Assembly: GCA_002224055.1 (NCBI GenBank)
Contig: AZLU01000007.1
Coordinates: forward strand, 266,001-330,000
Direction: 5' to 3'
Source of the DNA: Pezizomycotina sp. ARF18
Lineage: Eukaryota > Ascomycota
DNA length: 64,000 bases
Positions 1-64,000 of this stretch are shown here, in pieces. The stretch's first letter is position 1; the number at the start of each line of letters is the position of its first letter. The notes beneath the pieces were generated by a model. That model worked only from the letters and a program-made list of their open reading frames with translations. It was not told where the DNA came from and made no database searches. A program made the position numbers and the translations under genes.

Positions 1-75
1 AGGCTGGAGTTGAACGACTCTCTTTTCTTTTTCTTTTTTTTTCTTTTTTTTTTCTTTTTCTTCTCTTTTTTTTGT
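1..75 (+). repeat. Polypyrimidine (T/C) tract
   Basis: About 50 bases of almost pure T with scattered C begin near position 20. It is low-complexity sequence at the window edge with no gene evident. Confidence 0.6.
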
Positions 76-162
76 GGTTCTAATTTCTAGAATCGCGTCG
101 TACCCACATTTTCAGTCGCCAAGCCTTGTAGGTGAAGGTCACATGACGTCTACTTGCTATGA

Positions 163-959
163 TCATGGCCCTCGGCAGCCTCCTGTCGTCCCCGCGACCC
201 TACCCATTCTTAACGAGAAAAAGCCTAACGTCCGGAAACCCCCGTCCGCTTCCGCTTCCCTTCTTCTCCTACTCCTATCCTCACACCGAACTCGCATACC
301 CTTCCTATCTTCCGCCATCTCCCACAAGCACCTCTCCGTGTCCTCCATCGTCATGTACGGATCCGCCTCCCCGTATCCAACACCCTCCTGTAGCACGCGT
401 ACTTACACTCCTTCGATAATCCGTACCACAGCTTCAACCGCTTCATATCCTTGTCCGAGAGGGTTAGACAGGAAGAAGGCACGCTGATGTCCGTTAGCGA
501 TTGCAGCGGCGCGTGCGTCGCGAGCGTCGCAAGCGTCGCGTTTCTGATGTGAGTGTATGCGAAGAGTACGTCGTGGTCGTAGTGCGCGGAGCTGTTGGCG
601 GTTTGGAGGATGTCGACGAAGCTTAGCGCGTTTTCGGATGCTACGGTGGAGGGATATGGCTGTTTTGTGGGGTACTTGAGGGGGAGAGGATGTGGTGGAT
701 GTAAGGGTGGACGGTGAAGAGGTAGGTGTCTGAGCGTATCGCGCTGGGGTCGAGGAGGGGACCGCTTGGATATGACGCGGGGGTCATGTTCGAGGAGCGT
801 ACGGCGCCGGAAGAGGGTGGAAGAGAGGAGGAGCCGGCGTGCTGCTCTACGACCTCGCTGAAGCGGCGGCAGACGCGGCGGAGCCTCGTGAGGTCGAAGT
901 AGTCGAGTGCAGGAAGATATCGACGAGCAGTTCGGGAGGAAAGAGGTAAGAGCCGCCAT
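163..959 (-). pseudogene. F-box-like gene, frame-broken
   Basis: Reading from 959 downward, an F-box start is visible across two frames: FPPELLVDIF in one, then LDYFDLTRLRRVCRRFSE in a second. This matches the usual leucine-rich F-box opening (LPxELLxxIF...L..VCR.F). A third frame carries ENALSFVDILQTANSS and later LSDKDMKRLKLWYGLSKE, and an arginine-rich C-terminal stretch lies at 163-396. At least two frameshifts separate these parts, so no intact protein is made as written. F-box proteins normally recruit substrates to SCF ubiquitin ligases, but nothing here identifies a substrate. It is divergent from the F-box gene on the opposite strand at 1353. Family call fairly secure from the F-box; boundaries and C-terminus approximate. 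Confidence 0.55.
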
Positions 960-1352
960 CGTTGGGCTCGAAGTAGCTCGGTCGTAGAGGATTGATAACC
1001 GTAGTTGCGTTTTAAACGTTCAGTTCAAACAAACGCGCGTCGGTTGGGTCTTTGAAGAGACAATTTTTTGCTTCTGGTAGTGTCCTGGCGGATATTTCTC
1101 TTTTGGGAATCGATATTTCAATCTGGACCGTTTAGGATTCAAATCTCGGCCGGGTATGTCATCCCCTTTCTGTTCTCTTTTACCCCGCGTCTCTTGTCCG
1201 ATACTGCCCCAAATTAGACACCCACTATCAAACAAAGAAAGAGAGTCATTATTCTTTTTTCCAGCCTCCTCCTCAACTAATCACGCCTTTCGACTTCACG
1301 ACCGTCTCCCCTCAACACTGCATACTCTAAGCACGATACTCACCCGTACGAT

Positions 1353-2129
1353 ATGGCGAACCTCTCCCTCCTCCCCACCGAACTCCTCCTCGACATCTTC
1401 TCCTACCTCCCCTACCTCCCCTCAAAGTCACCCTCCCTCCGTCTGCCGCCGCCTCCGCTCCGTAATCCACCTAAACGCCGACGACGCCCGTCTCTCCGCG
1501 ACCTTATTCCGCCGACAATCCACAGTCGACGACGACGCGTACACGACGTCAGTCCATAGCCCCTCGACCTGGTTCTGCCTCTCAATCCACCCCTCGTATC
1601 CGCCTCCCTGAAATCCTACACGTCGGCTCATCAACAACCGACGTATTCGATCCGTACATCCCACCCTCCATATCCACCGAATTGCATTCGACTTTTCTTC
1701 GGCGGAGTTGTACTCTCCCTACCTCCGCTCTTCGGGACAATATATGCGCCGCATACGCGTACGCGCGGCGTGATGAAGTCACGGACGCCTACGGGATAGA
1801 TCAGCTGAAGGAGTTAACGGTTGAAGAAGTGGTACATGGGTTGAGACGGTTATCGCGGTAACACGCTGAGCGGTGGGTGCGACATGCGGCAGGGGTGGAG
1901 GATGCTAGCGAGATACGGCGTTTTATACTGGTCCGGAGACGGGAGTTATTATTATTACTTGGATGGGTGGCTGAAGGAGGAAAAAGGTCCGGTGAAGAGC
2001 GTGGGGCTTGTTAGGACCGCGCGGAGGCGATTGAGGGGGAAATACTTGGTGTGGTGGGTGGAGGAAGGGATAGGAAATCTGTGGAATTTAGGCGGGCGAA
2101 GCGGTTTTATCCTTAAAAGTAGATCATGA
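1353..2129 (+). pseudogene. F-box-like gene, frame-broken
   Basis: The ATG at 1353 opens with MANLSLLPTELLLDIFSYLP, a clear N-terminal F-box. The second half, VCRRLRSVIHLNADDARLSA, continues in another frame after a shift near 1430. A third frame from about 1620 carries VFDPYIPPSISTELHSTFLR and IDQLKELTVEEVVHGLRRLS. A TAA then interrupts what continues as HAERWVRHAAGVEDASEIRR. So the body is recognisable but split by two or more frameshifts and one nonsense codon. Length, about 250 codons, would suit a small F-box protein without recognisable repeats. Probable relic, or a real gene with assembly indels. Confidence 0.55.
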
Positions 2130-3120
2130 AGGGGGCTGAAAAGATCAACGAGCAGATTAACGCGCTACTATTCCTATTTTATGTTATGGGCTTCTGGGGC
2201 GTCTTTTTTTTCAATATCGTATTCCGAATAAAATTTTATTAGAATTTTCATGGAATATAGAAAACCAGTTTGTTGGGGTTTGCTGGGGGGGGGGCTCTAC
2301 GGGTTTCTAGGAGCTCCAGAGATTCTCAGGATCTCTACAAACCCTTTTCGACCCAGGCGGAACACTTTGCGATAGTATTAAATTTGACTTCCTCTCATAT
2401 CGAAAGGCGAATGGAAGACGAAGGCGACGCGGGTAGCAAAAATCTTTCATAATTCGCCTCGCTAAACGCCCGGTTGGATTTTTGGTGGGTAAACGGCGTA
2501 TCCGGCGCTTACATGGTGCAAATATTTGTCCGATAAGGCGGTCAAGCGGCTCAGCCCTCCCACCAAGAAACTGTGAAGATTCCAGAATTCGCCAATCAGC
2601 ATCGCAAAATTCGATACCAGTCATTTACCTACAAAATTATACATGGTACCTTAATTTCAAAATTTTCCAGGGAAAATCAGTAATTCGCCAATTGCGACAT
2701 GTAAGTAAGGAATTAGAACTTAGTACGGGGCTGCTTTGTCCCTGCTTCGGGCTTCCTTTGTTTCTTCATTGTCCGGCGCATTGAGGCGTTCATCGATACT
2801 TTTCTTTTCGCTATTTCTTCATATCCGAAGTGACCCAAATAATTCTCACACGGTGAAAAGAACAAAGATAGTAGCGAAAGAAAAAGGTCTTACGACAAAT
2901 TTCATGGTTATTCTTTTCTTAGCTTTCAGTTGCTGAAACTATTAAAGAAGATCGAGAATGATTTCGCGAGTTATAAATTCCCTTTCCCTTAGATCAAAAT
3001 GATATTTCAGATCAGTTAGCTCTAAGCTTGTTAGAACTTGCCGCACCGTAAAGGAAGGTTATCTTGTTGAGATGCTTCGATAAAAATACCCGGTACTTCT
3101 ATCACCACCATTACTAAAAA
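2130..3120. other. Intergenic, no gene seen
   Basis: About 1 kb with only short open frames on both strands and no recognisable domain, splice pattern or repeat. It contains a G9 run near 2285. Confidence 0.5.
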
Positions 3121-3750
3121 ATGCCCTCTCTAGACTCGATACCCCGAACTCCTCCTCCACATCTTCTCTCACCTGCCGTATCTATCCCTCACCACCGCCA
3201 TCCGCTCTACTTGCCGCTCTTCAACTCCGTAGTATCTACGCACGCAGCCTCAACCTACCTTCGTTCAAACCTCTTCCGCGCATCCCCTATACCTCTCACT
3301 ACCAAAATCACCAATAAATCCGAAAACTGCTACGCCGTGCATCCCGCAATACCCAAACTCTTCTCTCCGAATCCAACTCCGTCGGCTTCATAACCACACT
3401 CAACAATTCATACCCCTACAAAATACGCGCGTAGAGAAGGAGAAAGCGATATCGTACGACTCGCGCTTTAACATTAACGACGCACAAGAGGGTCCGTTTA
3501 TTTTATAAGTGGGGAAGTAGAAGCGGAGTTATTGGAGAGGATGACGGTGGGTGATTTCGTCGCGTGGATAGTGAAGAGTAAGTCTGGGAAGAAGAATGGA
3601 GGGGGCAGGCTGTTAGGATGCGTTAGAGGGGGAACGTTGAGTTCTGCGGAGAAGGGTGTTAGTTATAGGTATATTTGCCTGGGGAGTTATGGTGAGAGGA
3701 AGACCGCGGGGGAGGAGAGTTTGGGGCGGTGGTTATACGAGTGTTGTTAG
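3121..3750 (+). pseudogene. F-box-like gene, frame-broken
   Basis: The first frame from the ATG at 3121 reads as basic/proline-rich nonsense. The neighbouring frame reads PELLLHIFSHLPYLSLTTAI and then STCRS, an F-box. A third frame supplies RSIYARSLNLPSFKPLP. Near 3440-3500 the sequence reads EKAISYDSRFNINDAQEGPF, then, after another shift, LERMTVGDFVAWIVKSKSGK to a stop at 3750. This is therefore the third F-box relic in the first 4 kb. Its distance and strand match the 1353 gene, so the two may be old tandem copies. Function cannot be inferred beyond the F-box. Confidence 0.5.
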
Positions 3751-4571
3751 GAGTTTATGAGAAAAAAATTCTTGTATTTGATAGGCGTTGGTTTAGATGA
3801 AAGATATTGTATTTTGGGTTAATAAGGAGTAATTCGTCCGGGTCCTTGGGTTTAGCTTATAGTTAGCCTTCTGTTGCTTACGATACCACGTACGTTTTTG
3901 GGTTTCTAATGCTTTACCGGGGAAACGCGAAGGTGTAATAGGAAAGCTGAAATAGGGTATTATTATATGTAAAGATTGCCACGGACTTCCTCTTTTTTTG
4001 GCTCGGGACTCCCCGCCAGTCTACACGCAGCATTTGAGAATCATAACCACCTTATCTCCATCTCCGTATCTATAGTAGTCGTATCTTTACCGTTAATTAT
4101 CTCTTTTGCACTATTTATATCTCTAATACTAGATGCATATCTACCGCCAGCTATATCTTTGCCGTTGCGCCAAAGTATTTTTAGGTCGCGATGGGTGGAA
4201 ACTCGGTCGGAAGCAAAAGATTCGTTACAATAATTACGTATTTTCGCTCATATCTACCAATAGCCTAGCCTTGGAAATATCTTAACATATGACTACCCAA
4301 AGATAAGAATTTTTAGGGTTGAAGGCTTTTCGATTGAAGAAATTTCTTCTCTGAAGACGCCCTAAGGAGGGAAAAGAGGGATGTGGAGCAAAGTGGGGGA
4401 GATTCGGAGGCTTGGCATGACACTGATGATGCCCACTGCAAAGTTCCCGGGATTTCAGCTTCAAAAAAAAAAAAAAAAAAAACTTTTCCGACTTCAATAG
4501 TTGAGATTATTATACAAACTTACTTCGCCAAATAGACTAGCAAAGAGAGAAATAGCCGTACAGTATCCACG
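3751..4571. other. Intergenic, poly-A tract
   Basis: No coding domain recognised. An A18 run lies at about 4462-4481. I looked here for the missing signal-peptide exon of the family gene that follows and did not find one. Confidence 0.5.
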
Positions 4572-5157
4572 GCGGTTTTGTTACATTCCCTACGTATGAG
4601 ATATACGCCAACGGCCGACAGGATCTGCTTGATGACGGTGTTCAATCGCTTTTCATTATCACCAAGCACCCTAACACCGGTTCAGCGGTGCGGCACAAAA
4701 AATGGTTTCTCAAAGATAGAAGACTCGGGTACAAATTTTATGAGAACAGGCCCGAGAAGGCACGATTTTCTTGAACATAAGAACTGGGGAATATATCGCC
4801 AGCGAAACCGACGTCTTGATTCTTAGCTATGGTCCCCGCTATTCATGCTGGAGGAAGACGACACGATGAACCGCGGGGCGAAGCCCGCAACGAAGCTATC
4901 CTGAGATAAGAAAAGGGTATTGATATTTGATCATGGCGGACGTGCCTGCGGGGATGAGACCAGGCCACTATACTTGGAGGTATTGCCCCTGCCGGGACGG
5001 ACGGTACTATACCGCAAGAATAGACGGGAAGACGGTGAAGCTGCTGGACCTTAAGTGGGACATTCTCGAGGCTTTGTTATCAAGCGGAGATAACCCAGGA
5101 TATATACAAAGGGTCACTTGCGTGGATCTCAAGATCAAGAAGCGTCTGATGTGCTAA
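4572..5157 (+). CDS. Secreted-protein family member 1 (partial)
   Basis: Two pieces of the tandem family described in this window are present. The middle block begins GGFVTFPTYEIYANG, continues LFIITKHPNTGSAV and ends at a TGA at 4772-4774. The C-terminal block starts at the ATG at 4933 and carries HYTWRYCPC, IDGKTVKLLDLKWD and VTCVDLKIKK before the stop at 5157. The latter matches the family pattern YxWxYC ... GKxVxLxxLxW ... CxDxxxKK. No signal-peptide exon was found upstream, and the two blocks lie in different frames with stops between them. It is therefore a truncated copy, or the two blocks are joined by an unrecognised intron. Function unknown. Confidence 0.5.
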
Positions 5158-6311
5158 CTGGAATTTTAGATGGAAGTTCAAGAAAGAGGAACTAGATTGA
5201 ATTTTGAATTCATATCACATATCGCTTAGCTTTTTCTAGCTGCTGTATTTCGCAATCTTTGGTTCTTATTGTTTCACGCCTCCGTCTAAAGGTTGCCGAT
5301 GTTCAGCAGAATTGATCATCTCACGTGTATTTCTTAATGTGATTAACAATCAAATTTATTTTCACAAGTCAAATAGGTAGCTCAGCGTTGAATCCAGTAA
5401 CTGCATAGATAACTAGAAGTCATGAACATTTCCCCTGTGCAAGTGTAATCAATATTGGAGGGTTGGACATATTTTTCGCGTAGAGGAATTATTCGTAGTA
5501 TAATTGCTTTGAATTTCAATTAAATCAAAAGGTATACTAATAAAACAAGAATATTTTTATGATTGTTGATTGGAGAGGCGGAAGCCTGGCAGCACGTCGG
5601 CGCAGCGTGCGGGGGTGACGGTGGGTAGTTGACAGGTGGCGCAAACGCGGAGGAGCTAAAATTCGCACAGCCCTACAGGTCATGTTTAGCATTTACCCGC
5701 GTGCCCGCCCGGTAAATTTTTTTCTGAACCTTTAAAACATTTACGGATAGCTTATTTCTAACTCTAAATAACAGAGAGAATGATACCTACTCTTAGTTCC
5801 TCATATATATATATATATATATATATATTTGCGTGCGAATCGATAGTTTATAATATGTCCAAAATTAAGACGTGCGAGCGAAGCACAAGGCTGTGACCAC
5901 GCCGAGGCTAAAATACACCGGCACAGGTCGGATATTTTGTTCATAGCCTTTTATATTTATACTCATGCGAACCAAGACGTTCCGCCAACTATAAACCTCT
6001 ACGATGAAACATTTGGATCGCGGCTTGCCTTCTGTTCACCAACATCACCATAAAATATCGGCAGTGTAGTCTATCTTTCCAATTTAGCCGGAACAAAAGG
6101 CAGCATCACAAAAAGATAAATTAAACCGAAGAGAAGCCGTACCTCCATCAGTAAGCTGGTAAGAAAATGAATACAATTACCCACCCTTCCAATATCAAAG
6201 AACTCCTTCATTTGCGAAAGCACAAATAACGTTCATTCATCGCATCTTGCAAGTTTTCAACCTCTCAGACCTTAGTTAATCAAGAAGCCAGCTTTCGCAT
6301 GCCAAAGAGTC
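5158..6311. other. Intergenic with AT microsatellite and GC-rich patch
   Basis: No gene recognised. An (AT)n run lies at about 5803-5827. A GC-rich patch of about 120 bp at 5575-5700 stands out from its AT-rich surroundings, but I cannot assign it. Confidence 0.5.
5803..5828. repeat. (AT)n microsatellite
   Basis: Uninterrupted AT dinucleotide run within AT-rich intergenic DNA upstream of family member 2. Confidence 0.85.
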
Positions 6312-7213
6312 ATGACAAGGACCTTCCTTGCCGTTTCCCTTATTTTTGCTGGACTCAAGTTTTCTAGCGCGGGCAATCAGTTCCGCAAGGAATTTTCGCT
6401 CGAAGTGAAAGTTTACAGGCCTAGGTATGAGACTATTCCCAATTCCCAATCTCATACTTTCCCTAAAGGAAAAGAGAAAGAAAGAAAGAAAGAAAGAAAC
6501 GAACCCCCAGAGATGCGTAATATTCTCATGTCAAATATCCCATTAAATTTTTTCTGAAGGATATCGCTGATAGATATTAAAACAAATAGTCCAAATCCTC
6601 TCGACGGAACCTTCATAACCCTCCCGCAGGACTATCATGTGGAGCTGGATGATCAGCCGGTCAAAGACTTGCGGTGGTTATTGATTAGGGGGAATGATCC
6701 CCACACCGGAGTGGCGGAGAAAGACGAGAACTTTTACTGGGACTATACTACACTCAGCTACAAAATCAAGGAGTCAGGGCGGACGCCCAAGACACTCTAT
6801 TTAGAGATTGGTTACATGCGTCTCAATCCATCAATTTGCTAGCAAAGCTTTTATGCTAGATCACCAGGAGGCTTTCCATACCGTACACCGGTACGCAAAG
6901 TACCAGAAGTAGGTTTCGAGAAAAGGAAGACAAGCGATGGAACAGGCGTGGAAGAATATTGGAGATCAAGAATATACCTAATAAAGGTGAATCAGACAAG
7001 TATGGCTGGAAGTACTGCTGGAATATAAACGACCGGGACCGACGTTATACCGCAAACGTTGGCGGGAAGAAGGTGAAATTATGGGACCTATACTGGGGCC
7101 CTAAACAAGAGACGCGGATTCTCATTCCCATGCCGGGTCATGGGGAGGATATATTTGACCTTTTTGATTGCGTGGATATATTACTTAAGAAACAACCTGT
7201 AAAACCAAGCTGA
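6312..7213 (+). CDS. Secreted-protein family member 2
   Basis: Best-preserved member of the tandem family. Exon 1 (6312-6424) encodes a signal peptide, MTRTFLAVSLIFAGLKFSSA, followed by the short conserved strand EFSLEVKVYRP. A GTATGA donor at 6425 and a TAG acceptor at 6589, with a gctgat branch site, define a 165-bp intron in phase 2. Exon 2 continues in frame with DGTFITLPQDYHVELDD and LRWLLIRGNDPHTG. Read straight through, it stops at 6842. The C-terminal block lies at about 6960-7213: YGWKYCW, VGGKKVKLWDLYWGPK and DCVDILLKK. How exon 2 joins this block is unclear; a second intron or a frameshift is needed. Two cysteines, in YC and CVD, are conserved in the C-terminal block and may form a disulfide. 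The role is unknown; secretion is inferred from the signal peptide. Confidence 0.6.
6425..6589 (+). other. Intron of family member 2
   Basis: GTATGA donor, gctgat branch-like element and AATAG acceptor. Splicing joins the signal-peptide exon in frame to the conserved middle block. It contains an AAAG tetranucleotide run near 6475-6497. Confidence 0.55.
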
Positions 7214-8044
7214 AACAAATGTATTTAAAGACTGCCCCCCACTTGACATTGAAGCATAAAGATTATTCTTTTATTATACTTCTTCTGACACGTATTGAGA
7301 CTCTTCATTTTTTGATCTCGCCATTCACTTTAACCCTTTGTGAGAATATGAGTACCTTTGACACATCGTGCAATATTCAGAATGAAATGGAAGCATCTGG
7401 GAGGTGCCGACAGTATGTGAGAAAGGACTGTACCTTGCCTGCTGCAGAGCCAGTTATATTATGTAACAAAAGGCTTATTTGCAAACATTATGGAGACCGA
7501 GAGTAGTGGTTCGGGCACCGGTAAAATGGTCACTGCGGTTGACAGGCCAATCTAAGCTTTTTATGCATCAGGCCTTTCATAAGGCGGTGGCTGAGAGGTC
7601 TATCTACGCCAAGAATATTGCTTTAATTGCGGATACATTTGCCTCCTCCAATAGCTGGTTAAAATCGTTATAACTACGCCGAGTAGCACTTCAAAAAATA
7701 CAACAAGTTAGATATCGCAACAACCTTGACATCTCCGCTATTTACGCTCGAATAACTGGAGCAATCGGCAATTTACACAAGGCTACATCATTATCATGAG
7801 ACCATTCACAAATCGAACCTCCGAGCACCGCAAATCTAGTACTGGTAAGGATCTAAATCTAAGTATATAAGACGCCGGACCTCCGTATTCGAGGTCAAAT
7901 TAAAGAGGGTCAAAATCTGACTCTCTATCGTCACCCAAGAATTTTAAATCATTATTCCTCTCGTTTATTTCTTATTACTCTCCAGGGAACTTTCTGAAGT
8001 TCGAACGACAACACGGATTCTTAAAAAGCGAAACGACGATCGAA
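7214..8044. other. Intergenic, no gene seen
   Basis: Short open frames only, including a cysteine-containing one ending at 7506 that shows no family match. A TATATAA element sits near 7863-7870, upstream of the next gene. Confidence 0.4.
7863..7870 (+). promoter_or_regulatory. Probable TATA box of family member 3
   Basis: TATATAA lies about 175 bp upstream of the ATG at 8045, a spacing similar to that seen at other genes in this window. Confidence 0.4.
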
Positions 8045-8911
8045 ATGATGGCGAAATCTCTCTTCCTGACTTGGGTTGCGATTGCTGGGGTGATGCAAGT
8101 TGCTAGTGCAGACGATCATCCTCCGCCTAACAGCGGTCCGAGAAGTTGCCCTAAAAGTAGAAGTGGTTGACATCGAGGCGCTCAACAAGATGCCTAGTGG
8201 TAGTATGCGTAAGGATAAGTGAGTCGTTCTTTGAAAAATCCAATGATTAATAAAGAAAGGAGGGGAAAGGCAAGGGCTACAGTGCTCCTTTTCCGCTGGG
8301 TTTCTTGGTTTACTAAAGAAATTCGCTCGATCTCATTTTAGATTTACTCGCCTCGACGTTCATTCATTGCATACGTGGGAGCCGGGCCAGCCCTCCTTTC
8401 TCACGATCAAGGCCGACAGGTATTACGGACGCCCGACTCCAATTTTTCATCACCGAGAATAAAAACCTTGCCCATGCCGACGGAAAAGCGCCTACGCAGC
8501 CGCGAATCTCCTTACATTGCAACTCGGTCACTTCGATAACAACAACCCTGCTCACTTCAGAAGCCAGCTTTTCATGGACAAGGCAGGGCACTTGGGCGCT
8601 GGAGGACGCTAGCCGGGAACGTACACTTCCAGGAGAGCGGTACCAAGATAGGATATCTGACGATAAGGGACGTGCCGACAAGCGAGTCGACTGAAAACCT
8701 CGAAAACACGACGACTATACCTGGAACTTTTGTGAGGGTGACAAGAGCCAGGGAGACTTCCACGAAAAGGAAGTGGACGGCCAGAAAGTCCTCTTGGGGG
8801 AACTGACTTGGGGCCCTAAGGATACAGAAGCCGACGACCGCTGGGGTGAAGAGGTCATGTGTGGATCTCCGGCTCAAGAAGTTCGTCCTGGAATCTCAGA
8901 AGCAAAGTTAA
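8045..8911 (+). pseudogene. Secreted-protein family member 3, frame-broken
   Basis: The ATG at 8045 opens with a good signal peptide, MMAKSLFLTWVAIAGVMQVA, then DDHPPPNSGP. After a one-base shift the family strand VREVALKVEVVDIEALNK appears, ending at a GTGAGT donor near 8218. The middle block from about 8340 is spread over two frames (FLTIKADRYYG; FFITENKNLAHADGKA). The C-terminal block reads DDYTWNFCEGDK and VDGQKVLLGELTWGPK, then shifts once more to CVDLRLKKFVLESQKQS, stopping at 8909-8911. That last motif is the family end signature, so this is the true terminus rather than the longer open frame to 8928. Three or more frameshifts. Upstream TATA supports former or current transcription. 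Confidence 0.5.
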
Positions 8912-9083
8912 AGGCTACAAAGTTATAAACTACCATAATCTCGTTCCCAGATCTTGTGGTTTCGGGATTTATCGCGTTTATGTTATTCGATCAAATCTTT
9001 TGCGTTATCTCAACTGAACCAAAGCTTTCCGTGTGCTCTCTTGAATTTGTACTTTGACTTTTTCATCTTCTTTTCATTCCTCT

Positions 9084-9119
9084 TTTTGTTTTTGTTTTTG
9101 TTTTTGTTTTTGTTTTTGT
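9084..9119. repeat. (TTTTTG)n simple repeat
   Basis: Six or so tandem TTTTTG units, producing a leucine/phenylalanine shadow frame that is not a membrane protein. Confidence 0.85.
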
Positions 9120-9574
9120 CATGGCCTGATTCCAAACTAACAAAGAACTTCTTTACCGATTCCATGATTCGACAACTCGGCATCCCTTTAAGTGTCGTTC
9201 AAGTCAGAGTTTTCGTAGACAAATGTGCAACTTTTAAATGAGGATCGGAGTGCCTTTTAGTCCTGATTGGCAGCAAAAATATAAAAGGTGTTCGTAGTCT
9301 GTACGAAGACGCTTCCGAAGCCAGTCTCGCGTTTCCAAGTCCAGAGTGCAAGGAGATAGATCTATAGATCTCGCTACCTCCTCACAAGTCAATGCAGATG
9401 CTTAGAGAACTGCAGCGCTAAGGTTATAAACTCTGCTCTGGATACATTTATCATAGGATGAAATATTATTATAATATCGGAACGGCATTAAATGCTTTCT
9501 AATTTCTATGGCCCTTCCATTTCGCGCAAAATTCGAGATTTAGCTCAAACGCCAATGATAATATTTTTTTTTAA

Positions 9575-9580
<6 letters not shown>

Positions 9581-9606
<26 letters not shown>
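9581..9606. repeat. (GA)n microsatellite
   Basis: Uninterrupted GA dinucleotides preceded by a T9 A11 stretch. Confidence 0.85.
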
Positions 9607-10497
9607 CGGGGAAGAAACTCACTATTCTCAAAAAATCCAAGCAAAAGTAAAACGAGGGTAAACGTGCGAAGAGAGGCTTTTCCTCGACAACAATATGTGC
9701 TAGCGTAGGATATATTTTATTAGGGAAAGGGTGGCGCGCGGAATTGAGGATTCACTAGTGGCCCTTTGAAACAAAAATGGCTTTTGGCTGCTTAAAAGGC
9801 CTGCGCTGGGGGTTCCCTCTATTTTTCCGTGCCGAAACCTTTTACATGCCATTGAGGATGGTCCAGGAAGGCAATGTTCAACGCCTATAACAAGTGATTT
9901 CAGAGGCTCGCAGCGCCTTTTTGCCTAACAGTCCTTCCCTAGTACGGAATCACTTGGGCGAGGAGGACCTTAATATGAACAATTAGTTTCGTTTCAGACG
10001 GACGGAAAGTCAGTTATCATTGGCGGTGCTTTGGGGCTTGCGCAGCAGGGTAGTAATAAACTACATGAAGCGATGAAGGTCCGAATTTCATGCGTAACAA
10101 TCTGCGCCTCCCGAAGGCGACCTCGCCCAGAATCCAACATCCGAAAGAAGTTCTAGCTCGCTACCGCGCCCATTTTCTGAATGGTTGACCCAGCCGCCAA
10201 AACGAGACCTATCGACGGCGTGCTAACTCTCCCCAGTGATTACGCGATAACTGTCGACTCTAGAAGCCCCCCGGTTAAACTACTTCCGAATATTGGAGTT
10301 TGCGATGCAGAGCAACGTAAAACGATGCCTTGTGATTCGACGCGGTTACTTAAGGGCGTTGATTTCCTTCCCATATGGAAGTAAAAGTCCATTTTGTCGT
10401 TTTTGCTACTGTACTCCGCTCCGGAAGGAACGAGCTGCGAAATTCGTAAATATTCGAAAATATACTCATCGGCATTTGTAAAAACTGACAACAAAGA

Positions 10498-11758
10498 TGA
10501 GACGCTCGTTTTCGGCCTCGTTCTCTCAGCAATCACTAGTTTTCAGATCGCTGCTACGATACCCGTCCCTGTCGACCATTCCGTCGACCCTCCCGCCAAC
10601 CGTGTTAATCTTCGGTGCGACCCTCCCGTCGACCCTGCCGTCAATTCTCCTCCCAACGTCCGCGCCAACCTTTGATGCGATCCTCCCGTTAACAGCCCCG
10701 TCAACCGTCTCGCCAACCCTCCAGTCAACAATCCCACCAATCATCCCGCCAACCCTCCCATCAGTCGTCCAGTCAACAATCCGTCAACAGACCCGCCAAT
10801 TATAGCGTTAAACATCCTAGCCACAGCCCCATTCGCCAGGCTAATGACCTTCAAACGGAAAATTCTCGCAAGCCAGAGAAACCTTCTCGTCGAACGGGTC
10901 CTTACGACCCCAAACAGAGAACTTATCGATATTTCTTCGAGACCAAACATTATCCAGGTTGCCTCTGAATAACCCTCCTCTGGAGTGCCATTGCGCCAAC
11001 TTCAAGCCGCCTGCCAAAAGTCCTCCCCCAGACCCTCATTTGTACCATCCTAGCATGCCTGCGGAGAAACAAAAGAAGTTCGCCCTTCGGGCGGAAGTTC
11101 CAGAAGATAGGTAGGAACTCTAATCTCATTTCACTAGTATAAGGACGCGTTCCAAATAATCTTTTAAATAGGTCCAGAAGTGAGCATTGCTGACCAAGAA
11201 TCGAGAGATAATATATAGCTCTAGTATTGTTAACGGAGGCTTCGTAGAAATGACCATCCGCTTATTAATAAACATCGGCAACCCGGATACCCAGATCCCG
11301 CCGAAGTCGGACGCCGGTTTCTTCCTAGACAAAGGATCGCTCTGGCATCTTTCGGCATACGGGAGGACTGGGCCTTTGTCCTGAAGAATTTGCCATGAAA
11401 GCTCTCGTCCGGCAGCCCTCGGAACGTTGATACTGAGATAATGGGCGGAAGCCACATGAGATCTCTTGGCCTGTTGCCAAAAACAGGTCTCTATTTCGAC
11501 GAAAACGATTATCTGGTTGAAGGAGATTTACCAGACAGCAAAAGTCCCTCCGATTATACCTGGCATTATTGTCCTCGTCCGGAGAGCCGGAAAGGTTGAG
11601 GACACACTAAGTGTGAAGCATGAGATACTGAAGTGGGGAAATAAGGGCTTCAATGAATATGATTACCACTTGTCTGAAATATATGGTCGCGGAAACTTTT
11701 TTATCTCAAATGTCAGGACATACGTCTGAAGAGGTACGAGATAGCGGGCAAGTGTTAG
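10498..11758 (+). pseudogene. Secreted-protein family member 4 with Pro/Asn-rich repeat linker
   Basis: An ATG at 10498 is followed, one frame over, by LVFGLVLSAITSFQIAA, a convincing signal-peptide core. A long linker of imperfect tandem units resembling NPPV or DPPV then runs from about 10570 to 10800 (for example VDPPAN, NPTNHPANPP), with one in-frame TGA. The family strand KKFALRAEVPEDR ends at a GTAGGA donor near 11111. The middle block (NGGFVEMTIRLLINIGNPDT) lies near 11230. Then come YFDENDYLVEG and DYTWHYCPRPESRK; after a shift, HEILKWGNKG, and finally CQDIRLKRYEIAGKC with stop at 11756-11758. All family landmarks are present in order, but several frames are needed. Function unknown. 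Confidence 0.5.
10570..10800 (+). repeat. Imperfect tandem Pro/Asn/Val-rich coding repeat
   Basis: Short units of 12-15 bp centred on CCTCCCGTCGAC/AAC recur with variation. In the family frame they encode DPPV/NPPV-like units placed between the signal peptide and the first conserved strand. A shorter version of the same linker (PANHPANPPANPPA) occurs in member 5. Confidence 0.65.
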
Positions 11759-12851
11759 GATATTATAGGTATCAAAAATGTGAATATAGTTATTATATAT
11801 TGTGCTCTTGTTTGTTTCTCTGCTTTGTACTCACGTCTTTGCATTTATCTTCAATTGTGGAACATATAAATGATGTGACAAGGGAAAATGGAAATGGACA
11901 AAGTACAAGATCCTCCAGATCGGCCGGAGATATTCTGCTTAAGACATATACTTTATCTGCTCTTTGCTTTGGTGCACGTGTTTTTAGATTGTGAGATGAC
12001 AATAATTCAACCATTTAATCAATGCCTTGTCATACAGTAAATTCGCGCCAATAGTCGACAATGTTTCTTAAACTGGCAGTACTGGACAACTACATGGACT
12101 ATAATCTAGACCACAATGGAAAGCGGAGCGAGGATCTAGCAAGACAAGATGGATTGCTATTCTTTCAAATCCTTTTCTTTAGAATAAGAGGGAGGGGAAA
12201 CTACAACCCGCTCTCAGAAGAGACCTTATAAATGATTCACAAAAGTCATGCTATGAGAGCTCGAGAAAGAAACTCTTCGCCCCGCAAATTCAACCGATGA
12301 AATTAATTCTCTTTTGCCAGCTAGGCATAGGCACAAAATGATTCCCGAATGGTCCTAAGTTTACCTCGCTCTAGCGAACCCAGTGCTCCGTCACACATAT
12401 TATGGTTAATAGCTTTTAAATGTGGCTCTGTGCGCAAATACTTGGTCCGGCTAATAGAATCCATACATACCAACGCCGTGTGGAGGCTGTGACGTTAAGC
12501 AAGCAGCACGCGGTCCGCGGCATAAATGATTGCACTGGAATCTTTTAAGCGAGTGTGCCTAACTTTGGCACAACCTGCGCCGGCATTATTGGAACCCAAG
12601 GCGGTGAAAAACGAAACGCGGGGCCAACATCAAAAATATGCATTGCTGGTCCAAATTCGCAAAATCTAGCCTCTGCAAAAGTCTCGCACACTACTTAGAA
12701 GGGCGTGGATACAAACAATGAATATTTAAATAGGCTAACGCGACCCCTGCTTGTTAAAATGCGATTAGACAATTATCACAGAAGCATACGCGCCATTTCA
12801 CTGCTCTCCATCCGACTACTACGCCATTAAATATATATATAGAGGAATACA
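11759..12851. other. Intergenic, no gene seen
   Basis: AT-rich sequence without a recognisable domain. An ATATATATATA stretch at 12829-12840 precedes the next gene and could serve as its TATA element. Confidence 0.45.
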
Positions 12852-13764
12852 TGAGCAGGTTTTCATTTCTGGGCATCGTCTTCTTAGTTATAGTTGGTTT
12901 CATATGACCTGCCATAGCTTACGATTCCGGCAATCCTCTTGCAAAGCCCCAAGCAAATCTGCCAGCGAACCATCCCGCGAACCCTCCCGCAAACCCTCCC
13001 GCAAGCCCTTCCGCTGGGACTTCCGCAGGCCGTGGTGCGGACCCTCCTGAAAAACCTGTCGCGAAACCACAGCGGTTCGCCCTCCGAGTGGAAGATCCTT
13101 TCAACCCGTAAGAGCAACCCCCATCGAATATCTGTCTTCAAAATTTGACCCAAGTTTCTCTTTTTATGTTCCGATTACTGAACATTGAATTATTTTGAAA
13201 ATACCCTACAGATCTAGTGAGGTTCACGGGGCCTATATAACTAACTTCCGTCCCTTATGGGGTGATCCTATGGCCTCCAACCTTTTAATCAATATCGGAA
13301 ATCCCAAGCTGGGTATCGCACCTATAGCCGATGGCGGTTACTACATCTACCGCAGCGTCCAGACCGTCCTCGCCATGGACATGACCCTCACAGGACGCCG
13401 TCTTTCAGCAGCTGGAAGGGACCGGTCTCGCGGAACCTGCCAGGTAACCCGTATGGTCCCGGCATCAAAAGCCGCCAGGGCTTGGGGATCCTCCGACGAA
13501 AGTTTATTTCGATAAAACGGTTACCTATCTGTAGGTTTAATATCGAGAGAAGCCGAAAGAATAAAACAGAACGGCATTACGTGGATTTGGTGTCCCTGGA
13601 CCTCGCCTACAAGGTCTTATGAGTGGAAAGTAGGAGGAAAGGATGTGATCTTGAAGAATTTGAACTGGGGAACTAAGAGATACAAGGATACCCGTGTAGA
13701 GGGTGTGTTGGTAAGCTGTCACGATGTTCGATTAAAGAGGGTTCCGCTACGGGAGGCAAGTTAA
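12852..13764 (+). pseudogene. Secreted-protein family member 5
   Basis: The ATG at 12852 starts a signal-peptide-like segment, MSRFSFLGIVFLVIVGFI, interrupted by TGA and continuing PAIAYDSGNPLAKPQ. A Pro/Ala/Asn repeat linker (PANHPANPPANPPASP) follows, then the family strand QRFALRVEDPFN ending at a GTAAGA donor near 13109. After an ACAG acceptor near 13211 the middle block reads VHGAYITNFRPLWGD, LLINIGNPKLGIAPIADGGY. After at least one shift come VYFDKTVTYLSVG, GITWIWCPW, VGGKDVILKNLNWGTK and SCHDVRLKRVP, stopping at 13762-13764. One nonsense codon and one or two frameshifts break it. The linker and strand closely match member 4, so these two are probably the most recent duplicates. Confidence 0.55.
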
Positions 13765-14014
13765 GGTATCTTTCGTAACGAGAAGGGATAATGCCGCTTC
13801 GGTTCTGTTTTTATAAATTTTTAGGCCTTTCCTGCTTTCTCACCTATATAATTAGTAACTCTTTTCTTTTCTCTTTATTACTGTTTTAAATGATAGAGTA
13901 TCTGTCGGAAAAGATAGAACGGAAAAGAAGATTTAAGAATCGATCAAAGCAGCGTCGCTGCGCGAACCCGCGTTCTTCCTTTTGCAGTAGGATATTGTTG
14001 ACAAAATATTAATT
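13765..14014. other. Convergent intergenic gap
   Basis: AT-rich gap between the last family member (+) and the kinase-like gene (-); nothing recognisable. Confidence 0.4.
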
Positions 14015-15260
14015 TTATTTACACCTAGTCGTAAAAAATTTAGCGCACAGGTGCACCTTGACCTGCGACGCCTTGGGAGTCCTACCGGGGCCGCGGCACA
14101 TCCAAATCATCTCACCGATGAAGCCAGGATACAACTGTTTAACATCTTGACACTCCAACCCTCTCCGCGGCCGCTTACCGCTAGCCAACTCCAAAACTGT
14201 TTTTCCCATAGAGGATGCTTGGAGCGTTGAGCGGGGTGCCGAAACGGGTAAGTAGGAGAGTCGGCCGGTACATCTACAATCTGTAACGGTCCATTCTCGG
14301 ACACGAGAATGTTGGCGCATGTAATGTCTGGGTATTTGGATCTGCTTGAACAAAAGAAAACACGAGCAAAAGTAAAAAGAACGAAAAAAGTAATTTTAGT
14401 TGCTGTTAGACTGGTTAATATGTGGGCAGTTCTGTTAGGAGGTACTAACTTATGCCGCTCCAGCTCACATATAACATCAAAGTAATTCCATGGCGAAACG
14501 CGTTTTCGTTTTGTAGGGGAGTTATAGAACCTCCGCGAGCTCCCGAAGGGAAACCACTCTAGCAGGAATCCAACCGCGGTGACATTACCAACCAGGTAAA
14601 CCGCCCCGAAGATCATGGGAATACACTTTACGCCAGATCGTTCGAGGACTCTGCAGTTGTCCAGCTCCTTATCAACCCGGTGAGCACTCAGCGTGTCGCG
14701 TACCGTTTTGAAGGCAAAAGTCTTTTTTTGGCCATTGCCATCTGTCATCACGGCTTTGAGAATGCTTCCTCCGTGTAGTTCCAAGCGCGTACCGGGAAAG
14801 CTTGGCAGGTAACCTGAAGTCAGATGCGGCGGGCTGCAGGGCATAAGTTCACCGCAAACCATCTTGAACCCGATGCAAACGTTGGAATTGACGTGTTCAG
14901 CTCCGATGTTACGTGATGAGAGAATGGCGGTAACTCTGTCGATCATCTCAATATCCCCGCCGTTGTTGTCGACGTCGGGATCGAACACATCGAGCAGTTG
15001 GTTCTCTAAAGCGCCTGGAGTGTCGTGGTCGCGCTTGAGGAAGATAAAGATTGTATCGCGGCCGCGTTCGAAATAAAATCGCTGTAATAATTGCCAACAT
15101 CGGTACCACTAGGTCTTGGTTGAAGAATTCGTCTCTGTTTTGAACAAGTGAGCCAATAGAGCATCAACAATAGAAAGTGCTTTCTTAAATACAGGCCGAA
15201 TCAGAAGCAGAACACATGTGCTCACTCATGCTTAACAAGACCCGCGTTAGATTCCTCCAT
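14015..15260 (-). pseudogene. Protein-kinase-like gene, frame-broken
   Basis: The ATG at 15260 begins MEESNAGLVKH, interrupted by a GTGAGC...TAG intron (15109-15225). A shift near 15010 leads into the long frame that includes LENQLLDVFDPDVDNNGGD. Kinase-like landmarks follow in order: FAFKTV (ATP-site lysine), KELDNCRVLE (helix C-like), GFLLEWFPFGS (hinge-like), then a GTTAGT...CAG intron (14342-14449). Next come DITCANILVSENGPLQIVDV, resembling the D-I-x-x-x-N-I-L catalytic loop plus a D-x metal site, and SMGKTVLELASGKRP in another frame. The histidine usual before the catalytic aspartate is absent (YPD). It is most like the fungal kinase/phosphotransferase-fold family. It may be catalytically degenerate as well as frameshifted. 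Substrate unknown. Confidence 0.5.
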
Positions 15261-15605
15261 GGTGAAGTTAGTTGACATATACATTCCTAGGGAAGGGAGT
15301 CGTGAAAGATTGGTGAGAATGAACAATGTCTTTCAGGGAGTAAACGAAGAACTTCGAGGTAAGTTAGAGGCGCGTTTTGATTGATGTCGCTGAGACGCGC
15401 GCTTTACTCGGTGCATCAATATTTTCAGCCGATTTCGAATCTTCTCCCGTGCAAGACGGTGATTCTATGCGTTCACGGCCGCTATAATCACACTTCGGAG
15501 CACCATTATTCGCGTTGGATAGTTGCGAGCCGGGGTCAAAGAGCTAAGAGAATCCATGGGGTACTTTCGTGACCTTCAAGGTATTCAACTCATCCGAAGT
15601 TCTTA

Positions 15606-15640
<35 letters not shown>

Positions 15641-16302
15641 ACAGTACCTGAATAATTCGTTTACGTTCAATGCATATGTAAGCAACCGGGAATAGGTTAC
15701 AGTTAAATTTCCTCTTCCTATCCTTATGATAATGTATTGTGTTCATTTTCTAGGAGCTTAGAGCGGCTAAATTGGCGTATTCAGGAGCGAGTGAAATCGT
15801 ACACCAATCTCTAGCGATACGATAAATTGTATGAAGTCTTAAGCTTAAGGCATGATCAAAGTTTTGAAGTTACAATTTTCATATATCGTTGCAACTGTTG
15901 TTTTCTCCGAAGGATAGTAAACAAAGAAATAATAACAGTATAACTTCGTCACAACCATTGGTAGAAAACTAGAGGGGAACTTTGCATTAGACCAAGCATT
16001 AAAAACAATAGATTCCCGGGAGCCAAATGCCCGGCGCAAAGAGAAATTACCAAAGTCAACGTAAATCAGCCTAACACTTTTCTCGTGATGAAATAATAGT
16101 AAACCCGAAAATTTCAAAAATAACGCCGGAAAAGATTCTATAAAGGGTACGCTCGGTGTAAAAGAACCCAGATAAGAAAAAAAAAAAAAAAAAAAAAGGA
16201 AGACCAAGGATGAAGCAGATTAAAAAAATTTAAAAAGCGGTTGTAACAAAAGAAAATGCAAGAATAATCTCCACGTAAGATGCTCCCCACGCACTTTAAG
16301 CT
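15261..16302. other. Intergenic with poly-A tracts
   Basis: No convincing gene. An A30 run lies at about 15607-15636 and an A19 run near 16179-16197. Open frames in between are AT-rich shadows. Confidence 0.5.
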
Positions 16303-16703
16303 TCAACTTATTCTATCGGACTTCGTCGATGGATAGCTCTGTGACAAGTTTGCCCAGGTCTTTCCAAGGTATTGATGCCGTGTTGGCACCATTCGTAGCA
16401 TTTCGTTTACTTCGCTCAGGTAATCGTGTCGGGGTTTCTTGCGGCGTTCAGTGACCGGTTCAGAGTCGTTCGGGTCATTGTCCGACGAATCGTCGCTGAT
16501 GATGATAGTTGGATTCTCGAATGAGTTTGCTGGGTGCAGGGAGCGCATTCGACACGATTGGCTACGGAGTCCTCCAGAACAGAGGGTATCGGAAGTAACG
16601 TTGTTTCCGCCGACCGAGAACTATCCTCACACCAGGCTCCGACGAACGCAAGGGAGGCATTTGGATTGGGGACAGGCGGATCGTGTAGTATTCTGGGAGC
16701 CAT
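16303..16703 (-). CDS. Small acidic/basic ORF with SUMO-interaction-like motif
   Basis: From an ATG at 16548 an 81-codon frame reads TIIISDDSSDNDPND, a hydrophobic triplet followed by acidic/serine residues as in SUMO-interacting motifs, then ERRKKPRHDY, a nuclear-localisation-like basic cluster. An upstream ATG at 16703 in another frame (MAPRILHDPPVPNPNASLAF) runs into the same region and may be the true start if one frameshift lies near 16550. No family match is recognised. It could be a small nuclear protein or a fragment; confidence is low. Confidence 0.3.
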
Positions 16704-17390
16704 CGAGGGGTTTTAAGAGAAAAGTGGGTTCGGGGTAGATGGTAAAAGTAGTGCCCCCAAGCTCTAAACGCAAGCGGTAGCCGAGTATCTCAGCTAGCTG
16801 AATGAGATTATAGGAGTTTTCAACGATTTCGCTAATAACTTAAGAGTGGTTGGAACTACATTAAGAATAGTAGATAATTTGATGAAGAAATATAAACTGC
16901 AAGGCCTGAATCTTCGAATGTTATATATATATAAATATGTATATGTACCTATTAGACTACGTAAAAGGTGTCGGAATGTGCGTTGTGAATGATGCCGCCT
17001 TCCTTAAGAATACCAAATTTGCGACCAATTCTCGATTACCGTATACAGTAATCTGCTCTCTAGAAAATAGCCCCACATTGTACAATCGATCAAGCCTCTC
17101 AACGGCAAGTCCCGTCATTAACCTCAGACCAGATTATCCCACTCTCAAGTTTCGCCTAGTGTCGAATCAGGGAATCTGCAATGATCTCGGCTACTTCCCC
17201 CTGAATTCGGTGTACTGCAATTTATAAAGCCAGAATCGGAAGAGGAGAATTTATATACGCAGACCCGATACTCTGGAGGATCTTGATCGTATAAGCCATG
17301 GAATCGAAACGCTGAGTACCTTGTCGCTAACATGGTAGTCCGGATGAGTTTCATATCGAGGCGTCTTACCCAGCGACTGCACCGTGAATT
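16704..17390. other. Intergenic, no gene seen
   Basis: Open frames on both strands lack recognisable domains. TATATATAT sequence near 16922. Confidence 0.4.
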
Positions 17391-17400
17391 GTTATATAAA
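17391..17400 (+). promoter_or_regulatory. Probable TATA box of the Clr5-domain gene
   Basis: GTTATATAAA lies about 65-70 bp upstream of the ATG at 17464. Confidence 0.4.
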
Positions 17401-17647
17401 GTTCTCTCGGTATCCCGAATTATCCTAGTTATACAAAACAGGATATATACAGAAGTCCAGATTATGGCTTCCCAGCAAACGAATAACTTTACCTTCAAAG
17501 AAGGGACGGAAAAGCGAGCCAAACGGATTCCTTCCAAGGAGTGGGATGATCGAAAGAAAGAGCTCCATGCTCTCTTTCATACTCCTGGTTCGACGCTAGA
17601 CAAGATTATCGCTAAGATAGGTACCACCAATTTGTTTAATCCCACGT

Positions 17648-17785
17648 AAGTATAACGAACTCTACTAAAAGCGGAGCTATCTTGCACTTCCGTAAAAAAA
17701 AGAAAAAAAAAGGAAAAGAAAAAGAAATCACATACAAATAAAATAAAAAAAAAACGGAGTGCTGATTTTCTAATGGCGAGGTTAG
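17648..17785 (+). other. Intron within the Clr5 domain
   Basis: GTAAGTATAAC donor and GGTTAG acceptor; removal keeps phase 2 and rebuilds the Clr5 domain, which supports both the intron and the family call. Confidence 0.6.
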
Positions 17786-20101
17786 ACGAGGCCAGTATAG
17801 AGGGCAATTCAAAAAGTGGGGATGGAAAAGGTATAAACCGAAAAGGATGCCGCCTCTGATATCGATAGTCCTGCCTCGGCCTCAACGCTGGAAGCGCCAA
17901 AGCGAAAGAGAGAGCTCGTTTTACACTCCACTCCTTTGGATTGTGATGATGTGTATTGCTCTGGGAACTGCCACCTTTGTCAGAGCTGGATGAGAAGCTA
18001 TTCGACGAAGTCGAGTTTCCGCCAGAAAAGCGTCGGAGGCTCCTTGGCGTCATCTCATGGGTTGATCGATCTACACCAGAGTGGATCGAGTGCGAAGACG
18101 CTGAAGGTGATTCCCTACGGAATAAACGTCATTACCGACCGACAAAGCGACCCAGTGAATGAAATATCGAACGAAACCCAATTGCCGACCATTTCGGACG
18201 TTCACAAAGATCAATATACAGAGAAAACCTTCCCGAAAGACATTGGGGAAACCGATAGCTTGCCGGCTGAAGGAACTTACAATAACAGAGACGAAGGCTC
18301 TAACTCAGCAAAGGTCAATGAGGAGTCTCAATCTCGATTCCTTGAATACGACGAAAATTGGATAAAACCGGAGAAACAATTTACCTCCGGTGCCATTCGC
18401 GACAACCTACCGAATTATACGGTAGATTCTTCATTTGATTATCCAGACCACAAGCTTGACGCCGGAATAGCACGGTCGCGTCTCTAGGGCCGTCTAAGAT
18501 AAACCAGGGAAGTTTTGAAGACAGTAGTTTCGAACAATGGATCAACCACGAACGTGGTCCCGGCATTGATACTTCAACACACCAACAAGAACAAGTTGAG
18601 AACCCTCGCCCCATAGACAGTTTTTTCGCAGAGGACTTCCAAAACGTGAAGCTCGCAGCAGACTTTCTTTCTGCGTTGGAAAACCATACGGATGGTTTTA
18701 CCCTCTACGCGCAAATATTGGGGCTCCTTGGAAATTTAAAACACCCTCTTGGATGATGTCGTGGGTTAAAGTCGCGTGTGCACGTTCAGCTGCGAAACCA
18801 TCTCAGCTAAAGATGATCGAAGCTATGACCTCGGTTGCGAGCACATCTGCAGAGATACACATTCAGCCTGCAAATCTCGAAGTGCTCTTTGTTCAAGCGC
18901 AGCTAGCACTTCGATATGAGCACTCTGGAGATAAAAATGCCGCTAAGAGACTTACTAAAGCCGCGTTGACGTTGGAATTCACAGACATTAGGTTTCTTCA
19001 GGAGTTGCCGGAAGATAATCGCTCTCTCGACCTTTTGGCATATGTTCACCTTATGCGTAATTTTGGTTACTATTCCTTTTCATCGGAAAACGAGTCTCCC
19101 GCCGTATCACTGTTTGGCGGCAGCCATCTTGCCGATAAGATTCTGCGAAGACAACCCGGCCCATTCGAGATAAGGGATGGTTCAATGACTAACCCGTGTC
19201 TACGAAGTTGCGTTAAGTGGTGCGACGACGAACTTCAAGCAATCATTTCGACGGCGGGATCGTGCCAGCCCTGCTAGCCCATAACAAAAAGTCGGACGTG
19301 AAGAAGCATGCGGCCATTGAAATTTTTTATTGCTTGTGGGAGCGTTGGCAAAGACAGGAAATGGAAAGTGCCGTACCAGAGCACGCATTGTGGGCCACGG
19401 GAGCGGAAAAGCTCATGGGTATTTCCGGTACCGAACTACTGAAGCTGGTTTGCTTCAGCATTCCTATCTGTCTGATTCCTCCACGGAAAAGCGACGATTA
19501 TAGTAAGGTCCTACTCCAGCAAGCGTCCGCAGGAGCTACCTTCCTGGCTAAGAATCCGGACTCCGCCCTTGCGCATATATTTTTGAACACGTACCGTGAG
19601 CTAAATACCTCGGTGAGTGCTTTGAGCGGGCCGAGAGTCTCGCGCATGTACACGCGGAATTTTGTTGAAAAAAAGCTCGGAGTAGTACTACCGAGTGTCA
19701 ACGAATCGGCAGCGAACTATAAAACTGGTATCCAGAATCGGCCACGGACGCCAACTCTTGCAGCCTCACCTCGCTCCTCAGAGCTAGCCTCGATTCTCTC
19801 AATGAAAAATCGCATACAGAGAAACACTAGCGGTCAAACTGCAGCAACGTCGCGCTCACGACACTCCTCGACAACTGATCTGGCTTTAACACTGGTCAGT
19901 GAGTTGTCTGACGGTGTAGCACGCTACCTAAACTTCTCACCTTTGTTGGCTGGTCCTCGGAGTATCTCTTCATCTTCGCACCAAACAGATCGGGAGATGG
20001 TAGCCAAGGAGACAGCATCGACAGTATCAGGAGACGACACCGTATCCGCGAGATTCTTAGACGAGACGCTCGTGGGGTCGGTGCGTTTCATCATGGAAGC
20101 A

Positions 20102-20187
20102 GTGAGTCGTGGAGGTATCTTCAGGCTTGATATATTCTTGCTCAGTTTCTTTAAATCACACCCCAGTCCCTTCCTTCTCCACCTCAG
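20102..20187 (+). other. Last intron of the Clr5-domain gene
   Basis: GTGAGT donor and CCTCAG acceptor. Splicing in phase 0 gives a 23-codon terminal exon ending in a predicted transmembrane helix; without splicing the frame runs to a stop at 20209. Confidence 0.5.
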
Positions 20188-20259
20188 ATTTTGGACTTGG
20201 AGAGTATGATCGAGACTATGCTTGTAGCTTTTGTGTTCCTACTTGTTATATTAGGCTGA

Positions 20260-20709
20260 CATTCGTCTGGCTACGAGCGCGGCGCAATCGTTTCTAGTTT
20301 TCCGTTGTCATTTATACTTTTGTAATTATATTCGTTGTCTCTTTTTAGGGCTGGTATTGTTTTATATTGTTCATTGGTATTGCTAAATAAAAATTGGCCC
20401 GGTTTTCCATATACCAAGGAACATAGAAATCGTGGTATATGTATACTTTTAGTACAGAATCAGAGATTTGAAACCCTGAAAACTGTGTGCATGCACACTT
20501 AAGTAAATAAATGAGTAGTCTCGAGCTACCTACGTTGCGCTATCACTATGGAGGTTTCATACTTAATTCTTCCAATTTCATAGACTGGACCTCGGAAGAA
20601 TTAAGGGTTTTAAAAGATGTAGTTATAATTATTACAAATTTCCTTAAGTTTATAGTTTTATTAGCTAAAAATCTACTCCACTTTCCATCACCTCCCTTTA
20701 AGCCATCAT
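20260..20709. other. Convergent intergenic gap
   Basis: AT-rich gap between converging genes; one 93-codon open frame overlaps it but has no domain and runs antisense into the next gene. Confidence 0.5.
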
Positions 20710-21243
20710 TTAACTCCAGCACTGGATACTCAAACTCCTATCCTGGTATTGGTACCTTTGTTTCGAAAGGTCACTGTATCCGGGGTAGTTGACATCCAGC
20801 TGGGTCGGGAGATCACCGCAGCCCTCGCATCCCGGGCAGCAGTGGTAGTCAACGTATTCGCAGTTCGCCTTCGTGAAAAGCGTACACGAGTAGCCCTGAT
20901 CGGCGCCGATGGCAGTAATACGGTTGGCCCTGGTTGAGAGTTAGTATCATGACAACGGTGGGTCATTTATGATGGATGATGAACAGGAGACTTACCATCC
21001 GATGTCAGCAAGGTTCTGGCAGCCGTCGCCGGTAAAGTGGTAGCAGCCGTGCGCGTTATTGAAGCCGGCGTCGTCACAAAAGTAAGCCTATGCATTCGCA
21101 AAAGATATTAGCTGACATCTTCGGGGAACTAAAAACTGAAATAATTAGAATAGACTTACACCACCGTCCGCCCGCTTTTCAACTTCAGTTGAAGGAGCAG
21201 CAGCCGCAATAGCCACGAAAAATGCGATGATGGCGGCCTTCAT
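20710..21243 (-). CDS. Small secreted cysteine-rich protein (three exons, 10 Cys)
   Basis: Not visible as one open frame, but a clean three-exon model gives 131 residues without a stop. Exon 1 (21160-21243) encodes the signal peptide MKAAIIAFFVAIAAAAPSTE and a Kex2-type site EKR. Exon 2 is 20996-21087 and exon 3 is 20710-20929. Donors are GTAAGT in both introns; acceptors are ATAG and CCAG, and all phases agree. The mature part contains ten cysteines, including AYFCDD, YSCTLF and the dense cluster YHCCPGCEGCGD, and ends QCWS. Even cysteine number and processing signals point to a disulfide-bonded secreted protein, as in fungal effectors and antifungal proteins. I do not recognise the family. 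A TATA element lies about 160 bp upstream. Confidence 0.75.
20930..20995 (-). other. Intron 2 of the ten-cysteine protein
   Basis: GTAAGT donor at 20995 and CAACCAG acceptor at 20930, with an ACTAAC branch site. It splits a TGG codon in phase 2. Confidence 0.75.
21088..21159 (-). other. Intron 1 of the ten-cysteine protein
   Basis: GTAAGT donor at 21159 and CATAG acceptor at 21088, phase 0, located just after the Kex2 site and before the first cysteine. Confidence 0.75.
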
Positions 21244-21400
21244 TTTGTAATGTGGAAATAGAGAGTTCCTAGTGATAGATGGATATTGGAGCAGGTATCG
21301 TCGATTTCAGCGAGCAAGTAGAGGAGTTTGCTTTGTAGATGAGATGATGAGATGGGTGATGGGAAGAGAAAAAGACGAATACAAGCGACCACAGGGGAGC

Positions 21401-21410
21401 TTTATATACC
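21401..21410 (-). promoter_or_regulatory. Probable TATA box of the ten-cysteine protein gene
   Basis: GGTATATAAA on the minus strand about 160 bp upstream of the start codon. Confidence 0.45.
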
Positions 21411-23668
21411 TATTATTTCGCCCTATAGCGTTAGCCTTAATGTTAGTTTCAGCGTCGTGAGAAATAGTCCTGTATTTGCATCAGCACCTGCGGATGGTTG
21501 AAATTACTAAAAATTCCTAATCCGAGTTATCCTTGTCACCAACAACAGAAGCTTCCAGTGGGGTATTTCGGCAATTGAGATCGAAGGCGTCCATGATGTT
21601 TCAAATCAAGCACTAGAGGAGTCGAAAGATAAGCTATTCACAGGGGTGGGCTATGCTTTTCGTAGATATAGTTACAATAAGTCTTCCTGTACGCTTTTGG
21701 ATTCGGGAGAACCGGGATCCTGGTACCCAATAAAATCCTCGAAGTATGCACTCATGGAAGTTGGGAATAAGATTTCCATGCATAACCGCGTTGCGACCTT
21801 GCATGATTTTTTTTTTTTTTTGTATCAGCAATCCTTCAAGAAAGGTACCAGGAGATAATTAGAACCAAAGAGTACCAGGATCCCTTACACAGAGAAGGTA
21901 CATCGGTGGAGAGTGGAGCTCTCCATCGCAGCAGCTAGCATGGACAACAAGACTTTGCTAACAAAATATGAAAGCCCCACAGTAATTATTCCATCCAGTA
22001 ATTTTTTCCGAGTGCTTACTTTTGCAAGGATTTTGACGATATGCGCCTTCCTAAACGTTTTACCGCAAGCGAATATAGCGGAAAACACGGAAAATTTAGT
22101 TTAGACAAATGGTGATATAGCGCATCTCTTTTCTGGAAATCCCTGAAGCCATATAAGGCACATAAACATGGGATATATTTATACATACTTATCGAGCTTC
22201 CAGAAGTGGTACTGAAATCGGCACATCCGATAACCGAAATCCTTCATTCACCGTAAAACGATATAACAAACGTTGTACACGGGACTTTGCATCCGACAAG
22301 ACCTAATTTTCTGGCCATTTGTTCATTTTACACTTACAGGGATGGTAAGGTGTGAGCCGTTGTTGGTTTATAATTCAGATGATAAAATGATTCATCAATC
22401 ATCAGAAAAACGCCCACAGCTCCTTCATCCTTTCGTTCGTCTTTCCTTGAATAAATGAATACACGTTTGGGCTCTGAAGAAGTCTAAATCGTAGCTTAAA
22501 TGTACTGAAATACTCTTGCCATGCTGACATGGATAATTTAAATTCAGCGAGAATGTTCTGCCCCAAAACGGCGCTCCCGAGATATTATAGTTTCCCGTCT
22601 GACATTGGCTTTCGGCCTGAACCGTGCGGCTCTACGGTTTTCCTGCCGAATTCGACGATATTGCAGTCCGTGCGTCACACAGCCCGGAAACGCCAAGTCA
22701 CTCTGGGAGGCTCTGCGGTTCGATGAATCACACGAATATTATCCGATGATTTCAAACCTATTACAGATGCACGCTATTCATAATTTCCTACTTTTCCTGC
22801 GGGCAAACATGCTTATTACTATGTTTGATCTCATGCACGCCCAGTTGGACTCATATTAGGCTCAAGTTCAGCTGAATTGTTTCAGAGCGGACTTTAGCAT
22901 GATAGATCATCGGCAGCTCGCCACCCAATCCTGCGCTGCGGTACCTGCACTTCTAAAGGACGATTATAAATCTTCCTAGTCTTCCTATTCAGAGAGGAAA
23001 TAAATTTCAGAACTAGCAAGCGTTACTCCTCCGTACAGTTATAAAAGCAGCAAGTATCCATTGTTGTTCTTTTGTTATTGTTCTTTTTTGTTAATTTTCT
23101 TCTTGTTTTGTTCCTTGAATCTTTTATTGTCTCCTCTTGGGCAGTCTCGGATCCTACGAAGTAGGCAGGCCTCTTGGGTTGCTCCGAGCCAAGATTTATT
23201 CACCACCGATACAAATACATTGCTGATTTTGTAATTAATAGCCAGTATACTTACTGATATTAGGATTTAATTATAGGATTAGCGTTATAGTCTTGCTCAC
23301 GCAACGAGACACCGAGAAATCCAATTGTGAGAAACTATAACAGAATTAACAATATACTGTCTTTTAGTTTACTGCGATATCACATTGTTGTTAACCAATA
23401 CTGGGTGCCTATTGGTAAGAAGCGATTTTAGCCGGAAAAATATGATCAGGTGCCCTTGATGTTCATATTCAAATGATATAATCTTACGGGTTAATGCTAA
23501 TCAAAGCGTTACTGCTTACTATGATATAAATATTTTCCTTCGTTGCTTGCAATATCTCATATATCAGTTCGTGAGTTCGTGTTTTGAATAATTGACGGAG
23601 ATGAGATTTTTGCTTCATCACAAAAACCAAAGAGAGCCTCCTACCTTAACAGAATCGTTCAGACCAAT
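21411..23668. other. Intergenic, no gene seen
   Basis: About 2.2 kb with only short frames lacking domains, splice logic or repeats that I can support. Confidence 0.45.
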
Positions 23669-24349
23669 ATGACTGACAAATACCAATACAAGTCAATATA
23701 CTCTTCCGCCAAGGAGATACGGGCCGCCTTGAACCTAGAAGCAGACAATAACGGGCCTAAAGATGCGGAGTGGCAACGAAAGAAGGTACGTGTAAAACCG
23801 CCCGTGGATTTTCCATCAAATCTAGGTGATCCCGGTACAAGGAATGTTAAGTAAGCATGCAGGATATCGTAGGAAGAATCTGCAAAAGCTACTACAATCA
23901 AATCGACTCTTTGAGCAAGGAGCAGAAACATGCGTTTTACTTGCAGATTTCGACAGAAGCCTCCATACCCATGAAATACACGGAGTGGTTTGCTCATCGA
24001 TCCTTGAAAGACATCAGAGAATGGCGCGGTAGCCCCCATGAGCGGTTGGAGCTAAACTGGCAAGCATTTGCTACGCAATCGAAGGCGCAAACGAGTTCTC
24101 TGCAGCGACCACAGAGTACTACACGCCCGGAACGAGATCTTTCACCTGGAGGAACGAATTCCAATGTCGTAACGCCACAAACCCATGGCAAAGACTATTG
24201 GATGTCGTTATGCACAAGCATAATAACGATTAACGTTCTAATGGAAACTCGGATTTGGGCGGGAGTTTTCTGGTGTATTCAATCTCGTGGATTCTGTTCC
24301 CGCTTCTTCCGGGATGCGGGGTTTGCGCGTCACACCATAGTGCCGCATT
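23669..24349 (+). CDS. Hypothetical protein, frame-broken
   Basis: The ATG at 23669 gives MTDKYQYKSIYSSAKEIRAA and continues VRVKPPVDFPSNLGDPGTRN to a stop near 23853. The adjacent frame from 23857 carries IVGRICKSYYNQIDSLSKEQ and KYTEWFAHRSLKDIREWRGS to 24349. Over the last third, another frame is also plausible (NEFSAATTEYYTPGTRSFTW, then NEFQCRNATNPWQRLLD). Codon patterns look genuine in the first 450 bases. No signal peptide or known domain is recognised. One shift near 23850 joins the two main frames. Could be a fragment of a larger gene. Confidence 0.35.
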
Positions 24350-25068
24350 AACTTGTCTTTCATTTCCCGGCTATTGTCGAGTCTCCACCTCTACGGCTTC
24401 TCTTTTCCTCACTTATTCTTAATTGGGTTCTATTCTTGCAACGGAAAGGACTCTATTTAGATTTACTGAGAGCTGGTCACTTAGTTTATCTTTCTGTACT
24501 TGATGATAGGTTTTGTTTAGGGTATCGTGTATGCGTTATTAGATCCTCATAAATAATAGTAACCTCTCATAGGCTCGTGATTCGTAGATAAAATCGGGAA
24601 ATAGAGCCCAGGCTGTGGTTTTTATTGGCCTTGATCTAAATTAACGAAGAACTTCTCTATTAACCCAATTTTCGAAAAACTTCGGCACCATTCATGAAAC
24701 TTAGAAGAAAAAAAAAAAAATAAATATCTCTCATACAAGTACATGATACACAACAGTCTCTACTTCAATTCTCCTACCCATATATTCTCAATAATACATC
24801 CAATTTTAATGGCAAGGATGAAGGCGGCTTACTTCGACAACTGTTCAAAATGATGTGAGTATAAAGAGAAACGGATTAATATTCTAAACGCGATGCTTGA
24901 TGAGTTTCCTAGAAAGAAATACGGTTGGAAACCTACCTTCAATTCTCCTATGTCTTGCTTTAGGTAGTAGTGGTGAATGTCTAAGAGATCCTCGCGCTCT
25001 TTCCCCCACCCGAGCCGGATCTGGTCACGGTGTAGTGTTTATCGTCGGGATTGTGCTTCGTTTTGTCG
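24350..25068. other. Intergenic, no gene seen
   Basis: No domain recognised. It contains an A-rich run near 24708-24721. Confidence 0.4.
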
Positions 25069-25418
25069 TTAAGTGTTGGCGGAGCTGTACGGGTTATTCC
25101 AATGAAGCGTAAAAGAGAAATCGTCAGGCGCATCAACCGCTGTGTAAGTCACCTCTCCTTGACAGCCAGTGTGAACTTCCCCATTTGCAAACGGTATTTC
25201 ACCATGGGCGGGGACGAAAGCACGTGGGTAACTATTTGCGATACATTTGCCGCTTTGCCGCTTTGCCGCTTGGCAGCGGTTAGCGTAAGGGTATAGGTGG
25301 AATTGCTTTCGAGCGTTACTTGAACGCTGTAGTCGAAGTTGTTGTCCTGAGTTGTAGCATCGGTCCCGACGGAGACAAAGGCATTTTCGAGGGATCTAGG
25401 CATCTGGGTTATGGCCAT
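25069..25418 (-). CDS. Hypothetical beta-rich protein, one frameshift
   Basis: The ATG at 25418 begins MAITQMPRSLENAFVSVGTD. The frame continues through FDYSVQVTLESNSTYTLTLT, a run of alternating polar/hydrophobic residues suggesting beta strands, to MGKFTLAVKER and a TGA near 25149. One base over, the frame continues GEVTYTAVDAPDDFSFTLHW and ends NNPYSSANT at 25069. The joint product would be about 115 residues. It has no signal peptide, no cysteines and no family that I recognise. The small size and beta pattern suggest a single beta-sandwich domain. Confidence 0.4.
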
Positions 25419-27162
25419 TTTTCAAACCTTTTTCAGCAGAGCTCTGTAACCTTTGATTCGATACGTTATCTAGAAGGATAGGTGATGTATAAGATCTTGA
25501 AGGAGCAGTCGATTGTCTTAACTAGTTGCGCTGAATGAGATAGGACAAGTCTGATATAGATCTCCCAAACGACCGGAAAGTTTCCCTTTTATAGACAGAA
25601 TGGAGGGAATACAGGTAATAGCACGAAAGTCTCAGAAAGGTTACGATGTCTTGTAGGGAATTGTCTCAAATAGTGAAAGGCGACAAACCATGCTCCGCCA
25701 GCAACAATGAGACCAAGATGCCAGGAATTATCTCGATACTCAAATCGCGGTCGATTTTGCAGAGAACAATCTGGGCTCAAGCCACAGATATAGAAACGTA
25801 CGATTGACAGCTATTTCCTCAACTAGCACGTAATAGCTAGAATCACAGCTAGGTCGACTCGCCCCCATTGATCTAGATGTAAAGCTTGGTCTAGAACACT
25901 TCATTCCCCGAATTTGCATGCCAGCGCTATGGGAGATGAAAAGCCGCATCCACGTCACGATGTGGATACCGATATGCAGGGGTTAAACACACTCTTTCCT
26001 GCTAAGGTTCAGTATCTGTGATTATAATCCCCATTCTCCACTGATTTGTCGCTCTCATGGAGGGCTAGCAGCGTCTATAATCCTGCTCGCTAGACAGAGG
26101 TGATCACTGTTAATCATATCACAGCCACATTCTAGCTAGTATCTCCGACAGGGATACGCGATTCAAAAGCAGTCCATATTGTAATCATGAGGGTTCGCCA
26201 CTAATGCGTTTCTTTGATTGGCTACTGCAATTCGTAACACTTGTGTATATGGCAAAAAAAGGCTTGAGTTGCCTTGGGGTAGAAATATATGGAAGTGCAA
26301 TGCGAAAAAGATCAAAAAGTATGATGGCTTTTTGTTTGGGTTAGAGAAAGCTAGGACGTGAGTCGTGTAGCTCGTAGTTGCACTCATATGTTTTTATAAT
26401 TCTAATCACACGCATTAGAGATCTATATTATTCTCCTATCGCTTCTAGCTTATATTCTTGCTCTTGGATGTCATTTGCACTTTTCCTGCGGCTGGTTTTA
26501 CGATTTCAAACTTGCAGCTAGCTACGAGAGTTCTCAAGTATTATTCCAAAAAGACCAGTAGATTAAAGGATCTATATGTATATATATGTTAAAATCACTT
26601 TTATTTCGCAATAATTTAGCGCCAGCTAACGTGATTGCTAATCCTTAGATACATCTATTTTTTATGAACTCCTCTATCCAGAAGTAAAACACAGAGCCTA
26701 CCGTTATCTTAAATATATATATATAAAATAAAACTTGGGGGAAGAATAATTTTAGGTCGATTCTAAGGCAAAATAAAAGGAAATAATGAAGCAATTGAAC
26801 TTTTAAATGGTCTCCGGACCGAAATATACGATATTTTTCGATAAGCCCTAAAATCCCAACCGGGGGCCCAGGGCCGGGGGCAACGGAACCAGCCAACCGT
26901 ATATAGAGATTATGAATTGAAGCTCTTGGGATCTCTTGCCCTATAACCAAAATCTTATAAAAATGAGTGCACCGAACACCCGTGATCAACACCTAGGTTT
27001 GATATGAGTAACCACTGTCGAAGTGATAAATCTGGGAAGCCCTTGGTTAGGTAAGCCTCTATGTAGCAAAAATGTCTGAGAACGTAGATCTCCTCTAACG
27101 GCATTACCGAGACACTTACATAAGTTGAAGAATCCCTGGCGATAGCGCCCGACGCTATCCTA
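25419..27162. other. Intergenic, no gene seen
   Basis: AT-rich DNA of about 1.7 kb with short unsupported frames on both strands. Confidence 0.45.
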
Positions 27163-27771
27163 CTATAGCATCTTCCACTGTACACGAATCACACTTCCAT
27201 CGCCATCCCTCGCGCCAAAGGCCGTCCAGAGGTCGCTCGTCATATCGATACTTCGGTCGGAGCTTAAATTCCTGTCAGCGATGATAGCGGTTCTCACGAC
27301 CTTGTTGGGGCCTTTGATCTGTATCTTCCTTCCGCATAGTTGATTATGCTGTGCGGCTCCCATGGGGTCGAATACGTTGAATGCCATCGCGACAAGAGGT
27401 GTGTTATCCGATGGTGGAACTCGCGATGTAAAGTATGTGGAAAGGCCACAGGCGCCGGCCGTGTACAACTGGCGACGTGCGGGAGCTGCTGGCCCGTACT
27501 GGAAGATGCTACCGGTGATACCCGTAAATGCATAGTACGACCCTGGGATAGACCGCTTCACTGTGACTGCACTATGCTCTTCAGGTTGGGCATTGGTGAT
27601 ATTCACTCCAGAATTGTCGTTAATGACAAAGTCTTGCAACCACTCATTGCTAAAGGTTTGAGCGTTCTGTACTTCAGTGCCACTGTGATCTCCCAGGGTA
27701 TTGGTAGGCAGCGGTACGGTGAGCGCCAGGCCAAAGAGTGTGAAGAGAATTAGGTGGAAGATCTTGAACAT
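27163..27771 (-). CDS. Secreted double-psi beta-barrel (RlpA/expansin-like) protein
   Basis: An intact 202-codon frame. The signal peptide is MFKIFHLILFTLFGLALTVP; a Kex2-type KR lies at residues 72-73, leaving a mature domain beginning SIPGSYYAFTG. The domain reads GACGLSTYF (Cys108), PLVAMAFNVFD, LCGRKIQIKGPN (Cys146), AIIADRN, SIDMTSDLW and ends VIRVQWKML. This order of ACG...VA...CG+.I.I...V.D...IDM...W is typical of double-psi beta-barrel proteins related to RlpA, expansins and plant kiwellins, which act on or near cell walls. A paralogue with the same motifs lies at 40224. No full catalytic set can be asserted, so it may be a non-enzymatic wall or host-interaction protein. Confidence 0.75.
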   Translation of the reverse strand: MFKIFHLILFTLFGLALTVPLPTNTLGDHSGTEVQNAQTFSNEWLQDFVINDNSGVNITNAQPEEHSAVTVKRSIPGSYYAFTGITGSIFQYGPAAPARRQLYTAGACGLSTYFTSRVPPSDNTPLVAMAFNVFDPMGAAQHNQLCGRKIQIKGPNKVVRTAIIADRNLSSDRSIDMTSDLWTAFGARDGDGSVIRVQWKML

Positions 27772-27991
27772 AATGCTTGAAATCGCTGAGAAGATCTGAT
27801 AGGTAATAGCAGAATCTATTGAGAGAACGGATACAAAGTGATTAGGAACGCAGATTATGTGAAAGGAAAGGATGTTGAAAAGAAGCGAGATGAATTGAAG
27901 AGAGAAGGGCCTTCACAGAAGGTGTGTTGATTGTCGTAGTGTATAGTGCTGATGCATATCAGAAAAGGAGGATCATGGGGTCGAGATCCAT

Positions 27992-28000
27992 CCTTATATA
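27992..28000 (-). promoter_or_regulatory. Probable TATA box of the 27.2-27.8 kb gene
   Basis: TATATAAGG on the minus strand about 220 bp upstream of the start codon. Confidence 0.45.
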
Positions 28001-31000
28001 GATCAAGACATACAAATGCTTTATGCTACTACGTCGTATATTAAATGGTATTGATTGAACGTCAACGGAAGAACAGTAGCATCTAGCACGTAAATACTAT
28101 ACTAAAGGCATTCGTGTCATCGTCGAAGGTGAGCGCTTTTGTTATCTTGGCCGCGACCGGCGCTGTCTAAGCGCGGAAATGCCGATAAGGAGATTTACCC
28201 AGGAACGGAACTCCCATATTTCTCTTTTCCAGAGCTTCGCAACCCCACGGCCACACATCGTGTCCGGACTTGGTGAAGAAAGTGGATCGTGTATTTGGCT
28301 GCGCTGCCACAAGCATGTTTCGCTCTTTACACGTTCAAGTCATCCGTATTGAGATCTTTGGAGATGTTCTAGGAACCTTCTGTCAGTTAATGCCTCATGA
28401 GCTTCCGAAAGAGAATGAGGTCTAATAGACTCTTGTGGAGACGAAGATGTCATATTGGCGGAGATTCAAAATTCCGAGACGAACTGATATTCGCTGAGAG
28501 TCGAAATTTCGTCCGTATGAACCCTGGTTCATAGAGGAAATGCGCAACTTGACAGATTTACGAGCCGCTAGTAATCGCTCTGTCAAATTGTAACACTTTC
28601 AAAGGTTGAAATGGTCCTACTCAGTTGCAGGAGGAAGGCTAGAACGTTGAGATGGCAGGAAATAAAGGCGCGAAAAAAATGTTCTAGAAGACAAATATCA
28701 TTTTTAAAGACCCTTGGGAAGATATATTTGACATATAATTTGTATGGGCTATCTGATGGAGGGGGCAGGCACTTTCAGAAAAAATAGGGTATAATTGTGA
28801 ATGCCAACAATACCACAATGATCGTGGCCGTGTTTTGTATTCTTCTATTCGGTTAATATATTAATATCCTTGAAACCAGGTTTATAGCAGTCTGGTATTT
28901 TCTCGGACATTTCCGAATTAACGTCTATACATCAAACGCCGCAAGGCTTTATATTAGGTGCGAGCTTGTTTTCTTTTTTTTTTTTTTTTTTTTTTTTTCT
29001 GGCGTAGAAAAATACAATAACACAGAATGAATGAACCAGGATTAACAACCCCGGTTCCCTCGGCGAATTAGCCAGATTTGTTAAATATCCCAACATATAC
29101 TCCACGTGGAATTATTACCAAGTATATTTGCTTCCAGAAGCTTCTTCCTATTGGGTGGCTATTCAGACGCCCAGTCAACGGTTTTTAATTCAGGCACCAT
29201 GAGAGGGTACTGGGCTCCAACCCGCTCTAGATTTAGCGAAGCGTTTCGCAAAAAATATGGGGGAGCTTCGCGGCGGTCGCGTCGCTGGCCGCTACTGTCT
29301 TCAAGAGCTCTCGACTGCGCTATAAATTCTAATTCTATAAGAAAGATTAATTGTTGAGCAACATTTTCCCCATGAGCACCGTTGGGCCATTTCAATTGAA
29401 GCTCTATCTCTGACATTGCGATGTCATTCTAAGGTTCGCAAAGTCTAGTATTGGTGAGCTGGTTGTTTTCTTGGCATTGACTTCTTCCCCCGCGCCGCTA
29501 AACTAGTGCGACCGTTCACGCGCGACAATTTTACTGCAGTACAAGGAAGCTGCGAAATAGGGCTAAAGACCTTCAGGGCAAGGGTGTCGAGCTGAGAGCG
29601 GTTACAAACACAAGACTTGGTGTAACGGATATAGCTAATACTCATGATCAGTTTAAACAGAGGTAGTTCTGTAGAATCAATCTGACCCTGGTTTTGGAAA
29701 ATGAAGTGACAAAGTGCCGCTGGCTACCCCAACGTCTCAGCTTGACGGCTATGTTGGTTTACAAATACCTACCCCATGCAGCGAATAAGAAAGGGGCTAC
29801 TTCAGAGAACTAGACTTTTCACTTATCTGCTTCCATAATTCATAATTTTTTTTCTTTTTTTTTTTTTTTGGTTTAAAACCGCAATTTCCTGACTGCAGCT
29901 ATACGTGATTTTTCCCTCCACGCGAACACCTAGTCTTTCATTCTGTTTAGCTCTTCGAGGGTTAATAGATCCATCACAATGGATATACAGAGCGAAGGCA
30001 TTGTGATAGTTCAAACAAACCCATCCGTGTGATGTTCGCCTTGCACTTAGAGCCTCAAAACTTTCCTTTGACAAACTAACGAGTGCAATCCTGGAGACAA
30101 TTTTGTTTAAACGTCTGCTATTTCTTATTCAATTTTTATAGCTTTAGTGGACGCCGAAATGAGTAAATGTCGGAACGCGAGCAGGATATTTCGAGCTGCT
30201 CACTGATGGATGCTACTTGCAATATATATCTAGAATTGCACTAAGAGATACATGCTACATCCTAGGAATAGGATCAGATGTTGACTTGCCGCAGACGAAA
30301 TTAGGATTACGCTCATACTTTTTCATAATGAAGCACTAGTTGACTCTTCTCCACAGGCGACATTCTATGGTTAACGCAAAGAGAATAGTATCTTTCATAT
30401 ACAAGAAAACTTTAATCAATTGAGAATTTCGCATAGTGCTCTGAATCGTCGCACATAAGAGTATATTAACCCCATTGCGAGTGGAAAACCATTCTGAACA
30501 GTATTGGGACACAATATTACAGATTCCTTTAATAAATATATAATGGACTGATACTAGCGCAATCTCATATTTTTGCTATCGTTGGTCTAAATAGTGGAAT
30601 ACCAGATTATAGTTATGTAATAATAATAAGTAAAGCTGTTGTTTAATAGGTACCTCAGAGAGGAACATCAAAATTTCTAACAATATTAGACGAAGGAAAA
30701 CAAAAGTGCTTCCATGCATCATGTCAATACAGACGAATGATGATACCCCTGAGATAATTGCGGGGAACGAGCATTATCTTTTGACAATAGCGCTGAAAAA
30801 CATGCAATTTGCCAAGCTTTGACGCTCACGTGACTGCCATTCTGATATAAGCATGCCTGCTTGGCACAAAATGAAAACTCGAAAAACATAAACAAACCTC
30901 CATCCCCATTACATCTACACGTAACGCGTCGCAGACTCATAGTGCCGCAGGCAGGCAGGGGGTCCGAGGAATGCAATCCCCTAGATATCTTATAATTATA

Positions 31001-32732
31001 TATATTTATATGTAATAGAAGTATATATATATAATTAACGATAGACGTATACCGATGTATGTATAAGGGGAGTCTAAGGGTCGCGACCTTCAGCATTACA
31101 CAAAGGTGTATAATATTACTATAGTAAATATATATAAAAATTATACTACTGCGTAGTGACAGCGGAGGTGCAGGGGTGTAGCCCTCAGGTGACATCTAAT
31201 TTAAAAAAAATAAAATAAAAATAAAAATAAAAAATAGCGCCGCAGGCCAAAGGGAGGGGGGTCTGGGCCCAGTGCTATTATATTATTTACAAAATATTTA
31301 GCCGCATATAAAAAAAAATATAACAGCAATATACACATGCTTCCCTCGCTGCTTAGTGGTATTAGTATATCAGTATTGCCTTGTTTATATATATAAATTG
31401 CTATTGAAGAGCCAGAGAGCTTTGATATTCCGGCTACCGTTCCTCCGAAGCTATTCCAGAGAGGTACGGAAAAATATCCGCAACATCTCATTTTGGTCCC
31501 TCGTGTCGAGTCAGGCACTCGAAACAAGAGAAACTCATGCGATTCGTCCATTCTTCCGGATCCCCACAATAATACTCCTAGCTCCTGGCAATAATACTCC
31601 TAGCTCCTGGCGAGCAAGCACCTGGCAGTGGCAGGCACAGCAAAAAGGTGGTAGATCTACGCACATCTCGCTTGAATTTGATGATCATATATTGTTTGGC
31701 GTTCAGGCATCTGCTTTATCGACGCCTCGGGAGTCGGGGACCTTAACTGCCAAAGTCCTCAAGCCAAAAATAATTAAAACTCTCACAAAAAAAGGCACTT
31801 GCACTTTGGCCAATGGGCCGACGGAAAAATCATAAGTATCTATTCAGTATGATCATATTTTTCCGTCTGCAGTCCTCCTCTACTTACTGTTGTTCTGCAA
31901 TGCAAGAATCGGCTTCCCCCACGACAGAGACACCATCTGCTCGTCTGCGTTTTTCAAGATACGACTCACTGTCTGAGAATGCAACCCTTGTTCGGAAGAG
32001 GAAATTCATTTTCCCGATCTATCATGATATTTCAATCTAACCTAAAAAAGCCAAGGATTCGCGTGCGGGTCGTAGACTCCCAGTAGGCGAGGCTATTTGC
32101 CACTATCTGCCAGAGGCGCATAGTCAGCTGGTGGGGATTAGTACTAATACCAGTAAGCATATACGATGCGGTGGCTTTTTTTTTTTTTTTTTTTTCGATC
32201 TTGAGTCCAGTTCTTCAGTTTTCCTCTTTATTCATTCATCCCGCGGAGACCGGAAATACCAATTTAGCCGCCCAGAAAAATAATACTGAAAGTAATACCG
32301 AAGTTGTATAGGGTATTGTGGGGTAAGCCAGGACTAGATAACGTATATTTGTGGGTCGGTACCCCTTGCGTATCGCGTATTTTGCCTTCCCTTTTATCCC
32401 AATCCCGGATTTTCCCCCGAAATACGAAATTTCGACCCCGATTTTCTGGCCGTAGAGGCTCTGGATGTCACGTCACCCTTGCGAACGACATGTTACAGCT
32501 TTCCTTCTCTTCCACTGGTGCGCTATTCGATCGGCATATATATCATCTGGAAATCCCTGTCGCCAGTTTCGACCCCAACGAGGTCCTCTTAGAAACCAAA
32601 GTTGATTTCGCGTTACACGTCGTAAAATGGTGCTCAGTAGCGATCTCATCGAGAACTGGACACTTTCTCAATCGCTTCGGTGTTCGTTTTGGCTCGGGTG
32701 ATCCTAAGGACTATTCAACTGGGCTTTAAAGG
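28001..32732. other. Long AT-rich intergenic region
   Basis: No gene that I can support in about 4.7 kb. It includes T-rich runs at about 28974-28999 and 32178-32197, a T/C run near 29850, and a perfect 22-bp tandem duplication at 31568-31611. Open frames here have AT-driven composition or no domain. Confidence 0.45.
31568..31611. repeat. Perfect 22-bp tandem duplication
   Basis: Two identical 22-bp units (31568-31589 and 31590-31611) centred on ACTCCTAGCTCCTGG. Confidence 0.9.
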
Positions 32733-34280
32733 ATGGAAAGGGATGATTATCTTATCCTGGTGGCATACGTAAGTTGCTTCTAACTGTGGAACACTCCAGT
32801 AATTTCTCCACTAATAATTGAGGAAATGACAGGTCGCTTTCACTACGATGTAGCCTCGGTCCATATTATCGACAATTACGGGTGCAATGTTGGACTTACT
32901 CAGGACATCGCAGAGAAACTTACATCCACCGAGATTCACCGCTTGAAAATCGGCTCCATTGCTGACTTCTTCAGCTGGCTGGCCTGGGTCACCCTACTCT
33001 GGAGCTGCAAGGGGTGCATGCTTTTCTTGTTCTCGCGTATTACACTGGGTCTGCGGCAAGAAAAGCTTGTCACGATCGCAGCCTGGATAGTTGGCGCGAC
33101 GTTTCTTGGAGGCGTCTCTACAAATATATTCAAATGTGGTTCGAACGTTGAGCGGAACTGGCAGATCGTTCCTGCCCAGGAAGTAAGTTACAATAGCGGG
33201 AGTGGCGGCCAGGCTTTTGCCAAAATAGATGTTTTCAAAATGGATATTTTCTGATTAATCTTGTTCAATGAACAGATTGTACTTCTGGAGCAGCGAACCT
33301 CTTCTTCGTCGGTATCACCAATTTCCTGTAAGTTATAGCCCAGTAACCGATCTGAAGGCCAAGCGCTTATCCTACATTCAGCCTCACGAGATGTGCTAAC
33401 AACACTACGCTAGAACCGATGTCTTTATCCTCTCGATTCCTCCACCCTCTTATGGAAGGCGCGAATGTCGACACAAAAGTCAGTGACCCTTGGATTATCA
33501 GATTTCTCCTGATTCATTTGAGAGCTAACTTTGCGGAAACAAAGAAAAATATTCATTTTCTTCATGCTCTGCTCCGGCGTTTTTATCGTTGTTGTGTCTG
33601 CACTGAGATGGTAAATTCTCAAACTCCAACCTTGAATCTTCCCAGTGAATTTTAGTATACTACCCGTTTTTGCGATCTCCGAAATACTAAATCATAATGA
33701 TTCCACTTCTTGCGTAGTATTTATTCGATCTTGACCATCTATGACGATATGAGCGTCACGGTCGCGCTTGCTTGGTCGACTCGCGAAAATGTTGCTACCC
33801 TTAACCCCCCCCCTTTTTTTTTTTTTTTTCGTTGTCGCGATCTTCGGCTAACTTACTAATGACGACACAGTTCACGGCGATGGTCATCGTAAATCTTCCG
33901 ATCATCGTATCGTCGACTCGAACACTCCGCTCGGGTTCTAAACCTGACCAATCTCCGCGGTCCAGCTTCCCCTTGACATTCTATCCTTTCGGTCTTGGAG
34001 CAAGTGGCGACGCAACGGCGGTGTTAACGGGAATACTACCGACCATAGCGTTTTGTCGAGAGATGCAAGGAGATTAGTCGGTCGCGCGATTCCAGGTTTG
34101 AGTACGCTCGACGCGTCAACGATATGTAGTGAAACGCAGGAGAAACTTAAGCTATCTGCGGAGGTAGAGAGTGAACGTATAGATAGTCGCGAGCCATTAT
34201 CAGGCAAGGTAGATGGCGGTAATGTTGTGGTAAGATCCATGACGGCTGCTAGTGGTAAGAGTATGACGGATATAGTATGA
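32733..34280 (+). pseudogene. SAT4/rhodopsin-fold integral membrane protein, frame-broken
   Basis: A short exon at 32733-32768 gives MERDDYLILVAY before a GTAAGT donor. The acceptor at 32832 leads, after one shift, into IIDNYGCNVGLTQDIAEKL, ADFFSWLAWVTLLWSCKGC, LFLFSRITLGL and LVTIAAWIVGATFLGG. Further exons supply CTSGAANLFFVGITNFL (from about 33277), TDVFILSIPPPLMEGAN (from about 33417) and, near 33867, FTAMVIVNLPIIVSSTRTLR. Order and spacing match the fungal SAT4-like rhodopsin domain: seven helices, a cysteine before the fifth, and the late NLP motif. The C-terminal tail DASTICSETQEKLKLSAEVE stops at 34280. Several shifts break it. These proteins are plasma-membrane receptors of mostly unknown ligand; some act in fungal-host signalling. 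Confidence 0.55.
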
Positions 34281-37200
34281 CGATCTTGGTCGATAGATTC
34301 TTATGAGTCATCCAGAAGGCCGGTGATGGAGATGAAACGAAGGAACTATGATTGAGCCTGAAAGTTTTCTGTATAACGAAGTTTGAAAAGTCAGCATGGC
34401 AGGGCGCGTCTATGCTGATCGATTTTAGATGAATGATTTATACCTAATAGACGCGTTTGCTATTTTGGTACTTGTTTGTTGTAAAGCCGAGACCAGTGTT
34501 ATCTGATGTGCGAAAAGCCCTGGTACCAATAATTTGTTAGCAGCCTATACATTTGACAAGATCGCGAGCTCAGTCAGAGCCTGCCCGTACGCTTCCCTTG
34601 TGTTCAAGGTCTTTTCCAGCAAAAAAAATTTTTTTTCTCTCAGTAGTTTCTTTTGATATAATCACTACTCAAGGCCTTCGAATACAATCAAGCTACATCT
34701 AGCCCGGGGATACAAGGACAAAAAACCAGCAACATCATAATTCGATTCAACAGCAAAAGCGTCCACTTCGCGTCCTAATCCACTACTACTGTATCCTTGT
34801 TTACAAGTACGATGCTTTAACACCAGGGTCGCAAGAAGGTAAACGATTATTTAGAAATTCAGCCTTCTCGGGTTAGAGAGGTACAACGAATCACCTTATC
34901 AACACCGTCAACAACCAATAAAATAATCATAACTGGGAACCACACGGTGTTCAAATATTTTGTACATCGTATACTGCTGAGAGTCGTCCGTACATAAACG
35001 GGCGATCTCATTTTCCGGATGGCAGAGAATTTAGGGAAAAGACACCGTGGACACATAAGACCTCATGCGTGATAATGAATAATTCTAGATCGTAGAACCC
35101 GATCACGCTGATAAAACCTCTATTAAGGAATCCACATTAAGGATACCCATCTCACGCTACCGCATCAGTGTCGTGCTGACAGCGTTCGCGACGTTCATAA
35201 TTCTAACATTATCTTTGGAGCTGAAATCATCATAGGATTAGCCGCTCCAAATCGCCAAAGGACTTTTGGTAGTATAAATATATAGAACAATCTTCACACA
35301 ATCGCGCGGTCGCCTCTATATTAGGGAAGTATGAGACCTGCCGTGTGGTAATTGCATTAAAGGCCTTCCGGGCCGAAATGCACGCAGATTCGTAAAGTAC
35401 TAAAGGTCTGTGGAAGCAGAGAGCCGTTTATTCGTTGGATAAAATGGTCATCAATAGGTAGTGACTTTTAGTCTTGTCCAGTGCGTTCCAGTGACATTGT
35501 ATTCAACTTTCGCCAGAAGACATCGACGCGATAGATCGCACAAATTTTAGGGAAATTAAATCCAACCAGGGCCGGTATTATGAATCGACAGGACGTGTCA
35601 CGTAAATAATAGCCTAGTATTTTAACACACTTCATTATTGTCCAAACGAATATTGTGCGCAACTATAAGACGAGGAGTCAGGTTATATAGCTCACCGCAC
35701 TACGTGGCACGTGTCAGCACAAGGAATTGAAATGTATCCTCTCGTATCTCTTTTATATCCTGATCCTATAAATAAGTGGTGTCGCGATACCCATAGCGTA
35801 ATTGAAATAAAGCCAAAAACAAGGGAGTGACGATCCGGAATAGTAAAACTTGCTGCTAGAAAAATGCGATATTCAACTATAAGACACAAAACAAATTATA
35901 CACTGCCATTCTAACGGTATATTTAGCATCTCTGCCCAGTAACAGAAAGCAACACATACAGGTAGCGATTTAAGACGCTGTCGACTACGTATACAGATAA
36001 AGTTTTTCGGCGGCAGTACGCGATGCATACGGGTAGTTGTTTGTGCAGCGGTCCCAAACGCATACACCCCTTTAGAGAGGAATGTCGTACAGCAATCATT
36101 ATTAAAGTATACGACTTTCTAAAGTAAAAACCTGCAGCGGCTATTAACTTATAGAGTTTTCCGGGAAAGGATAGCAATTGATAACCTGAATGATTTTTCG
36201 GAAAGTAAAAGCCGGGGTAGTCCCGAATGCATACGCTTTTCGAAGGAGGAAAATTAGCAACAGTCACGAACTCTTAAGCTTTTCTTGAGATAAAAGACGC
36301 GTAGGCGACGCGACATAAGTAGACACATACATCGTATTGAAGGACGCGGTCAGAAAAGGGTACTGGAATGCACTGTCACATACTGCCGCGACGTCAATTA
36401 ACATAATCGCGGTAGAGACCTTGAAAATGGATATTAAGCACTTCCAACGTGGCAAAAATCAAGAATAATTTACTATTGCGTTCCATACTATTCTCCTAGA
36501 ACAGACGTAGTTTCATATGTATTTGCTTCCTCAGATAAAACGAATATTCGGAACACATCGTACAACCACAATGGTGCAAAAAATTGCCCATCTTAACGAG
36601 ACTAATCCAGAACGTAGCGCCAACTGTCTATATATTCGCGAGAAATCATTGACTGACGATATTGTGTTGCGCTTCATCTCAAGATTAAAAGTTTTGCAGT
36701 ACCTCCATGGAGTCGCAACCTAACATAAAACTACAACCCTTTTAAAAGGGGGGGGGGGGGGGCGAGGAATGCGAAGAACGACACCGCGCAACCAAAGAAC
36801 ACTGACCGCCACCGGATAATTTCAGTAAACCGTTAGATTTGCTCGGACGTCGTATAGCTTTCGTCGTGACGATTCCACCCATAGACCTTTGAAATCCGAA
36901 CTTTCAGGTAGAGAGCGAAACACGAAGGTGAACTTCTTCAAAGATACTCTTTGAACCGTATGATTGCTTCTAGGCTCTTACAACCACTGCTAGGCAATCA
37001 AATCAGGTAAATACTTGTGCTGGGAGTGTTGGATACAGCGATATTAAGGCAGCCCTCACAAACCCAATCTTCGGCACTATCGAAGAGTTTAGGCTCGCGA
37101 TAAGCGACGCGAAGCCTATGAAGTCCGTACGATACGCAATTTGCCAGAAACGCTATCATATGTCCACACGCTATTACGTGAAGAAGTTCGGAAAAAGGCC

Positions 37201-40040
37201 ATAAAGTTAGGAGTGCGTGATACATAATCGTCGATTGTATGAGTTCTAAAAATATGAATGGGATCCGCTAGCTACCGCAAAGCCACTATACGTACCGAGA
37301 CGCGCCAAAACGTGTGCTGTAAATAGTGTAATTTTCTCTGACAGAATCTTAAAGAATTTCCGACGAAGTCGCCGGTAACATATTGGAAACGATCGGTAGG
37401 GGAGGAACTGAGAACCTCGACGATAACGACGCCATAATTTTGGCGTCACGCAGACCTTTCATAGTCAGGCATTCTTGGTTTTATTTGATAAAAACACGAA
37501 ACTCTTTTTCGCCAAAGCGTTCGACTTTATACCTCCTTTCTTATAAGGCTACACACTCTAGACTTTTGAAGACATAGCTGCTCGACGTGATAAGGTCGTG
37601 TTAAAGACACCTTTGAAACTCCAACTCGAGCACCAAATTGAAATTTTTACGAATGCTCTCGAGACTACTCAGAATAACCATGATTGAGATCTTGTGTAGG
37701 ATTTTGATAGACGTATCATCAAATCAATAAACGCTACCTAAAAATAGCCCGATTCGCTACCCGGACACAGTAATTTATACCCCGAGGCTCTAAAAAACCT
37801 CAGATTTAGGCACAATACTCAGCCTGACACAAGTTATATAACATCAACTATTCTGCACAATGGAAATTAAAACATTAGGCAAAAAGGCAGCCATATGCGA
37901 GCCCAGCAAAAAGGAATTTCTTACAGAATATGAAGACATACTAGCGATAATGGAACCAAAATATGACAAATCTCACCATATTAAAAATCGCAAGGGAAAG
38001 TCTTCGCGATTTTATTTCTCAAATTGAAGTATGGTTCTCGTAGGGACCAGATCACGTAGTACAAGCCGCGAACGTAGTTTACAACCAGCGCAAGTCTGCT
38101 ATATACTCCGCAAAGGATTCATAACAATATTTAGAGTATTTTATACGTATATTCCTCACAATACTCTAAAGCCACGTTGAATGATAAGAATTATAGAGTC
38201 AGCTTATTCTTATATTTTCGTCAGTAGCTATGATTTTGAGCCTCATTTTTAAGTATCGTGAACGGGGAGCAAATTCTCCTATACAGAAAAAGCGAAAGAA
38301 ACGGAATTCGTTTCCTCCCTACCATTGCCGTCAGAATGAATCGGATGGAACATAGCAATCTCACCTGCCACGTTTGTCGACTGAAAATAACCCACATCTC
38401 TTATATACGATAAAGAAAACCCACGGCTTGGTTTTCCCAATAAAATTATCCACTTTTATCAATCTCCCGTCCCATGAGATACAAGTCATTTGACTCGAAA
38501 ATAACCGAATGCCGCAAGGCAAAAATATATATATATATATTGGTGATATACTTATTGTCTTCTGCTAAATGGGAAATTGGAATCGGGAGCCTTGGCGTAA
38601 GCACGCAGGGATTTGAGAACAACAGTCATTCCGCCGAAACGATAGGTAGAAATCATTCAATATTTGTTTAATACACTTATTCACTATCCAGGGTTTGCAA
38701 GTGCCTCTTTGTGATCTTTATAAGATACGCTTTATATCTATTCAAATAAGCCTCTTTTTTGGTCTTCTGTACCGTGTAAATATTTTGAAGATACAGTCGG
38801 CTATCTTGCATCCCAACCTAAAACAAGAACGTGGGCATATAAATTCAACCCTTGACGCTGTCAGCTTTTCTCCGTACCTGGAAGGTATTTAATTATATCC
38901 TTTATAACCCTTCGTAATGATAAAAACATCTTCTGATAGTAAATTTAAATCATCCTGAATCGCTAGACGACCGACTTCGACGGGACGATGTGGGTTAATA
39001 CCCGGTGAAACGCGGAGGGTAATTTGCAGAAGCTTAAATCCCCGGGACTAGTTAAACCTGCAAGTCAGTTATTTTCCGATCGGATGAAAATACGCACCGC
39101 CGGCGTCATGCACGTCTCAACGTCTAAAATTTAATAGTTATTCGAGTAATAATAGCTATAACGCTTTACAAGGAAAATAAAATACTATTTACTGTTTTCT
39201 CATCCGATATCGCGGAGCTCCTTGGGGTTTAAAGCTAGCTAGGCATAACACTATAAAATTTCTAATTTGAGGCTTATTCTATTCATTCGTTCATTTGTGT
39301 TCCCTGCGAGCACCAGGGCTGCGGCCACTACTCCATGTTATTCCGTTGCACAAAAATATCGCAGAAAAACACGTTTTCTCTAGGTCCAGGATCGTTTTTA
39401 GGTAAAACTTTACGAATCTCTCGATAATCTACAAGGGCATCCTTGTCTAGTCAGAAACGAAACAAGGACATGCTAAGGAAAACGGAATAGTATAATATAA
39501 ATGGCCAGAAACTAATACTACGATTCGTGTTAGGAGTATGCAAGGTACCAACGTATGTTTTTTGTTTGAGTAATCTCTGAAAGGGGAACATGGCTTGGGA
39601 GGGTCGAGCGAGACGAAAGTACCCTGTTCATCCAATCTTAACGTGATTTTTAATCCTTTAGAAATTTAAACTACGGTTTATGACGAGGAGAAGAGTTGCA
39701 ACCCATGATAATAGATTTTATGATGGAAGTAATTCTTTAAACAACGTCTTTAGTGAACCGGTGCTGCCGATATCGTCCCATGAAATCTGACAAAGCAACA
39801 AAATTAATATCACGATGCTTCGCTCGTCCAGAATAGTATGGGTGTTTCTCGTGCTACGATATCAAAATAACTCATGATCCTGAGATCCTCCGAAGAGACC
39901 AATCTCACATCGTCAGACCATCTTTTCGCAATTCGCGGCCTACAATGTTCTTGAAGCATTCGTAGTGGCCACCTTCCTGGAATGACTCCTGTTCATACGT
40001 GCCGGATTCGTCGCGGTGGAATCGCCATGAGAAATCTCGT
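34281..40040. other. Gene-poor AT-rich block
   Basis: Nearly 6 kb with no recognisable gene. A short frame near 37861-38028 begins MEIKTLGKKAAICEPSKKEF but has no supporting context. A G14 run lies near 36749-36762. Minus-strand frames at 35.9-36.3 kb are aromatic-rich but match nothing. Confidence 0.45.
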
Positions 40041-40050
40041 GTATATAATA
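40041..40050 (+). promoter_or_regulatory. Probable TATA box of the second DPBB gene
   Basis: GTATATAATA lies about 180 bp upstream of the ATG at 40224. Confidence 0.4.
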
Positions 40051-40223
40051 AGCCATTCCCTCCTACTTCATCTACCTTTATTCTCCGTCATCATTCGGAT
40101 TATCTTTTCCTCGTGTTAACATATCCGCTCCTTAATCTAAAGCAATCTATACTCCCTTGAATAGCAACCACACACTCCTTTACAAATAACCAGCACATTC
40201 CTTTGAATAAACCAACAAAAAAC

Positions 40224-40846
40224 ATGCATTTCACCAACATCCTCCTCCTCTCCGCCGCCGCCAGCATCGCCAACGCTGCCGTTCTCCCCCGCACCGCAAA
40301 CCCCTCCGTCCTCCTAAAGCGCTGCTCCTGGGAAGGCCACTGCGAAGGCAGCCCCTGCGGAAACGAAAACGACTGCTCCGACGACCTCATCTGCCGCAGC
40401 GGCCAATGCTCCAATCCCAACGGCGGCAGTAACCCTCCTCCTCCCCTCCTCCCCATCCGGCAACCTCCCGGCTGGCTCCGGAAATGGAACCAACAGCACG
40501 GCTCCATCTTCCGCTTCGGCGACCCCTCTGGACCCCGGCAGGAATTCTACAATTCCGGCTCATGTGGTTTATCGACGTACTTCAAGGACGGGTGCCGGAC
40601 TGGATGCCGTTGGTCGCTATGCCGATTAGCGTTATGCAGCAGTTCGGGAAGTCGCAGCATAATAAGCTGTGCGGGAGGACGATAAGTATTAAGGGGCCTA
40701 ATGGGCAGGTTAAGCAGGCTGCGGTTGCGGATACTAATATGAGCAGGAATGATAATAGCGTCGATATGACGTTGGATCTGTGGGAGGCGTTTGGCGGACA
40801 CGATGGGGATGGTTCGTTGCTTAATATTCAATGGAAGATGGATTAG
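40224..40846 (+). pseudogene. Secreted six-cysteine plus double-psi beta-barrel protein, one frameshift
   Basis: The ATG at 40224 starts a signal peptide (MHFTNILLLSAAASIANA) and a Kex2-type KR at residues 32-33. Next is a compact six-cysteine module, from CSWEGHCEGSPCGNENDC through ICRSGQC. A proline-rich linker (NPPPPLLP) leads to the barrel: GSIFRFGDPSGP and SGSCGLSTYFKD. One base shift near 40586 is needed to continue as PLVAMPISVMQQ, KLCGRTISIKGPNGQVK, AAVADTNMS, SVDMTLDLWEAFGG and LNIQWKMD, stopping at 40846. The barrel aligns motif by motif with the protein at 27163-27771, so the two are paralogues. The N-terminal cysteine module is absent from the other copy and could bind chitin or another ligand; that is speculation. 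Confidence 0.65.
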
Positions 40847-41275
40847 GGAGATGTACAGGGAGGAGAGGCGGAGATGGAATAGAGTAAAGAGATAGAGTAA
40901 TACTAATTTGTTTCCTTTTAGAGTACTTCCTTTGTAAAACACTAGAATAGAGCGAGACATAGAGGTAGTTCCTTAATTGTATTAATAGAGTAAAGAACTG
41001 GTTTCTTCATAGAAGCGTTCAAAGAGAACAACATTTAGGGGAGGGTTTCTATAAATGCAAAAGCATTTGCAAAGCGAAATAAGGGCAATATGAAGGTATA
41101 TGAGGGTATCCAGCAAAAACAGACGCCCCAAAACACTAAGCAAAATAATGAAAATGAAAAGTCAATCTTGAATAAGAATATCCCAGCAACCGAACCCGAC
41201 GCCGCTTAATCTAATGCTCCAAAGAACTAGTTTGTTTTTATTCTTTTTAGACGCGTAATTACGTCATTGGTATAA
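40847..41275. other. Convergent intergenic gap
   Basis: AT-rich gap between two converging genes; nothing recognisable. Confidence 0.5.
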
Positions 41276-42020
41276 TCAATCTTCCGATCGATCGTTAAGC
41301 TGGTCTTTTAGCTGGCGATTTTGCTTCTCCAGGTCGTCCACACGCTCCTGGAGAGCTTCGAATGCCTCATTCGCCTCCTGCATTGCTTCGACGACGACTT
41401 CTTCGGCCATTTTGACGATGCGCCAGAGTCTATATACAGCGTTAGTATATTAATCACTTTGCCACAAAAAACGTTAGGAAATCTCACCGTAGCACAACCA
41501 ACAAGCTCGCCGCCTCCTCGACCGGTCCCTTCAGCGCAACGTCGACCGCGAAACCCACAATAATAACGAGACTGTCGACAACGTGCATCCATTCCTTCAA
41601 ATACACCCACCCAAAACTTATAAGCGTCAAGCTCAGCTCCGCAACGAAGACGCAGCTGATCGTGAAACTCGTCTCCTCGACAGCTTTCAGCGCCACCTTC
41701 ATGCGGTGCCGCGACGGAGAATCGACATCGCCGAGGTTATTGTCCGCAGGGTGCTTAGCTTCGCAAATAAATAGGTCGAGGAGGAGCTGCGAGATAACGA
41801 GCAAAGTGTCGATAATGACGAGCGATAGCACGAGGCGGTGGAAGAGCTTGGAGGATGTAAAGCGCCGGAGCTTTTTGTGGTAGGTTGAGACGCGGTGGGA
41901 GTAGCGGGAGAAGCGAGACTCTTCGGCGGCGACGTCGGCGGAGATTTCGTGGTCTTCGCGGTGTTGGTGGAAGATGCCGTGGAGGAGAGGGTCGTTCTGG
42001 GAAGGATCGTTGTCAGGCAT
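41276..42020 (-). CDS. Voltage-gated proton channel (Hv1 family)
   Basis: Two exons (41488-42020 and 41276-41429) encode 228 residues with no stop. I chose the ATG at 42020 (MPDNDPSQND) because upstream sequence in the longer open frame lacks domain character. Four helices follow. S1 (about 58-83) contains LVIIDTLLVISQ with the selectivity-type Asp71. S2 (118-137) has FVAELSLTLISFG with Glu129. S3 (144-162) has HVVDSLVIIVGFAVDV with Asp149. S4 has LRLWRIVK with Arg178, Arg181 and Lys184. A coiled coil (about 188-222) with heptads such as ALQERVDDLEKQNRQLKDQ ends the protein and would mediate dimerisation as in animal Hv1. The third S4 arginine of the animal channel is lysine here. The channel would extrude protons at the plasma membrane. 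The intron lies in the S4 codons. Confidence 0.85.
41430..41487 (-). other. Intron of the proton channel gene
   Basis: GTGAGA donor, ACTAAC branch site and ATATAG acceptor; 58 bp, splitting the codon of the first S4 arginine. Confidence 0.8.
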
Positions 42021-42900
42021 TGCGGTCGGTATGGAGTAGGATCTTAAGGAGGAGAGAGGACGAGGACGAGGACGAGGGGAGGGGAAGTTGGAGGCTTTTA
42101 AATGAGGAGGTCGATTAATTCGTGAATTACGTAGTAGGCAGCCGATAAACAATAACATTCTTTTCGTGTCGCGTGGGGTCTTCGGATGATGGTTTGCTAA
42201 GAGATATGGAGATAAGATAAGATCTAAGAGAGCACTATGATTGGATAGATACATCGCCAAGGTGCTAGGAGAGGCCATCTGATCGGTCCGAATCGAAATT
42301 ATACGATTTAAAAGGGAAAGGAGCTTTAAACCCCCGCAATGCTGGGAAACCTTGTCTTTAGGGATTGTGACGCGGGAGTCAGTATAGGGATTCCTGGTAG
42401 TGCGATATCATGAGACAGTAAATGGAATGTATACGTTTTTGTAGCCTATCAGCGTGTATTTTTTATTTATTTTTTTTTTTTTGGAGATGAGATATATCTA
42501 TTGTACAGCGCTAGATTCCTCATCGACTTTGTGATCGCTGGCAGAGTGGCGGCTGTGGTGAGCCTCATAAGTAGCGGATTAGGCCGGAATAGTCGTCTCG
42601 CGATATTTGCCCTGCGCTTGCTGAGCTCAGATTCAGCAACAATTTCAATGATGGTGCCGTCTTCATGTTGGACACGGAGAACTTTTAAGAGTTATAGAAT
42701 TGCGCTTGCTCTTGGAATATCACTTGTGTTTTTGCAATTATGTATGAATATCGGATAGATTGATTTATTCACCGAGGAAGTATAAACAGTGGCCTACGCA
42801 AATTGAGATTAAATGGTTTGCTGGGAGGAGACCGGTTATCGTCTTCCTAGTATATGACAAGAGGCTTGATGAGACTTCTAAGTGATGCCCACTCGGCAAT
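42021..42900. other. Intergenic upstream of the proton channel
   Basis: Contains the 5' leader of the proton channel and a T-rich run near 42460-42482; a plus-strand 85-codon frame at 42501 has no domain. Confidence 0.4.
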
Positions 42901-45900
42901 ACTTTGACACTGAGAAAGAAAGAGAGAAATAAGGAAATCTTGAATGTATGCTTCCTATGTAATTTACGCTATACTAGTATCCGATAGTTCTAGTGATTAA
43001 CATATATGCATATAGTACAGATTTGCCTGCTTACTATTCTGGTTTCTTCTTATACTCCGTAAAATACAACAATATTTTATGAGCGGCTACGTCTGAAATG
43101 AGCTTTCTTCGGTTTGATTTCGCTTGGAGTTTGGATAAAACTTATGCTTGGGAATTTTGTTCGGGTATATTACGTCTGGACGTCTTTGTTTCTTCGCTGT
43201 TATAAGTCAAGACGTCCTTGAGAATCGACGTTGCTCGTATCAAACGTTTGCGTTTCGTGAAACTTTATGATGGTTTCACTCAAGTCGTTGAGAATATCTT
43301 TGTATACAGCTTTTTCGGGAAGCAGTGAATTATGGACCTTTTCGAGATATATCTGCCACCTATGCATTAATGGCGGATAGTAGTTGAGATTGATCGTCTT
43401 CTAGTTAGCTGCCTTTACACGTGGCTGAGAATCCCCTTAAGACAAGAACTCTCGATGTAACCACCAAGGGTGATTTATAAAAAAATTGCTTTCATGGGGT
43501 GAAAGATATCCGATAGGGGTTTCGCATCGAAGCATTTTAGGATATGGACCTCAAATGACGTCACGAGTTTTCCCGATAAAAGGTTTAAGATCTATGGAGA
43601 AAAAAGGCCTGGATTGGTACTTACCTGGAGTTGGTATGCGGCCTGAAGTTGAAAGATAAACCAAATCACATCGTCCATATCATGAAGAGATTTGACCATT
43701 TGAAAGTGCATGACTCGGTTATGAATCATTCTCATTTGGTTTGTCGGAGTGACTTGGTACCTTGATCAGGATGAAACTTTTAGTATTTTTAGTTTGTATC
43801 GTCGGCTCTTAGCTGAGCGTATGTTGTTTCTACAAGATTTGTTTATACCCATGTTAGAGATTTACGTGTGGATGTAGAGTCTTTGTTCCTATGCTCCAAT
43901 AGTTATACTTTTGTTTCCCGTACGTGCCTGGTAGCACTTGCAAGCCCCTGAAGAGGCCTATTATTTTATAGATTTTTCGTTATTCCATGAACATAGCCAT
44001 GAAACAGTTTCATGCGGTTGTCTATGATATCCCACTTCAGCTACTCTATCCGAAGGATGCTAGAACGATGATTGCGGAAATACTGTTTGCGAATGTCCTT
44101 TTCTCAAAAGTCTCTCGGATGATCATTATGTTATGAGATATTGAGAATTCGAAAATAAAATGGTGGCAGTTGGTTGGCAAGGTACTGAAGTGGTAATTTT
44201 CTCTTCGTATTAAACTGTACGACGTAGTATATTGTACTAAATCTGCTGGGGCGGATATTTTCTTTTGGTCCACGAAGGACGGTGAACCAGCATCAATTTT
44301 GTGGTAAATCAATACATCTGGAAATTTGCGAGATCTTTATCCACCGTATACAGAGAAGCCTATTGGGTTATTGTGTACAAACAATCTAAGGGACAACCTG
44401 CAATGAATAAGATCCTATGGAAAATCTTTTAGAGCTCGTACAATATGGAAAGTGTTCCGTCGAAAAGCTATATAGTCGCGCGTGTCCGTTCTATGCATGT
44501 CAGACATCACATCGCACAAATTCTTCATTCTTCATGATCACAGGTTAAGCTGACCGACCAAGTCACTTGATTTGAAGGTCGCACGCGCTTATTGCAAATA
44601 TACTTGGTACTCAATGTACGCAAATACTATTATCTTCTAGCTGTTTGCTCTCACGGGTCTTCGACGGATCTAGATATCATGTTGGTGCTATTTTAGCGTG
44701 GCGTATTTTGGTGGTTAATCGACTTAATCTGAGGACCTTATTAATCTATCTTATTATGAGGGTAGTACTTAGTATCCAAGCTAAAAATTATATACGGGGC
44801 TATAGGCTTGGAAGAAGGAATTTAGCACGCGAGATTTTGTAGCGTGGATACGGATTGTATGCTAGGAGGCAGGTAATTTTTCATTTTCACATTTTATGGC
44901 GGTTGTTCAGTGGCCTTATGCCTATTGACGACGGACAGATAGAGTATTGAGCGCAGTTCTTCCATGAAAGTTTATATGATTCCGCGACACTTCAGAGAAT
45001 TCTTATCGTCTTTTGGAGACATTGCGGGTCTCAAAACATCACCATTATCAGTTTAGGCTTAGAGAAAGCCCGACCCTTTTTGCGTATCCGATTCTCCGCG
45101 CCTCAACGCAAAGCCGTATTATACGGAGAATATGGCGGCTTACAGCATTGTATCGGTGACTGTCTTCAGCGTGTCGTTTTTCGATAGGTTAGTCTAGATG
45201 TTCCTACGAAAGCTTTTATGATTTTGAGCTAGAAACAAGAGGTATATATTAAGCATGTTTCATTGGTGTGGTACCCTCCAAAGCCTGGTTACACTTCTTC
45301 TCCTGAAGCTTTATCATTCCGTTATAGATGATGACCTAGATGATAATTATAATTAAGATGCTTGCCTTATTATGAATGTTGATGAATAGTATACGTTACT
45401 ACCGCTCAAGTCGCTTGTATCTTTGAAAGCTTTCCGATCCTCGTGTAGGGGCAGATCCCCGGTGCGTGTACTGCGCACGGTAGGTTACCGCCTGCCGGTA
45501 TGCTTCATCATAACGTTCAAATGTATAGGATAAGTGACGACAATTTTCGAGGGTTCAAACTGTCTCCCTGTCTAAGCCTTTATGGAAACTGGGTCGACTT
45601 GATTGCCACTATCCTCTCAATAGTTTGAACGACAAATTGGGGTTTTCGCCATACATCGGCGTTCCTCTCATATCGGTGGATTCGACGAAATGAAATGTGT
45701 CCGCTATCGCCTCTTGCGCTTTGTTCGTGATTATGAATCCATGTTGTGACACGGTGATAATGGAACGGTTGTAATGCTTTGCTAATGATGATTGTAATCC
45801 CTTCTGCTGACCTATTGTCAGATTGAGGCGCAAAAAGCGGTTTTTTATACTAACGGCTGCCGGTTCCTTCTCTACAGTATTTAGTAGCTCACGACAAACA

Positions 45901-47137
45901 TTTCTTCCTACGGCTGCTAAATTCGGGCTTAGATGTGTTATCTAGGAGTAGCGGTAATGCACCCTCGCCGAAGAGCTACCACTGCTGGCTTCTTATTATG
46001 ACAATATGTAATACGATCGTCACATTCGGTTTGCTATGGCAAGAATGTGCGGTACGATCTTCACGTGCGGTTTTCTATCGCGAAGAAGGCGCAGTCGTAT
46101 CTTCACGTTCGGCTTCGTATGCGGAGAAGGATGCAGTCCGATCGTCACATTTGGCTTCGTATGAAGAAGCTGCAATGCTTCTTATCCTTCTCGACACTTA
46201 ACGAAATTACTGTATCAGCCGACGCGAATGCTCGAGAGCTATCGGTTCATCGAGATCTTTCGGAGAGAATGATGTATCAGTTCATCAAGATTTTTCGCAG
46301 GGGACGATTATCAAACTCCCTTTTATTTGAACATGTTACTGTATGGGTGCAATTATCGTATTTCGAGAATGACGCTCGATTCTATACAAGAATCACGCTG
46401 CGGCGAATGTATCAAACGATCTTGATCTTTATGTATACTGGAGCACGCTATAGCACATCTCATTGACGAAATAAGAGAATTCCTTTTGTGTAGGAATATC
46501 CTTTCCAGAGAAGACTTTCAGACTGTTATCTGACTCAAAGGATGGCGCGAGTAGATTCCAAGGGGCAGTATCGTCTTTTCTCTGAGTAAGAGAACAAGTA
46601 GAACGAGGGGTCTCAAATAACTGGGGATTGAAATTTTACATCGTGATCGGGATATATGGAGTTAATTTGTGTTTCGTTTAGTATCTGATAAAACGATTAC
46701 TTTCTAATTTCGAATACGATGACGCTCTCTTTGTCGTATATATTACGTATTATATAAGTACTAGAGCCTATAGGATGGAGTTTATGTAAGTATTCAAATA
46801 GAAAGAGCTGTAATAGTGGTGATATAAATTATTGGTGGTGATTGACGTAATGTACATGGTGAGGTGTTTTTCTTTTTTTGGTTTCCTGATTAGAAACAAA
46901 TATTTCACTCTTCTCCGCAAAAGAATCTTTGAAGATAAATAGAGGTTTTAGCCCTTGCTTACTGCCAAATTGAGAGTGCTCGGCGTTTGGAGCTTCGTCG
47001 AAGGTCGTGCGTGTACGATTTTCTTTATTGTGTAGTTGGTTTTGTTGTGAAAGGGGTGTTCGTGACACGGAATTGCATCTCGAAATGCTCCAGACTGATT
47101 CTTTTAATAATGAGCTAGCTACAAAGTGCCAGCTCAA
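42900..47137 (-). pseudogene. Decayed minus-strand coding-like region
   Basis: No single gene can be assembled, but repeated patches read as coding on this strand. Examples are FDEAPNAEHSQFGSKQGLKP near 47000, FSGKDIPTQKEFSYFVNEMC near 46500, LNLTIGQQKGLQSSLAKHYN near 45800, YDEAYRQAVTYRAQYTHRGS near 45470, KIDAGSPSFVDQKKISAPAD near 44300, RMIHNRVMHFQMVKSLHDMD near 43690 and QIYLEKVHNSLLPEKAVYKD near 43350. Between about 44040 and 43740 one frame stays sensible except for several TAA codons, each one C-to-T change from CAA. A TGA in place of CGA occurs near 45548. This could be an old mobile-element polyprotein or a large repetitive gene; no diagnostic transposase, integrase or polymerase motif was seen. 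Confidence 0.35.
46014..46180. repeat. Four imperfect ~42-bp tandem units
   Basis: Units start at 46014, 46055, 46096 and 46139, each beginning CGATCKTCAC-like and about 41-43 bp long. On the minus strand they encode 14-residue units such as SAYEAEREDTTA; on the plus strand they encode related SSRSASYAEKDA units. They sit inside the decayed minus-strand coding region. Confidence 0.7.
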
Positions 47138-47940
47138 TAAATAACTTCCTATAAGTATCTGCCTAAGCGACTCTCCGGAATATCCAAAGGAGCCCTGAGC
47201 TGGCTGTATGTGTAGTGGTAGGGCCCATAAAGTCCCGGAGTGACCTTCATGGGAACTAAAAGTAAAAAGTTCTTACCTCCAAGGCCCCTACTACAATACC
47301 GGCATGTTCAATATTACTTCTCCATACATCCCCTCTCCTCCGGAGATCGGCGCCGTCGCCCATCACAACCATTTATACCGGTAACAAAGGCAAGATTCCA
47401 AGACGGATAAACTACTCGGATTGTCCTCTTATTCCGGCACCAATTACCCTTTAGACTTAATGCAAATGCGCGCGGGGTTCGAGGGGAGAAATAAAAATGT
47501 TAGCAATCATTTTCAATGCATGACGAATTTTTTGAACTTTATAACCTCCGGTATGTCTAGACACCTGGGGATCTGCTCTTTACGAATCGGACGGATGCGG
47601 TAAGGGATTAGTATGATCCGCGGACGAAGTTCGCCTGGAGATATTGGGTTTTAGTATCCCTAAAGATAAGTTATTTTAATATGAAGTTTTAGCTCGGGAA
47701 AAGATCTCTCTTTGGTATTTTATAACGAAATGTATATGGATACATAAAAGATCAAGAATGTACTATGTAGTATTAAAGCAATTTGTATTTATTATTATTT
47801 ATACATCTAGCGCACACAGAAAACGAAAAGCTGCGAAGTGAAAGAAAAAAAAAAAATCCAGATCTAGTACATGTTTTTTGCACGCAAGCCGTAATTTGAA
47901 AATAATGCTAGCTACTAATTGAGATGAAATCAAAAATTTT
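47138..47940. other. Intergenic, no gene seen
   Basis: No domain recognised; short frames only. An A12 run lies near 47846. Confidence 0.4.
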
Positions 47941-49422
47941 CTAATAGTCTACAGCGAGACCCTTGCGTGTTTTAATGGCGTCCATCCCCAATCCAACGTT
48001 AAAGCTGGGGCACAAGTACGTTACGATTCTCAGAGAATCCTTTGCTAAGGCACAGCTAACGTAAAAATGACTGCCGACGCGGTCCTCTAATAGTTTCGTT
48101 CCACTGCGATCCATTGTCAGCAACCGTGTTTTCCTTTCTTATAGATAAACAGTATGTGATACTTACTAAATACTCTTCAGCGCCTTCTCGTAATTATCCA
48201 TCTGGCTCAGCATTAGCTCCCTATTGCTATCCGTCCTTGTCTCAAAGTACCGCCGCAACCTCGCGAGCACCTCCGCATCATTCTCGCAAACGAAATCGGA
48301 GAAATGTAAACCTTCGGCGTAGCAGGCTTTCCAGCGCCGATGGTAAAGTAAAAGCCCGGTCCTGCACGCTCCTCTCCACCAGATGGTAGTTCCGCGGGCG
48401 CATCGCCGATGAAAATCCTCCAGAAGTCTTTGACATCGTTCAGTACGCTCTCGCTGTACGAGTTTATATCGTACCGTCCACCAAGGGTTAGGGCGTCGAT
48501 GAGGTATTCCACAGTCGTATTCGGTGCGCGGGTGTACAGTTTTATTCTTGACGCCTTCGGTGAAATAAGATCGATCGAAAAAATACCCGTTTCCATCTTC
48601 CACTTCTGTGCAGCTTCGCGGAGGTAGTCCAGCATCGGTTCCGGATTAAGCGATTCGTACTGTTGCGCCGGAAGAGCTTTAATAGCTCGTATCACAACCT
48701 CCAGGTTCGATATACCCAATTCCTGCGCCCGTAGTCCCGGGAAAATGTAAAGCTTAACGATCGGTCCGCTCCTCCGATATCACGTGTGACAAATGTTCCG
48801 GCGTTCGGTGCGAGTTCGAAGTTGAGTTTATCCGTCATCCGTACCCTTTCAAGATCATCCGGCAGTACATGTTTCATGAAGTGATTATACCACTCTAGAT
48901 CCAGGCTCGCCACAAGTCCCTGACTGTCGAGGTGTTTAATCCATGCATCCGTCTCGTACCGATTGAATGGGTCGATCTCTGTTCCCGCATTAGGTCCGAT
49001 GGGTTCGAAGGAAGTCCTAATAACACCTCGTCCATCGAGCCCCCACTCCCAACTCAAGTCGATCGGCGTACCATCGGGCGTCTGCGGACTCCGCCACCTC
49101 AAATACCCATCTTTATCTGGTGAAGGACCAAGTTCGGGAATAACGTGTAGTCCGTAGAAAAGTAATTCCGTATACTGCTCCGACTTTTCGTATCCGGCGT
49201 ACTTTAATAGTTCAGCAAGCTGGGAGCCTGTTCTGTCCCACCAAAACTGATGGTGTTGGTTCTTAAACGTGATGATGGAGTTGACAATGTCGAACGGCTG
49301 GAAGGAGGAGATGTTGTCCTTTTTAGGTGAAGTTGTTGGTACTAGTTCGCGTTTTGTGGATTCTTTTTCTATAAGGGCATTGTTGCCATTGTATACAAAG
49401 GTCTAGTGGCCGTCGGTGCCAT
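47941..49422 (-). pseudogene. DMATS-type aromatic prenyltransferase, frame-broken
   Basis: The ATG at 49422 (MAPTAT) is followed after an early shift by a long frame with FWWDRTGSQLAELLKYAGYE, LLFYGLHVIPELGP, DLSWEWGLDGRG and RTSFEPIGPNAGTEIDPFNR. These are hallmarks of fungal indole/DMATS prenyltransferases, which transfer dimethylallyl groups to tryptophan or related aromatics. A shift near 48760 leads to IVKLYIFPGLRAQELG, RIKLYTRAPNTTVEYLIDAL and FYFTIGAGKPATPKVYISP; another near 48285 leads to DAEVLARLRRYFE. A 63-bp intron (48104-48166) joins the last exon, GSHFYVSCALAKD. Total length, about 460 residues, suits the family. Three shifts but no nonsense substitutions. No other secondary-metabolism gene is visible nearby, so it is an orphan or cluster remnant. 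Confidence 0.7.
48104..48166 (-). other. Intron of the prenyltransferase gene
   Basis: GTAAGT donor, GCTGAC branch site and CGCAG acceptor; phase 2, rebuilding a tyrosine codon and joining the last two conserved prenyltransferase segments. Confidence 0.65.
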
Positions 49423-49535
49423 TTTTTCGGTATATGAGACCTAGAGAGACAGCGATCCAAGGTACAATACAGCGATGAAATTGAGAGATATAATTTGTGT
49501 CTAGGTCGAACCGCTTCCTCGGAGTGTGTTTATCA

Positions 49536-49547
49536 CCCTTTATATAT
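49536..49547 (-). promoter_or_regulatory. Probable TATA box of the prenyltransferase gene
   Basis: TATATAAAGGG on the minus strand about 120 bp upstream of the ATG at 49422. Confidence 0.45.
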
Positions 49548-52373
49548 TGAAAGTTTTCTTCAAATGTCAATATTTTTCTTCACGGTTTAAGAATTCTTTA
49601 GAGATACTTCTAATACTACAAGCGCAAGCAAACTTCTCATATGTCACAGTAAAACGCCATATACAGCTGCTGTATACGGGAATCGGCCGATTCCAAATTG
49701 CCTACGCTAGCTTCATTGACACTTTCGTTTTTTCCTTATCTAAAAATATATATACATTTCTAAACATGTAATATTACCATATTCCTGATATAGTGCTAGT
49801 TCAAGCTTGGAAGTAAGCAAGACTCCTCCCGAGCTTTGCGCTTTCGCGCTTCGCCTCGCGACGTTACCTTTCAGATAAAAAAAACACGCCCTTCCCGTAT
49901 TATAACTCTCTAAAAGCCCTTATCCATTTTAATATTAGGTCTATTTCTATTTCCTTCCGTTTGCAGTAGTACACTGTAAATCCTCACCCCCCGGATCCAC
50001 CATGGCGGACTAAAAGTGGCTGCCTTGCAAACGACATCCCTGGCAAGGTAGGGCTACCGGCCGATAGCGACACAGAACTACGAGTCAAAAACCTCCGCAA
50101 AATCGATATTCCGCCAGTACCAATACCCTATGGCCGGGATTATTTGACTTAAAATCCATGGACAATCCCGGTACAAAAAATTTGCATGAAAACAAGAACG
50201 GCGGAATAATAATAAAACGGCGGGGTTTAACAGAAAGTGGTAATAATACTTCAGTTATCCCGATTATCACGCTATGGGAATAGACAGAAAGCATGAGAAT
50301 TATTAGAGGCTCACAGTGAACCTGCACCATGTTTATCGTTTTGCCTACGCCCATAAGAGCTGGTGATTACGGCGTGGGCAGAAAACAGGGATTTTCAATC
50401 AACTGTGGAGTCCAGGAACCATGGTGCCATGACCCGCCCAGATTTTGAAGAGCGAATATGAAAAGGAGTAGTTGCAAGTTTGTTCCATGCAAGGAATCTC
50501 CTTTATAAGTAAATCTTGCAGGAAACTTGTCGGATATCTGGTCCACTTGCCTTTCCTTTTTTTATGTAGATCACGACGACGTTATAGCATATAACGCATT
50601 TGCCAGCAAAATTTCCAGGGTTTCCATTGGTTATCTATAAGCTGCTTATCTGCATAAACGGATATAAGCCGATTTTTTCAAATACTCTATAGTCTAGCTT
50701 GGAGATTTTCACAAGGAGTGCTCTATATTCTAGCCTGAAGATTTTCACAGACCATGTAGAGGATCGCTAACTTAGTTGGTATTAAATATGGTTATTGTAA
50801 TAACGAGAGACAAAATTATCCCCGATATCCACCGCGGCCCGGAACCTTGCGTTTCTGACATACATCCAAGATGGAGACGAGAGACATATATTTTAGGCTA
50901 CTGATTCACTGTATGCTTCAGTAAACTTTGTTAAAAGGAATAGTCTTACAATCTAGACATGGGATTCTTGCTAAATCACATGAATTTGTCATTTTGTCAT
51001 TGATTTTCAGCCGATGTCTGCAAATATTACCTCACTCACTTTCGGACTAGATAGACTGAGCAGTGCAGTCTCTCGATCCAGCCACCCCAAAAGTCACCCA
51101 GGTGAAATCTGCTCATCGTCTCTTGGGGGAAGAAAGCTTGAGTTCTGGAAATACACTTCTTAAAAAAGCCGTCCCGTCCTTCGCCGGCAAGGGATTCAGA
51201 TACCTGTACGAATAGACCTTAGCCGATCCCACCGGCTGACAGCAGCCCTTTCTCGATAATGCTCGCGATCTGCGAACTATTCCGGTCGATTCGTATGAGC
51301 ATCGATCATGACGAGTCCGGTTTACGTGAGATCTCGACGAGCTGTTTTGAAGTATAGAACAGCCGGGATAGTAAAAGCTATTGAAGAAAATCAACAGAAG
51401 CGTTTAAAGGCCCGGATGTAATCAATTTGTGAGTATTGTCCTTTTTAAATTTCCTATTCTTCAGTTCCTGCTAAGAAGAATTTATTGCATTGATATAATA
51501 CATGACGGAATAATTAGAATTTGGCTTAGGGGTAAACACCTTCATGCAGTAGATCCCAAAAGCCTTCGTTTCCGTTTTGAGCGTCTCGGGGCTATACAAC
51601 GACGATCGCCGATGTCCTAGCAATGGCCCTTGAACTCATTTCCTGCGATCTTGCACAATGAAAATGCTGCACGCCCCGGATAACACGTCCCTTGAGGGAC
51701 TTCGCAGAAACAAAAAAACAGGCGTTTGACGACGTGGCATCTGTTTCTAAAGCTCTTCCTAACAGCAGGGCGGGGCGCGTCGCAGAGGTGTTCTATGGCA
51801 TTATTACTTCACTGTACTCCGTGTATTACTAAAAGTGAGTTTTCAAACAGAAAAACTTTTACCGTATTGTTCACAGGTGCCTTAAGTCTAGTAGGAGGAT
51901 ATGGTGTGATGAAATACTTCTTTGACGATTGTCGTGGACTCGCCCGTCTACATGAATACTGTTACTGTTAGAACATTTAGATATTCGACTTAGTGATGAG
52001 AGATATCGGCGCAGGACGTTGCCTGGCCTTTGACTGTAAAATATTATATTATAAACTAACCATTTAACAGATGAAGACCCAAACGCCGAACAAAGGAAAA
52101 GAACATAGGAAATTACAGAACCAGAGATACAGGATAAAATAAAGAAACCCAAATTAGCCCAATCCGACCCAAATCGACTAGGAACATAAGAAAACAAAAA
52201 CCCCAAATTAACCCAAATAAACTAAACACAGGAAAAACAAAGGGAAAGCCGTAATCAAATGAAAGGGGAAGGAAGCTCCGATCCGCGAGTATATGCATTT
52301 TGTGTAGTGAGTAAAAGGGGGGTGGGAGGCTGGGGCAAAGGGAAGAGAAACGCCGGTGCCAGCTCACTCCTCC
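49548..52373. other. Intergenic, no gene seen
   Basis: About 2.8 kb of AT-rich DNA with short unsupported frames. A compositional change to GC-richer sequence follows at about 52.3 kb. Confidence 0.45.
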
Positions 52374-53125
52374 GCCGCGCCATCCTCATCCGAAGTCGGC
52401 TCGTCGTCCTTGAGGATGAGATACGCTACCAACCTGTAGTTTTCCCAACCCTCACTTTCTCCTCCATACCCATATAGGTAAACGGAGTAGGAAGCGGCAG
52501 GATATACGACATGCGAGCGATCGCGGCGTCGGAGTACTTATGAGACTCCGCGTGACGCTCGATGATGCGGGTAAACACATCACCGACGGTAACTGGGGCC
52601 TTCTTCATGATGAAGCGGTTCCAGCAGTTACCGCGCACGGCGATGGCGGAGACGGCGGGGGAAGTGGCGGCTTCGTCCCAGACTGGGGTGTTGACTAGCG
52701 GGACGCTGTTGTGTTCGAGGACGGCGTTCTCGAGGAGGTTGCCGAGGCCCTGGAGGACCACCCTGTTAAAGAACGGTGGACGGTTATGTGAGCGGACTCC
52801 AAGGTTGGCCGGGGTGGTAGGGGACGGTGTGGTGCGGAACCTGATCTCATCGAGACGAGAGAGGGCGCGGCCAGCAGCGTGTTGAAGAGGCGGCAGACGA
52901 GGGGCAGACTGAACACGAGGGTCTCGTAGTCCAGCTGGCCGAGGATCTCCCGAAGGATTTCCTGTGCATATCCAGCAAGTCTAGCGTCATCTTCTGTTTG
53001 AACCGTTAGCGTTTAGTCTGACTTATCTGATATGTAATAGATAATTAATAAATGAAGAGTACTTACGTGAAGAGAAAGTGGAGTTGATGAAGAGTCGGGG
53101 GATTGGGCTATGGGTTATGATATTA
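52374..53125 (-). pseudogene. F-box protein gene, frame-broken
   Basis: An upstream exon (RLFINSTFSS) ends at a GTAAGT donor at 53066; the 73-bp intron has a CTAAC branch site and an ACAG acceptor. The next exon reads DDARLAGYAQEILREILGQL, then DYETLVFSLPLVCRLFNTLL, a good N-terminal F-box. After a shift the body continues FRTTPSPTTPANLGVRSHNR, VVLQGLGNLLENAVLEHNSV, WNRFIMKKAPVTVG and IERHAESHKYSDAAIARMSY. A last shift gives GWENYRLVAYLILKDDEPTS and an acidic end, EDGAAEE, with stop at 52374-52376. Two or three shifts break it, though no internal nonsense change is obvious. The start exon is uncertain. A TATA element lies upstream. Likely an SCF substrate adaptor when intact. Confidence 0.55.
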
Positions 53126-53324
53126 ATTAGCTTAACCTCCCCAACAGCAATCAGCCTCGACGATCTTCAGATAAGTAGGAATAGATGTAAGGAATCCGTT
53201 CGTACCTTTGGGGAGAGCTTTTGGCGTGTTGTAGTAACTGCTTTCTAGTGAACTGGAAGCTTGCTTTGAAAGTAGTTTGTGTTAGTAAAAGTATTCTACA
53301 AAAGTTTTCAACTCCGTGAAGGGA

Positions 53325-53334
53325 CTTTATATAG
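53325..53334 (-). promoter_or_regulatory. Probable TATA box of the F-box gene
   Basis: CTATATAAAG on the minus strand, about 200 bp upstream of the first recognisable exon. Confidence 0.4.
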
Positions 53335-53354
53335 TGGAATTTTTTGCCTTGGGG

Positions 53355-53379
53355 AAAAAAAAAAAAAAAAAAAAAAAAG
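53355..53379. repeat. Poly-A tract with GACAA repeats
   Basis: About 24 A residues followed by a short GACAA array. No element boundary could be assigned to it. Confidence 0.7.
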
Positions 53380-53593
53380 ACAAGACAAGACAGGTGAGCT
53401 CACAGTAGCGCATCAAGCGCATTGCTTTTGACAAAGACTTTTGCAGAAGCTCAGCTCAATACCGCCAAAGGCATCGCCAAGCCGCCATCAGCGTCACACC
53501 ATTAAATCATAAAGCCTCCTCATACTCCCTCCCGATAAAGCAGCTTGGATATATGGGTGTATATTCAGGTGTTGGTCTGACAGCGGAAGCGGT

Positions 53594-53630
53594 CTCCCTT
53601 ATATACAAACTGGAGGTAGGTGTTCCAATA
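53594..53630 (-). promoter_or_regulatory. Repeated TATA-containing promoter segment, copy 1
   Basis: CTCCCTTATATACA...GGAGGT on the plus strand, closely matched at 56926-56959. On the minus strand it reads as a TATATAAGGGAG TATA element. At this copy I find no clear gene directly downstream, so the promoter may have outlived its gene. Confidence 0.45.
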
Positions 53631-54823
53631 CATAAGGATGAAAAACCAACTCTCACAGAAGAGACGACACTGACAAACAAGAACTTCATATAGTCAAGAA
53701 AGAAATATAAAGTTCGAATCTCGACGTCCCACTTCCAGCCCCACCACCACCCTATGGAGACCCCGCGCAGACATGTCCTGCCGGCGGCTATCTCGAGACG
53801 CGCTCGACACCGGCCGCCGATGTGTAGACAGCGAAGTTTTTCAGATTGCCGCGTCCCTGCCAAGCCAAACCTCGCCCCGGGACGCCCGATGCTTGGGCAG
53901 TCCCATAGTCATCCATCACTGTTTCCTGACTTCAGGCGCCGCGATGTTCACTAGTATAGCAGGTCCGGAGTAGAGTGCCGCGCGTGCGCCGGCGAGGAAA
54001 AACCGGGTCGTAAATCATCTGGGACTCTTCGGCTTCGTACCCGCATTGTTCGTTGGTGCATACCACTTGCTCCGAAAAGAAATCCTGGAGATGGCTTTGT
54101 CGAGTGAGAACTCTAGGGGAGGGGAGGTTCCCGGGCAGAAACAACCGGGCCCGCCGAAGCGGACAGCTCAAAGACAATCCTAGTTGTACACAAGGTCAAT
54201 TATTAGTCACCAATCCCCTTCCTTAAAAAAGAAAAAAGCAAGGTTGATCCAAAAAAACAAAGTGAAGGAATCATACTACGAGCCCTCAGCCACCAGGCCT
54301 TCCCTCCCCCAATCCCGCGGCCCCCGGGTTTGGGGCTCCGCAGGCCACCACAAGGCGGATATGAGTGGTGGGAGGATGCGCCTGCTCCACGCGTTGAACT
54401 GCTCATAGTTACGCCTGACGCAGGCGCACGGCAGAGGGGGGTGCGGAGAAAGACGAGTACGCCGCACAATGCAAGGCCGGCAATCCTCGAACCACAAGTG
54501 GACCAGACCATCTCACAGCTACAACGCGTCATTATCCGCAAAATTTAACGGAGTTCTTAGACCCAGCGAAGAGAGAGAAGGCGAGTTGAATCCTATATAC
54601 CAGCAAGTGGATGTTCTCCCTTAATGCTCCATGCTGATATCGACGAGCTCATTAGGCTTGCCCTTGTGTAGTCATAGTTCGTCTTCCATGCCAATGCGCT
54701 GGCCCCCGAGAGTCTCGACAAGCTCGTTAAGCTTGCCTCTCGTATAGTCGTAGTTGGTCTTTCGCGCCGGTCTGCCGACCTGGGGGGGTTAGTTTTTCGA
54801 GTCTCGACCTTGACCAGCGGCTC
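53631..54823. other. GC-richer region, no gene resolved
   Basis: Long open frames on all strands here are what GC-rich DNA produces by chance; I found no domain, signal peptide or intron logic. Confidence 0.35.
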
Positions 54824-55291
54824 TTAACGCCTAGGCTCCTCGACTTCCTCGTAATCGGGTTCATATTGGGGATCGAGATCGTCGATCGTAACAGATTTCC
54901 TGATCGGAATAATCTGTTCGATGGGATCAAGTGCGACTCCCTCGGCTGCTGGTTCAGGAGCCGTGTTTTCCTGCTCGATGTCGGTCGTCGCGCCCTTTTT
55001 GCGGAAGCGCATCTTGACAGACTCGGACAAGCCGCAACAAGAGGTCCAGGGGGCGATAATTCTATCAAGGTCCGCTTTCAGATCTTCAATGGTGGCCGAG
55101 GTGTGTTGGGCTGAGCAGGGAACCAACCATGACAGCCTTGGCACTTTTCTTCTTCTCCTTGCGGAGATCGCTAGCCGGAGAGGCACACTCACGGATACCG
55201 CGCTGCGATCGCTGTGACTGAGACGAGCACCGAGTCCGGACGGCGCCTGTTCGTCATGTAATCCCTTCTGACCTTCTTGGGATACTTCCAA
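54824..55291 (-). pseudogene. Coding fragment with acidic C-terminus
   Basis: A 155-codon frame contains TIEDLKADLDRIIAP, RKKGATTDIEQENTAPEPAA and an acidic end, TIDDLDPQYEPDYEEVEEPR, stopping at 54824. Upstream, a neighbouring frame reads ASDLRKEKKKSAKAVMVGSL, suggesting at least one shift near 55100. No domain is recognised. The charged composition resembles other fragments in this arm and may come from the same kind of nuclear protein. Confidence 0.35.
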
Positions 55292-55428
55292 CTCCGCGGA
55301 AGGCCACGGTCATCCCTTCGATACGGATATCGGCTGGGATGCGCTCAAGTGTCCTACTCGACGCAGTTATTGTCAATGAAGAACTCTTATACCTACTGTA
55401 GTTTTCGCTCCATAGTAGGAAAAAAAAA

Positions 55429-55447
55429 GAAGGGGGGGGGGGGGGTT
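55429..55447. repeat. Poly-G run
   Basis: About 17-18 G residues, interrupted once; a second such run lies at 56407-56425. Such runs are prone to length error. Confidence 0.8.
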
Positions 55448-55641
55448 AAAAATATAACATGAGGACTTACATAACGGCCGAAGCGCCAGCCTCTTCGGTG
55501 ATGCGAGCCTACTGAGGGCTGGGACAGGGCGGGGGGTAGGAACAGGCCGATCTGTAAAATTCAAAGGTAAGTAGTCAACACCATGCTCCATCTGCTCGAA
55601 GTAGGTGATTATAAAAATACGCAAAGGACATTATAATTTAC

Positions 55642-56205
55642 TTACCATCTGTTTCGGCAGCATGACAACTCCAGCCCAACCTCCATGTTAGAGGGAGTGT
55701 CTGGTTCCACTGGCGGATGGGAGGTATCGAGGGGGCGCCGCGCAGGGGTTCCGGCCACTGTGGGACCGTCAACATGCAAGGCAGGCGGCTTGTAGTTCTC
55801 TTGTCCGTAGGCAATAATCGCTTTCGCCTTCTCTTCAGTCAAGGATCCATTGACAAGGGCCAAGTTGGTCGCTTTGCACATCCATGATCATGAGGCGGAG
55901 CCAGCTTCCCCGTGATGCGGCGTAAGACAAGCTTTTGCTAGACGGAGCTTCATTCTCAAGAAGCGTGAGTTTGGCTTTCTCATCTTTGTTCTTCTTGCTT
56001 TCCTTTCTCTTTTGCTTCCTAGATTTCTTGTCTCACTCTCTTGGTTCTGGTCTCTTTTTGATCTTGGTCCTCTTTTTCATTGGAACCACTTTTATCAGAT
56101 TCTCCGGTTGCGGTGGAATCTCTTGGATCGCAGCGGTGGTGGGGATGTCGCCAGTGTAGCCGCCATCCTCACCACCCTGCGTAGATGATGTTAGGAGAGT
56201 CTATC
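55642..56205 (-). pseudogene. Fragments of a basic/charged gene
   Basis: From about 56205 downward: GGEDGGYTGDIPTTAAIQEI, then PMKKRTKIKKRPEPRE and a TGA. Another frame gives KSRKQKRKESKKNKDEKAKL, and after a shift comes LALVNGSLTEEKAKAIIAYG to 55642. The glycine-rich opening is repeated at 61.2 and 61.7 kb. No domain is recognised; the basic cluster could be nuclear targeting or nucleic-acid binding. Confidence 0.35.
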
Positions 56206-56406
56206 GTCATCGACGGTGGTAGCCGAGGGGAAGACGAGAGGCAGAACCGCCGGCGGTGTAACAACTATAGTTGGAATCTGCCGAGGGAGAAAACACCGAC
56301 GCCGTCGACTTTAGTCTTGTGGAAGAGGTTTGAAGCGAATATAGAGTCTGTATAGGCTTCTAGAATGAGCTGGCGTCATACGACTCGTCGAAGACGAAAA
56401 GGAGAT

Positions 56407-56425
56407 CGGGGGGGGGGGGGGGGGG
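56407..56425. repeat. Poly-G run
   Basis: About 18 consecutive G residues between decayed gene fragments. Confidence 0.85.
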
Positions 56426-56644
56426 CACGGCTATTGACGCCGTGGACGATTCCGTTCATCCCATGGCATGCTTGACATACCCGGTCATGTTCATGTTCAC
56501 CCTCCCGGCCACGTATTCTGGGAAGGTCGGTGGCAGCAACGGCTTCGGCGTCGGGATCGTGGTCGAGAGCCTTTCCCGAGAGGGCTACCAAGAACCGACC
56601 ACCTCTTTTTCTCTCCATTTTCGTTCACCTTCGATGCGAAATTT

Positions 56645-56876
56645 TCAGAGCGTGTTCTGGGTTGGGGATAGGGGGTCCTGTTGGGCGCCGAAGCACCACA
56701 CTTGCTCGGCCCCAATGTTGCACGCTGAAGCACCACAGCGTATTCTCGGACTGGTGGAGTAGAAATTAGTAGTTTTTGGGGAACTTTTAGGGGAATATAT
56801 GGAGATACTTACTGCCGCAAGGCATTGACCAGAGCTAAGCTGGCGAAAAGGACTATAGAGGCTGTGGGAACACCAT
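56645..56876 (-). CDS. Candidate small secreted protein, two exons
   Basis: The ATG at 56876 is followed, after one missing base in a CCC run, by PTASIVLFASLALVNALR, a good signal-peptide core. A GTAAGT donor at 56812 and a CACCAG acceptor at 56751 define a 62-bp intron. Exon 2 continues in that frame with RIRCGASACNIGAEQVWCFG and ends QDPLSPTQNTL at 56645. The mature peptide would be about 35 residues with three cysteines. A TATA-containing segment sits about 55 bp upstream. The homopolymer position of the shift suggests a sequence error or a recent mutation. The peptide is short, so the call is tentative. Confidence 0.4.
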
Positions 56877-56925
56877 TGAGGTGGATGTAGATTGATGTCT
56901 ATTTGAGGTGCTTGAGGGGAATGAG

Positions 56926-56959
56926 CTCCCTTATATACACACCGGAGGTGGTGTCCCAA
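56926..56959 (-). promoter_or_regulatory. Repeated TATA-containing promoter segment, copy 2
   Basis: Matches the segment at 53594-53630 (CTCCCTTATATACA...GGAGGT) and lies just upstream of the small secreted-protein candidate. Confidence 0.5.
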
Positions 56960-57531
56960 CAGAGGCTTTTAGAGAAATGCATTTTGACTATGGTGGATAG
57001 TGAAAATGGAGGTCTACGAGAAAGGAAAAAAAGTTAGCAAGCGTGTTCTATGATATCTACCGGTTCCACGATCATCGCTTTTACTAGGGGGAAAGGGGGA
57101 ATAACCTTTTGTATGGAGAGCTTTTTAGAGTGTAGCAAAGGGAGATTTTTTTTTGTAGGAGCTTGTTAGGGGAGTTGGGGTCCCGGAGGTGGGACTGGGG
57201 TGGGGGTGGGGCCCGGATGCGAGGAGACTGGGGCGCCGAGGACGATGAAGCTGCTGGAGCGAGGAAAAGCCGGTTCATCTGTTGATCCATTTTGTTTCCG
57301 AGCCAGTCAGTCGTGAGACCACTCCGAGAGGGTCTAAATATGGTTGAAGGTGCTGCCTCTGTCGCGATTATCCCGACGCGTGGTCGACATTGACGGATAT
57401 CGTTCTAAGCTGGTGCTTCCCAACACCGAAGACGGCAAACACTGGGCGGCGGCCATTGTTTCTTTGGCGGAACGTTTCCAGGGAGTGGCAGAGGGGGTCG
57501 CAATCGCCTTCTTGAAGAGCGGTCTGCGTGA
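56960..57531. other. No gene resolved
   Basis: A proline/serine-rich minus-strand frame at 57084-57290 lacks supporting features. Nothing else recognised. Confidence 0.35.
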
Positions 57532-58034
57532 TCAACTGGGGTGATCAATTTCGTCATGGGGATGAACTCCACTACGGCCTTTCGCCCAGTCAATCAGAGA
57601 GGCAGCGGATGCATTGCTGGGTGCTTCGGAAGCCTGATATTCCTCAAATAACCAGTTGCCTTGGAAATCGCAGACGGTAACCCTACGAAACCTTCCACCT
57701 ATCTATTCAAAGAAAAAAAAGAATGAAGATGTCAGCCGCCCGAGCTATATACTAGTTTCTTACGGTTCGAGATTCGCACTTTCCAATACGAATTGCCTTC
57801 ATTATCAGTCTTTTTAGTGCCGTCAACTTCCGCCTTTTCGGTTTTCGGCGTCTTCGCCTCTGGTTCGTCCTCCCTAGAGAGACCCGGATCGTTGCTTCTG
57901 AATTTTTCGTGAGAAAACGATCCGTACTTGTTAAACTTTGAGCCGCCTCCGTCGCCGCCTTTGCTAACGGACACCGCCCCGTCCTCGGTACCGTACTCAG
58001 CGGTTCCTTCTCCGACGCCGCTCCCAAGATCTTG
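57532..58034 (-). CDS. PC4/Sub1-like coactivator domain protein (tentative)
   Basis: An open frame upstream of a 65-bp intron carries KGGDGGGSKFNKYGSFSHEK and a lysine/glutamate-rich stretch, then EGNSYWKVRISN. The intron (57699-57763; GTAAGA donor, GCTGAC branch site, GATAG acceptor) joins it exactly in frame to GRFRRVTVCDFQGNWLFEEY. Together W-x-V...RRVTVxDFxG resembles the core of the PC4/Sub1 single-stranded-DNA-binding coactivator fold, here with a short tail ending DEIDHPS. The conserved IREYY-type continuation of true PC4 is weak, so the assignment is tentative. The start is uncertain: a TGA at 58035 blocks the frame after a possible MAAS start. Splicing and continuous reading make it one of the better-preserved genes of this arm. 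Confidence 0.4.
57699..57763 (-). other. Intron of the PC4-like gene
   Basis: GTAAGA donor, GCTGAC branch site, GATAG acceptor; phase 1, exactly preserving frame. Confidence 0.5.
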
Positions 58035-58177
58035 TCAGCTTGCGGCCATCGTTCATGGTAGGTTGCGGTTTTAATCCCCTTCTCTCCTGGTTGACTCGTG
58101 CGCAGGAACCTTCCATTTACCCTTCGGACCAGAAACAGATCGATAGCAAAGCTCCTACCGAAGTCTCCGATATCGGT

Positions 58178-58609
58178 TCATCTTTCATCATAGCGAAGCC
58201 CGGGCGCCGCCAGACTTGAGCATGCCCGACACTTCTTCGTAGAAGAGGTTTGTGTCATTGTCGCCCGGCTCGTCGTCGCGGCGGAAACGTCGTGTGGTGA
58301 CCGGCAGGCGCGGAGCTCTCGGCGTTGAGGCTGGCTCAACCTTCTCTGATGGAAAAATCGCGGCGCGACACACCAACCGCAGCTCTTGGACTTTTTCCTT
58401 TTTCGTGGACCCGATAGGACGGCCCCATCGTTTCCCGACCGTGCGCTGCATTTGTCGCGACACTCGATTTCCCTCTTGCGAGCGATTTTGGCCTTTGAGC
58501 CGGGACTTTGGCAGAACCAAGAGTCTGAGGGCAGAGTCGTTCCTCGAGTAGAAGTCGAGGATGGCCAGCCCCGCTTCCGTGTTCTCCGCATATCTCGAGC
58601 CGCAAGCAC
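58178..58609 (-). pseudogene. AT-hook-like coding fragment
   Basis: One frame contains KRWGRPIGSTKKEKVQE, a G-R-P core with flanking basic residues as in AT-hook DNA-binding motifs. It continues to DDEPGDNDTNLFYEEVSGML with a stop near 58188. Alternative frames are also open because of high GC content, so frame choice rests on the motif. It lies immediately upstream of the PC4-like gene on the same strand and may belong to it through an unrecognised intron or shift. Confidence 0.35.
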
Positions 58610-59830
58610 GTGTCCGAGGATCCCCTTCTGGCTCAGCGTTGCAGTAGGGATTCTTTTCCTTAGGGATCGTAGTCTTAAAAGCGTCAGAAGGGTCTTTGGT
58701 GGTTTTCAGCGTCGTCTGTGTTCGTCGGAGTATTCAGTGAGGGGCTGCTGGCTCCGTCAGAGGTGGGAGGAGGACTTTGGAGTGTAGGTCATTGTAAGCT
58801 TGCGGTAAATCCTGGCGCTCGTTATCGGCTGGAGTCATTGGCGGAGGACCCCTTATCATCCCAAAAGAGACGACGGATGTGTAGCTTGCTGCGTTTCTTC
58901 TTGGGAGCAACAATAACCGGCATCCCCTCTCTGTCCTTGCCTGGATCGGGGATTCGCAAGCAAGGAGGGCGTGGGGAGGCAAATAAAGATCAATAATTGC
59001 TTCCCGAATATTTGGTAGCCGTCCTAAGATCGAAAGAATAATTCTTCTCAACAACCTTCCTCGTTCCCGAGTCGGTTGTAGTATTGAGGCAGACAGTGAT
59101 GGCGGGCCGGAACGCCTGGCGCTCACCCGACCATCTCGTACACCCGACGTGATGTCTTAACAGCAGTAGCTGCAGCAAGGCTTCTTCAGATCCGCGGTGG
59201 TGATGTGAAGACGGATCGTGCCGTCGCTGCTTCACCGTCCTCCACACACCCCGATTTGCCAGTACCCTCCCTTTGCGAAGACGGTTTCGGAGCACGAGGG
59301 GACAGGGTGATTTGGCAAAGCTCAGCTTATTTTCCTTCCAGGAGCCGGCAGGGTTGGCGCCTGGGGAAAGAGGGGGGGTGGAGCACACCCGATTCAAAGA
59401 TCGAAAACTTCCTGGCGTTGTCCTTGAGCTTGCATACTCCGCAGGCACAGAAATATCTCCTTGGCCGTAAATTCGACGTGCGGACCGCAATCCTTCGCGT
59501 TCGCCTGAGGCCGGAGGCGCCGTCTCTTATACTCAGCAGCTTGCTTCTTCCAACAACTATCTCTTGCCAAACTGATCACGTCGAGGCTGGTGAATTCGAA
59601 GGCGGAGCGGGCGGTCCCTGTTGTGTCTGCGTTTATATACACAACAATTAAGGCAGAGAAGAGGGTCGGAATCGCCTTGGACGGTCTCTTCTTCGGTGGT
59701 GCAGCAGTTGCTAGATATCCTTTTTGTTAGCGAAAGGACTGGCTTAAATCTAGTTTCACGACAGAGAGCACACGTCTACAAACCCCGGGGCCTAGGGCAA
59801 CGTAACGGCGTCCTTACTAGGAGCAATTTA
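58610..59830 (-). pseudogene. Unassigned minus-strand fragments
   Basis: Patches such as AKEIFLCLRSMQAQGQRQEV (near 59460) and TTTDSGTRKVVEKNYSFDLR (near 59060, stop at 58990) look coding, but no domain or frame continuity is clear. GC-rich composition makes chance open frames likely here. Confidence 0.25.
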
Positions 59831-60128
59831 TTACTCAAGCCATTGAAGCTTATAGTATTGATGCCTCGACGCGATCGGGCTGACGGTCGAGAAACTCGGC
59901 TGGGGCATTGTCGGTGTTAGTTTCAGGAGGACTTTGAGGTTGCGGGCAATGGTGAAATAGTCGCGGAACAAGTTCTCGTCGATGTCGGTGCGGCTGGTGG
60001 GGGAAGGGCGGGCAAGGAGGGCGTTGAACTGCTGGCAGACGGTGAGACAGGTCTTGAGGATGCGTAGTCGAGGAGGCCGAGGATTTCGAACCACAGTTTA
60101 GGCGGAGGCCCACGGGTCGAGGAACCAA
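59831..60128 (-). pseudogene. F-box fragment
   Basis: Across frames the minus strand reads EILGLLDYAS, then LKTCLTVCQQFNALLARPS and DENLFRDYFTIARNLK. This parallels the F-box of the gene at 52374-53125 (EILGQLDYETLVFSLPLVCRLFN) in both sequence and order. It appears to be a truncated, frame-broken paralogue without a recognisable C-terminal body. Confidence 0.45.
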
Positions 60129-60374
60129 TCTCTTTCTTGTCCTTGAGATTGGACCGCTCCTAGCCTTCCCTATCTTCTTGTCATTGTCCTTGGATCCTCA
60201 TGTTACGAGCTTTAAGATGAAGCGGCGAGACTTGCGACGAGAACTGGGCCAAATGGGTGGACTCCGGCCGCGCTTGTCGGGGATATATCGGATGTGGCCT
60301 ACGCTCAGCATTGCAAAAACAGTCAGTATTGGTCTTTCTATATTTTTATATTGGGATTTTCAATGCTATCCTCA

Positions 60375-60974
60375 CTAACTTACCAGAAACAAGGTGGAAG
60401 CTGAGTGGCGAAGGTCAGTGCCCTGGCAAAATGCACCTACGGGGCGGGAATGCACCAGCACTGGCATGTCGTAACTTCTGGTATGTGCCAGCCTACTCAC
60501 CTCTTGTACTTGGCTGCGGTCGTATACCGAAACCCGTTTAGGGCGGGACGACCTCACTGGATTGGACCAACGGGAGGACCTGAGCTTCCAAGCTCGTGCG
60601 ATGCGAGGACGGCGAGAAAAGATGCGAGGACGGTGAGAAAGGATGCGAGGATGACGAGAAAGAAGGCGAAGGTCCGTGGATTTGGTGAATTTGGGCGTTT
60701 GCTTGACGGGAGGAAGCTTCGAAGTGGCCGGACGAGGGTTCCAGATGAACGTCGAAAATTTCGAAGGGTTGCTCGATGAGATCGGCCTCCGTGTTATCCT
60801 TGAGGAACCGTCGCATGTCGCGAGTCGCGAACATGTGGCTGAGGACACCATTAATGCCAGAGTTCGATCAACTCCCCGGGGGGCAGAGATTTCGCCATCC
60901 TTCTTGTTGGATTCGGCAGAAGGAAGGACAGGGCCGCGGAAAGAGCTTGGGTCATCAGCCCGCGAAAGATGCAC
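60375..60974 (-). pseudogene. Fragment with 7-residue tandem repeat
   Basis: A segment reading MRRFLKDNTEADLIEQPFEI and FDVHLEPSSGHFEAS looks coding in one frame. It then enters a 21-bp tandem repeat giving units like SSHPFSP. The other frame is open for 199 codons but lacks domain character. Not identified. Confidence 0.3.
60600..60662. repeat. 21-bp tandem repeat, three units
   Basis: Units at 60600-60620, 60621-60641 and 60642-60662, each GATGCGAGGACGGYGAGAAAR-like with one to three differences. The unit length keeps reading frame. Confidence 0.85.
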
Positions 60975-61139
60975 GATTTCTTGGCTTTGTCACAATCAGA
61001 GCCCGCCGATGTCTGATCCAGGTCAATCTGGACCCGTGTTACAGGTCTGCAAACTCTGGCGCTGATCTTCCTCCTAATGTTCAAACCGTGGTCTCAAATC
61101 AGCATTTTGCTAATCAAGTCACAACAGAATAAGCTAAAA

Positions 61140-61600
61140 TGGAGCAACTTACAGGTCCTCGCGATGTCGCCTGTGTGACCGCCACCTTCACCACCCTGCG
61201 CGCAGGTGTTATCAACGGTCCTCGATTTCCTCAAAATCTTTTTTCCTGTGTGAGGTGGAATACTGCTCCTACGGCGGGAGCGACGGACGCCACGGGCCGA
61301 CTCTGGAGGACTTCATCATCGCAAGATCTTCCCTCGAAGAGTTCCATCGAGCCTTCAGGTTCTTTGCAATGCGGCCGCAACCACGCTTAGCAGGACGGCC
61401 ACGACCCTTAGCAGCGCCATCTTCAACGACGGGCTCACCAGGCGCATCGGCAGGATCTCCCAGGGTGGTGGCGGGCCCCCTTCAACAGCGACGGGCTCTG
61501 AAGCGGGACCAGTGTTATCTTGAGCTCGGCATCGATACACTTCTGAACATGCTTGACGTGGCCCGATCACTCCGCTCCCAGGATGTTAACATCTAAAAGT
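61140..61600 (-). pseudogene. AT-hook-containing fragment
   Basis: An exon-like piece near 61537-61600 reads HVQKCIDAELKIT in one frame. The next segment reads DPADAPGEPVVEDGAAKG, then GRGRPAKRGCGRIAKNLKAR: a canonical R-G-R-P AT-hook with flanking basic residues. Stops and shifts interrupt the path. At 61163-61205 a copy of the repeated glycine-rich exon, CAQGGEGGGHTGDIAR, ends at a GTAAGT donor. AT-hook proteins bind the minor groove of AT-rich DNA, so a chromatin or regulatory role is the family expectation. Confidence 0.4.
61381..61411 (-). other. AT-hook motif
   Basis: Encodes KGRGRPAKRG on the minus strand, matching the AT-hook core exactly. Confidence 0.6.
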
Positions 61601-61669
61601 TCGAATCATTCTCAAATCAGCACTCGATCACTCAACTCACAACGAAGCAATAGGAATTGAAATCACTTA

Positions 61670-62396
61670 CTCTCCCAATTGATCTGCGATATATCGTCGG
61701 TGTGGCCACCACCCTTGCTCACCCTGAGCGCAGGTGATGTCCAAACCTGCATCGATGCACTTTTGGACGTGCTGACATGTTATAGGGATTTTCCGCCGGC
61801 TTCGAAGTGCCTAGTCCTCCACCAGTACCACCCCTTAACCCCTCCCCAATAACCCAGCGATGTTTAGGTTTCTTGAGTTCTATTGCTGATACTGTCCTCT
61901 TATCCTTCCCTTTCAACCGCATTGTAAGCTTTAGGTAATCAAAAGGAGAGTAAATCAACACCGCATAAGAGATGAGGCTGGTCAACGAACCCCTTCAACT
62001 CGTCGATCTGCTCATGGAGCATGTCTGGGATGTACCCGACACCTCCGCAGGGCGTTTGAGACCGCTGCCGCTAGCTTGGGCCAGCAGCTATGTTCATCCC
62101 AGCCAGCATGACTAGAGGGAAACCGCCGGCTTCGTAGAGCTACTCTGCGACATAGCTCCGCATCGCGCATCGCCGCCTCGACTTCATCTGCAACCGTCCC
62201 GACTGTCCTATCATGTTCATGTACGGGTGCTAGCGTCGTGTAGTTTGTCGACGACGACTTGCCTTGTCGAGCTTGTCGACGACCTCCCTAGGTGAAACGC
62301 AACCGATCTTCCCGTACGAAAGCGTCGGAGCAATCGCCAAGCTCTTGACCACTGACCGGCTGAGAGGGGTGCTGGGGAGCGCCGGCTTCAAGCCTA
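61670..62396 (-). pseudogene. Unassigned gene with repeated glycine-rich exon
   Basis: After a TTTGTAG acceptor near 62397 the frame reads PLSRSVVKSLAIAPTLSYGK and REVVDKLDKASRRR. Further on come YIPDMLHEQIDELKGF, RLKGKDKRTVSAIELKKPKH and RWVIGEGLRGGTGGGLGTSK. After a shift, CIDAGLDITCAQGEQ and GGGHTDDISQINWE end at a GTAAGT donor near 61672. Splice sites at both ends and long sensible stretches argue for a real gene, but no domain is recognised. The final exon is homologous to segments at 61163 and 56144. Confidence 0.4.
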
Positions 62397-62399
62397 CAA

Positions 62400-63100
62400 A
62401 CAAAAGCACGTCAGCCGAAATCTCGTGGTAAGAATCTGGGGTAGGGAATACAACTTACGCAAGACGGTTCCGAGGTAGGCACCCCTGCGGCGACGTAACC
62501 CCGTAGTCGGAGTAGTAAGTATACGTAGGATAATAAGCGGGATTGATCATATCCAGGCGGGTGGCATGGAACAACGTCCGCCTGGTGGGGCGCTAGAGAT
62601 TCCAGGCCCCATATGGCATATATGGGGCGTTTTCGGGTTATTACGGGCGATGTGTGATCCGACGGGGGCTGAAGTCATCCTGGGTGCTCCTGCTCATCAT
62701 CCCCGAGTATCCCCTTGAACGGCTGGCCCTGGATAGGGATACCGTTCGCAGCGTCAACCTGGACAGGATAGCATTCTGTTAGCTCTGAAGGTTTCGCTTT
62801 TTTCTAGATCTTCCTCGGAATGCTTACCGTTGACCCGCAGGTCGTCGAGGAGGTGGATGCTCCCGTTGTCCTCGTATGGGCGTACTCCACTGCTCGCGAA
62901 ACCGACAGGCGCCTCGTGGGGACGTGAAGCCCGCGGATCGCTTTGGGAGGGGTTGCGGGATGAACTGGTTATCACGGCTGGTGCATGCGATGAGTGGCTC
63001 GTCCCATTGAAATGGTGGGCGCGAAGTACAAAACTCTCATGGGACATGATACAAGCAGAACATTTAAACGAAAAACAACTGATTGAAGAAAAGAGTATTA
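62400..63100. other. No gene resolved
   Basis: Short frames only. A small inverted CATATGG/CCATATATGG-like segment near 62610-62630 is the only structure noted. Confidence 0.35.
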
Positions 63101-63103
63101 ACA

Positions 63104-63970
63104 GGACACTTCTAGAATAACATTAACATCCCTTTCGCAGCTCGGAGTTGCTGGATGGGTAGTGACCCTCTGAGACAAGAGAGACAAAGGCGAAATTTCG
63201 CTGTCGGCTTCGGTAGTGCGGCGAGCCTCGGAGTTGGCGACCTCTCCCTCAGAACGTTTTATGGGATCGGCGACCTGGAGAATGCTCCGGGGAGTCATTA
63301 TTCTGAGAAGACAATGAATCCAAGGCCCCGAAGGCGCCTCGCACGTGGATTTGAACAGGCGGTTTGGAGGAGAGCTTGATTTGTTCCCGCGGCTTCCTAA
63401 CAATATTCGATGGTCCTTTCACATTGCTGCGCGCAGTATTGCCTGAGAAGTCTTCAAGGGGAGGCGCTTCAGCTTCTGATAGCTTCTCGTTGGGCAAACT
63501 GGAGCGACCACACCCATAGGAAAGGCTTCGAGTTGTTTTGACACGCGAGTTGGAGTTGGACAAGAGCTCGATGAGAACTTAATCTGCTCCACCGCTTCCC
63601 TGACCATGTTCTCAACAATCTTTCTGGTCGGCAAATTCTCATGAAGACGGCAAGATTGTCGTTTGGATGCGACCTTGCCCATCAGGAGGACTTGGCCTCG
63701 TCCCTTAGGTCATCGTCCAGGTTTTCGTTCTTTGTCGAGTTTCGTCGATGTCAAGCTTGCACCACGGGCATGGGGGCTGGGTAGGGGTGGGGGGAGGCAA
63801 CATGCCAATTGCAGAGCTGGCCGGGCCCACCCATCATCTAGGTGCTGGAAAGCACCAGAGGCTAGTGTGTATCCGGGGATACACGTGTCACAGAGGTCAG
63901 ACAAGCGCGAGAGGGGGGCCGAAGCTGAAGCGGACGGATCTGAAACATACAACATTAGCACTTACTGAAA
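63104..63970 (-). pseudogene. Basic, AT-hook-like coding fragment
   Basis: Reading down from about 63740: ERKPGR, a TGA, then PKGRGQVLLMGKVASKRQS. A single C-to-T change from CGA would restore an AT-hook-like KPGRRPKGRG. Next come LPTRKIVENMVREAVEQIKF and, one frame over, FSGNTARSNVKGPSNIVRKP and REQIKLSSKPPVQIHVRGAF. The ending EARRTTEADSEISPLSLLSQ stops at about 63104. The pair VREAVEQIKFSSS and VRKPREQIKLSSK looks like an internal duplication. No full domain is recognised. Confidence 0.35.
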
Positions 63971-64000
63971 CAGACAACGTATGATGAGAGGGTCTTTTCT

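What the first reader, a model, noticed from the sequence alone, without database searches (positions are those of the whole stretch)
4572..13764. Tandem cluster of an unrecognised secreted-protein family with a shared block architecture
Five same-strand copies in about 9 kb share, in order, a signal peptide (seen in members 2-5, interrupted in 5 and offset in 4), a short strand such as FALRVE or FSLEVK ending at an intron, a middle block (GxFxT...L[LF]IxxxxP), and a C-terminal block. That last block is seen five times as YTWRYC, YGWKYC, YTWNFC, YTWHYC and ITWIWC. Each is followed by a G-K-x-V-x-L-x-x-L-x-W core or a variant of it, and by CVDLKIKK, CVDILLKK, CVDLRLKK, CQDIRLKR or CHDVRLKR. Conservation of these pieces across diverged copies indicates a real family under past selection. 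I recognise no described family.
Basis: partly seen in the sequence, partly recalled or inferred. Interest (0 to 1): 0.88.

Follow-up and report, generated by a model that had tools for sequence, protein, structure and literature searches.

The report
Tandem family of fungal secreted proteins
A fungal genome carries, side by side, at least five distantly related copies of an apparently undescribed small secreted protein; their broken reading frames look mostly like assembly errors rather than gene death, and such tandem secreted-protein families are common in fungi.

Summary
Window 4559-13764 carries five same-strand gene copies with a shared block order, plus the middle block of a sixth at 10208-10315. 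Ten of 12 pairwise piece comparisons score at p <= 0.011 against 1000 codon shuffles. Copies 2-5 share a phase-2 intron after the first strand; in three it sits exactly 10 codons + 2 bases after the F. Two cysteines, both in the C-terminal block, are common to all five. Six pieces searched against the genome gave six non-self matches, five of them in this cluster. No library used here names the family. The one lead, fungal DUF7907 (E 0.061), failed a low-powered profile comparison.

New point: the assembly has frequent frame errors. HSP70 and RNA-polymerase genes of the same genome change frame without room for an intron, so broken frames here are poor evidence of pseudogenes.

Best reading: a lineage-restricted, tandemly duplicated family of small secreted, probably all-beta proteins stapled by one disulfide; target and role unknown. 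A new family of a known kind. Fungal proteomes could not be searched, so "undescribed" is limited to the libraries used.

The parts
4559..4771 (+). copy 1, middle block (GGFVTF...LFIITKHPNTG)
4924..5154 (+). copy 1, C-terminal block (YTWRYC ... CVDLKIKK)
6312..6424 (+). copy 2, exon 1: signal peptide and first strand FSLEVK
6425..6589 (+). copy 2, intron, phase 2, GTATGA...AG
6590..6809 (+). copy 2, middle block
6938..7210 (+). copy 2, C-terminal block (YGWKYC ... CVDILLKK)
8045..8218 (+). copy 3, exon 1: signal peptide, frame change, first strand VALKVE
8219..8341 (+). copy 3, intron, phase 2, GTGAGT...AG
8343..8456 (+). copy 3, weakly preserved middle block
   Evidence: E 0.14 although it was in the profile
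8695..8908 (+). copy 3, C-terminal block (YTWNFC ... CVDLRLKK, in two frames)
10490..11110 (+). copy 4, exon 1 (approximate start): hydrophobic leader, proline-rich spacer, first strand FALRAE (several frames)
11111..11171 (+). copy 4, intron, phase 2 donor GTAGGA...AG; the acceptor does not continue in the frame of the middle block
11223..11381 (+). copy 4, middle block
11477..11755 (+). copy 4, C-terminal block (YTWHYC ... CQDIRLKR, same frame with stops between, core in another frame)
12851..13107 (+). copy 5, exon 1: leader with an in-frame TGA, proline-rich spacer, first strand FALRVE
13108..13211 (+). copy 5, intron, phase 2, GTAAGA...CAG
13213..13419 (+). copy 5, middle block
13516..13761 (+). 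copy 5, C-terminal block (ITWIWC ... CHDVRLKR)

Best explanation
A tandem cluster of at least five genes (and one fragment) of an undescribed, lineage-restricted fungal family of small secreted proteins. Shown: block order, leader peptides in copies 2 and 3 (by eye), shared phase-2 intron, two shared cysteines, clustering. Inferred: the leader sends each protein out of the cell; a domain of roughly 170 residues folds into beta strands; one disulfide joins the cysteine of the YTWxYC strand to that of the last CxD strand; copies 4 and 5 add a proline-rich spacer between leader and domain. The proteins would act outside the fungus by binding (no enzyme signature adopted), the copies diverging after duplication to meet different partners or competitors. 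Most frame breaks are assembly errors, so at least some copies are probably working genes.
For: Pairwise shuffle tests, 10 of 12 pairs; small profiles rank the cluster's C-block pieces (5 of 5) and 4 of 5 middle pieces first among 3033 frames, though they were built from those pieces; phase-2 donor in 4 of 4 copies where exon 1 is found, at an identical distance in 3; two cysteines shared by all five; five of six non-self genome matches fall in the cluster; housekeeping genes show the same kind of frame breaks; both low-confidence models contain mainly strands.
Against: No transcript or protein evidence. No copy is seen whole in one model; copy 1 lacks a visible exon 1. Frame breaks here (about 12 in 3004 nt, counted by hand; the one in copy 2 could be a second intron) exceed the housekeeping rate (17 in 8376 nt; expected 6.1, P = 0.022), so some lesions may be real; and not every gene near by is broken (an open 249-residue frame at 27166-27912). 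Models are of low confidence (mean pLDDT 49.6 and 53.7). The codon-position test gave no sign of selection. The pairing of the two cysteines and the role are inference.
Confidence: 0.55

Rival explanations
1. A graveyard: an old tandem family whose copies have all decayed into pseudogenes.
For: Frame changes in at least four of five copies (copy 2's could be an intron), a TGA in the leader of copy 5, no exon 1 seen for copy 1, a sixth copy reduced to one block; frame-break density about twice the housekeeping rate, P = 0.022.
Against: HSP70 and RNA-polymerase genes of the same assembly are broken the same way; donor phase and two cysteines are kept in diverged copies; inference: at 16-45% identity neutral decay should have erased blocks, splice phase and cysteines more widely.
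Confidence: 0.25
2. The copies are strongly diverged members of the fungal secreted family DUF7907 (PF25484), which occurs elsewhere in this genome. (This overlaps with the best explanation; the two are not exclusive.)
For: Copy 5's C-block matches the DUF7907 tail end to end (E 0.061 and 0.077); by eye, true members L003 and L004 share a W-x-x-C strand and a final C-x-x-[VI]-x-L tail.
Against: Only 1 of 5 copies gives the match, with 13.9-14.2 bits against a cut-off of 27; other pieces gave equally weak hits to three other families. Profile comparison with pieces of L003-L005 gave no support (P 0.22 and 0.62; shallow alignments, low power). Intron phase 1 in L003, read by eye, versus phase 2 here.
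Confidence: 0.25
3. Members of a described effector-candidate family of plant-associated fungi (powdery-mildew YxC/RNase-like proteins or IGY proteins).
For: Small size, secretion, a unified gene structure and (often) two conserved cysteines are reported for both; clustering of family members for the powdery-mildew set (PMC3582587, PMC4367982; passages read).
Against: No aromatic residue two before the shared cysteine and the motif is C-terminal, not N-terminal; no IGY motif after the leader and no QMxIP tail in the frames read; no RNase family among the Pfam hits.
Confidence: 0.05
4. Chance resemblance of unrelated frames.
For: Motifs are short, identity is low, and two of 12 pairs do not beat shuffles.
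Against: Ten of 12 pairs beat shuffles; same-phase introns; genome-wide matches return to the cluster.
Confidence: 0.01

Closest known systems
DUF7907 (PF25484), fungal secreted domain of unknown function
   Same: W-x-x-C strand, closing C-x-x-[VI]-x-L strand with the second cysteine, an early intron in L003 (by eye)
   Different: no match over the cut-off for any copy and none at all for 4 of 5; intron phase differs; the PQLFW segment of L003 is not seen in the copies
Powdery-mildew candidate secreted effector proteins with YxC motif (PMC3582587, passages)
   Same: small, secreted, clustered families, shared intron position in the RNase-like part, often two cysteines, high divergence
   Different: no N-terminal [YFW]xC seen, no ribonuclease relation found
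IGY proteins of Marssonina and other Dikarya (PMC4367982, passages)
   Same: small secreted, low identity with conserved motifs at both ends, unified gene structure, two conserved cysteines
   Different: no IGY motif, no QMxIP tail; mostly three exons there, a second intron here is not shown
Expanded candidate-effector families of Venturia inaequalis (PMC9632046, passages)
   Same: sequence-diverse families, members clustered, tandem duplication suspected
   Different: fold here not known; organism here unnamed and without a GH28 match

Membership tests
DUF7907 (PF25484) | score above the curated cut-off of 27 bits | tested here: not met
   best 14.2 bits, copy 5 C-block; no DUF7907 match for the other pieces scanned
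DUF7907 (PF25484) | profile similarity to true members | tested here: inconclusive
   hhalign of A3 and A4 with pieces of L003-L005: P 0.22 and 0.62; no support, but 3-5 sequences a side give little power
DUF7907 (PF25484) | same intron position and phase as the true member L003 (not known to define the family) | tested here: not met
   phase 1 in L003 against phase 2 in copies 2-5; splice sites read by eye
DUF7907 (PF25484) | same fold | tested here: inconclusive
   piece models of low confidence, mostly strands; no DUF7907 model made
Powdery-mildew YxC/RNase-like candidate effectors | [YFW]xC in the first 30 residues of the mature protein | tested here: not met
   no cysteine in copy 2's exon 1 or in the listed middle pieces; the copy 4 exon 1 piece holds two, neither with an aromatic residue two before; residue two before the shared Cys is R, K, N, H or I. 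Copy 1 has no known N-terminus
Powdery-mildew YxC/RNase-like candidate effectors | ribonuclease-like domain | tested here: inconclusive
   no RNase family among Pfam hits at E <= 10, but many such proteins are recognised only by structure, which was not testable here
IGY proteins | IGY motif next to the leader and QMxIP at the C-terminus | tested here: not met
   translations of copies 2-5
Secreted protein family (general kind) | N-terminal signal peptide | tested here: inconclusive
   copies 2 and 3 clear by eye; 4 and 5 only across frame or stop faults; 1 not found; no prediction program was used

The most novel reading that the evidence does not exclude
A secreted-protein fold family not yet described, confined to one fungal lineage and kept as a working tandem cluster that diversifies to face other organisms, in a fungus with no polygalacturonase match and so perhaps not a typical plant pathogen (a lichen or other partner-bound fungus would fit).
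Probability: 0.25. Interest if true: 0.6.

Novelty: new member of a known kind. Interest (0 to 1): 0.42.

Why it matters
If the genes work, they add a family to the large pool of unnamed fungal secreted proteins and a compact natural series of diverged copies for asking what stays fixed (intron phase, two cysteines, W-x-x-C strand) while the rest drifts. The broader lesson is practical: in an error-rich assembly, broken frames cannot be read as pseudogenes, and gene callers would probably miss families like this.

Tried and rejected
Chance: disfavoured by shuffles. More copies elsewhere: none credible. An isolated match on contig C37 (E 0.035) shows no other block by eye (forward frames). A motif pattern had 16 matches in the genome against 15 for the reversed control; two are copies 1 and 4, and of the other 14 the 13 that came as loci were read on the matched strand without finding the rest of the block (one search had read the seven minus-strand ones on the wrong strand). 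No match in the 20 kb upstream (best E 0.68 and 0.8). The genome search cannot exclude others: the copy 5 C-block found only itself although it aligns well to copy 2. Protein-collection search: copy 2 C-block none; two DUF7907 genes of the same genome none, so the collection seems poor in fungi. PDB by sequence: nothing meaningful. The codon-position test is uninformative. An apparent crotonase match inside copy 5 (NCBIfam E 8.7e-6) was followed and not adopted: its first part lies in the middle block that copy 4 shares without any crotonase match, and the remainder alone falls to E 0.009. This is a judgement; the E-value is low for chance. The low-confidence models were not sent to fold search. 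A plasmid search was of no use.
Full report
What was checked. The window lies on contig C7 of a 46.36 Mb, 408-contig genome, searched as G000. I take it as fungal from its introns and from a two-piece tryptophan dimethylallyltransferase at 48.2-49.4 kb. Two F-box-like frames near 0.6-1.6 kb score below the family cut-off. No tool names the organism.

The copies. Copies run on the + strand at about 4.56-5.15, 6.31-7.21, 8.05-8.91, 10.49-11.76 and 12.85-13.76 kb. A sixth middle block, at 10208-10315, aligns to copy 2's with score 56; the next best score in six spacer stretches and two distant stretches, both strands, is 40. Copies 4 and 5 form a subgroup: a proline-rich spacer after the leader and 45% identity over 49 aligned middle-block residues; the other pairs are at 16-41%.

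More than chance. Of 12 pairs of single-frame pieces, all six C-block pairs (copies 1, 2, 3, 5) beat all of 1000 codon shuffles; of six middle-block pairs (copies 1, 2, 4, 5) four reach p <= 0.011 and two do not (0.084, 0.16). I left copy 4 out of the C-block set and copy 3 out of the middle set because their open pieces are short. Against the whole genome, six piece queries gave six non-self matches (limit E 0.001, E 10 in the others); five lie in the cluster, with E from 1.3e-4 to 0.084, and one on C37 at E 0.035 shows no further block. The search is not exhaustive: the copy 5 C-block found only itself.

Gene structure. In copies 2-5 the first strand is followed by a GT donor in phase 2, with an AG acceptor that makes introns of 165, 123, 61 and 104 nt. 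In copies 2, 4 and 5 the donor is exactly 10 codons plus 2 bases after the F of F-x-L; in copy 3 it is 24 codons plus 2 after the matching position. In copies 2, 3 and 5 the acceptor continues in the frame of the middle block; in copy 4 it does not. Splice sites were chosen by eye among the GT and AG present. No exon 1 was seen for copy 1. A second intron between middle and C block in copy 2 is possible but not shown. Only two cysteines are shared by all copies, both in the C-block; copies 1 and 4 have extra ones.

Why the frames are broken. Pieces of five HSP70 loci and of one RNA-polymerase gene on C15 were taken as yardsticks. Their matches abut or overlap in different frames, for example seven pieces on C49:53036-54818; reading C49 and C15 directly shows the conserved protein hopping between frames. 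Counting only frame changes with at most 45 nt between pieces gives 17 in 8376 nt over six loci. That count used 30 of the 37 HSP70 matches listed (those on C44 and C10 and four overlapping or weak ones on C70 and C3 were left out) and 3 of the 8 polymerase matches. In the cluster I counted by hand about 12 changes in 3004 nt, against 6.1 expected (P = 0.022). So assembly error explains the frame breaks in kind and perhaps half or more of their number, but some lesions, in copies 3 and 4 above all, may be real. Not every gene is broken: a 249-residue frame at 27166-27912 is open.

What it might be. Ten pieces against Pfam at E <= 1 gave four weak hits, all to different families, among them the tail of DUF7907 on copy 5 at E 0.061; a second set at E <= 10 repeated it at 0.077. 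By number alone such hits are near what chance gives. DUF7907 has true members in this genome (L003, L004; L005 is below the cut-off), which by eye share the W-x-x-C strand and the closing cysteine strand. A profile comparison gave no support, with little power, and the intron of L003 reads as phase 1. I keep DUF7907 as a lead for fold, not as a membership. NCBIfam adds nothing except a crotonase-like stretch in copy 5, judged a likely coincidence. Structure models of the separate middle and C blocks contain mainly strands but are of low confidence (mean pLDDT 49.6 and 53.7).

How it most likely works. Shown: leader peptides in copies 2 and 3 (by eye), block order, cysteines, introns by phase and distance, clustering. 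Inferred: secretion, a beta domain closed by one disulfide, binding rather than catalysis, and divergence after tandem duplication. Comparable families are described in powdery mildew (PMC3582587), Marssonina (PMC4367982) and Venturia (PMC9632046); passages of each were seen, and the motifs that define the first two are not met here. The genome has cutinase-family matches at six places but no GH28 match at E <= 1e-4, which is a hint, no more, that this is not a typical plant pathogen; frame errors lower the sensitivity of both searches.

Limits. Fungal proteomes are not searchable here. No paper in the held library has the terms DUF7907, PF25484 or YTWRYC; that library covers open-licence papers only. 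Signal peptides were judged by eye. The statement that the family is undescribed rests on these searches alone.

Noticed in passing
genome G000; e.g. L054 and L055: Pieces of conserved housekeeping genes change reading frame about once per 500 nt without room for introns (17 in 8376 nt): an error-rich assembly, which affects every gene reading in this window.
   Followed up: yes
10208-10315 (+): Middle block of a sixth copy between copies 3 and 4, no other block seen beside it.
   Followed up: partly
13306-13470 (+): Short crotonase-like stretch inside copy 5 (NCBIfam E 8.7e-6, PDB E 0.001); probably coincidence, not settled.
   Followed up: partly
27166-27912 (-) and 40161-40843 (+): Two related proteins with leader-like starts (51% identity over 112 residues) and no Pfam match at E <= 0.01; the second changes frame. 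Resemblance to a double-psi beta barrel is recalled, not tested.
   Followed up: partly
48216-49402 (-): Tryptophan dimethylallyltransferase gene in two frames, possibly part of a secondary-metabolite locus.
   Followed up: no
7890-7910 (+): 21-nt repeat (81%) of the copy 5 tail region between copies 2 and 3; could be a tail relic or chance.
   Followed up: no
1378-1417 and 3144-3183 (+): 40-nt repeat (85%) between an F-box-like frame and a second frame downstream; the second has no Pfam match.
   Followed up: no
genome G000: No GH28 polygalacturonase match, cutinase-family matches at six places.
   Followed up: partly
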